Positions 1-37,798 of a stretch of DNA of 37,798 bases are shown one piece after another. This DNA is from an uncultured bacterium (GTDB lineage Bacteria; Cyanobacteriota; Vampirovibrionia; Gastranaerophilales; Gastranaerophilaceae). The notes under the pieces were generated by a model. That model was not told where the DNA came from and ran no database searches. It was given only the letters and a program-made list of their open reading frames with translations. The stretch is taken from positions 1-37,798 of the forward strand of contig CASEVT010000024.1 of NCBI GenBank assembly GCA_949291445.1. The letters run 5' to 3'. Numbering within the stretch: position 1 is the stretch's first letter; each line of letters starts with the position of its first letter. Position numbers and translations under genes: made by a program.

Positions 1-50
1 AAACAACTAAAACAAAACAACAAAATACACAGCGTAATTGACAAACCATC

Positions 51-69
51 AAAAGAACTCTGTTCTTTT
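51..69. terminator. Weak symmetric hairpin, possible bidirectional terminator
   Basis: Perfect 8-bp inverted repeat AAAAGAAC / GTTCTTTT around a 3-nt TCT loop. Because the arms end in A4/T4 it would read as a short hairpin with a T tract on either strand, about 50 nt beyond the stop of the minus-strand patatin gene. Only three G:C-type pairs at most, so a weak terminator at best. The rest of 1-117 shows no gene. Confidence 0.25.
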
Positions 70-117
70 ATGATGAAGCAATGCCAAGGAAGATACTAAA
101 CCTCCAAGACAATAATA

Positions 118-1350
118 TTATGGAACCAACTTGATTTTTGTATTATTCTCAAATTCCTTGATATAATCGTCAAGTTCAATACATTTATTAAGAACGTCAA
201 CATTCAACTTATTCAAATAAAAGTCAACCTGTCTTGAATCCTTAAGCTCAAAGCGGTTAAAGAAGAATGATTTTTGAAGATTGGCAAAAAAGTAATTTTT
301 AAACTTCACAATGTCATCATAAATCTGAGAATCAATGAACCTTTTACTTTCACAAAGATGAACAAACAGTTCACAAAGCTGATTTTTTGCATCAGAAATT
401 TTTCTGTCAGAAAGTAAATTTTTTATTTTAATAAGGTTATCCAAAATAATTTGATAATGAGGCAGCAGAGTTTTTTTCTTCTCGACAAGAGTCCGAGTAA
501 AATATTTCATGGTTGTATTGTAGCCAACTTCAATCAACTTTTGCCTTTTATCAGGAGGAAGGGTAAACTCCACAGGCAAAACCTTGTCCGTATCTATAGC
601 AATATAATCGAATTTATCCTTAGGAGAGTAAACAGATTTTATATAATCAGTAGCGAAGTTAGAAAGAGTACAAAAAACAGCATTTAAAAACTCAATGGAA
701 TTATTAACTTTGGACCAATTTTTACCGCCCTCAAGTCGGAACTCCAAAATCCTATACTCATCAGGACACAAATTATTACTAATCCGCCACATAGGCCAGC
801 TTTTCATCATATCCCCGTCGATGAGGAGATTTTCACCATAATCGAACGGTTCCAACAACCCAGGAAGAGCAGTAGAAACTTTCACCGCCTTAGCCACTTC
901 AAAATCCGGAGTAGTATATCTGGAAAACAAATAAGGTGTACAACCGTTAATATTACTTGTTATAACAGTCAAATCCGCATCAATGTCCTTGAACGTCACA
1001 GGGTTATTTTTACCCTTAACATAGTCTGAACCGTAATATTTTTTTTCGATACCGCTTCTTATCCACTCGAGAAAAAATTCACCCTTACTAATAGCAAAGT
1101 TTTTAGCCAAATTTATTTGAATATCTTTAAACAAGTCAAAATTAACCTCAGCAAAGACATCCCGCAGTTCAGCAGCATTATAGCCAAGAGAAGCAAAAGC
1201 GGCAAAAACGGCGCCTACAGAAGAACCGGCAAATCCTTTAATATCTATTCCAAGCTCCATTAAAGCATCAAATGCACCTAAATAAGAAAACCCTCTAATT
1301 GCACCGCCACCAAATATACAAATGTATTTTTTTGAAATATTCGATTCCAT
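118..1350 (-). CDS. Patatin-like phospholipase
   Basis: A 410-aa protein of the patatin-like lipase family, which cleaves acyl esters with a Ser-Asp dyad. Visible motifs: the glycine-rich oxyanion loop GGGAIRG at residues 14-20, the nucleophile elbow GSSVG with Ser44, and the DGD motif with Asp178 (context LLIDGDMM). The N-terminal ~200 residues hold the whole catalytic domain; the C-terminal half is Lys/Phe-rich and unrecognised. No signal peptide is seen, so a cytoplasmic or translocated enzyme is possible; substrate unknown. The ATG at 1350 has no Shine-Dalgarno site but has an extended -10 (TGT then TTTAAT) ending 7 nt upstream, so the mRNA may have almost no leader. Family call is strong, biological role is not. 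Confidence 0.85.
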   Translation of the reverse strand: MESNISKKYICIFGGGAIRGFSYLGAFDALMELGIDIKGFAGSSVGAVFAAFASLGYNAAELRDVFAEVNFDLFKDIQINLAKNFAISKGEFFLEWIRSGIEKKYYGSDYVKGKNNPVTFKDIDADLTVITSNINGCTPYLFSRYTTPDFEVAKAVKVSTALPGLLEPFDYGENLLIDGDMMKSWPMWRISNNLCPDEYRILEFRLEGGKNWSKVNNSIEFLNAVFCTLSNFATDYIKSVYSPKDKFDYIAIDTDKVLPVEFTLPPDKRQKLIEVGYNTTMKYFTRTLVEKKKTLLPHYQIILDNLIKIKNLLSDRKISDAKNQLCELFVHLCESKRFIDSQIYDDIVKFKNYFFANLQKSFFFNRFELKDSRQVDFYLNKLNVDVLNKCIELDDYIKEFENNTKIKLVP

Positions 1351-1357
1351 AATTATT

Positions 1358-1366
1358 ATTAAAACA
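1358..1366 (-). promoter_or_regulatory. Extended -10 of patatin gene
   Basis: On the minus strand TGT followed by TTTAAT (5 of 6 to TATAAT), 7 nt before the ATG. No good -35. It predicts a transcript starting at or next to the start codon. The remainder of 1351-1514 holds this and the promoter of the next gene. Confidence 0.35.
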
Positions 1367-1488
1367 TAATCTAAACCAATAAAATAGAATTTACAGAAAA
1401 AATAGGTAAAATAGACTAGTAAAGTAACAGCAAAATTTTAAATCTGGTCCACTTAAGTAGAAAGAATTACCCCCAAATAAAAAAAATC

Positions 1489-1497
1489 TGATAAAAT
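1489..1497 (+). promoter_or_regulatory. Extended -10 for the 1515 gene
   Basis: TGA followed by TAAAAT (1492-1497). Start of transcription would fall near 1504, leaving a ~10-nt leader that is mostly the AAAGGAG ribosome-binding site at 1503-1509. Confidence 0.4.
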
Positions 1498-1514
1498 TAT
1501 GTAAAGGAGAAAAA

Positions 1515-2015
1515 ATGTTAATAGATTGCAACCATATTGCACTAAATAACGCAAATGACATACTGCCATACGGCACGTATAAATCCGGAATAATGGATGG
1601 AGAAAAGGCAATAAATATCTACGCATATCCATCATCAGATTATCCAATAGTCAATATTCCATACGAATTGAGAGATATTGAATACAACACGCTTCCACCA
1701 GGACATTACATGGTAGTTCTGGCGCCGTCACGAAAAATTATGTATTTGGTAGAATCGAACAAGATCAAAGCCTCCATACCTGTAGCAGATCTTGTTGAAA
1801 AAATGGTTAATAATCAAGAAGAGCTTGAAAAACTCGAAAAGAAACAAAAACTTGAAAAAAAATATAAAAACAACCCGAGAAAACGTCCCAAAGATACAAG
1901 CGAATTTGAAAAACAAGCAGATATGGAAGCCTCAATTGAAGACAACAACGAAGACTACTACACCCTGAAATACAGGAACGGCAACATTCAGGCAACAGGT
2001 TATATATTAAAATAA
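1515..2015 (+). CDS. Hypothetical protein, charged coiled C-terminal half
   Basis: 166 aa, not recognised. The ATG is set by a clear AAAGGAG site with a 5-6 nt gap. The first ~90 residues look like a small beta-rich domain (many Ile/Tyr/Val, short turns such as YGTYKSG and PPGHYMVV). Residues ~95-140 are Lys/Glu-rich with strong coiled-coil character and a basic KNNPRKRPKD stretch. The tail ends in a Tyr-containing segment (DYYTLKYRNGN). No signal peptide or membrane segment. It lies alone on the plus strand, convergent with the transporter gene 37 bp downstream. Its base composition matches its neighbours. Confidence 0.6.
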   Translation: MLIDCNHIALNNANDILPYGTYKSGIMDGEKAINIYAYPSSDYPIVNIPYELRDIEYNTLPPGHYMVVLAPSRKIMYLVESNKIKASIPVADLVEKMVNNQEELEKLEKKQKLEKKYKNNPRKRPKDTSEFEKQADMEASIEDNNEDYYTLKYRNGNIQATGYILK

Positions 2016-2052
2016 ATTATCCTAAAACCCGCATGACCGATTTCAGATTCTG

Positions 2053-3429
2053 CTAATTTTTTTCATTAATGAAATTAGTAATAATGGCAGCAATAGCCAG
2101 CACAACTGCGCCGACAAGGAAAGTGTACTCCCAATGGTAATTCAACCCCAACTCGTTAGTAAATCCGCATTTAGAGATAAACCAAGCAAGAAGAGTACAA
2201 ACTAAAACCTGAGGTCCGGCAATAAATATATTAAATATTCCCATAACAGCACCCTCAGAGCCCTTTTTAATATACTCAGACAACATAGCAAACGGCAAAG
2301 AAAGAATACTGGCCCAGCCAATACCGGCTAAAGCCATAAGGAGCATTATCAACTTTGAATTAACAGTAAATGCCATCAAAAGATAAGCAAGAGCCATCGA
2401 TGCAATAGCAATAAGATGAACCTTCTTATTACCAAATTTTGTAGAAAGTATACCGATTGGTATGGAAACAACAAAACATACAAGGTTAAAAATAGCAAAA
2501 CAAACAGAAGCGAAGTTAGTAGCAATAGCGGTAGTCGCTGCGTACTGTTCGATCACCGCATCACTAACCTCTGTCAAATCCGGAATATTAAAAACAGTGT
2601 GAATTGAAAATTGGGTAAAGAAAATAAAAAGACTCATAACCCCAATCCAAGTAAAAAATTGAACAAAACATATTTTAATTACTTCAGGCGAAGATTGAAA
2701 AAAAGCTTTAAAATCTTTAATGAAGGAGTTTTTGTCAAAAACAGCGGTTTTCAAATCAGAAGCAGGTTCTTTTCTTTCTTGAAAAGTCAAACAAGTCCAA
2801 ATCATAGCCAGAGAAAAAGCCAAAGCCGCCATAACGAATTGAGCTTCAACAGACATTTGATAATTGAAAGCCCATCTAAGCAAAGGAGCAGTACCCGCAG
2901 CAATAACCGAACCCAATCCTATCGCAAAACTCAGATAAGAATTGGCAATAGCATGTTGTTCAGGAACGATATTATCGGGAATAAGTGCCCTATAAGGACC
3001 TTGAGCGGCATTGATACAAGCATCAATTATCCAGATCATAACAGCCGCAAACAACAAATCCGCAAGTTCAAAAAACGGGAGATGAAATTTAGCAACAAAA
3101 TTCTCAACAATTAACGCAGAATTAGGAAATGCCCACAACGCCAAACTTGCTAATAATGCCCCCGCAAGAAGATAGGGTCTGCGTCTGCCAAATGGAGTAT
3201 GGGTACAATCACTTATCGCCCCGATAATAGGTTGAACAACCATGCCCGTAACCGGTCCGGCAAGCCAAATTAACCCAAAGATAAACGGAGAAGCCCCAAG
3301 CTCCTCAGTAACCGGTCCGGACAAAATAATTCTCATCTGCCAAGCAAATTGTAATCCAAAAAACCCCAAACAAAAGTTCAAAAGTTGTACTGTGCTCAAT
3401 CTGCGAAGCTCATTAGCTTCCTGCGTCAT
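2053..3429 (-). CDS. MFS sugar transporter, SLC45/GPH (sucrose/maltose) type
   Basis: 458-aa integral inner-membrane protein with about 12 hydrophobic segments, of the major facilitator superfamily. The N-terminal half has the hallmarks of the SLC45/plant-sucrose-carrier-like group: GLQFAWQMRIILSGPV in TM1, a D-x(3)-H-T-P-FGRRRP loop between TM2 and TM3, and an acidic residue-rich TM4 (WIIDACINAAQGPYR). Members of this group carry disaccharides such as sucrose or maltose with protons; exact substrate is inferred only. It is divergent from a GH13-like enzyme, which fits uptake plus intracellular breakdown of an alpha-glucoside. Start: ATG with GAGGGG (minus) at 3434-3439. Stop is TAG. Confidence 0.85.
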   Translation of the reverse strand: MTQEANELRRLSTVQLLNFCLGFFGLQFAWQMRIILSGPVTEELGASPFIFGLIWLAGPVTGMVVQPIIGAISDCTHTPFGRRRPYLLAGALLASLALWAFPNSALIVENFVAKFHLPFFELADLLFAAVMIWIIDACINAAQGPYRALIPDNIVPEQHAIANSYLSFAIGLGSVIAAGTAPLLRWAFNYQMSVEAQFVMAALAFSLAMIWTCLTFQERKEPASDLKTAVFDKNSFIKDFKAFFQSSPEVIKICFVQFFTWIGVMSLFIFFTQFSIHTVFNIPDLTEVSDAVIEQYAATTAIATNFASVCFAIFNLVCFVVSIPIGILSTKFGNKKVHLIAIASMALAYLLMAFTVNSKLIMLLMALAGIGWASILSLPFAMLSEYIKKGSEGAVMGIFNIFIAGPQVLVCTLLAWFISKCGFTNELGLNYHWEYTFLVGAVVLAIAAIITNFINEKN

Positions 3430-3467
3430 AATTCCCCTCTATACTACATAAAGTACCTTTCATTTAG

Positions 3468-3496
3468 ATTATAAATTAAACACTCAAAAGATACAA
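3468..3496 (-). promoter_or_regulatory. Sigma70-like promoter of the sugar transporter
   Basis: Minus strand: -35 TTGTAT (3491-3496), 17-bp spacer, perfect -10 TATAAT (3468-3473). Predicted start near 3461 gives a ~32-nt leader containing the GAGGGG site. Confidence 0.6.
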
Positions 3497-3519
3497 ACAA
3501 ATTATTCAATCCCTTGCCA

Positions 3520-3533
3520 GCTAAACGATTAGC
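3520..3533. promoter_or_regulatory. LacI-type operator candidate
   Basis: GCTAAACGATTAGC: two 5-base arms (GCTAA/TTAGC) around a central AACGAT that matches the AAnCGnTT core typical of LacI/CcpA-family operators. It sits 24 bp upstream of the transporter -35 and in the same intergenic region as the GH13-like gene promoter. The rest of the ~310-bp region 3430-3742 holds the two promoters; 3540-3670 shows nothing I can name. Confidence 0.35.
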
Positions 3534-3675
3534 AATAAACGCGAGAAAAAGCACCCCGCCTTGAAAAAGACATACAGAGACAGAAGGACTACGCACTCAT
3601 CCAAAAATTTGTTCAGAAAAGGTTGTTTGGTATCAGAAATTTTTCACCCACAATTTGATTAGAGCAATCGAATGT

Positions 3676-3704
3676 TTGTAAGTTTTAAAATTAGATGATA
3701 AAAT
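3676..3704 (+). promoter_or_regulatory. Sigma70-like promoter of the GH13-like gene
   Basis: -35 TTGTAA (3676-3681), 17-bp spacer, extended -10 TGA-TAAAAT (3699-3704). Predicted start near 3711, leader ~32 nt. Confidence 0.55.
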
Positions 3705-3742
3705 TGTTTCGTTAGAATTAAGCTAATTACGTGAGGTTATAC

Positions 3743-6052
3743 ATGTTTTCTTTTCTCTCAAAAATTTTGTTACTCTTCAAAAAACCCGAACTAAAATCAA
3801 AAGAGGTTAACAGATTATATAAGAAACTGAAGGAGTTATACAACTACGATGAGATATCAGAAGACAGAAAAGAATACCTACGTGAGAAAATAGAACAAAA
3901 CGGCTACCTGCCATACGCGTATATTCAAGCGTTAGAAGAGCTAACACCGGCAGAAATTTTGTTCGGACTGGAGATAAAATGGTCTCAAAACGGAATTTAT
4001 AACGATGGCAATTTTACATTTGAAAATGAACAAATAAGTCCTGTGAAAAGAGCCGGATACGAAACTCCGGAATGGATCCAAAAAGAACAGCACGATATAA
4101 AACTTATTAATCTTGCAGGATTAGGAAATGGAAATGTTACGCACGAGCCGGGGAAATTCATCGATTGGTTAAGGCAACTACTAATCCTCCCAACCGGTAT
4201 GCCGTCAAAAGGAGTGCTAAACACAACGATCTATCTGATACCGTTTCACCCGAGAGAGTTTGGATGTGCATACCTGCCTACAAGTATTTCGGTAAGCAAA
4301 AATCTAGAAGATTCAAGCTTAAAACAGAACTTAAATATGGATGTAAAAAAACAAGTGCAACTGTTTGTAAACCTAGCCCAACTGGCAGGACATCCGGTCA
4401 TCTATGACGTATTACCCCAAACAGGACGATTTTCAAAAATGGTACTGGCAGATCCTTCAATTGCAAGATGGTACGACATCAAAGCACTAATTTCACAGAT
4501 TGAAGAAAACGTTGACAAAATTTCTGAAGAACTCAAAGCAAACAAGGACTTTTCTGAAGATGATATAGATATAGTCGCAGATCTGTACAAATCAACATTA
4601 AAAAAAGGATCGTGCGATCTTAGTGAACACTACCAGAATATATATAACATCTTTAACGAGAAACTTTTGCCGCTGAAAAAAGACTTCTCAAATAAAATGC
4701 TGACAAAAGAAGAACAAGTTAAATTGCATAAAAGAGCAAAAGAGATAATAGAAAAAGCACACGCAAAAAGATTCAAACGAACTCAAGGTGAAAATTGCAT
4801 AACAAAACAAGGAAAATCAGTCCAAGCATTAATATCAGAAGGATTGTGGCCGGCACCAGGCGGAGCATGGTGCTCGGCAGGGGTTCCCATTTTCGACAAA
4901 ATGTCAGAAACGGGAGACTACCCCATGTTTTTACACTTTGATCACAACGGCGAAGATGTCACGGATTTTGCAAATTTAGATTGCCAAACCCCATTTTACT
5001 TCGTCTTTCTTGAAAATGGAAAATTTAATTATCCGGTAATCGAAAAATATATCAATTATCTAAAATACCTACAAAAAGATTACAACTTTGACGGCTTCAG
5101 AGTAGACCACATAGATCACGTAGCAGACGCAGTTTCGGAAAAAGACGGAATCCCAATCAGTTACAGAGCACCAAGATTTGTACTGGGTAAAGCAAATAAA
5201 GCACTGCGTGCCAAAGTTCCGCATTTTGCGGCGCTTGCAGAATATATGCTCTGGGACAGATTATACAAAGAATACCATCAAGAGATGGCATTTGACATAC
5301 TTTGGGGCAACGATATAATTGCACAATCATCAAAAAATCCTCAAGAAATTGTAAACAATAACCACGAATTACAAGAATATAACGTAAAAAGCAATCTCCC
5401 CGAAAAACTATCAACCCTAAAAACATATAACAACCAAGACGGAGAATTCAGATCAATAGATCAATATCCGGGACAATTGGGCGAATCAGGTGCAATATTT
5501 AAATGGTTTAAATATAAATTCCTCCCCGGAGGTAAAAACGCAAATCGCCCTGTTTTATACATAGACGGTGACGAATCATTTACAAAAACAGGAATAGAAT
5601 GCGTAATCGGCAACGAAATATCGATGTTTCGTGAACGTAATTATGATTTTTACAAAGAATTTAACGCAATAGACCGGTTTGCCCTAAAAAATGAACTGAC
5701 AAGAGAAGGAGAAGCCGAAATTATAAGACAAGACTCAGACGGATTTGTCTGCTGGATGGTTTCAAAGGATCCGCTGAAAGAATCCCTTCTTGTGGTGGCA
5801 AATTACCTTTCACCAACAGAAAAAATCACCGAAGAAACGGAAGACGGATTCTGTAGAAGCTACATAAAAAACGGCAATCCAGTTTATGATAAATCGATTG
5901 AACTTCCATGCGATTATCAGATTGTAGCGGAATACAAATATAACAATGATAAAGGAGAATTTGAAGAAATCAAATTCAAAACTCCGGAACAAAATCTGCA
6001 CTTTGGAGAATTGAACGCAGCAGAATACAAAATATATAAAATCCTGAAGTAG
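3743..6052 (+). CDS. GH13-like alpha-amylase-family enzyme (divergent)
   Basis: 769 aa. An open frame begins 12 nt earlier at a GTG, but that GTG is part of the GTGAGG ribosome-binding site; ATG 3743 with GAGG 6 nt away is the better start. Alpha-amylase clan features: region II GFRVDHIDH with candidate nucleophile Asp455, region III ALAEYML with candidate acid/base Glu500, and a possible region IV YNNQD (Asp566) where the usual NHD has Gln for His. Region I is only weakly like the family (YDVLPQTG rather than DxxxNH). Residues ~270-350 are a Lys/Glu-rich helical insert, and the C-terminal ~100 residues look like a beta domain. No signal peptide, so probably cytoplasmic. Divergent from a disaccharide-type transporter. 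Substrate unknown; a transglucosidase, phosphorylase or hydrolase are all possible. Confidence 0.65.
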   Translation: MFSFLSKILLLFKKPELKSKEVNRLYKKLKELYNYDEISEDRKEYLREKIEQNGYLPYAYIQALEELTPAEILFGLEIKWSQNGIYNDGNFTFENEQISPVKRAGYETPEWIQKEQHDIKLINLAGLGNGNVTHEPGKFIDWLRQLLILPTGMPSKGVLNTTIYLIPFHPREFGCAYLPTSISVSKNLEDSSLKQNLNMDVKKQVQLFVNLAQLAGHPVIYDVLPQTGRFSKMVLADPSIARWYDIKALISQIEENVDKISEELKANKDFSEDDIDIVADLYKSTLKKGSCDLSEHYQNIYNIFNEKLLPLKKDFSNKMLTKEEQVKLHKRAKEIIEKAHAKRFKRTQGENCITKQGKSVQALISEGLWPAPGGAWCSAGVPIFDKMSETGDYPMFLHFDHNGEDVTDFANLDCQTPFYFVFLENGKFNYPVIEKYINYLKYLQKDYNFDGFRVDHIDHVADAVSEKDGIPISYRAPRFVLGKANKALRAKVPHFAALAEYMLWDRLYKEYHQEMAFDILWGNDIIAQSSKNPQEIVNNNHELQEYNVKSNLPEKLSTLKTYNNQDGEFRSIDQYPGQLGESGAIFKWFKYKFLPGGKNANRPVLYIDGDESFTKTGIECVIGNEISMFRERNYDFYKEFNAIDRFALKNELTREGEAEIIRQDSDGFVCWMVSKDPLKESLLVVANYLSPTEKITEETEDGFCRSYIKNGNPVYDKSIELPCDYQIVAEYKYNNDKGEFEEIKFKTPEQNLHFGELNAAEYKIYKILK

Positions 6053-6101
6053 ACAACGAGTAAAAAACGAATACTTGTCGTAGAAAATGGTAAAAAACGG
6101 A

Positions 6102-6827
6102 TTAGATCTCGGCAGAACCGTCATTTTTGATTTTATCGAGTGCTTTTTTTGCACCGGATTTTTCACGAGCAAGCTTAATAACAAAATCAATCGCCTCAGC
6201 ATCTCTGGCAATTGCCTCTTTCAGTGCAATAATCTCTCCCACGGACATTTCAGAAAAGTCTTCTTCTTTCAAGTCTTTGAAAGCATTTTTGAAATTTTCC
6301 TGAGTTTCAGGGTCATACCCGGGCAATTCGACTTTATAACCGTACCATTTATGAAACTGATGAATCATATAATAAATATTGACCGGCAGATCTCTTAAAA
6401 CAAACATTTCATCAGTATCCAGCGAACAAGAAAAAGCCTTATCAGAAAGCAAACCGAGAATGAAATTGAGATAAAGAGCCTTTAGCCCCTTCAAAGGAGT
6501 AATAAAGCCTTCCTCCTCACCAATAGCCCCCAAAATCTTATCCGCAAACGGAATTTTATAAACTCCGGTACCATGCTGAGATATATAAACGAGGAGATTC
6601 TCCGGAGAATCAAGATTCTGCAATATAATATTTTTAACACAAAAATCCATTTTCTCTTTATTTTTCTCAGTTTCAGTGGTTAGCCTGAGAGTAGATGCAG
6701 AACTTATATGCGTCTTGGTAGTAGAATTAACATAAGTTTTGGGAGTCAAATTTTCTTGAAGGCGGTTAAGCTTCTTTTGCCGCTTTTCAAAGAAATATTT
6801 AAAAATACGTTTTAACAATCTGGACAT
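6102..6827 (-). CDS. Hypothetical protein, 241 aa
   Basis: Not recognised. The N-terminus is very basic (MSRLLKRIFKYFFEKRQKK) and is followed by a Thr/Ser-rich linker to about residue 55. Residues ~60-180 look folded, with mixed helix and strand (HGTGVYKIPFADKILGAIG; DLPVNIYYMIHQFHKWYGY). The C-terminal ~60 residues are helical and charged (SVGEIIALKEAIARDAEAIDF). No signal peptide or clear membrane span, though the basic N-terminus could bind membrane or nucleic acid. A strong promoter places the transcript start about 3 nt before ATG 6827, and the AGAGG is only 1 nt from the ATG, so normal Shine-Dalgarno initiation looks unlikely. An in-frame TTG at codon 4 is a less likely alternative start. 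Convergent with the GH13-like gene. Confidence 0.6.
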   Translation of the reverse strand: MSRLLKRIFKYFFEKRQKKLNRLQENLTPKTYVNSTTKTHISSASTLRLTTETEKNKEKMDFCVKNIILQNLDSPENLLVYISQHGTGVYKIPFADKILGAIGEEEGFITPLKGLKALYLNFILGLLSDKAFSCSLDTDEMFVLRDLPVNIYYMIHQFHKWYGYKVELPGYDPETQENFKNAFKDLKEEDFSEMSVGEIIALKEAIARDAEAIDFVIKLAREKSGAKKALDKIKNDGSAEI

Positions 6828-6836
6828 ACCTCTAAT

Positions 6837-6865
6837 ATTCTACTCATCAAGGCTACAGAAGTCAA
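6837..6865 (-). promoter_or_regulatory. Sigma70-like promoter, near-leaderless
   Basis: Minus strand: -35 TTGACT (5 of 6), 17-bp spacer, -10 TAGAAT (5 of 6) ending 9 nt before ATG 6827. Among the best consensus matches in the window. Predicted leader only ~3 nt. Confidence 0.65.
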
Positions 6866-6960
6866 TTAAAACAAAATGCGGGGGATTTTTGAACAAAAAA
6901 ATATAAATCTTTTGTTACAAATATAAAGAATTTTTTAAAGTTAGGTAATATTTTTTTTTT

Positions 6961-6976
6961 ACAATTATATAATTGT
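6961..6976. promoter_or_regulatory. 16-bp perfect palindrome upstream of coaD
   Basis: ACAATTATATAATTGT, fully self-complementary, at the place where the -35 box of the coaD promoter would lie (-10 at 6992-6997). It could be an operator, but a rough count suggests about one perfect 16-bp palindrome is expected by chance in DNA this AT-rich. It follows a T12 run at 6949-6960. Confidence 0.25.
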
Positions 6977-6991
6977 ATATAGGCTAAAAGA

Positions 6992-6997
6992 TATAAT
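6992..6997 (+). promoter_or_regulatory. -10 box of coaD
   Basis: Perfect TATAAT, 29 nt before the coaD ATG; predicted leader ~24 nt with an AAAAAGGAG ribosome-binding site. No convincing -35. Confidence 0.45.
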
Positions 6998-7026
6998 GTA
7001 TATCTTAGAGAGAAAAAGGAGCAATA

Positions 7027-7497
7027 ATGAAGATTGCAATCTATCCCGGCAGCTTTGACCCGATAACAAAAGGTCATCTGGACGTGCTTAAGAAAGCAAC
7101 CTGCCTTTTTGATAAGGTAATAATAGCCGTGCTCCAAAATGATGCAAAAAAGGGATTTCTACCGACAGCAGACAGAGTCGCACTGATAAAAGAATCAGTG
7201 AAAGATATTGAAAATGTTGAAGTCGACAGCTTCGACGGTTTGACAATAGAATACGCAAAGAAAAAAGGATCGACCGTTTTGATTCGAGGCTTGAGAGCTG
7301 TTTCTGATTTTGAATATGAAATGCAGCTTTCGCAGACAAATAATGCGCTTGCACCGGAGATTACAACAGTTTTCTTAATCACAAAACCAAAATACAACTT
7401 TATTTCCTCAAGCACAGTTAAAGAAATTGCAAAAATGAAAGGCGATATTTCTAAATTTGTGCCTCCATGTGTGGTAGAATATTTCAATAAAATGTAA
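7027..7497 (+). CDS. coaD: Pantetheine-phosphate adenylyltransferase
   Basis: 156 aa, the usual length for bacterial PPAT, which transfers AMP from ATP to 4'-phosphopantetheine to give dephospho-CoA (fourth step of CoA synthesis, cytoplasmic). Family signatures are complete: YPGSFDPITKGHLD at residues 6-19, containing the T-x-G-H nucleotidyltransferase motif (Thr14, Gly16, His17); the IRGLRAVSDFEYE block; and the C-terminal ISSSTVKE motif. A strong AAAAAGGAG lies 6 nt before the ATG. It is co-directional with the DivIVA-like gene 14 bp downstream and probably co-transcribed with it to the terminator at 8146-8170. This coaD-DivIVA pairing is, as I recall, common in Cyanobacteria. Confidence 0.97.
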   Translation: MKIAIYPGSFDPITKGHLDVLKKATCLFDKVIIAVLQNDAKKGFLPTADRVALIKESVKDIENVEVDSFDGLTIEYAKKKGSTVLIRGLRAVSDFEYEMQLSQTNNALAPEITTVFLITKPKYNFISSSTVKEIAKMKGDISKFVPPCVVEYFNKM

Positions 7498-7511
7498 GAA
7501 AGGTAAAAGTT

Positions 7512-8117
7512 ATGACACAACTAAGAATTAAAGAACTTCTTGGCAGAGCCAATTTGATATTGGATAAGGGTATACATATACTTCCCGGATTTGTTATCAT
7601 AAAGAGCTCAGATATGGAAGCATTATTGGACAGGATTGACGCATCAATTCCTGAAGACATAAAAGAGGCTGAATCCATTTTAAGAAGAAGAGAAGAATTG
7701 CAAATAGAAGCACAACAGCGTGCTGAAAGAATTATAATTGATGCAAGAAACGAAGCAGAGAAAATCCTTAGCGAATCAGAATTGCTTAATCAAGTGCACA
7801 AAGAAGCTGAAAAAATTAAAGAACAAGTTCTGTCAGAATGTCAGGATCTGAGAGATAAAACGATCGATGATGCAAAGTTAATAAAAATACAGGCAGAAGA
7901 CGAAGCACTGAGAATTAAAGAAGGTGCAGAGAACTATGCGGAACAGATCCTGAACAATATAGATACTGACCTGTCACAACTGCAACAGATTGTACAAAAC
8001 GGAAAAATGTATCTTGGTAAATTGAAACAAAGCCAACAATCACCACTGGATGCAAATTATCCACAAAATGCAGTCTACAACGAAGTGCAAGATTTTGATA
8101 ACAACTACGCACAATAA
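7512..8117 (+). CDS. DivIVA-like coiled-coil protein (cyanobacterial type)
   Basis: 201 aa, almost wholly helical coiled coil. Short N-terminal domain (~residues 1-45, including KGIHILPGFVIIKSSDMEALL), then Glu/Ala/Arg-rich heptads from ~50 to 150, and a conserved-looking block GAENYAEQILNNIDTDLSQL followed by VQNGK. This pattern (LL-D-x-x-D-x-x-I-P, then EAE repeats, then GAxxYAxxxLxxID-LS, then NGK/R) matches, from memory, the coaD-adjacent cyanobacterial proteins annotated as DivIVA/Cdv3-like and linked to cell division. ATP-synthase b-like annotation is also common for such sequences but there is no N-terminal membrane span here. Ribosome-binding site AAAGG lies 6-7 nt before ATG. Last gene of its transcript; a strong terminator follows. 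Confidence 0.65.
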   Translation: MTQLRIKELLGRANLILDKGIHILPGFVIIKSSDMEALLDRIDASIPEDIKEAESILRRREELQIEAQQRAERIIIDARNEAEKILSESELLNQVHKEAEKIKEQVLSECQDLRDKTIDDAKLIKIQAEDEALRIKEGAENYAEQILNNIDTDLSQLQQIVQNGKMYLGKLKQSQQSPLDANYPQNAVYNEVQDFDNNYAQ

Positions 8118-8145
8118 AACAAATATGTCATAACTTAATTGGATT

Positions 8146-8170
8146 AAGACCGCAAAGCGGTCTTTTTTTT
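8146..8170 (+). terminator. Strong intrinsic terminator
   Basis: AAGACCGC-AAA-GCGGTCTT, a perfect 8-bp stem with a 3-nt loop, running directly into a T tract to 8170. It closes the coaD-DivIVA transcript and insulates the aro operon. One of only two convincing intrinsic terminators in the window. Confidence 0.9.
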
Positions 8171-8185
8171 GGATTAGAAATGAAG

Positions 8186-8191
8186 TATAAT
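8186..8191 (+). promoter_or_regulatory. -10 box of the aro operon
   Basis: Perfect TATAAT 29 nt before the aroC ATG, giving a ~24-nt leader with AGAGG. The expected -35 position falls in the T tract of the upstream terminator (TTTTTT), so the -35 is poor. Confidence 0.45.
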
Positions 8192-8220
8192 CACAAAATA
8201 GAATAAAAAAAGAGGTCAAA

Positions 8221-9399
8221 ATGTTCAGATTTCTAACAGCCGGCGAATCACACGGAAAATGCTTAAGTGCAATAATAGAAGGAGTCCCCTCCGGTATTAA
8301 TATAGACAAAGATTTTATAGACAACGAATTACGCAGACGCCAAGTCGGCTACGGGCGAGGCGCAAGAATGCAAATTGAAACAGACAAAGCTGAAATAACC
8401 TCAGGTGTGCGTTTTGGGCTTTCAACCGGTGCGCCTATCAGTATAAATATTATGAATAAAGACTGGGATAACTGGCAAATTCCCATGTCAGTAATGCCCG
8501 TAGATATGAATGATCTGGATAACAGAAGCGAGATAGAAAAAAAGCAAATAACAAAATTACGCCCCGGACACGCAGATTATGCCGGAGCAATAAAGTACGG
8601 TCACAACGACATAAGAGATGTTCTTGAACGCTCAAGTGCAAGAGAAACCGCAACAAGAGTTGCAGTCGGAGCTGTCGCAAAATGCATCTTGAAAGAATTC
8701 GGCATTTGCGGGTTTTCTCATGTGATACAAATAGGCAGTGTAAAATCTAAAATAGAAAAAGATATTGAATCAATCAAAAAAACAGCCGAGTTATCAGATT
8801 TAAGATGTGCTGACGAATTTGCAGAAGCAGAAATGAAAGCAGAAATAGACAAAGCTAAAGAAGCCGGTGACACACTCGGAGGGAAAATAGAGATTGTTTT
8901 TGAAAATCTGCCCGTCGGGCTTGGTTCATATGTACATTGGGACAGAAGACTTGACGGTAAGATTGCTCAAGCCGTGATGAGCATTCAGGCTATTAAATCC
9001 GTTGAAATAGGCATAGGAAACACTGCGGCGGAATTATCCGGTTCTAATACCCACGATGAAATATTTTATCAAAACAATCAATTTCATAGAAAAACGAACA
9101 ACGCAGGCGGTCTTGAAGGAGGCATGACAAATGGCGAAAATCTCGTCGTAAGAGCTACAATGAAAGCAATTCCGACAATGCGCAAACCGCTTGAATCAGT
9201 TGATATAAAGACAAAAGAAGCCTACAGCGCACATTTTGAAAGATCGGATACCTGTGCAGTCGCTGCTTGCGGGGTTGTCGCAGAAGCAATGATTGCTATC
9301 GTCCTTGCTGAAGCATTTTTGGAAAAGTTCGGCTCTGATAGCATTGATGAAATAAAAACTAATTTTGAAAACTATCAAAATAAAATTAAACAGATGTAA
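8221..9399 (+). CDS. aroC: Chorismate synthase
   Basis: 392 aa, typical of the longer bacterial form. It turns 5-enolpyruvylshikimate-3-phosphate into chorismate using reduced FMN, the last step of the shikimate pathway. Signatures seen: GESHG at residues 8-12 within the N-terminal start FLTAGESHGKCLSAIIEGVP, RRRQxGYGRGxRM at ~39-50, RPGHADY at ~116-122, the ERSSARETATRVAVGA block at ~135-150, GLEGGMTNG at ~300-308 and RSDTCAV at ~340. Start ATG follows AAAGAGG. First gene of the aroC-aroK-aroB operon. Confidence 0.98.
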   Translation: MFRFLTAGESHGKCLSAIIEGVPSGINIDKDFIDNELRRRQVGYGRGARMQIETDKAEITSGVRFGLSTGAPISINIMNKDWDNWQIPMSVMPVDMNDLDNRSEIEKKQITKLRPGHADYAGAIKYGHNDIRDVLERSSARETATRVAVGAVAKCILKEFGICGFSHVIQIGSVKSKIEKDIESIKKTAELSDLRCADEFAEAEMKAEIDKAKEAGDTLGGKIEIVFENLPVGLGSYVHWDRRLDGKIAQAVMSIQAIKSVEIGIGNTAAELSGSNTHDEIFYQNNQFHRKTNNAGGLEGGMTNGENLVVRATMKAIPTMRKPLESVDIKTKEAYSAHFERSDTCAVAACGVVAEAMIAIVLAEAFLEKFGSDSIDEIKTNFENYQNKIKQM

Positions 9400-9414
9400 A
9401 TACGGGTAAGGAAA

Positions 9415-9948
9415 TTGGACAATAAAAAAAATATTATCTTAATAGGAATGATGGGAGCAGGAAAAAGTACAATCGGACACTTGCTCGATCAAAAGTTGTC
9501 TGACTTTTTTTATGTAGACATAGATTTAGAAATAGAAAAAGAAGCGCAAAAACATATTACACAAATTTTTGCAGAAAACGGAGAAGGGTATTTCAGAAAT
9601 CTAGAAAGTACCGTGATTAAGAAATTTTGCACATACCACAATCAAGTAATCTCAACAGGCGGAGGTGTCGTCGAAAGGATTGAAAACATAATTGAGATGA
9701 AAAAAAACGGAATCCTGTTTTATCTCAAGGCAAGCCCGAAAACTTTGTACGAGCGTGTGAGAAAAAACACCACCCGACCTATGCTTTTTCACGAAAATCC
9801 CGAAGCCAGACTCAAAGAATTGATGCAAAAAAGAGAAAAATATTACCAACAAGCTGATTTTGAAATAGAAACAGAAGAAAAAGAATTAGTAGAGATAGTT
9901 AATGAAATACTGGTGAAATATGACTCAATTAAACATTCTGACAATTAA
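9415..9948 (+). CDS. aroK: Shikimate kinase
   Basis: 177 aa; phosphorylates shikimate at O3 with ATP. Walker A GMMGAGKST with Lys17; the substrate-binding ExxFRxxE (GEGYFRNLE); the GGG loop (STGGGVV); and the LID arginine region (TTRPML). The start is a TTG at 9415, with a GGGTAAGG region just upstream; there is no in-frame ATG before the P-loop until the Met inside it, so the TTG is required. It begins 15 nt after aroC and its last 29 nt overlap the start of aroB, implying translational coupling. Confidence 0.95.
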   Translation: MDNKKNIILIGMMGAGKSTIGHLLDQKLSDFFYVDIDLEIEKEAQKHITQIFAENGEGYFRNLESTVIKKFCTYHNQVISTGGGVVERIENIIEMKKNGILFYLKASPKTLYERVRKNTTRPMLFHENPEARLKELMQKREKYYQQADFEIETEEKELVEIVNEILVKYDSIKHSDN

Positions 9949-11023
9949 ATTGCCACCAAAAACAGAACAAAAATACGATATCATCATCGGCTCAATGCTG
10001 CATAAAAAATTTGATGAATATATTGCTAAATACACAAGTGCAAAAAAATTTCTGCTAGTAACAAACAAAACTATCTGGAATCTATACAAAGAAAAAATAA
10101 ATATAAGTAACTCTGACTACCTCATTTTAGAAGACGGAGAAGAGTATAAAAATATCCAAACCCTGAAAGAAATTTATGACGCTGCAATAAAAAATAAAAT
10201 TGAGCGCAAAGACTGCCTAATTGCACTCGGCGGCGGAGTAATCGGAGATATAACAGGACTTGCGGCTGCCACATACCTGCGAGGAATTGATTTTATACAA
10301 ATCCCTACCACACTTCTGGCAATGGTCGATTCTGCCGTCGGAGGTAAAGTTGCAATAAACCATGAATGCGGCAAAAATCTTATCGGCGCTTTCTACCAAC
10401 CAAAGCTGGTTTTGTCAGATATCGAATTTTTAAAAACTCTTGACAACAGACAACTAAAAACAGGACTGGCAGAAGTACTCAAATATGCATTCATTGAAAA
10501 ATCCTGCGGTTGTCCACTAAATTACCGTTTTTTTGATTTTCTTCACGCAAATAAAGATAAAATTCTTGATTTGGACAATAAAACAATGAGCCAATTAATA
10601 AATATCTGCTGCAACTTGAAAGCAACAGTAGTTGAAAAAGACGAAACGGAAAAAGGGCTTCGAGCAATATTGAATTTCGGACATACGTTCGCACACGCCA
10701 TTGAAACACTGACTCACTACACAATCTACACACACGGAGAAGCTGTTGCAATGGGCATGAAAATGGCATTCAAGCTCGCAATCTTGTTAAAAATGATAGA
10801 TAAGGACTATGCACTTGCCGCCAATGCACTAATCGACAAGTATGAGCTTGTGAGTACAATTCCGGATTTTGATTCGCAGAAATTTATAGACGCAATGATT
10901 CTCGATAAAAAAACCGAATCTGAAAAACCGCGATTTATCTTACCCGATGCAGACTTTAGCGTAAAAATGATAACCGATGTTGACCCGTCTAAAATAGCTT
11001 GCAGTCTAAAACCTAACCTCTAA
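9920..11023 (+). CDS. aroB: 3-dehydroquinate synthase
   Basis: 367 aa, full length. Converts DAHP to 3-dehydroquinate with NAD+ and a divalent metal, step two of the shikimate pathway. Motifs: EDGEEYKN at ~75, the NAD-binding GGGVIGDITG at ~95-104, PTTLLAMVDSAVGGK around 125-140, the metal-ligand segments LAEVLKYAFI, NFGHTFAHAIE and HGEAVAMGM. ATG 9920 lies inside the 3' end of aroK in another frame (29-nt overlap). Its 3' end also overlaps the minus-strand HTH gene by 11 nt, so there is no intergenic space for a terminator. aroB and aroC flank aroK, an ordinary shikimate grouping. Confidence 0.97.
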   Translation: MTQLNILTIKLPPKTEQKYDIIIGSMLHKKFDEYIAKYTSAKKFLLVTNKTIWNLYKEKINISNSDYLILEDGEEYKNIQTLKEIYDAAIKNKIERKDCLIALGGGVIGDITGLAAATYLRGIDFIQIPTTLLAMVDSAVGGKVAINHECGKNLIGAFYQPKLVLSDIEFLKTLDNRQLKTGLAEVLKYAFIEKSCGCPLNYRFFDFLHANKDKILDLDNKTMSQLINICCNLKATVVEKDETEKGLRAILNFGHTFAHAIETLTHYTIYTHGEAVAMGMKMAFKLAILLKMIDKDYALAANALIDKYELVSTIPDFDSQKFIDAMILDKKTESEKPRFILPDADFSVKMITDVDPSKIACSLKPNL

Positions 11024-11429
11024 TTTGAAACGGGCATTTCTCACATCTGGCCTTTGGAACCAACACAAGATTATCCTCAAGATCATACATTTTTGCAATG
11101 CGGGTTATCAATCTTGAACCACAAACAGGGCACTCGAGTCCGTCTATATCATGTTCCAAAATACGTTGTTTTATAAATGTAACCTGTTCTGTCTCTGGCA
11201 ACAACGATAAGTCAGGATGTTTTTCATAAGGTTTAATCTCCTTAGGCATAACCTTTAACCCTTTTGCCAGTTTCTGCCTAATTGTCGAAGCTAAAAACAA
11301 CTCCTGTCCGGACTCAATCTGTTCAATCATCTCAATCGATAAAGCAGACTTCTTTGCCAAACCCGACTGCGACAAGCCTAATTTCTCTCTGGTCTCAAAC
11401 ACAAATTGTGCAAGCGTTTTGTCTTTCAT
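11013..11429 (-). CDS. XRE-family HTH regulator with C-terminal zinc ribbon
   Basis: 138 aa from the ATG at 11429; a TTG 9 nt upstream is an alternative start and overlaps nothing. Residues ~4-55 form a helix-turn-helix of the XRE/Cro type (REKLGLSQSGLAKKSALSIEMIEQIESGQ, given here as its limits LSQSGLAKKS and IEQIESGQ). The C-terminal ~40 residues hold CPVCG and, 26 residues later, CEKC, a likely Zn-binding ribbon. So a DNA-binding protein with a metal module; target and signal are unknown. It begins 11 nt after the secF stop and is likely the third gene of secD-secF-HTH. Its 3' end overlaps aroB by 11 nt, tail to tail. Confidence 0.75.
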   Translation of the reverse strand: MKDKTLAQFVFETREKLGLSQSGLAKKSALSIEMIEQIESGQELFLASTIRQKLAKGLKVMPKEIKPYEKHPDLSLLPETEQVTFIKQRILEHDIDGLECPVCGSRLITRIAKMYDLEDNLVLVPKARCEKCPFQIRG

Positions 11430-11440
11430 TACCCTCAAAC

Positions 11441-12457
11441 CTAAACATTGACAGTTTCTTTGTCGGGGTTATAAACTTTTTTGCAATCCTTGCGTTCTCT
11501 CCACCAATCCAACAAAGTGCTGGCAAAGAAAATACTTGAATATGTTCCGATTGCAATACCGACAATCATAGCCAGTACAAACTCTTTTGTCGTTTCACCA
11601 CCGAACAAATAAAGTGCACCCAATGTTAACAAAGTTGTCAAAGAAGTATTGATACTTCTGGTCAAAGTTTGGTTTACACTGGCATTAACAATTTCACCAA
11701 AAGTTGCTTTTTTAGCAAAGAACCTGCAATTTTCTCTGATTCTGTCAAAAACAACGATTGTATCGTGGTTAGAAAAACCGATAACAGTAAGAACTGCTGT
11801 TATAAATAATGCATCGATATGCACATCAAAGAAAAGTCCGAGAATAGAAAAGAATCCCAAAACGAAAAATGCATCGTGCGCAAGCGAAATCAATGCTATT
11901 ACCGCATAATCAAGTTGAAAACGAATTGTCAAATACGCTACAATCCCGAGAAATGCGAGAGCAACAGCAATCAACGAGTTTTTGAAAAGTTCAGCACCCA
12001 AAGTAGGTCCGATAGAACTTACCTGTACAAGCTGTGCATCGGGATAATCCTGCTTAATTACAGTGGCAATTTTTTGTTCAGACTTAACATCATTACTTTG
12101 AAAAGCCGTACGAACAGAGATGATATTTCCAATCTTATTTTCGGCAGAATCACCGGATATACTTGAACTTGGTTTCAACACTTGAATAACAGGACTTTCT
12201 ATACCGGCTTTTTCCAGCTTATTCCTGATCGTAGATATTTCACTATTTGGAATATCTTTTTGTACGGAATACTGTGAAATAGTCCCGCCAGTAAAATCAA
12301 TCCCCACTTTAACCGGAAAATGCGTCGGATAAGTAGCCATCGAATAAATCATAGCAACAATGCCGGGCACTACCAGTAAAAATGACAGGGTAAACCACAC
12401 CCATCTGTATTTTACAACGTCTATTATTTTTTTATGGTGTAATATAGTTTCACTCAT
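11441..12457 (-). CDS. secF: Protein translocase subunit SecF
   Basis: 338 aa. The open frame extends 18 nt upstream to a TTG, but AAGGAG at 12464-12469 is 6 nt from ATG 12457, which fixes the start. SecF works with SecD and SecYEG, using the proton gradient to help pull proteins across the inner membrane. Six membrane spans are expected and seen: one near residues 15-35, then five after ~150. Motifs: GIDFTGGT in the first periplasmic domain, and GFSNHDTIVVFDRIREN in the membrane core. The usual family motif at that place reads S-x-N-D-T; here it is S-N-H-D-T, an apparent Asn to His change. Co-transcribed after secD, 32 nt apart. Confidence 0.96.
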   Translation of the reverse strand: MSETILHHKKIIDVVKYRWVWFTLSFLLVVPGIVAMIYSMATYPTHFPVKVGIDFTGGTISQYSVQKDIPNSEISTIRNKLEKAGIESPVIQVLKPSSSISGDSAENKIGNIISVRTAFQSNDVKSEQKIATVIKQDYPDAQLVQVSSIGPTLGAELFKNSLIAVALAFLGIVAYLTIRFQLDYAVIALISLAHDAFFVLGFFSILGLFFDVHIDALFITAVLTVIGFSNHDTIVVFDRIRENCRFFAKKATFGEIVNASVNQTLTRSINTSLTTLLTLGALYLFGGETTKEFVLAMIVGIAIGTYSSIFFASTLLDWWRERKDCKKVYNPDKETVNV

Positions 12458-12489
12458 TATTATCTCCTTATTCAAACAATTTCAGATGA

Positions 12490-13797
12490 TTAATCCAAAA
12501 CCCCAAACTTAGCTTTTTCACGTTTTGTCTCAGTAGCTTCATAAGCGTGACCGATATCACTTTGTTTCAGCCCAAACCAACCTGGGTGCTTCAACTGACC
12601 CGCACCGAACATCAAGTGCATAAAATTCTTGGTTACAGTTATAGCAGTGAACATACTGACCAAAACACCTATAACCAGAGTAAGAGCAAACCCCTTAATA
12701 ATACTTGTACCAAGGAAGTACAAGATTACGCAAGTGATGATCGTAGTCATATTCGAGTCAAAAATACTGGTAAACGCTCTGTCAAACCCTGCATTTATTG
12801 CAGTAAACAAAGTTCTACCTGCCTTCAATTCTTCTTTTGTTCTTTCAAAAATAAGTATATTAGCATCAACCGCCATACCTATACTCAGGATAAAACCTGC
12901 AATACCCGCGAGCGTCAATGTAACCGGAACTATTTTGAAGATAGCAAAAACGAGTATACTGTAAATTATAAGAGCAATATCTGCAATAAATCCGGGCAAA
13001 CGGTAATATAGCAACATAAACAACATAACAACGCTTATACCGATAACACCGGCAGTTTTGCTCTTATCAATACTATCAGCCCCCAAAGTAGGACCAACCA
13101 AGCTTTCTTCAATAATCTTTGCCGGTACAGGCAGTGCACCTGCATTCAATAGATCAACCATCTTCTTTGCTTCTTCATAAGCGAAACCGCTTTCACCGCC
13201 TGAAATTTGAGCATGTCCGCCAAGAATCGGTTCTTGAATCACCGGTGCAGACTGCATTTCGCCGTTGAAGAAGATAGCCATAGGCTTACCAACCAGCTCT
13301 TGTGTCAGTTTGCCAAATTTTTTAGCACCTTCTGATTTGAATTCCAATGCAACAACCCACTGACCGCTCTGACTTGTTGACACAAGTGCCTTTTGAACAT
13401 CCTTACCTGTCAAACCGGTTGATACCCAGCTTTGAGTACCATTAAATGCTTCTTGAGGTCTTTTAAATTCCAAATCAGCAGTTTCACCTAGAAATTCTTT
13501 TGCCTTAGCAGGATCTTTTATACTCGGAATTTCAACAAGTAATCTTTTTTCACCGGCCTTTTGCACTGTCGTTTCTGAAACACCCAGCGCATTTACTCGG
13601 TTTTCTATTGCATATTGCAAACTATCCATCATATCCGGTGTAATTTTTGCGATTGTAGCAGTCTTTTGTGCTTCAAGAACAAGTCTTGAACCGCCGACCA
13701 GATCCAAACCAAGCTTTGTTGGCTTGTTAAATATCACGATTACAGCCGCAATTACAAGCAGGATAATTGCCCAAAACATAACTTTTTTATTTTTCAT
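12490..13797 (-). CDS. secD: Protein translocase subunit SecD
   Basis: 435 aa, shorter than the ~615-aa enterobacterial protein, mainly in the periplasmic P1 region; similar compact forms occur in many phyla. N-terminal membrane span at ~6-23, then GLDLVGGS, a periplasmic region with the VNxLGVSE and VEIPSIKDP blocks, and five C-terminal spans with GMAVDANILIFERTKEEL. Partner of SecF in proton-driven protein export. Ribosome-binding site AGGGG 7-8 nt before the ATG. Promoter candidate at 13835-13864. Operon: secD-secF-HTH gene. Confidence 0.96.
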   Translation of the reverse strand: MKNKKVMFWAIILLVIAAVIVIFNKPTKLGLDLVGGSRLVLEAQKTATIAKITPDMMDSLQYAIENRVNALGVSETTVQKAGEKRLLVEIPSIKDPAKAKEFLGETADLEFKRPQEAFNGTQSWVSTGLTGKDVQKALVSTSQSGQWVVALEFKSEGAKKFGKLTQELVGKPMAIFFNGEMQSAPVIQEPILGGHAQISGGESGFAYEEAKKMVDLLNAGALPVPAKIIEESLVGPTLGADSIDKSKTAGVIGISVVMLFMLLYYRLPGFIADIALIIYSILVFAIFKIVPVTLTLAGIAGFILSIGMAVDANILIFERTKEELKAGRTLFTAINAGFDRAFTSIFDSNMTTIITCVILYFLGTSIIKGFALTLVIGVLVSMFTAITVTKNFMHLMFGAGQLKHPGWFGLKQSDIGHAYEATETKREKAKFGVLD

Positions 13798-13834
13798 ATT
13801 CTGCCCCTAATTTTAAATTCTCTTCTTATCTATT

Positions 13835-13864
13835 ATTGTATCAAAAAAAAGAAATTCAAGTTAA
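13835..13864 (-). promoter_or_regulatory. Promoter candidate for secD-secF
   Basis: Minus strand: -35 TTAACT (13859-13864), 18-bp spacer rich in T, extended -10 TGA-TACAAT (13835-13840). Predicted leader ~31 nt with the AGGGG site. A 12-bp palindrome ATTAGCGCTAAT lies further upstream at 13919-13930. Confidence 0.45.
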
Positions 13865-13943
13865 TCAACAGGGCAGGTTTTACAAATCCTTGAAAAAAAA
13901 TCGGCAGAAAAGACTCAAATTAGCGCTAATACAAGTATTTAAT

Positions 13944-15413
13944 CTACTTGTTCACACTTTCGATAATATAAGATTCCAGAGCATTTTTTACAGCAGACAT
14001 TGCCTTATCTCTGAACTTTTCATCCAGAAGTAGCGTATATTCACTCGGATGTATCATATAGGCAACCTCTATCAACACAGACAAGGGCATCGTCGTTCTG
14101 GTAATAACAAAACTTCTATTCCTCAACCCGTCATCTCTGGTTCCCAACTCACTAACAAGCGTATCTTTTATTGTTTCAGCGAGCTTTTTCGCTTCTTCAT
14201 TATAGTAGAATACGGAGGTTCCGTGTTTTTCATAAGGATTTGCCCCATCAGGCAAAGCATTAGCATGGATACTTAGCAAAATCAGCGCATCAGAATCCTT
14301 AGCAATCTGCGGTCTATCATACAACGGCACAGAAACATCCTCATCCCTTGTCGTTACAACCTTTGCACCGGCATCTTCAAGCATGCTCTTCAACCGCATT
14401 GACATATCCAACGTGAGTTCTTTTTCTTTAACACCGGTAGGTCCGATTGAACCGACATCATCACCGCCATGACCCGCATCTATCGCTATGGTTATTCCTT
14501 TCAGCGGTTGTTCTAAATCAATTTTAGGTGCTTTTCTTATTTTTATAACCAGCTTGTTATCCTCATAATATACATCGTATCCCCAGTTTTTGTGTTTTAA
14601 TTCTATAAAGTACTTTGAAACCTTTGTAGTTTGTGTTGTAGCTATTGCAATATTTTTGACCGAGTCCATGGATTTGAAAATTTCATTATCACAAGCATTG
14701 CTGCCAATGTTGAACAAATCAACCTCGAGTCCGTTTTCGTCACCAAGTTCCTTTACAATAAACGGAACTTTTAGATCAACGGAAATTTTTATATATTCAT
14801 AATTCTTATCTGAAGAAAGCTCGACATCGCTTATTGTAGCCGGAATAGGCGCCTTGACTACAGACTGGCTAAAAACCTTAGATTCATCAATCCATCCGTA
14901 CTTATCAGGCTCTAATAACACCCGATAATAATTCCCCTTCTTGCCATTGATAATCAATGAAGTATCTTTACTCAAATGAGTTAACCTGCCGGCATTTATG
15001 TCCGGTAACGCCCTGAGTGGTGTACCATCCGCTAACACCACCGCATATATGTAACTATCTTCATCGAATCCTTCTAATTCTTTTTCGACAGAAATATTTG
15101 CAGGTTTGCAATCTTTTTTTATTGTATATGTCTTTGACTTGACCGTATTATCTTTTTTAGATTCCAGAACGAAAGTATTTTCACCGTCGTTTAGTGTAAC
15201 AACTTCCACAAATGCTCCGTTATCCCAGACTTTAACAGGTTTGTCATTAATCATTAAAGTAGCGTCAGGTTCAGTGCTTCCGATAAAAAACGTAGATGCC
15301 GCTGCTATTTCAACATTGTCTGTTTTCGGATACACAACCTCCAGCGCATTAACGCTTTCTGAAACAAGAATAAAAATAATAAACAATGACGCTATCAATA
15401 AAAATCTTTTCAT
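13944..15413 (-). CDS. N-acetylmuramoyl-L-alanine amidase (Amidase_3) with SH3-like domain
   Basis: 489 aa. The open frame runs 31 codons further up, but ATG 15413 begins a clean signal peptide (MKRFLLIASLFIIFILVSES, then VNA cleavage site near residue 23) and lies 6 nt from a -10 box, so it is taken as the start. A beta-rich N-terminal domain (~25-110) is followed by an SH3b-like segment (DGTPLRALPDINAGRL to YGWIDESKV, ~130-185), another beta region, and the zinc amidase domain (~310-485). Expected zinc ligands: His in DAGHGG, Glu in KEKELTL, His in SIHANA; catalytic Glu in EVAYMIHPSE. Cleaves the lactyl amide bond between MurNAc and the stem peptide, in the periplasm. Confidence 0.93.
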   Translation of the reverse strand: MKRFLLIASLFIIFILVSESVNALEVVYPKTDNVEIAAASTFFIGSTEPDATLMINDKPVKVWDNGAFVEVVTLNDGENTFVLESKKDNTVKSKTYTIKKDCKPANISVEKELEGFDEDSYIYAVVLADGTPLRALPDINAGRLTHLSKDTSLIINGKKGNYYRVLLEPDKYGWIDESKVFSQSVVKAPIPATISDVELSSDKNYEYIKISVDLKVPFIVKELGDENGLEVDLFNIGSNACDNEIFKSMDSVKNIAIATTQTTKVSKYFIELKHKNWGYDVYYEDNKLVIKIRKAPKIDLEQPLKGITIAIDAGHGGDDVGSIGPTGVKEKELTLDMSMRLKSMLEDAGAKVVTTRDEDVSVPLYDRPQIAKDSDALILLSIHANALPDGANPYEKHGTSVFYYNEEAKKLAETIKDTLVSELGTRDDGLRNRSFVITRTTMPLSVLIEVAYMIHPSEYTLLLDEKFRDKAMSAVKNALESYIIESVNK

Positions 15414-15419
15414 CTTTTT

Positions 15420-15448
15420 ATTATTGGACAGAACAAATGTTTCGTCAA
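15420..15448 (-). promoter_or_regulatory. Leaderless promoter of the amidase gene
   Basis: Minus strand: -35 TTGACG (15443-15448, 5 of 6), 17-bp spacer, -10 AATAAT (15420-15425, 5 of 6), then AAAAAG (6 nt), then ATG. No Shine-Dalgarno. The promoter lies inside the over-long open frame, which independently rules out the upstream starts. Confidence 0.65.
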
Positions 15449-15533
15449 CCAACGTATAGATGATGTTTAAACCGTCCGCATACAAAGACTTAATCCAAAT
15501 AAACAAATCTCGTTTTCACAAAAAAAATTACTA

Positions 15534-15542
15534 TGTTAAAAT
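15534..15542 (+). promoter_or_regulatory. Leaderless extended -10 promoter
   Basis: TGT-TAAAAT (-10 at 15537-15542) then AATTTT (6 nt) then ATG 15549. -35 region poor. No Shine-Dalgarno. Confidence 0.5.
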
Positions 15543-15548
15543 AATTTT

Positions 15549-15869
15549 ATGGATAAAGAAGAAGAATTGAGAATTATCGAAGAAATGCAAGCGGTTGCGG
15601 CACAGATGAAGGCTGATGACATTGCAGAAAATCCGGAGTCGGAAACTGAACTTTTTGACTGCGATTGCTGCGCAAAAGTTAAACCGCTCGCAGGCTCCAT
15701 CGCTTATGGACCGGTTAGACTTTGCAATGACTGTGTATTGCTTGCTGAAACCGGTTTTGCTCTCGGAAAAATTAAGAATATCGACGACCTTATTAAAGCA
15801 ATGGAAGATACACGACTTGAAGAAATTTGCGGTTTTATCAGAGAAGATGAGGCAAGACATAACAACTAA
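15549..15869 (+). CDS. Small Cys-containing protein upstream of lptF/G
   Basis: 106 aa, unrecognised. The N-terminal ~35 residues are acidic and helical (DKEEELRIIEEMQAVAAQ). The centre carries FDCDCCAKVKPL and, about 20 residues on, RLCNDC, a likely small zinc-binding knuckle. The C-terminal ~45 residues are helical (NIDDLIKAMEDTRLEEI). No signal peptide. The stop is 2 nt before the ATG of the LptF/G-type permease, so the two genes are almost certainly one operon. Predicted leaderless start. A role connected with the permease is only suggested by position. Confidence 0.6.
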   Translation: MDKEEELRIIEEMQAVAAQMKADDIAENPESETELFDCDCCAKVKPLAGSIAYGPVRLCNDCVLLAETGFALGKIKNIDDLIKAMEDTRLEEICGFIREDEARHNN

Positions 15870-15871
15870 CT

Positions 15872-16990
15872 ATGCAGATTAACTTTTTTAATAAACTTAA
15901 TAAACTCGATGCATATATCCTAAAACAAATTTTGGAAGTATTCATAATGGGCATTGTAGTTTTTACCTCCATAATCTTTGCATCAGATACATTTATTACA
16001 TTGATAAAACAAATTACGATGTACGGAATTCCGTTCAATATAGCACTTATGATAGTACTGCTCAACCTTCCTGCCGTAATTGTTATGGCAATCCCTATGA
16101 GCGTATTATTTTCTACCGTTATGACCTTGAACAGACTCAGTCTTGCATCTGAAATTACGGTTATGCGCGCATGCGGAATCGGGCTTAACAGAATTGCAAA
16201 ACCTATATTCATTTTTGCAGCTACTATGGCACTTTTGACCTTTACAGTAAATGAAACGATTGTGCCTATTACAAATCAACAATCAAAGACTCTCGCAGTC
16301 TGGGCATTGGGACAGAAAAATATCCCCAACGGTAAACAAAATTTCAGTTTCAAAGAACTCAATGACGGAGCAATAAAAAGATTATTCTACGTCGAAAAAT
16401 GTGAAGACAATACACTAAAAAATGTCTCGGTTGTAGACTTTTCAAATAAAGATACCGTCCAAATTATACAATCCCAAAGCGGAAAAACAAGCCCTGAAGG
16501 ATGGCTATTCCAAAGAGGTGCTGTTTATACAATTTCACTCACAGGTAAAATCCTCAATACAACCTGGTTTGCAGAATCACTTGCCGATTTCGGAATGGAT
16601 GTTAAAGACAAGCTTACGGAAGAAGAAGCTACACAATATAACGTTATTGCTTTGTGGAAGTTTATTGAGAACAACAGGCATAAAAAAGACAAACAAACTC
16701 AATCTATCTTCAAAATAGAATTGTACAACAAGATTGCCTTCCCTGTAACTACTGTCGTTCTTGTTCTCCTCGGTGTACCATTGGCAATTACTCCGCCCAG
16801 AGTAAGGTATAACAGGGGGGTTCTGTTTAGTATTTTAATTATTTTCTTGTATTATCTGCTTAGAGCATTATCTTTATCATTGGGTGAAGAATTAAAGATA
16901 TCGCCGGCTATGGCAGCGTGGATTCCTAATATAATACTGTTTATTCTCGGAAGTATTTTATACTACAAGAAGGTTTATACTATTAATTAA
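15872..16990 (+). CDS. LptF/LptG (YjgP/YjgQ) family permease
   Basis: 372 aa; inner-membrane component of an LPS export ABC transporter (LptB2FG in model bacteria), which hands lipopolysaccharide to the LptC-A-D bridge. Six spans: three before residue ~125 (LDAYILKQILEVFIMGIVVF; FNIALMIVLLNLPAVIVMA; KPIFIFAATMALLTF) and three after ~290, with a jellyroll-like periplasmic domain between them. The LPAxxxMAIPMSVLF block in the second span is characteristic. It implies an outer membrane with glycolipid. Only one such gene here; the second permease, if any, is elsewhere. Ends 4 bp from the stop of the convergent GGDEF gene. Confidence 0.85.
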   Translation: MQINFFNKLNKLDAYILKQILEVFIMGIVVFTSIIFASDTFITLIKQITMYGIPFNIALMIVLLNLPAVIVMAIPMSVLFSTVMTLNRLSLASEITVMRACGIGLNRIAKPIFIFAATMALLTFTVNETIVPITNQQSKTLAVWALGQKNIPNGKQNFSFKELNDGAIKRLFYVEKCEDNTLKNVSVVDFSNKDTVQIIQSQSGKTSPEGWLFQRGAVYTISLTGKILNTTWFAESLADFGMDVKDKLTEEEATQYNVIALWKFIENNRHKKDKQTQSIFKIELYNKIAFPVTTVVLVLLGVPLAITPPRVRYNRGVLFSILIIFLYYLLRALSLSLGEELKISPAMAAWIPNIILFILGSILYYKKVYTIN

Positions 16991-16994
16991 AAAA

Positions 16995-18458
16995 TTAATC
17001 CGGAGTTTGGCAGACAACAACCCTGTTTCGACCGTTCTTTTTTGCTTCATAAAGTGCACTGTCAGCTCTTTGGTACAATTCTTGAGGAGTTTGCATTGAT
17101 TCATCAAAACAGCTCACACCGACACTTATGGTTACATTAAGTTTGTCTATCTCAGAAATATTTATTTGAGTTTTCTCAACGGCAGAGCGCAACCTTTGCG
17201 CAACAAATTCCGCTTCTGTTAACGATGTATACGGCAACAATACACAAAACTCTTCTCCACCGTACCTTGAAGCAATATCGTACTCTCTTAACTCGGCTTT
17301 AATTATTTTAGCAACACTTTTCAGCACACAATCACCCGCTGCATGCCCGTAAGTATCATTGACTTTTTTAAAATAATCGATATCAGTCATAATACAACAC
17401 AGTGGTTTTTTCTTACGGCGAGCAGTAGCGACTTCTTGATTTAAGCGAACTTCAAACTGGCGACGATTATTTAAGCCCGTTAGGGCGTCCAAAGTTGCAT
17501 ACTGAAGCATTGTAGCGTACGAATCGGCTTTTTCAATCGTAATTGATGCCTGTTTTGCCAGTAGTGAAATATATTCAATATCTTTTTGAGACAATTTATC
17601 AAAACTATTACCTGCAGCTATAGCCCCTATTGCTTTATCTTGATTTTTTATTGCCCAAACACCAGCCTTTAAATCCGGCGAAATTATATTACTTTTTGAA
17701 TCATTAAAATGCTCCAGAATTGAAAGTATCTTTTCATCCGAACAATCTGACGGCCACACGAGTTTAAAATCAGCGTTCTCGTCTTTCATAAAAATATAAA
17801 TCAAATGCTCTACGACAAACTTATCAACCATTTCTCCGATAAGCGGAATAATATAAGCAAGCTCATACTGAGTTTCGATTAGCTTTGCAATATTTTTCAT
17901 AACATTGAGAAAATTTATATTAATAACCATCTGATTATTGAGAATTTTATTTGTAACAGCAGCCGAAATCTGGGTAACTGCTATACCAAGCGAAATGAGA
18001 AAATCGGACTTTTTCACCTCATTTATAATCTCATCAAAATCAAGTTCCAAAACCCCGAGTGTATCTTTGTCATTACGTATTAAAAAATACAATATATTAT
18101 TTTCTGCCTTTAAATATTGCGAAAATTTATTTTCTAACATCTCCATCGACAAACAATAGGATAAGATATTATTGTTTAGGACAAAAGCCTCCTTATCAGG
18201 ATTGCTCTTTAAATTAGAAAAGATCTTCTTAACAGCTTCATTCTGCGCATTTTTTTCAATTACGAGCCAGTTTTTAACAAAATCGCGCAAAGAACCGGAC
18301 TGCTCATCCCACAAAAATACTCTTAAGTTATTCACATTAAGATACTTTTCAAATATAGCTTTCAATTCGTTTACAAAACAAGCCTCATCAACAACCTTCG
18401 CAAGGCTGTTTGACACCTCCCACAAGAAATCCAATTCGAGTTTTTTCAATCCACTCAT
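16995..18458 (-). CDS. Diguanylate cyclase with two GAF-like domains
   Basis: 487 aa, cytoplasmic. Residues ~1-165 and ~175-320 look like two GAF-type sensor domains, followed by a short coiled linker (KADSYATMLQYATLDALTG) and a GGDEF domain of ~160 residues. The signature is intact as RYGGEEF, with the DxLTGLxNRR entry motif and DIDYFKKVNDTYGHAAGD. The inhibitory RxxD site is present (REYD five residues before GGEEF), so product inhibition by c-di-GMP is expected. No EAL domain. Makes c-di-GMP from two GTP. Its ATG overlaps the stop of the upstream TPR gene (ATGA, 4 nt), implying coupled translation. Ligand of the GAF domains unknown. Confidence 0.9.
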   Translation of the reverse strand: MSGLKKLELDFLWEVSNSLAKVVDEACFVNELKAIFEKYLNVNNLRVFLWDEQSGSLRDFVKNWLVIEKNAQNEAVKKIFSNLKSNPDKEAFVLNNNILSYCLSMEMLENKFSQYLKAENNILYFLIRNDKDTLGVLELDFDEIINEVKKSDFLISLGIAVTQISAAVTNKILNNQMVININFLNVMKNIAKLIETQYELAYIIPLIGEMVDKFVVEHLIYIFMKDENADFKLVWPSDCSDEKILSILEHFNDSKSNIISPDLKAGVWAIKNQDKAIGAIAAGNSFDKLSQKDIEYISLLAKQASITIEKADSYATMLQYATLDALTGLNNRRQFEVRLNQEVATARRKKKPLCCIMTDIDYFKKVNDTYGHAAGDCVLKSVAKIIKAELREYDIASRYGGEEFCVLLPYTSLTEAEFVAQRLRSAVEKTQINISEIDKLNVTISVGVSCFDESMQTPQELYQRADSALYEAKKNGRNRVVVCQTPD

Positions 18459-19603
18459 CGGAGTTCTTCATCTCCCTCAAATATCTCTTTACCGGTACAT
18501 TTACCGAAATTTTTTCTCAGATACTTCTCTGCTTCCTCGGTAGCTACAACTTTGCCGTTTACATAAGTAATAGCCCCGCGTCCGAGCGGATCATTTTCAT
18601 CTTCTACCTTTTCAGACAGTATATGAGGAGTCCTTGAGCCCTCTTTCAGCATTTCATCGGGGAGTATACCATGTTTTATATGCGTGCCGTCTTCATTTTC
18701 ATTCTGGGCATAATATTTTTCAGTAACGGTCGACATAACATCAAACATATATCGTGCAACATACGGATCCCCTGTAGTATCAACCAACAACGCCGCTTTT
18801 TCCAATTCTTCTATTGACTCACGGTATTTCTTTATATGCTTTAGCAATAATGCAAGATTATAATGAGCTTCAAAAGACATTGGTTCCGTCTCTATTGCCT
18901 GACAATAACCCAAACCTGCCTCTTTGTAGTTGCCTATCAAGTAATTTGCTATTGCATAATTGTAGTTTATATCAAAACTCTTTTTATGTCTTTTCAAAGC
19001 TTTTTTGTAGCATTCAATTGCCTTTTTCAAATACTGATCAGAAGCATACGTTTTTTCGCCCATCAAAAGAGATTTACCACGATATGCAATTCCCATGTTA
19101 TACCATGCAATCGTTTTATTATCCTTTGTACTCCTTACATTGTTATAGATCAGAGGTATGTATATGGTAAACCTATTTGTCTCAAGAATCGTCTGATACT
19201 CACGAATAGCCAGATCGTAATCCGCAAGCTTTTCTGCGGCAACGATCCCCATATTCATACGACAGACAATATGTTTTGGATCATACTCTAATGCCTTATC
19301 ATACTCTCTTACTGCAGATTCAAAATCTTCATATTTTACGTAGATATTACCGAGATTACATCTGGCAATAGAATGCTCCGGATACTTGTCCAATCCTTTT
19401 TTATATAATTTTATTGCCTCTTCCATCTGACCGCGTCTATAAGCCTTATCGCCCTTATATACATAATAAAACCCATAGCATTTATTTATCTGTTTTTCAA
19501 ACCAACCATAAAAGAAAAATACACAAACAAACGTCAGCAATATAAAAACTAACAATATAACTTTGGTGACAGTACTTTTCAGGATTTTTAACAATAAATT
19601 CAT
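18455..19603 (-). CDS. Membrane-anchored TPR protein
   Basis: 382 aa. One membrane span at ~14-33 (VILLVFILLTFVCVFFFYGW), then tetratricopeptide repeats from ~45 to 290, recognisable as AYRRGQMEEAIKLYKKGL, KYEDFESAVREYDKALEYDP, and the repeat near DINYNYAIANYLIGNYKEA. Expected to be a protein-interaction scaffold facing the periplasm or cytoplasm (orientation not certain; the positive charge before the span favours the bulk being outside). The last ~90 residues are non-TPR and acidic. Translationally coupled (ATGA) to the GGDEF protein, so the two may act together. Promoter with -10 exactly 6 nt before the ATG. Confidence 0.85.
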   Translation of the reverse strand: MNLLLKILKSTVTKVILLVFILLTFVCVFFFYGWFEKQINKCYGFYYVYKGDKAYRRGQMEEAIKLYKKGLDKYPEHSIARCNLGNIYVKYEDFESAVREYDKALEYDPKHIVCRMNMGIVAAEKLADYDLAIREYQTILETNRFTIYIPLIYNNVRSTKDNKTIAWYNMGIAYRGKSLLMGEKTYASDQYLKKAIECYKKALKRHKKSFDINYNYAIANYLIGNYKEAGLGYCQAIETEPMSFEAHYNLALLLKHIKKYRESIEELEKAALLVDTTGDPYVARYMFDVMSTVTEKYYAQNENEDGTHIKHGILPDEMLKEGSRTPHILSEKVEDENDPLGRGAITYVNGKVVATEEAEKYLRKNFGKCTGKEIFEGDEELR

Positions 19604-19609
19604 AGCTAT

Positions 19610-19638
19610 ATTGTAATCGTTAGCACATCAGAGAGCAA
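19610..19638 (-). promoter_or_regulatory. Leaderless promoter of the TPR-GGDEF operon
   Basis: Minus strand: -35 TTGCTC (19633-19638), 17-bp spacer, -10 TACAAT (19610-19615), then ATAGCT (6 nt), then ATG 19603. No Shine-Dalgarno. Confidence 0.6.
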
Positions 19639-19710
19639 GTTTTTTATCTGCAACCCACACAATTCAATTTTACAGACAATAGTATTGTAATCCTTTTTAT
19701 ACAAACAGGA

Positions 19711-19739
19711 TTGATGTTTTTATAAAAATATGTTATACT
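19711..19739 (+). promoter_or_regulatory. Sigma70-like promoter of the HNH gene
   Basis: -35 TTGATG (19711-19716), 17-bp spacer, extended -10 TGT-TATACT (19734-19739). Predicted start near 19746 lies downstream of the first ATG of the open frame (19730), which excludes it. Confidence 0.65.
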
Positions 19740-19768
19740 ACAATTGTAACAAGAAAGACAGAAAGAAC

Positions 19769-20275
19769 ATGAGCAAAGTACTTTTGTTGAATTCAGAGAA
19801 TAGACCGCTTCGGATATGTTCGTGGAAGCGTGCATTAGTCTTAATTCTCAAGGGCAAAGCTCAATGTGCGTCAACAATAAAAAATATTGAAGATTTTATC
19901 ACCATCAACAACACCAGTATACCCAGGGTTATACGCCTAAACTACCATGTGGCAGTTCCATATTCGGAACTGCCTTTTAATAGGGAAAATATTTTTGTCC
20001 GTGACGAATATACCTGTCAATATTGCGGCAAAAAATTCAAATACAGCGAGCTTACACTCGATCACGTATACCCGAAATCACGACTGGGACCTGATATTTG
20101 GGAAAACATAGTAACCTGCTGCAAAGAATGCAACCAGTACAAAGCCGATAAAACCCCTAAAGAAGCTGGAATGAAACTTCTGAGACGACCATTTCGACCG
20201 AAGGAATATTTAGAGTTTGAAATGAAAAAATACACCTACTCCGACAGAAAATACTGGGAACAGTGGGCAAGCTGA
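19769..20275 (+). CDS. HNH endonuclease family protein
   Basis: 168 aa from ATG 19769; an in-frame ATG at 19730 is upstream of the predicted transcript start. N-terminal ~75 residues (VLLLNSENRPLRICSWKRA; KGKAQCA; PRVIRLNYHV) form the domain often found before the HNH core in the cyanobacterial-type family. The core has a structural zinc pair CQYCG and CKECN, and the LTLDHVYPKSRLG catalytic segment with WENIVTCC. The protein probably cleaves or nicks DNA; biological role unknown, no partner restriction or phage genes nearby. Stops 11 bp from the convergent glutaredoxin gene. Confidence 0.85.
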   Translation: MSKVLLLNSENRPLRICSWKRALVLILKGKAQCASTIKNIEDFITINNTSIPRVIRLNYHVAVPYSELPFNRENIFVRDEYTCQYCGKKFKYSELTLDHVYPKSRLGPDIWENIVTCCKECNQYKADKTPKEAGMKLLRRPFRPKEYLEFEMKKYTYSDRKYWEQWAS

Positions 20276-20286
20276 TTTAATCTTGA

Positions 20287-20550
20287 TTATTTTAAATATT
20301 CGTATATCTTCTCCGACTCAAACAAATCCTTCAATTGGGAATACCCGCCTACGTATTTGTTGTTTATTGTTATCTGAGGGACGGTAGCACGCTCAGACAG
20401 GTTAAATTTTTTCTTGAGTTCTTCTCTTTTCTTCTCTTCATCATCAGATATATCGTGTTCATTGTATTTCAACCCGTTTTTCGTCAATAGCGTCTTTGCC
20501 TTTATGCAAAAAGGACAATCGGGAAGTGTGTATATTTCTATATCGTTCAT
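20287..20550 (-). CDS. Glutaredoxin
   Basis: 87 aa, the usual length of a glutaredoxin-3-type protein. Starts MNDIEIYTLPDCPFCIKAKT: the active-site pair is CPFC, with the cis-Pro in TVPQITINN and the GGYSQLKDLF glutathione-binding C-terminus. The open frame reaches 48 nt further, but AAGGAG at 20557-20562 fits ATG 20550 with a 6-nt gap, and a TATAAT lies just beyond. Reduces disulfides or mixed glutathione disulfides in the cytoplasm. Confidence 0.93.
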   Translation of the reverse strand: MNDIEIYTLPDCPFCIKAKTLLTKNGLKYNEHDISDDEEKKREELKKKFNLSERATVPQITINNKYVGGYSQLKDLFESEKIYEYLK

Positions 20551-20569
20551 CTGCATCTCCTTTTTATCA

Positions 20570-20575
20570 ATTATA
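20570..20575 (-). promoter_or_regulatory. -10 box of glutaredoxin gene
   Basis: Perfect TATAAT on the minus strand; predicted leader ~12 nt, mostly the AAGGAG site. -35 not convincing. A 10-bp palindrome GAGAGCTCTC (20580-20589) lies in the spacer region. Confidence 0.4.
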
Positions 20576-20610
20576 AAAGGAGAGCTCTCTAAACACATTA
20601 GACAATATGA

Positions 20611-21075
20611 CTAGTTAAAAAACAATTCCAATACAAGTGCCGTTCCATCAAGAAGAATATTTGCTATGAAAAGCATCAATACCAATACTGCAAACCACTT
20701 TTGAACATCTTTAACCAGAATTACATGTTTGTTATGCCTTTTTGCCATTAACTCGGCATACTCATCTTTATTAGGCGCAACAGGTAGCAAACTCTCCATT
20801 CGTTCCAACACAGCATTGTACTTTATCTTAATAATAGACGAATACGAGTCCTGATTCGAAAACCACATTACGCACAGCATTATCCCGAAGAACTCAATTC
20901 CAGTGAGAATTGTGTAATACTCAGAATGAACCGTCTTCAAAAACAACATCAACAAAAACAAAACGCCCACCAACACAATATAAAACCGGTTAATCAAAAA
21001 CGTCCTGTCAATGTAGCGTTCTTTTGATTCCGAGTAAATTCTGTACTCCTCGAGTATTAAATGTTTTTCATCCAT
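20611..21075 (-). CDS. Small membrane protein, RipA-like
   Basis: 154 aa from ATG 21075 (GGTGG 7 nt upstream; a GTG two codons earlier is possible). Three to four hydrophobic segments: ~30-50 (IVLVGVLFLLMLFL), ~57-75 (ILTGIEFFGIMLCVMWF) and ~130-150 (WFAVLVLMLFIANILL). Between them W-x-x-x-x-x-SY-x-x-x-x-x-K-x-x-x-x-E-x-x-LP-x-AP resembles, from memory, the RipA family of octameric inner-membrane proteins. The resemblance is to a pattern and was not aligned. Function unknown. Follows nothing obvious and is divergent from the 21253 gene. Confidence 0.5.
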   Translation of the reverse strand: MDEKHLILEEYRIYSESKERYIDRTFLINRFYIVLVGVLFLLMLFLKTVHSEYYTILTGIEFFGIMLCVMWFSNQDSYSSIIKIKYNAVLERMESLLPVAPNKDEYAELMAKRHNKHVILVKDVQKWFAVLVLMLFIANILLDGTALVLELFFN

Positions 21076-21220
21076 ATTCACACCACCAAACCTTGATTTA
21101 ACACACCATATACAGTAAATTTCTGCACAACTTGAGTATATACCATTTTAGTTTCACTTACAATATTAATTTATATTAAAATTCAGCAAAAATATAGCAA
21201 TAAAATTCATATAGCGGTTT

Positions 21221-21226
21221 TATAAT
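21221..21226 (+). promoter_or_regulatory. -10 box for the 21253 gene
   Basis: Perfect TATAAT; predicted start near 21233 leaves only 5 nt before the ATG at 21238 but ~20 nt before the ATG at 21253, which favours the latter. -35 poor. Confidence 0.35.
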
Positions 21227-21252
21227 ATTGGAAGGTAATGGAGTGTAAATCT

Positions 21253-21579
21253 ATGATCCCAGCAGTTTCTACAACAAATATAAATACAACAACATCAAAC
21301 AGACAAGAATCATTCAAAAGAATATCTCGTCCTGTTGACGAAAAGAAAAGCACATTTGCAGACAAAGCCGCTTGGACTGGTGTACAATTTGCGAAAGGTG
21401 CAGCAATAAGTATCGTTTGGGATTCAATACTCAACGGTATAAAATTGATTTCTAAAAAAGGTAACAAAATTACGATCCCCGAGATGGCTAAAAATGCGGG
21501 CACTTTCGGTCTGTTGTGGATTGCTGTAGGACTTGTCGTTGACGGATTTGACAAACTCTATCGCAACAAACAATCCTAA
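21253..21579 (+). CDS. Hypothetical small protein with hydrophobic C-terminal region
   Basis: 108 aa, unrecognised. Start ATG 21253 with GGAG 9 nt upstream; ATG 21238, adding MECKS, is the alternative and has GGAAGG but only 2 nt away. Ser/Thr/Asn-rich N-terminus (VSTTNINTTTSN), then a basic SFKRISR patch. Two moderately hydrophobic stretches, FAKGAAISIVWDSILNGIKL and AGTFGLLWIAVGLVVDGF, could be membrane helices. Ends in a basic tail. Convergent with the phosphohexomutase gene, 10 bp away. Confidence 0.55.
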   Translation: MIPAVSTTNINTTTSNRQESFKRISRPVDEKKSTFADKAAWTGVQFAKGAAISIVWDSILNGIKLISKKGNKITIPEMAKNAGTFGLLWIAVGLVVDGFDKLYRNKQS

Positions 21580-21589
21580 ACATCAACAT

Positions 21590-23068
21590 CTAGCTTGAAT
21601 ATTTCTTTACCAGCTTGTCAAGCAGATTCACCATAATATTTTGATACTTTTCGCAATTTTCTTTTGATTTTGCCTCAAATCGCAGTGTAAAAACAGGCTC
21701 AGTATTACTTTGGCGTATCATAGCAAAACCGTCATCAAAGATTATACGCATGCCATCCAACGTAATAATATCCTTTATAGGCGATTCAAACAAATTGTTA
21801 TTCTTTTCAACCGTTTTTTCAAGTTCAGAAAGAACAGGTTTTTTAAATTCATTAGCACACCGAAAACGAACTTCTTTAGAAGTAAACACACCCTCAAACG
21901 GAGTCAACAACTCATCTAATTTAAAATCAGGTTTTTGCAACTTGTGTTTAGCGACAATTTCTATAATACGGCACCCGGCATAAATTGCATCATCAAAACC
22001 GTAATATCTGTCCTTAAAGAAAATATGTCCGCTCATTTCACCTGCCAGTATGGCATTTTCTTCCTTCATTTTAGATTTTATGTAACCGTGACCGGTTTTG
22101 TACATAACAGCTCGCCCGCCGCAACTATTAATCGTGTCATATAACACCTGTGAGCATTTAACCTCAGAAACAATAGTCGGAGTTTCACCCCTTTTTGCCA
22201 ACTGCTCAATAACATCTATAGCGTAGATTAACAATAGCTTGTCACCGGTTAGGCTGTTGCCGTTTGGGTCAATAACACCGATCCTGTCAGAATCACCGTC
22301 AAATGCTATACCAAGATCAGCTTTTTGTGCGACAACTTCTTTCTTAATAGCATCCAAAGTTTTTTCATCACTGGGATTTGGGTGATGGTTAGGAAAATTA
22401 CCGTCCGGTTCCGAGAAAAGTTCAATAACCTCACAACCCAGTTCTCTGTAGAGTTTCGGACCGACAATCCCGCCTGTGGCATTGCCGCTGTCAACAACTA
22501 CCTTAATCCCTTTGCCTATTGACGCAAACTTATTTACAATATTTTCTATATATTGTTCAGTTATATTGTACTGTTTTGAAATACCGTGACGCATGGAAGA
22601 ATCGTCGGATGAAGCTTCTTCAAAGGTCAATTCTTTAATCCGTTTTATTTGCTCTTCACTCATCGATGCCTTGTTGAATGTCAACTTCAAACCGTTATAT
22701 TCACTGGGATTATGACTTGCAGTAACAATGAGCGCACCAGAAATTTTACCTGTTCCGATAATCTCCTCAGGGATCGCCGCAAATTCTGAATAGTAACCCA
22801 ACGGTGTGGGTACAACTCCTATATTTAAAACGTTTGCTCCGGTAGATGTTATCCCTTTAATCAATGATTTCGCCAATGGTTCCGAATGTAACCTAACATC
22901 TCTGGCTACACTTACCCATATATTTTTAGCTTCTATATCGGTATTCTCTTCTATAAATCGAATATATGCCTTACCAACATAATAGTATAATTCTTCAGTT
23001 ATATCTTCACCATATATGCCTCTAATATCATTTTTTCCGAATGCCCTTGTTTCAATAGACGCTGCCAT
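21590..23068 (-). CDS. Phosphomannomutase/phosphoglucomutase
   Basis: 492 aa, alpha-D-phosphohexomutase family. Interconverts hexose-1- and hexose-6-phosphates through a phosphoserine. Four domain motifs present: KNDIRGIYG at ~12-20, active serine TASHNP with Ser118, metal loop DGDSDRIG, sugar-binding GEMSGH, and phosphate-binding RQSNTEP near the end. Bacterial PMM/PGM (AlgC/ManB-like) rather than phosphoglucosamine mutase, judged by these motifs; substrate choice is not certain. GGAG lies 8 nt before the ATG, with an extended -10 TGT-GATAAT further up. Supplies sugar phosphates for glycan and LPS building. Confidence 0.92.
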   Translation of the reverse strand: MAASIETRAFGKNDIRGIYGEDITEELYYYVGKAYIRFIEENTDIEAKNIWVSVARDVRLHSEPLAKSLIKGITSTGANVLNIGVVPTPLGYYSEFAAIPEEIIGTGKISGALIVTASHNPSEYNGLKLTFNKASMSEEQIKRIKELTFEEASSDDSSMRHGISKQYNITEQYIENIVNKFASIGKGIKVVVDSGNATGGIVGPKLYRELGCEVIELFSEPDGNFPNHHPNPSDEKTLDAIKKEVVAQKADLGIAFDGDSDRIGVIDPNGNSLTGDKLLLIYAIDVIEQLAKRGETPTIVSEVKCSQVLYDTINSCGGRAVMYKTGHGYIKSKMKEENAILAGEMSGHIFFKDRYYGFDDAIYAGCRIIEIVAKHKLQKPDFKLDELLTPFEGVFTSKEVRFRCANEFKKPVLSELEKTVEKNNNLFESPIKDIITLDGMRIIFDDGFAMIRQSNTEPVFTLRFEAKSKENCEKYQNIMVNLLDKLVKKYSS

Positions 23069-23242
23069 TTTTCAAACTCCATACTTTTTGTTAAAAATAT
23101 TATCACACAAATCTTCAAAAAATTAAATACATACAATCTTGTTTACCCCCTACAAAAGCCTACAGAATTGATAATCCGACAAAATCAAATAATTTGAACA
23201 TAATCATTGTAAAATCTCAAAATGGAATTATTTTTGCTGAAA

Positions 23243-23251
23243 TGCTAAAAT
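23243..23251 (+). promoter_or_regulatory. Leaderless extended -10 promoter
   Basis: TGC-TAAAAT (-10 at 23246-23251), then CCAACT (6 nt), then ATG 23258. No Shine-Dalgarno; weak -35. Confidence 0.55.
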
Positions 23252-23257
23252 CCAACT

Positions 23258-23662
23258 ATGTTACCAGACTTAATCAAATCGCTTTGGTACGAATACAAAT
23301 CCTGGTTTGTACCCGAAAAAATCAAATATAAAATAACCGGCGAGTGCAAAAAATGCGGCAAATGCTGCAATTATATGTACAGCTTTGACACGTACACAGA
23401 AAAAGAATTTAAAATTATGCAATTTCTTTATCCAGCATACAAAAGATTTTATATTAAAGGCAAAGATGAAGACGGAAATTTTATATTTGCCTGCAAATAC
23501 GTCACAAAAGAAGGACTTTGCTCAGTCTATGACAAACGGCTTGCAATGTGCAAACGATACCCTGCTGAATACATTTTCTATCCTGCAAAAATGCATGAAG
23601 GTTGCGGATTTACAGTCGAGAAAAAAGATTTCAAAGATTATTTAAACAAACACTCATACTAA
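23258..23662 (+). CDS. YkgJ-family cysteine cluster protein
   Basis: 134 aa. Carries the cysteine pattern of the YkgJ/CxxCxxCC family (often described as a zinc- or iron-chelating domain): CKKCGKCCNYM at ~30-40, then FACKYVTKEGLCSVYDKRLAMCKRYP and a late GCGF. Eight conserved-type Cys. No membrane span except a short hydrophobic N-terminus (LIKSLWYEYKSWFVP), not a signal peptide. Function of the family is not established; metal binding is expected. Predicted leaderless start. The small protein at 23704 follows 41 bp later, with its own promoter. Confidence 0.85.
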   Translation: MLPDLIKSLWYEYKSWFVPEKIKYKITGECKKCGKCCNYMYSFDTYTEKEFKIMQFLYPAYKRFYIKGKDEDGNFIFACKYVTKEGLCSVYDKRLAMCKRYPAEYIFYPAKMHEGCGFTVEKKDFKDYLNKHSY

Positions 23663-23688
23663 AGTATAGTTTATAAAAAAAATAGTCA

Positions 23689-23697
23689 TGTTATAAT
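23689..23697 (+). promoter_or_regulatory. Leaderless extended -10 promoter
   Basis: TGT-TATAAT, a perfect extended -10 (-10 at 23692-23697), then TTAAGT (6 nt), then ATG 23704. No Shine-Dalgarno. Confidence 0.6.
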
Positions 23698-23703
23698 TTA
23701 AGT

Positions 23704-23904
23704 ATGGCAGACGCAATAACAACAACAATGGCAGAACAAACATACGCAATTCAAACTCTCTTGATGGCACAAACGCAACAAGAACTTCAAGGAGATATTG
23801 CTATGCAGCTCATTCAAAGCGCAGTAATGCCGCAAACCGAATGGCAAGACCCCTCAGAAATTACCCCTGCACAACTCAAATCTCCGATTGATATAAGAGT
23901 ATAG
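23704..23904 (+). CDS. Small protein, YjfB-like (putative)
   Basis: 66 aa. Gln/Ala/Thr-rich amphipathic helix over residues ~7-42 (MAEQTYAIQTLLMAQTQQEL), then a short Pro-containing tail ending SPIDIRV. Overall size, the heptad-like helix, and the final IDIRV resemble the YjfB-type putative motility proteins; this is from memory of the pattern and was not aligned. No signal peptide. Followed 9 bp later by the convergent bioD stop. A second possible flagellar-type gene (FliK-like) lies at 29666-30667. Confidence 0.5.
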   Translation: MADAITTTMAEQTYAIQTLLMAQTQQELQGDIAMQLIQSAVMPQTEWQDPSEITPAQLKSPIDIRV

Positions 23905-23913
23905 TTGCGGTAG

Positions 23914-24636
23914 CTATAGATTCATATTGAGTTTAGGTATTTTGATATTGAATATTTTTTCAATATCGACGTTGTTTATAAAAATATCTATAAATTCACC
24001 CGGTTTAACATTTTGAAAATCGGCAATATCAGGTATAATACCGAGAATTTTAGCATCTGAATATTCTTCAATCAATCTTGGTGCAGTTTTTATTGCCAAA
24101 TCATCAGTTCCGGACGGATATTTATTAATCAAAACACCCGCAATATTAATCCCCATAGTTTTTGCCTGATTAATAGTCAAAAGGGTGTGATTCACCGTAC
24201 CGAGATCGGGACGGGCAACGATCAAAGCAGGAATATTCAAAAGTTTTATTACATCTGCAATAGTTTTTTCGGGCAGAATCGGCACCATAAGCCCACCTGC
24301 CCCTTCAACAAGCACTACCTCACAACGTTGTCTCAACGCCTGAAACTCTCTCTCAACGGTCATTAAACTCATATTTACACCGTCAATCTCGGCAGCAATC
24401 AACGGAGCCGTCGGCGGTTTCAGGCTATATGAACAGAGAGTTTCAATATAGAAGTCTATTTTTTTTATAAATGCTAAATCAGGTGAAACATAAAATCCGT
24501 TTTTTTCTTGTGCACCACTTTGAAACGGTTTATAAACACCTGTTTTATACCCCAAGGATTGCATCACGGCAGCAAGACCTGCGGTAACCGCAGTTTTTCC
24601 AACATCAGTATCTGTACCTGTGACAAATAAATTCAT
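23914..24636 (-). CDS. bioD: Dethiobiotin synthetase
   Basis: 240 aa. Forms the ureido ring of dethiobiotin from 7,8-diaminononanoate, CO2 and ATP. P-loop variant GTDTDVGKTAVT at residues 6-17; KPFQSGAQ at ~36-43; the acidic VEGAGGLMVP block at ~113-122; and the nucleotide-specificity segment around GVLINKYP. The ATG overlaps the rluB stop by 4 nt (ATGA), so the two are co-transcribed and coupled. No other biotin genes are in the window, so the pairing with an rRNA-modifying enzyme is unusual. Confidence 0.93.
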   Translation of the reverse strand: MNLFVTGTDTDVGKTAVTAGLAAVMQSLGYKTGVYKPFQSGAQEKNGFYVSPDLAFIKKIDFYIETLCSYSLKPPTAPLIAAEIDGVNMSLMTVEREFQALRQRCEVVLVEGAGGLMVPILPEKTIADVIKLLNIPALIVARPDLGTVNHTLLTINQAKTMGINIAGVLINKYPSGTDDLAIKTAPRLIEEYSDAKILGIIPDIADFQNVKPGEFIDIFINNVDIEKIFNIKIPKLNMNL

Positions 24637-25412
24637 TGTAAGTCCTTCTTCTTCGCCGCTTCTTGCTGCAACTTTTCAGCTTTTTCAAGCTGTTTGAGTA
24701 AATCTTTAATTTCTTTGGGCTTAATATACTTAAACTGACCTTTTTTCAATCCCTGTATATTTACGGTACCGTGAGAAACCCTTTTCAAAGATACGACCGG
24801 ATGTCCTATATAATCGAGCATCCTTCTTATTTGTCGATTTAATCCCTGATACAAAGTTACCTGTAAAACGCTATTTTTCCCTTCGTAGTCAACAACCATA
24901 ACATCTGCATAGGCAATTTTGCCCTTTTCAATCTCAATACCCTTAGCCATTTGTAAAAGTTCATCGGAGTTTAGCTTGCCCTCAGCAACTACCCTATATA
25001 TTTTAGGTATTTTTACAGATGGATGAGTAAGTTTGTTAATCAAATCACCATCATTTGTTAAAATCAAAAGTCCGGTAGAATCTTTGTCTAATCTGCCAAC
25101 CGGTTTCAGCTCTTTCATTTCCGGCGGCAAAATATCATAAATTGTTTTTCTTCCCTTTTCATCATCACAGGTTGTAATATAACCTGCCGGCTTATAATAT
25201 TTAACGTAGACAAGCGTCGATTTTTTCAACGTCTGCCCGTTAACAGACACATTGTCACGAGCATTAACAAGATATCCCATTTCGGTTATCCTCTCACCAT
25301 TGACTTTCACAACACCGGCTTCAATTAGCTCATCAGCTTTTCTGCGCGAACACAAACCACTTTGAGCAATATATTTATTCAGTCTGACCTTTTCTTCCTT
25401 AACTTTTTTCAT
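24633..25412 (-). CDS. rluB: Large-subunit rRNA pseudouridine synthase, RluB/RsuA family
   Basis: 259 aa. N-terminal S4 RNA-binding domain (~8-60: RLNKYIAQSGLCSRRKADEL) followed by a TruA/RsuA-type catalytic domain with the GRLDKDSTGLL motif, whose first Asp is the catalytic residue, and the GLNRQIRRML block. Converts a uridine in ribosomal RNA to pseudouridine; RluB-type (23S) is favoured over RsuA by overall form, but not proven. Basic C-terminal tail rich in Lys/Glu. Starts at ATG 25412, 6 nt from a -10 box, with no Shine-Dalgarno; bioD follows with a 4-nt overlap. Confidence 0.9.
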   Translation of the reverse strand: MKKVKEEKVRLNKYIAQSGLCSRRKADELIEAGVVKVNGERITEMGYLVNARDNVSVNGQTLKKSTLVYVKYYKPAGYITTCDDEKGRKTIYDILPPEMKELKPVGRLDKDSTGLLILTNDGDLINKLTHPSVKIPKIYRVVAEGKLNSDELLQMAKGIEIEKGKIAYADVMVVDYEGKNSVLQVTLYQGLNRQIRRMLDYIGHPVVSLKRVSHGTVNIQGLKKGQFKYIKPKEIKDLLKQLEKAEKLQQEAAKKKDLQ

Positions 25413-25418
25413 AGCTAT

Positions 25419-25447
25419 ATCATGAATAAAAAAGCTCTAAATTGCAA
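25419..25447 (-). promoter_or_regulatory. Leaderless rluB promoter, sharing a -35
   Basis: Minus strand: -35 TTGCAA (25442-25447), 17-bp spacer, -10 CATGAT (25419-25424, 4 of 6), then ATAGCT (6 nt), then ATG. The -35 hexamer is its own reverse complement and is also used by the plus-strand promoter. Confidence 0.5.
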
Positions 25448-25470
25448 GGTATACTAAGTTATGCTAAAAT
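25442..25470 (+). promoter_or_regulatory. Promoter of the glycosyltransferase gene, sharing a -35
   Basis: -35 TTGCAA (25442-25447), 17-bp spacer, extended -10 ATGC-TAAAAT (-10 at 25465-25470). Predicted start near 25477, leader ~13 nt with the AGGGGGGG site. It lies within the upstream part of the open frame, ruling out the earlier start at 25442. Confidence 0.6.
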
Positions 25471-25489
25471 CCCACACAGGGGGGGTATT

Positions 25490-27118
25490 ATGGAATTTAC
25501 AAAAAGATTAAACCTAATTTTTTTGGGCTTAATATTTTTCATAAATTCTGTAATTTACTACGCAAAAATCACATACCTGTACACAGATTTTGGAAGAGAA
25601 GCCTTTTACCCGCTCGCAATAACACAAGGTGAAGTATTATACAAAGACATTTTCAATATGTACGGTCCGTTCTCGTACCTGTTTAACGCATTTATGTACA
25701 ACATTATAGGCGCAAATATCCATACCCTCTACATTGTAGGAATAATATCAGCCTTTATTATATTGTGTTTTGTATACCTTATTGCAAGAAATTTTTCGGA
25801 TAAATTAACCTCCACGGCAATAACTCTTGTAATAATGCAAAGTGTGGTTTTTTCAAAATTCATAATGAATTATATACAACCCTACTCCTATGCAATAACC
25901 TACGGGCTATGTGCAATGCTCGTTTCTATATATTGCTACATAAAATACTCAAACTCTAAAACCAGTACATATTTGGGAGTTGCATCGTTTTTTGCAGGAG
26001 TTGCATTTGCGAATAAATACGAATTTTTGTTTTATCCTATTTTGCTGTTTTTATGCCTGATATTTATACACAAAGAAAAAAAATTATTCCTGCCTCTTTT
26101 TCTCTTTGCCCTTCCTAATCTTGTATGCTTTTTATTTTTATTCAAACATGGATTAACCTTTTATGATTTAATTGAAAATTTCAAGCTTGTTGCTAAATGC
26201 GCTAACACAGACGCCTACCAATACTTTTTGAAAAACGCGATGGGGTTCTCAATTGAAGGATGTATCGTTTCAATAGGATCAATAATTTTGCTTCTAATTT
26301 TATTTTTTGGGACAGAAAAGCTCTGTGAGAGAGCGAAAAATCACGCATACTTGCTCATTGTTCCGCTGGGAATAATTTTGTTTGTGACTAAAACTCAAAA
26401 CTTCATCTTACAGGGATTAGCAATTCTTGTTACAATTTTGCTTTTAGTGAAATTTAAAAAAGCAAAAACTTCAAAAATATACCTTTTTGTATTCATATGC
26501 GCAATTATTTTTAGCATAAAAAGCTATATCGCCCTAATAGTCCCAAACGGATACGGTGCATATTGCTTACCGCTGATACTTATTGCATTGATTGGGATAA
26601 CCAGTATTTCTCAGATAACGGATGATACAAAAAAAAGTATCGTTATTTTACTGAGTTCAATTGCACTTGCTAACAGTATTATGAACTTATTCCTCATAAA
26701 AAATCGAATATATGAAATCAATTCGCCATCAGGCAAAATAAAAAACACACAAAAAGCAGCAATGAGCTATAATAAGCTTCTTAACTACATCCAAAACTCA
26801 ACCAATAAAGATGACAAAATAATAGTTTTGCCGGAGACGCCACTGTTAAACTTTCTAACGAACAGAAAATCAGACAACTACTACAATGACTTTACGCCGG
26901 ACAGACTTGAAGCATATACAGAAAACAGGATAATTGAAAGATTCAAAACACAACCACCAAAATATTTTATCATAATAAAAATACCGCAAAAACCGTACGG
27001 CAAAGGTGCATTTTCAGAAGACTACGGAACTGAAGTTTTTCAATGGATATCGAAAAATTATACACTCGAGCAAAAAATATTAGATGATGTACCGGTTTTA
27101 ATATTTAAGAAAATATGA
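25490..27118 (+). CDS. ArnT/PMT-type membrane glycosyltransferase (putative)
   Basis: 542 aa from ATG 25490 with AGGGGGG 5 nt away. Eleven or so hydrophobic segments across residues ~10-395, then a soluble ~135-residue C-terminal domain. Near the N-terminus, after the first span, DFGREAFYPLAITQGEVLYKD and YGPFSYLFN match the acidic first loop of the GT-C fold (GT39/GT83 family, polyprenyl-phosphate sugar donors), where the Asp is the catalytic residue. Acceptor and sugar cannot be read. The C-terminal region has an IIVLPETPLLNFLTNR segment typical of this group. Possible roles are modification of surface glycans or lipids. Divergent from rluB-bioD. Confidence 0.75.
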   Translation: MEFTKRLNLIFLGLIFFINSVIYYAKITYLYTDFGREAFYPLAITQGEVLYKDIFNMYGPFSYLFNAFMYNIIGANIHTLYIVGIISAFIILCFVYLIARNFSDKLTSTAITLVIMQSVVFSKFIMNYIQPYSYAITYGLCAMLVSIYCYIKYSNSKTSTYLGVASFFAGVAFANKYEFLFYPILLFLCLIFIHKEKKLFLPLFLFALPNLVCFLFLFKHGLTFYDLIENFKLVAKCANTDAYQYFLKNAMGFSIEGCIVSIGSIILLLILFFGTEKLCERAKNHAYLLIVPLGIILFVTKTQNFILQGLAILVTILLLVKFKKAKTSKIYLFVFICAIIFSIKSYIALIVPNGYGAYCLPLILIALIGITSISQITDDTKKSIVILLSSIALANSIMNLFLIKNRIYEINSPSGKIKNTQKAAMSYNKLLNYIQNSTNKDDKIIVLPETPLLNFLTNRKSDNYYNDFTPDRLEAYTENRIIERFKTQPPKYFIIIKIPQKPYGKGAFSEDYGTEVFQWISKNYTLEQKILDDVPVLIFKKI

Positions 27119-27127
27119 TATCATATT
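27112..27127. other. 16-bp perfect palindrome at the stop of the glycosyltransferase
   Basis: AATATGATATCATATT, self-complementary, spanning the TGA stop (27116-27118). It could mark a weak end-of-gene structure or a regulatory site for the tmk-like pair 49 bp downstream. All A:T except two G:C pairs, and such a palindrome is expected about once by chance in this DNA. Confidence 0.2.
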
Positions 27128-27175
27128 GAAAATACAAAATGGCATATTTCGGCTAGAGTGCAGGAAGGACAAGAC

Positions 27176-27847
27176 TTGAGACTATTTGAAGAACACAATC
27201 TTAAAGGAACACTAATCTGCGTTGAGGGAATAGACGGTTCCGGCAAATCCACTCAGTTATCGATTCTTCGTGATTGGCTTAAATCAAAGGGATTGGACGT
27301 TATACACACAGAGTGGAATTCCTCCGAACTTATCTCGCAAACAACCAAAAAAGCGAAAAAGAAAAACCTGTTAAGCCCGAGAACATTCAGTCTTTTGCAC
27401 GCTGTAGATTTTGCCGATAGACTTGAACAAATCATTATACCAGCAATGAAAGCCGGTTTTATCGTACTGGCTGACAGATATGTATATACTGCTTTTGCAA
27501 GAGATGTTGCAAGAGGTGTGGATAAGGACTGGGTAAGAAACATGTACGGTTTTGCAATAAAACCTGATTTAACATTGTATTACAGCATCAATGCGGAGAC
27601 ATCACTCGAAAGAATCTGTTCTAATCGTACACCGAGTTTCTATGAGGCAGGAATGGACCTAAAACTTAGCAACAATCCGTATAAAAGCTACGTTATTTTT
27701 CAAAACATGGTAAATACTGAGTATTTGCAGATGGTTGATGAATTTGGATTGGTCAAAATAGATGCACAGCAATCCATACATTCAAAGCAGCTTAAGATGC
27801 GCGAATACGTAACTAATTGCCTTAAGAAAAAAGGAATAAATATTTAA
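27176..27847 (+). CDS. Thymidylate-kinase-like P-loop protein 1
   Basis: 223 aa from TTG 27176, chosen because AGGAAGGA lies 6 nt upstream; the GTG at 27158 is too close and would add six residues with no site. P-loop VEGIDGSGKSTQ at ~17-28. Not an ordinary Tmk: the usual TREPGG is TEWNSSELI, and DRYxxSxxAYQ is DRYVYTAFARD. A block SLLHAVDFADRLEQ follows a basic stretch of KKAKKKNLL. This matches a group of TMK-like proteins found in other phyla with unknown or broader nucleotide substrate. No clear LID arginine motif. Stop overlaps the start of a near twin (TAATG). Confidence 0.75.
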   Translation: MRLFEEHNLKGTLICVEGIDGSGKSTQLSILRDWLKSKGLDVIHTEWNSSELISQTTKKAKKKNLLSPRTFSLLHAVDFADRLEQIIIPAMKAGFIVLADRYVYTAFARDVARGVDKDWVRNMYGFAIKPDLTLYYSINAETSLERICSNRTPSFYEAGMDLKLSNNPYKSYVIFQNMVNTEYLQMVDEFGLVKIDAQQSIHSKQLKMREYVTNCLKKKGINI

Positions 27848-28518
27848 TGGAAAACAGAAACACAAAACATGAATATCCCGGTTTGCTCATAGTGATCGAA
27901 GGAACTGACGGTTCTGGAAAGTCTACACAAATCAACCTGTTAAAACGTTGGATAGAAGATAAGAGTTATGGTTGTATGGTTAGCGAATGGAAAACGTCCA
28001 GACTAATTGCCAATGTTATTGATGATGCAAAGGACAGAAACTTGCTCAACGCAACCACATTCAGTCTTCTTTATGCAGCAGATTTTGCCGACAGACTTGA
28101 AAACACAATTATCCCAGCGCTAAAAGCCGGTTTTGTAGTATTACTTGACAGGTATACGTACACAGCCTTTGCACGTGACGTTGTCAGAGGACAGGATATG
28201 GAATGGGTAAAAAAGCTTTACAATTTTGCACCTGAACCTGATTTAACATTTTATCTTGAAGTACCGATTGACATTCTTTTGAAGCGTGTCATCGGGACTA
28301 CCGGTTTGGATTATTGGGAATCCGGACGTGATATTGGGCTAAGCTCTGATTTTTACAAAAGTTTTAAAATCTATCAGGGAAAATGCCTTGATGAATATGA
28401 ACAAATGAAGTCAGAATACAATTTTAACAGCATTGATGGAACTTTGCCTGTCGAAGAAATCCACAAAAAAATAGTCGAAAAAGTTCAGTGTCTTTTAAAT
28501 GAAGGAAAACTTGATTAA
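27847..28518 (+). CDS. Thymidylate-kinase-like P-loop protein 2
   Basis: 223 aa, the same length as the preceding gene and clearly its paralogue, by eye close to half identical over the core. P-loop VIEGTDGSGKSTQ; SEWKTSRLI in place of TEWNSSELI; SLLYAADFADRLE; DRYTYTAFARDVVRG; PEPDLTFYLEV. Both keep the P-loop and DR(Y) phosphate region, so both may be active kinases, but the acceptor pocket differs from canonical Tmk. The genes share one nucleotide (stop TAA and start ATG as TAATG), so translation is coupled; a two-subunit or substrate-split pair is possible. A weak hairpin TTGC-ACAT-GCAA followed by T6 lies at 28540-28557. Confidence 0.75.
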   Translation: MENRNTKHEYPGLLIVIEGTDGSGKSTQINLLKRWIEDKSYGCMVSEWKTSRLIANVIDDAKDRNLLNATTFSLLYAADFADRLENTIIPALKAGFVVLLDRYTYTAFARDVVRGQDMEWVKKLYNFAPEPDLTFYLEVPIDILLKRVIGTTGLDYWESGRDIGLSSDFYKSFKIYQGKCLDEYEQMKSEYNFNSIDGTLPVEEIHKKIVEKVQCLLNEGKLD

Positions 28519-28539
28519 CAAAACTTCACATTTGGCGGT

Positions 28540-28557
28540 TTGCACATGCAATTTTTT
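28540..28557 (+). terminator. Very weak terminator candidate
   Basis: Four-pair stem TTGC/GCAA with an ACAT loop then T6. Only two G:C pairs, so doubtful. The next gene has its own TATACT at 28575-28580. Confidence 0.2.
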
Positions 28558-28604
28558 CTGATATCTCGTTTTTATATACTTAAGAGATAAAAATTGGAGA
28601 GAAT

Positions 28605-29669
28605 ATGGCACCTATTGATGCAAACAGAAAAGCACAAATAGAAGCTCTTGTTGCAAATGCGGTCAATCAAAAATTAGCCGCAACGGATAAAATCCAAAGC
28701 AATGAGGATCTTAAGAGTGCAAAAAATGATTCAGTGTCAATTTTTATCGATGACGACATGAGCAAAGCAGAAAAAGACTATGCATTCAAATTTTACGCAC
28801 AAACGTTATTGAAAAAATATTACGATAAAGACCAAAACGGAGAAATTACGGTAGAGGAATTTGCCCTAAAAGAATATGAAAACAACAAAAAGCTTGCACA
28901 AACACAACGAGACAACGTAATTGCACAGCGCAGCGCACATTTCACAGCCGAACAGATGGATATAGACGGAGACGGAAAGATCTCCGTTGACGAGTTTACA
29001 TATTTTCGAAAATCAGCAGACAAAGCCGACGGCAATCAAGATGGCATAATCAGAATGCTCGGCGAATTTTGGCAAATCGAATCAATAACCGGTCAAAATG
29101 CTAAAAATGCCACGGTAAAGGCAGTTGTAGAGGAATATCTTACCGGAGAAAATTTAACGGAAGAAGATCAAACATATTTAAGCGCCGCAGCGAGAAATAT
29201 AAGGAATTCTCAAGCATTAGATGCAGCGAATACTTATGGCATAAGATTAGACGAAACAAAGACGAAGACAATATATTTAGGTGATTCAGGCCCATACACC
29301 GATGAAGCAGATCAAGCAACGGATGGAAGTGACAATCCGACAGACCCTGATGACGCAACAGACATCCCGTCATATGAGGACAAAACGAAAAAAGCTCAAC
29401 AGCCAACAACACCGGTTTTTGAAGATCAAACGAAATCTGAACCTATACCGGTTTTTAACGACAAAACAAAATACACTCTCAGAGGACTTAATCAAAATAC
29501 AATGAACCCATATGGAATGTACGGTTTTTCAACATATTATACACAACCGAAACCCAATAAGTTGTTCCAATTAGGTAACATTATCGGCAATGCATTCAAT
29601 CTGTTTTTTATGGGAAAATTTTTGTTCGGACAAAATGATTCCATGGGCGGATTACGCTGGTGGTTTTAG
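28605..29669 (+). CDS. EF-hand protein with C-terminal short repeats
   Basis: 354 aa, not a known full-length family. Two good canonical EF-hand loops: D74-KDQNGEITVE-E85 and D119-IDGDGKISVD-E130, and a third, less complete one at residues 142-153 (DGNQDGIIRMLG, lacking the last Glu), so probably Ca2+-binding. Residues ~160-225 are helical. The C-terminal half is Pro/Asp/Thr-rich with three copies of a [YF]xDxTK repeat (YEDKTK, FEDQTK, FNDKTK), then a Tyr/Asn/Pro-rich segment and a hydrophobic tail near residues 325-345 (LGNIIGNAFNLFFMGKFLF). No N-terminal signal peptide is seen. GGAGAG lies 5-6 nt before ATG. Its stop interlocks with that of the convergent gene (TTAG). Confidence 0.7.
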   Translation: MAPIDANRKAQIEALVANAVNQKLAATDKIQSNEDLKSAKNDSVSIFIDDDMSKAEKDYAFKFYAQTLLKKYYDKDQNGEITVEEFALKEYENNKKLAQTQRDNVIAQRSAHFTAEQMDIDGDGKISVDEFTYFRKSADKADGNQDGIIRMLGEFWQIESITGQNAKNATVKAVVEEYLTGENLTEEDQTYLSAAARNIRNSQALDAANTYGIRLDETKTKTIYLGDSGPYTDEADQATDGSDNPTDPDDATDIPSYEDKTKKAQQPTTPVFEDQTKSEPIPVFNDKTKYTLRGLNQNTMNPYGMYGFSTYYTQPKPNKLFQLGNIIGNAFNLFFMGKFLFGQNDSMGGLRWWF

Positions 29670-30667
29670 GAATCGGCAGCATTTTTACGTTGGTTAAGCA
29701 GCTCCGCCTTTTTGTCTATCTCAACGATAACATTAATTATCATATGAATAACTAAAAGCAAATGCGGAGAAACCTTTGCAGAATTAGTAAGGTTGATTTT
29801 TCGCTCTTGAGAGTCAGAATCTTCCTGAGTTTTTCGGATGGTAAAAGAAATATTATTCTCCATATCGAATCCGGTAGAATTATTTTTTATTGCATCTTGA
29901 AAATCTTTTTTCGGAAAATTTTCATCACAGGTTAGATCAATATCCAGATTGTTTTGACTTTTTACAAGCAAGACCTTAACCTGACCATAATTTTTGGTGG
30001 TAATAATAATAGTAACTACACTATCAGAATCATCACTACCGGAATTTTCATTCTGTTCAAAATCGATACTAAACCCAGCTTCACCGGAAAGCGGAAGCCA
30101 CGGCAAATACATTAGCATAAGCGATTTTAACATTGCCGATTGAGAAGTATCAGGCGTTGGAATACAAGCATTAATTAATACAGACATTTCTTTTAGCTGT
30201 TGAGTGTTGTATATCCCTGATTGGTGAAGAGTAGCTATTAGTTTTGAAATTTTTTCTGCCGCTTCTTTACCGTGGGACTGTAACAGCTGCGCCAGCTTAG
30301 ACATATCAATACTTTTGTTCATCAACTCTGCAATATCTTTTGCACTCAATACCTGTGTTGTATTGGTTTTCAAAAGCAGTTCAACAAGATCTTTCATATC
30401 CTTTGGAAAGTTCAAAAATTCTCTCAACATTAAAGTCCGCTCAAGATCGTTTAATTGCTTAAGCTGCATTTGTGTATTCATAATATCTGTCTGTTGAATG
30501 AGGTTCCTTTGGATGTTTTGAACAGTTTGATTCAACATTTTCATTGCAACCTGCTGTGATTGCTGAAAATTTTCATTCGCATTTTGCGGCTGCGGCTGAG
30601 CCTGCGGCTTACCTATACTATAATTGAATGCATTTTTTATAAACTGTCCGAGACCGATTTCACTCAT
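29666..30667 (-). CDS. FliK-like protein (putative)
   Basis: 333 aa. N-terminal ~60 residues are Gln/Asn/Pro-rich and low in complexity; ~65-190 is helical (LNDLERTLMLREFLNF; IAELMNKSIDMSKLAQLLQ). The C-terminal ~130 residues hold MLMYLPWLPLSGEAGF followed by beta-rich, acidic-spaced VVTIIITTKNYGQVKVLLVKS, a layout like the C-terminal domain of flagellar hook-length control proteins; I am not certain of this. It ends in a hydrophobic helix (HLLLVIHMIINVIVEI). No signal peptide. Stop overlaps that of the EF-hand gene by 4 nt. GGGTG upstream of the ATG is a modest ribosome-binding site. Confidence 0.5.
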   Translation of the reverse strand: MSEIGLGQFIKNAFNYSIGKPQAQPQPQNANENFQQSQQVAMKMLNQTVQNIQRNLIQQTDIMNTQMQLKQLNDLERTLMLREFLNFPKDMKDLVELLLKTNTTQVLSAKDIAELMNKSIDMSKLAQLLQSHGKEAAEKISKLIATLHQSGIYNTQQLKEMSVLINACIPTPDTSQSAMLKSLMLMYLPWLPLSGEAGFSIDFEQNENSGSDDSDSVVTIIITTKNYGQVKVLLVKSQNNLDIDLTCDENFPKKDFQDAIKNNSTGFDMENNISFTIRKTQEDSDSQERKINLTNSAKVSPHLLLVIHMIINVIVEIDKKAELLNQRKNAADS

Positions 30668-30737
30668 ATTTGCACCCGATTTTATTACTTATTAGTATAT
30701 TATGAGTTTAATGAAGAAGTTTGTAAATACTAAAAAA

Positions 30738-30944
30738 TTAAAAAGTATTTTGCGAACTTTTTTCAAAGATAAAGCGGCTTTCACCTAAAGCAAGGTTTTT
30801 CAGTGAACACATACCATTTTGCCTGTCGAACACACCTATACTGGTCAATCTGTTTGCAACGATTTCATTCAAATCTCTCGGCGCTATAAACAATGCGCAT
30901 TCGGATGTACATTCGTTATTACTAAAAGGACATTTCTTGCTCAT
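30738..30944 (-). CDS. Small four-Cys protein
   Basis: 68 aa. N-terminal CPFSNNECTSECALF (Cys5, Cys12, Cys16) and later GMCSLKNLA (Cys46), a four-Cys set that could hold Zn or an Fe-S cluster; similar CPF-x-ECxxECALF starts are common in small uncharacterised proteins of other bacteria. The remainder is helical. No signal peptide. ATG 30944 has no Shine-Dalgarno, but TGT-CATTAT ends 6 nt upstream. Lies between the FliK-like gene and a plus-strand orphan. Confidence 0.6.
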   Translation of the reverse strand: MSKKCPFSNNECTSECALFIAPRDLNEIVANRLTSIGVFDRQNGMCSLKNLALGESRFIFEKSSQNTF

Positions 30945-30950
30945 AGGTTG

Positions 30951-30959
30951 ATAATGACA
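30951..30959 (-). promoter_or_regulatory. Leaderless extended -10 promoter
   Basis: Minus strand: TGT-CATTAT (-10 at 30951-30956, 4 of 6), then CAACCT (6 nt), then ATG 30944. Weak -35. Weakest of the leaderless set by -10 match. Confidence 0.35.
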
Positions 30960-31012
30960 GATATTTTACGATTATTGAATACACAATTCGATGTATTTTT
31001 TGAAATTTGCCT

Positions 31013-31040
31013 TTAACATTTTTTAATATAATATTATAAT
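31013..31040 (+). promoter_or_regulatory. Promoter of the 31106 gene
   Basis: -35 TTAACA (31013-31018), 16-bp spacer, perfect -10 TATAAT (31035-31040). Predicted start near 31047 gives the longest leader in the set, ~59 nt, with AGGAAAGGG before the ATG. Confidence 0.45.
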
Positions 31041-31105
31041 AATTGTGACTGGGTAGAAAAAATCCTTATAAATTGAGTTGTCTAATAAATTAGGAAAGGG
31101 CAAAA

Positions 31106-31330
31106 ATGAATCTCGTATCACTCATCTCCAAAGCACTAGTACCGACAAATGTAAACGCCGTCCAAACAGCGACGACCCAAAGGTCTTCAAACCCTTTCAT
31201 TAACCCGTTTATGTCAGAAAACGCAACAAACTATTACGGCAAAAACAAACCGGTTAGAGGCGGATATTTTGCAGGCTACTACAACGGTAAACCCAACATT
31301 GTCGGTAAAAGATTGTTTATAGAAGTATAA
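31106..31330 (+). CDS. Small hypothetical protein
   Basis: 74 aa, not recognised. A short hydrophobic N-terminus (MNLVSLISKALVP) is followed by Ser/Thr/Asn-rich sequence with FINPFMSENATNYYGK and a Gly/Tyr-rich middle (GGYFAGYYNGKPN), ending in KRLFIEV. No Cys, no clear signal-peptide cleavage site. A good AGGAAAGGG site supports it as a real gene; the sequence is too short to place. Convergent with recF, 40 bp away. Confidence 0.5.
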   Translation: MNLVSLISKALVPTNVNAVQTATTQRSSNPFINPFMSENATNYYGKNKPVRGGYFAGYYNGKPNIVGKRLFIEV

Positions 31331-31370
31331 GCGCACTTATCTGCTTGCATATAAGACCTAAGCTCGAAAA

Positions 31371-32498
31371 TCAGACGATTGCCCCATCAGAAATTTTGTA
31401 TATCTCAACATTTTTAAGATAATCTTCATCATACAAAACAGTATCAACCGACGTAATAATAGTTTGAGTATCATCGCCTATTGCATTTAGTAGAAAATTC
31501 TGTCTTACATTATCAAGCTCTGCCAGCACGTCATCCAAAAGCAAAACCGGAGTATCTTGGATTTTCTGCTTAATCAATTCAAGTTCAGCAAGCTTCAAAC
31601 TCAAAACAATTGTTCTTTGTTGACCTTGAGAAGCAAATTTCTTTGAATCAATCTCATTAATATAATAAGAAATATCATCACGGTGCGGTCCGACAAGCGA
31701 TTGTGAGCGAATTATCTCTTCTTCTTTTCGCTGCAACAACTTTTCTTGAAAATATCCGGCAATTTCTTCCACAGAATATTTTATATCAGACCCAACAGAC
31801 AGATCACCCAGAACAGAAGAATTATATTGAATAGACAAAGACTCATTGTTCGCAATCAGAGAGTGCTTGAGCTGCGCAATTTTTTGCAACTCCGCCAAAA
31901 ACTTCAATCTCAGATAAATTATATTACTGCCGCAAACAGCAAGCTGAGTATTCCACACATCAAGCAAATCCTTATTCATTGTGGGGTTATTTCTCAACTC
32001 TTTCAAATAATTGTTCTTCTGAATCCGAATCTTATTATATTTTGCGACCCTATCCGGATAAGCAGGATAAATCTGACTAATAGCCAAATCCAACCAACTT
32101 CTGCGATCATCCGGCGCGCCTCTAAGCAGCAAAAGATCGCTAACAGAAAAAGACACTACACAAAGATTTGAACAAAATTCCGACGACTTGCGTTTTTTTA
32201 CGTTATTAACCGCAATTTCGCGTTTTTGGGGAGGATGAATCAAAACTGACAACTCTACATCCAAATCTTGCTTACAAATTAGTGCACTAACATGAGCATA
32301 ACTTTCATTCCATCGAATCAGTTCACTATCCGATTTAGCCCTGTTAGACCCCAAACAAGACAAATAATACAAGGACTCCAATAAATTTGTCTTTCCTTGT
32401 GCATTTTTGCCGACAAGTAATATCCTGTTTGTTTTAAATTCCAGACTAAGTTTTTCATAATTTCTGAAATTTCGTAGTAAAACTGACTTTATAAACAT
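31371..32498 (-). CDS. recF: DNA replication and repair protein RecF
   Basis: 375 aa, full length for RecF, an SMC-like ABC ATPase that binds gaps in single-stranded DNA and helps load RecA with RecO/RecR. Features: FRNYEKLSLEF at ~9-19, Walker A GKNAQGKTN at ~30-38, the DSELIRW region, the ABC signature SQGQQRT, and Walker B LLLDDVLAELD. Not near dnaA/dnaN/gyrB here; in many bacteria it sits there. ATG 32498 has no Shine-Dalgarno, and TATCAT ends 6 nt upstream (leaderless candidate). Divergent from rmuC. Confidence 0.96.
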   Translation of the reverse strand: MFIKSVLLRNFRNYEKLSLEFKTNRILLVGKNAQGKTNLLESLYYLSCLGSNRAKSDSELIRWNESYAHVSALICKQDLDVELSVLIHPPQKREIAVNNVKKRKSSEFCSNLCVVSFSVSDLLLLRGAPDDRRSWLDLAISQIYPAYPDRVAKYNKIRIQKNNYLKELRNNPTMNKDLLDVWNTQLAVCGSNIIYLRLKFLAELQKIAQLKHSLIANNESLSIQYNSSVLGDLSVGSDIKYSVEEIAGYFQEKLLQRKEEEIIRSQSLVGPHRDDISYYINEIDSKKFASQGQQRTIVLSLKLAELELIKQKIQDTPVLLLDDVLAELDNVRQNFLLNAIGDDTQTIITSVDTVLYDEDYLKNVEIYKISDGAIV

Positions 32499-32504
32499 AG
32501 AAAT

Positions 32505-32510
32505 ATGATA
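32505..32510 (-). promoter_or_regulatory. Leaderless -10 of recF
   Basis: Minus strand TATCAT (5 of 6), then ATTTCT (6 nt), then ATG 32498. No good -35 or TG extension, so weaker than the others. Confidence 0.4.
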
Positions 32511-32526
32511 ATACAGATCACAAAAT

Positions 32527-32555
32527 TTGTATAATTAAGTATTTTTGAATATACT
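32527..32555 (+). promoter_or_regulatory. Sigma70-like promoter of rmuC
   Basis: -35 TTGTAT (32527-32532), 17-bp spacer, -10 TATACT (32550-32555). Predicted leader ~16 nt with the AAAAGGGGG site. Confidence 0.55.
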
Positions 32556-32577
32556 AATGTAATTAAAAGGGGGAAAA

Positions 32578-33654
32578 ATGGAAGTTTTAATATTTGTTTC
32601 AGGTCTTATAACAGGCATAATCGCTGCACTTTTAGTCTTTAAATTTGTACAAAAAAAGCAAACATCCGCCTACTCAGACATCTATGAAAAAATGCAGCTG
32701 CAATTTGAAAACCTCTCCAATAGGATATTTAAAGAAACAACACAGGATTTCTCAAACCTTACAAAAGAAAGAATGAACGAAATACTTGAACCATTTAAAG
32801 AAAAATTTGATGAACTAAAAAAGCAATCAACACTAAATAACGAACAATTTGTAAAACTCGATGTACACATAAAAGACGTTATAGAAACCGGAGCAAAGAT
32901 ATCAACGGATACAAATACTCTGGCATCTGCCCTAAAAGGCGATAATATGAAACAAGGAAAATGGGGAGAACTGATTTTAGAACGAGTACTTGAATTATCC
33001 GGATTAAGAAAAGGCGAGGAATATGTTGTGCAAACCGGATTCGGAGCAAAAAAGCCTGACGCTACAATCCTGCTACCGGAGAACAGAGCAATATTCATTG
33101 ACGCCAAAACGACTCTTTCTTCATATGATGCGTACCTGAATTCTGAAAATGACGAAGAAGCACTACACTATCTTTCGCAATTTCAATCTTCAGTAAAATC
33201 ACATATTACCAACCTTGCAAAAAAAGAATATTTCGAAATGGAAGAATACACTTCACCCGAATATGTACTGATGTTTATCCCAATCGAAAGCTGCTATGCA
33301 CTATTATTTGAAAACAATAACGAATTATGGGAATTTGCCTGGAAAAATAAAATAATGCCGGTCTCACCATCCACACTGCTGAGTGCACTAAAAATTATAA
33401 GTAATTTTAATATTGCAAACAGACAAAACAAAAATGCACTCGAGATAGCAACACTCGCAGGAAAAATGATAGATAAATTTAGTGAACTGCTAAAAGATGT
33501 AAATGCGATACAAAAGAGCTTAAACGGCGCAATAACAAAGCTTAGCGGCAGAGACAACCTTATACGCCAAGCCGAAAGGCTCCAAGAACTGGGCGCAAAA
33601 AACTCCAAACAAATTCCAGAACTAAACCTGCCAGAAACAAGCAACTTCAATTAA
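32578..33654 (+). CDS. rmuC: RmuC-family DNA recombination protein
   Basis: 358 aa. N-terminal membrane anchor at ~3-22 (LIFVSGLITGIIAALLVF), a coiled-coil segment of ~100 residues, and the RmuC nuclease-like core: GKWGELILERVLELSG at ~122-137, PDATILLPENRAIFIDAKTTLSSYDAY, a RmuC signature with the D-A-K catalytic-type residues, and MFIPIESCYALLFE. RmuC limits inversion at short inverted repeats in E. coli; by similarity it is thought to cut or handle DNA structures. Ribosome-binding site GGGGG. Stop interlocks with that of the convergent HEAT gene (TTAA). Confidence 0.92.
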   Translation: MEVLIFVSGLITGIIAALLVFKFVQKKQTSAYSDIYEKMQLQFENLSNRIFKETTQDFSNLTKERMNEILEPFKEKFDELKKQSTLNNEQFVKLDVHIKDVIETGAKISTDTNTLASALKGDNMKQGKWGELILERVLELSGLRKGEEYVVQTGFGAKKPDATILLPENRAIFIDAKTTLSSYDAYLNSENDEEALHYLSQFQSSVKSHITNLAKKEYFEMEEYTSPEYVLMFIPIESCYALLFENNNELWEFAWKNKIMPVSPSTLLSALKIISNFNIANRQNKNALEIATLAGKMIDKFSELLKDVNAIQKSLNGAITKLSGRDNLIRQAERLQELGAKNSKQIPELNLPETSNFN

Positions 33655-34871
33655 GGAATGCTATTTGCAATAATAGCTTTCTTGTTTTCGTCATTCACGC
33701 GCTCAATGAGTTGCTGTTTGTCAAGCCCCGAAGTCTGTTCAAGCGTAGCCAATGCAATAACAGCCTCAGTCAGAATTATTTCATTGTCAGAATCCAAAAG
33801 CTCGCGCAACACACCGGCGGCAGACTCAATTTTCAATTCGCTTATCAAATGTATGGCAGAAATAACTCGTTCTGTATCCTTAGACAGTTCATTAGCAACC
33901 AAATCCTTCTGTTGGTTCCAAAACTCATCATTTTCAGATTTTAAGAGATTTAATATCTCTTTCAACTCAGACTTGGTAGCATTGTCTTCATCGTAAGTGT
34001 ACTCTTCATTTTCAGAAAATAACTCAAATCGCTGCAACGCTTTTAAGAGAATCACAGCAACGAGACTATTTTTATCGTCTTTATTTGTATTTAACAATGC
34101 AGCCAGAACATCATAAAGTTCAAAACTAAAAATTTGACTCAATGGCAATATTTCACCGAGACCGGAAAGTATCTTACTCAAACAGAAAAGGACATCATCG
34201 CTGTTTTCACGAGACAACATCTCCGGAATTGATTCCAAAAACGGTATCTCACCCGCAATATTTTCAGCGAATGAACTTTTTTTAACAAGTTTAAGCAGAG
34301 CAGGTACAGCATCAACACAACCATATGCAACTAAAAACTTAACTGCCTTAAACACAACAAACTCATCCTCTGAATTAAGCATTTCATAAGCCATATTATA
34401 AGCAAGTTTAAAATCCATAGCACTCAGAGCCTGAGCAGAATTATAAGCCAACGACTCATCATCAGAGAACGCATATTCACTCAATAATTCGCAAGCTGCC
34501 GTATCCGGAATATATGAAAAATACTTTGCGCAATATATTTTCTGGTTCAGACTTCCGCTTTCAAGCATCTCCAATAAGGTATCAGACAAATCCTCATTAG
34601 CATACTTGGCAAGAAATCCCGCAATTAAATCCTCGTAATCAGGCGAATAATAGTTTAAGAACTTAAGCAAATTTTTGTAATTATTCTCGCTAATAACAGA
34701 CTCGAAACGACTATTAACATTAGACTTTATAAAATCAAACAAATAATCACTCTTATCCACGAGCATGGAGAAAGCATCGGTATTAGCCTCATCGACAATA
34801 ATTCTGGCGGCATTTAGCGCCTTTTGCTCATTTTTTCCAGTTAATTCATTTACAAGAGTTTCAGTGTTCAT
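33651..34871 (-). CDS. HEAT-like repeat protein
   Basis: 406 aa from ATG 34871; a TTG-initiated frame nine codons longer would start inside or above the promoter. Almost all alpha-helical, with repeated antiparallel helix pairs like those of HEAT repeats, for example AALLNTNKDDKNSLVAVILLKAL, given here by its ends, SDNEIILTEAVIALATLEQ and SDDESLAYNSAQALSAMD. Expected to be a solenoid interaction protein in the cytoplasm; partner unknown. No signal peptide. The -10 TATAAT (34879-34884, minus) ends 7 nt before the ATG, with no Shine-Dalgarno close enough. Convergent with rmuC. Confidence 0.75.
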   Translation of the reverse strand: MNTETLVNELTGKNEQKALNAARIIVDEANTDAFSMLVDKSDYLFDFIKSNVNSRFESVISENNYKNLLKFLNYYSPDYEDLIAGFLAKYANEDLSDTLLEMLESGSLNQKIYCAKYFSYIPDTAACELLSEYAFSDDESLAYNSAQALSAMDFKLAYNMAYEMLNSEDEFVVFKAVKFLVAYGCVDAVPALLKLVKKSSFAENIAGEIPFLESIPEMLSRENSDDVLFCLSKILSGLGEILPLSQIFSFELYDVLAALLNTNKDDKNSLVAVILLKALQRFELFSENEEYTYDEDNATKSELKEILNLLKSENDEFWNQQKDLVANELSKDTERVISAIHLISELKIESAAGVLRELLDSDNEIILTEAVIALATLEQTSGLDKQQLIERVNDENKKAIIANSIP

Positions 34872-34878
34872 AAAAAAT

Positions 34879-34884
34879 ATTATA
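34879..34884 (-). promoter_or_regulatory. Near-leaderless -10 of the HEAT gene
   Basis: Perfect TATAAT on the minus strand, 7 nt from ATG 34871. No convincing -35. Confidence 0.4.
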
Positions 34885-34920
34885 TCCTTTTTTTTCAAGG
34901 AATAAAATACCCTGTTAAAA

Positions 34921-37377
34921 CTATTCTCTAAAAGTCAATCCCGAAACAGAGTTTTTCAGAGCATCCTTAATTTTGTTAATTTGAGAATCAACAGCATCAT
35001 CAGTCAAAGTAGCCTCAAGATCTTGCAACTTAATTCTATAAGCCATGCTCTTAAACCCATCTTGAATATGTTCACCTTGATATACATCAAAAAGCTCCTG
35101 ACCGTTGAACAAACTGTTATCTGCAGCCTTTTTAATTATTCTGGATATTTCATCGTGAGAAACACTATCTGGAACAACAAAAGCAATATCACGTTGCACT
35201 TCAGGATAAAGCGGCAATTTCTTATATCTGGGGACGCTAACATGCACTGCTTGCAAAAGCGATTCCAAATTCAATTCAAAAATATACACATTTTGCTGAA
35301 ATTTTTGCTTATCTTTCAAAAGGGGATGAACCTCACCGAAGAATCCGACAGTTTCGGGCTTTTTACCTAAAAGGACAAGCTTAGCCGACTTACCTGGGTG
35401 CAAAAAGCTAAACTCATCAGATTTTTCGTATTTAATACGATTTTCAAGTCCCAAAAGAGTAACCAAATTTTGTATAATACCTTTAACAGTATAAAAATCG
35501 GTTTCAGGTTTCTTGATCCAACTTTCGTTGTTAACAGAGCCTGACAACGCGCCTGTCAACATACGATTTTCAACGACACCGGAATCTTTAAGATCAGCTG
35601 CGTGATCAATAAAATATGATTTACCGATCTCATAAAGCCTCAAATTTTTCTGACCGTTTGCGAAGTTATATTTAACAACATTCAACATATTAGCAACAAG
35701 TGTTTGACGGAGCATCGTATGTTCTTCACTTTGCGCATTATGAACTTTAACCGCCTTGGAATCATCATAGTTAACGAAAAATTCTTTATACAAAGGTACA
35801 CCGACTAATGAAGAAGTAACAGCCTCATCAAACCCATTACCTAAAAGCAAATTATTAATTTTTTTCAAAACAGTCACCTCAGGAGAAATTTCCAAAGGTA
35901 AAGAGTTTTTAGGAATAGTAGGCGCAATCTTGTCATAGCCGTCAATTCTGGCAATTTCTTCAATCAAATCAATCTCTCTATAAACATCGACCGCTCTAAA
36001 AGAAGGGACCTTAAACTTAGCCGCGATATCGTTTTTACCAAGAAGTGTAAACCCGAGCTTTTCAAGAACTTCAATACATCTTTCGGGAGCAATCTCAGTG
36101 CCCAAAATCCTTTTTATTTGAGAAAATCGGAGAGTAATATCAATTTCAGGCAGCTTATTTTCACCGGTTTCAACAATCCCGTCAATTTTAGCATCAGCCA
36201 ATTCAACCAAAAGTTGTAAAGCACGTAGCAGAGCCGGTTTTGTCGCTTCAATATCGACCCCTCGTTCAAATCTTGCACTAGCTTCACTTCTATAGCCGAT
36301 ACTTCTTGCGGAACGCCGGTTGCAAACAGGAGTAAAATAAGCAGATTCAAGAACAATATTTTTAGTAGAATTGTCAACCTCACTATTGGCACAACCAAAC
36401 ACCCCACCTACGCAGACAGCAGAATCTTTTGTAGCGATCAAAATAGTATCATTAGAAGTTTCACGCTCAACATCATCAAGAGTAACAATTTTTTCGTTAG
36501 GCATAGCCCTTCTAACACAGAGATATCCGTTTAATTTATCCATATCAAAGGCATGTAGAGGTTGTCCATATTCTAACAAGACATAATTGGTAATATCGAC
36601 AACATTATTGATAGCTCTAATACCTGAAGCCAATAGTCGTCTTTGCATCCAATCAGGAGAAGGTTTTATTTTAACATCCCGAACCAAACCTGCAGCATAA
36701 TATTTACAAGCATCTTGAGCAATAATTTCAACAGAAAATTTATCAGTATTTAAATCATTAACACTTTGTAAAGGTGAAAAATTAAGCTTCTTATTAAAAA
36801 TAGCGCACAATTCTCTTGCAACACCGATAACAGACATCTGATCGCCTCTATTAGCAGTAGGAGCGACATCAAAGACAATATCCTCTTTTATATTCAAAAC
36901 TTCCTCAAGTTTAACACCAAGAGTCAAACCTGACTTAAACCTGTTAAGGATGAGTATACCATCTTCCTCTTGCAAACCCTCGAGCCCAAGTTCATCCTGA
37001 GAGCAGAGCATTCCCTGAGACTCAACACCTCTAATGACAGCCGGAGTCAATTCAAACGACTCACCGGTTTTGCGATTAAGCACTTTAGAGCCGACAGACG
37101 CATAAGGAATAATTTGACCTTCTTTGATATTCTGAGCACCACAAACAACAGTTTTAATCGTTGTACCCAAATCGACATCAACAAGATGCAGCTTATCGGC
37201 ATTTGGATGTTGAGAAATCTTCTTTATTTGAGCAGTAATTATATTTGTAAATTTAGGACCAATCTTTGAAATCTCCTCAACTTCAAGACCGCTCATAGTC
37301 AACTCATGGGCAATTTGCTCGGGAGTAACATCACTTAAATCAACATATTCATTTAGCCATTCCAATGAAATCTGCAT
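34921..37377 (-). CDS. pheT: Phenylalanine-tRNA ligase beta subunit
   Basis: 818 aa from ATG 37377 (AAGGA upstream); the longer frame adds 16 unlikely residues. Large subunit of the alpha2beta2 enzyme that charges tRNA-Phe. Domains in order: short N-terminal MQISLEWLNEYVDLSD; the tRNA-binding OB-fold at ~40-155 (HPNADKLHLVDVD; VCGAQNIKEGQIIPYA); the B3/B4 editing-type domain (NVVDITNYVLLEYGQPLHAFD); B5; the catalytic-like core; and the C-terminal anticodon-binding domain (PLYPEVQRDIAFVV). pheS is not next to it on either side, as is usual in Cyanobacteria but not in most bacteria. Confidence 0.97.
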   Translation of the reverse strand: MQISLEWLNEYVDLSDVTPEQIAHELTMSGLEVEEISKIGPKFTNIITAQIKKISQHPNADKLHLVDVDLGTTIKTVVCGAQNIKEGQIIPYASVGSKVLNRKTGESFELTPAVIRGVESQGMLCSQDELGLEGLQEEDGILILNRFKSGLTLGVKLEEVLNIKEDIVFDVAPTANRGDQMSVIGVARELCAIFNKKLNFSPLQSVNDLNTDKFSVEIIAQDACKYYAAGLVRDVKIKPSPDWMQRRLLASGIRAINNVVDITNYVLLEYGQPLHAFDMDKLNGYLCVRRAMPNEKIVTLDDVERETSNDTILIATKDSAVCVGGVFGCANSEVDNSTKNIVLESAYFTPVCNRRSARSIGYRSEASARFERGVDIEATKPALLRALQLLVELADAKIDGIVETGENKLPEIDITLRFSQIKRILGTEIAPERCIEVLEKLGFTLLGKNDIAAKFKVPSFRAVDVYREIDLIEEIARIDGYDKIAPTIPKNSLPLEISPEVTVLKKINNLLLGNGFDEAVTSSLVGVPLYKEFFVNYDDSKAVKVHNAQSEEHTMLRQTLVANMLNVVKYNFANGQKNLRLYEIGKSYFIDHAADLKDSGVVENRMLTGALSGSVNNESWIKKPETDFYTVKGIIQNLVTLLGLENRIKYEKSDEFSFLHPGKSAKLVLLGKKPETVGFFGEVHPLLKDKQKFQQNVYIFELNLESLLQAVHVSVPRYKKLPLYPEVQRDIAFVVPDSVSHDEISRIIKKAADNSLFNGQELFDVYQGEHIQDGFKSMAYRIKLQDLEATLTDDAVDSQINKIKDALKNSVSGLTFRE

Positions 37378-37415
37378 ACTCAATTCCTTTACATACTTAA
37401 CTACTATATAAAAAA

Positions 37416-37424
37416 ATTTTACCA
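37416..37424 (-). promoter_or_regulatory. Extended -10 of pheT
   Basis: Minus strand: TGG-TAAAAT (-10 at 37416-37421); predicted leader ~32 nt with AAAGGA. No good -35. No leader-peptide or T-box structure seen. Confidence 0.4.
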
Positions 37425-37517
37425 CAAATGTATATCTGCAAAATGGTGATTTTTGAAATTATGCTCTTAATATAAAAATAATAAAATCATAAAATTTCTA
37501 AACAAATCTAAAACCAA

Positions 37518-37549
37518 AACCCCGCATAGATTATGTTCTATACGGGGTT
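37518..37549 (-). terminator. Intrinsic terminator after the barrel gene
   Basis: A 13-bp stem with 6-nt loop: AACCCCG(T/C)ATAGA arms around ACATAA on the minus strand; the one non-Watson-Crick position is a G:U pair when read as minus-strand RNA but a C:A mismatch on the plus strand, so it favours the minus strand. It is followed by TTTTGGTTTTAG. Lies 24 nt beyond the stop of the barrel gene. Confidence 0.75.
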
Positions 37550-37572
37550 ATTGCATATTGTGTTTAATTTGC

Positions 37573-37797
37573 TTATTCTTTATCCGGATCCTTGCCTAAA
37601 GCCCATCTTAAGCCGGCGGAGAGAGAGACGCCGTTGCGGCCTCCGTTTTGGATCATTGCTTGTCCATAGGCTACAAATTTGCCTTTTACGCTTCTTTGCA
37701 AGCCTACTCCGTACTGTACATATGGATCTATGCTCATCTCCGGCAGTCTTACACTATCTGCTGTCACCTTACTTTCATCAAGCAAGTTCCAGATCAT
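37573..37797 (-). CDS. Autotransporter-like beta-barrel protein, C-terminal fragment
   Basis: The last 74 or so residues of a larger minus-strand gene that runs off the window end; the Met at the edge is probably internal. The fragment has the alternating pattern of barrel strands: DPYVQYGVGLQRSVKGKF, then VAYGQAMIQNGGRNGVSLSAG and the final LRWALG, followed by a short charged tail KDPDKE. YGQAM-x-NGGRNG and G(L/F)RW near the end recall the C-terminal strands of autotransporter barrels. If right, it sits in the outer membrane. Terminator follows. Confidence 0.6.
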   Translation of the reverse strand: MIWNLLDESKVTADSVRLPEMSIDPYVQYGVGLQRSVKGKFVAYGQAMIQNGGRNGVSLSAGLRWALGKDPDKE

Positions 37798-37798
37798 A

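Follow-up and report, generated by a model that had tools for sequence, protein, structure and literature searches.

A palindromic -35 hexamer probably common to two divergent promoters in one genus of Gastranaerophilaceae

Introduction

In Escherichia coli, the divergent sigma-28 promoters flgAP2 and flgBP2 use the same -35 hexamer; each is active in vitro and each depends on its own -10 element (PMC12781870). The bidirectional promoters described by Warman et al. share a -10 element, with starts mostly 10-23 bp apart (PMC12825309). Five such promoters of E. coli showed no competition at the basal level, whereas the divergent transcript was repressed when one direction was strongly activated, and competition thus depends on initiation rates (PMC12825309). 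As regards transcripts that begin at the start codon, one study describes leaderless bacterial genes as led by a -10 element (PMC3160421).

Here we analyze a stretch of 37,798 nucleotides from an uncultured bacterium of the Gastranaerophilaceae (hereafter, the window), in which an earlier note had proposed two divergent promoters competing for one palindromic -35 hexamer. The genome of the window is denoted G000, its genus g1, a sister genus g6 and a further genus g33.

Results

Layout of the divergent gene pair

The putative promoters occupy a 77-bp gap between two divergent genes. The palindrome TTGCAA (25442-25447, assigned to no strand), read directly and identical in the close relative G002, is the candidate -35 hexamer for both. 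On the minus strand, the leftward -10 element CATGAT (25419-25424) lies 17 bp from the hexamer, and on the plus strand the same distance separates the hexamer from the extended -10 element TGC-TAAAAT (25462-25470, with TGC at 25462-25464 and TAAAAT at 25465-25470), which has an equivalent in G002 and before homologous genes of g6. The leftward transcript is predicted to start at 25412 (minus strand), on the A of the ATG, and would be leaderless; the rightward transcript would carry a 13-nt leader (25477-25489, plus strand) in which a run of G at 25479-25485 forms a Shine-Dalgarno-like site. Upon re-reading of the sequence, the hexamer, both 17-bp spacers, the two -10 elements and the leads of 0 and ~13 nt were all found where the earlier note had placed them. 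The -10 elements are 40 bp apart (25424 and 25465), and the predicted starts ~65 bp apart.

The first leftward gene (24633-25412, minus strand) encodes an rRNA pseudouridine synthase with Pfam S4 and PseudoU_synth_2 domains and a TIGR00093 match above the cut-off. It had been named rluB, which should be replaced by RsuA/RluB/RluF-type pseudouridine synthase: the RluF profile fits best, and both RluF and RluB score below their cut-offs. Its end is overlapped by the gene for dethiobiotin synthase, bioD (23914-24636, minus strand), an assignment that is secure (TIGR00347 above the cut-off); the same genome also encodes, at another place, a BATS domain of the sort found in biotin synthase. Rightwards, from the ATG at 25490, lies a gene (25490-27118, plus strand) for a multi-pass glycosyltransferase (GT) of the GT-C type, 542 aa long and with a 68% identical orthologue in G002. 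The GT-C type is assigned by a weak match to Pfam PMT_2 (2.4e-06), which is all that speaks for the role in surface glycosylation previously attributed to the gene.

Other features of the locus include a short ORF at 23704-23904 (66 aa, without an NCBIfam match), ahead of which lies a good promoter-like site with a TG motif, TTTATA-16-TATAAT (23670-23697). The GT gene is followed by two adjoining dTMP kinase-like genes (27158-28518), both above the TIGR00041 cut-off; in G002 (L069), too, the GT gene is followed by the beginning of a very similar gene. No Rfam family matched anywhere in the window.

Conservation of the putative leftward promoter

Of 146 related genomes, 139 carry a homologue of the pseudouridine synthase, as do all 23 and all four genomes of two sister genera. 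A 29-bp element, TTGYAWTTT-N6-TTTTTRTTCATNAT, is shared by 28 upstream regions from g1, g6 and g33, always with a 17-bp spacer. On the leftward strand, TTG and the A at position 5 of the hexamer are invariant in these regions, and CAT.AT is present in 28/28. The alignment holds ~2 bits per column at most positions of the -35 hexamer, the T-tract of the spacer and the -10 element, and ~0.3 outside, so that the block corresponding to the leftward core promoter TTGCAATTT-N6-TTTTTATTCATGAT (25419-25447, minus strand) has sharp edges. G001 has the element too, with no divergent GT ORF found beside it, and two g6 genomes are without it. It was not seen in those more distant genera of the family to which the examination extended, where the gene mostly follows other coding sequence at a short distance or is preceded by an upstream region of another kind. 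Collectively, these comparisons make the leftward element a well-supported candidate promoter, although, judged by E. coli, CATGAT makes a poor -10: both CATGAT and TTGCAA match the consensus at 4/6 positions, which places the promoter below the 9-of-12 threshold of our scan.

The leftward element has a single exact match in its own genome. A search for a regulon, covering genomes of g1, g6 and g33, revealed no second copy at 0-1 mismatches; two sites with two mismatches are taken as chance, and other matches, with three, look like background. Together with the fixed spacing to CAT.AT, the single copy per genome argues against the reading of TTGCAA as a dyad operator bound by a transcription factor rather than as a -35 element. 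The perfect palindrome and the extension of the conserved block into the spacer would fit an operator, but many relatives retain the leading TTG while losing the palindrome (TTGCAT, TTGTAA), and we regard this reading as extremely unlikely.

We do not claim exceptional conservation for the leftward element and have dropped that idea, as the upstream block scores 13 between G000 and G044, a value reached or exceeded by 37 of the 79 other orthologous gaps, chosen with a rough filter that let some coding sequence through. Separately, upstream regions conserved over ~40-60 bp between this genome and G044 were observed at L241:11600-12200 and upstream of the L241 gene at 12501-13500 (minus-strand coordinates), and these are longer than the promoter of the pseudouridine synthase type.

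Predicted leaderless and led starts

Known leaderless bacterial genes have the -10 element 6 nt before the ATG and no Shine-Dalgarno site. The pseudouridine synthase gene resembles them and is in no way unusual, its -10 element lying 6 nt from the ATG, which puts the predicted start at the start codon itself; exactly this distance is kept in half of the alignment (14 of the 28 upstream regions), the other relatives having gained short leaders. Leaderless starts look normal in this genome, because TATAAT is over-represented 6-7 nt before the ATGs of sampled genes (11 cases, versus ~1-2 per position elsewhere). Downstream of the preceding in-frame stop, no ATG, GTG or TTG comes before the ATG at 25412, and the GT gene has its G-rich site, with GGGAGG at the equivalent place in G002. 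Thus, at the level of predicted starts, the proposed contrast of one transcript without and one with a leader fits. A GT start at TTG 25442 was considered and rejected, because the GT of G002 matches at the N terminus from ATG 25490 onward.

Within the sister genus (L012, L070, L072, L015 and L089), both the divergent GT gene and the pseudouridine synthase gene may lack a leader or have a short one with no clear Shine-Dalgarno site. Leader state thus seems to switch within that genus.

The putatively shared hexamer in a close relative

G002 has the same gene pair in the same order, with a gap one base longer. Fourfold-degenerate sites identical between G000 and G002 number 26/75 and 39/119, indicating that neutral sites are near saturation. 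The gap in G002 nevertheless retains TTGCAA, both 17-bp spacers, CATGAT and TGC-TARAAT, the rightward -10 being TGC-TAGAAT at the same spacing. In TTATGCTARAATCCC, 1/15 positions differs between the two genomes, and the 17-bp spacer is kept despite five substitutions. The earlier note's proposal would have been abandoned had the hexamer or the spacers been lost from a close relative sharing the gene order; G002, the one such relative among the genomes compared, has lost neither. Hence, in both G000 and G002, one hexamer stands 17 bp from each of two outward -10 elements. Among the three genomes of g1, two have this arrangement and the third is without the gene pair.

Separate -35 candidates in the sister genus g6

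In several g6 genomes, related GTs are likewise divergent to the pseudouridine synthase gene. The adjoining GTs fall in one supported clade (98/92), with some non-adjacent copies inside, so that the neighborhood is probably older than the genus. The extended -10 TGNTAAAAT precedes the related GT at eight of the nine g6 loci tested with an adjoining GT (TGN-TAAAAT or TAGAAT), the exception, L013, having a plain TATAAT. This comparison supports the predicted rightward promoter. The distance of this -10 to the hexamer of the pseudouridine synthase promoter ranges from 9 to 51 bp (9, 26, 28, 29, 39, 51), and most g6 GT promoters have their own -35 candidate 17-18 bp upstream: TTGCAT-17 in L070, L072 and L012, TTGACT-18 in L015 and TTGTGC-17 in L083. 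In L070, L072 and L012, the order is TTGCAA-5 bp-TTGCAT-17-TAAAAT, with the two hexamers 11 bp apart. Recurrence of the hexamer with both 17-bp spacers is seen in G002 but does not extend to the g6 loci tested.

The variable distance bears on the chief rival explanation, in which the hexamer serves the leftward promoter only, the extended -10 of the GT ignores any -35, and the 17-bp rightward spacing is coincidental. TGN-TAAAAT stays constant while its distance to the hexamer varies, an extended -10 may need no -35, and the 17 bp may be a chance draw from such a range. The -35 candidates at 17-18 bp in most g6 GT promoters, and the survival of the 17-bp spacing through the substitutions between G000 and G002, speak against it. 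On balance, we consider this explanation possible but doubtful.

Frequency of the pattern in the genome

Genome statistics cover 716 kb of the 1.78-Mb genome, in which TTGCAA occurs 718 times. A -10-like hexamer lies 16-18 bp away on both sides of nine of these 718 sites, where the one-sided rate (146 of 1436 sides) predicts ~7.4; this near-chance frequency is also consistent with use of the hexamer by the leftward promoter only. The site studied here is the only one of the 718 with 17/17 spacing and -10 matches of at least 5/6 and at least 4/6 (0.56 expected). A promoter scan of the region recovered 19 promoter-like sites versus 20.9 in shuffles. The bare sequence pattern is thus weak and near chance; what raises the site above chance is its position between two divergent starts, together with its conservation.

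Discussion

The reading that we favor, and hold to be probable, is that of two overlapping housekeeping-type promoters with one palindromic -35 hexamer common to both in this genus, the result of a lineage-specific merger. A leftward promoter would yield a pseudouridine synthase-bioD transcript starting on its ATG, and a rightward extended -10 promoter a GT transcript with a short Shine-Dalgarno leader; TTGCAA, at 17 bp from both -10 elements, would be open to recognition by sigma region 4 in both directions. Activity and start points on both sides, as well as the role of the hexamer in rightward transcription, are predictions from the sequence. In g6, promoters of the same kinds would lie next to each other, with distinct -35 candidates and variable distances, which is why sharing appears to be a lineage-specific merger and not a conserved switch. 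The arrangement thus appears to be a merger of two older promoters, seen in g1 only and kept in two diverged species, rather than a family-wide design, although the shared spacing comes from two genomes of a single genus. A simple route to it would be deletion of the 11 bp that separate two hexamers placed as in L070, L072 and L012, and the small gap perhaps favored the merger.

Judging by usual polymerase footprints, the geometry would make simultaneous occupancy by two polymerases impossible. This exclusion is what might turn the locus into a selected coupling switch, in which polymerase at one gene represses the other and so links glycosylation to biotin synthesis and rRNA modification. G002 retains both halves, but the arrangement is absent from g6, the divergent GT was not found in G001, and basal activity of the five E. 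coli bidirectional promoters is too low for competition (PMC12825309); such a switch is highly unlikely. We consider it very improbable, too, that the single palindromic -35 is a selected toggle that needs no regulator and switches between leaderless and led transcription, born of the fusion of two once-separate hexamers spaced by one helical turn. Competition between the two transcripts is hypothetical, and at low initiation rates exclusion is probably of little consequence.

Together with relatives in the separate-hexamer state, the putatively merged pair offers a compact natural case in which to study the merging of overlapping promoters and the weight of polymerase competition where promoters are weak. 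The locus also supplies a well-conserved predicted leaderless promoter in a lineage of uncultured type and is otherwise ordinary.

As in the promoters of Warman et al., the symmetry of the sequence would allow a single polymerase at a time to bind, facing either way. Unlike those promoters, in which the -10 is shared, the element in common here would be the -35, and neither overlapping -10 elements nor starts 10-23 bp apart are found, given the 40 bp between the -10s. The closer likeness is to flgAP2/flgBP2, the one shared-hexamer precedent that we found in the open literature, where the absence of others proves little. In both cases two back-to-back promoters use one -35 hexamer, in the present one as a prediction from sequence comparison. 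The E. coli pair uses sigma-28, with MarA activating one side, whereas the present promoters would be of the housekeeping type, one having an extended -10 and the other a predicted leaderless start. The site would therefore be a further example of the flgAP2/flgBP2 kind, with a palindromic hexamer, and not a new category.
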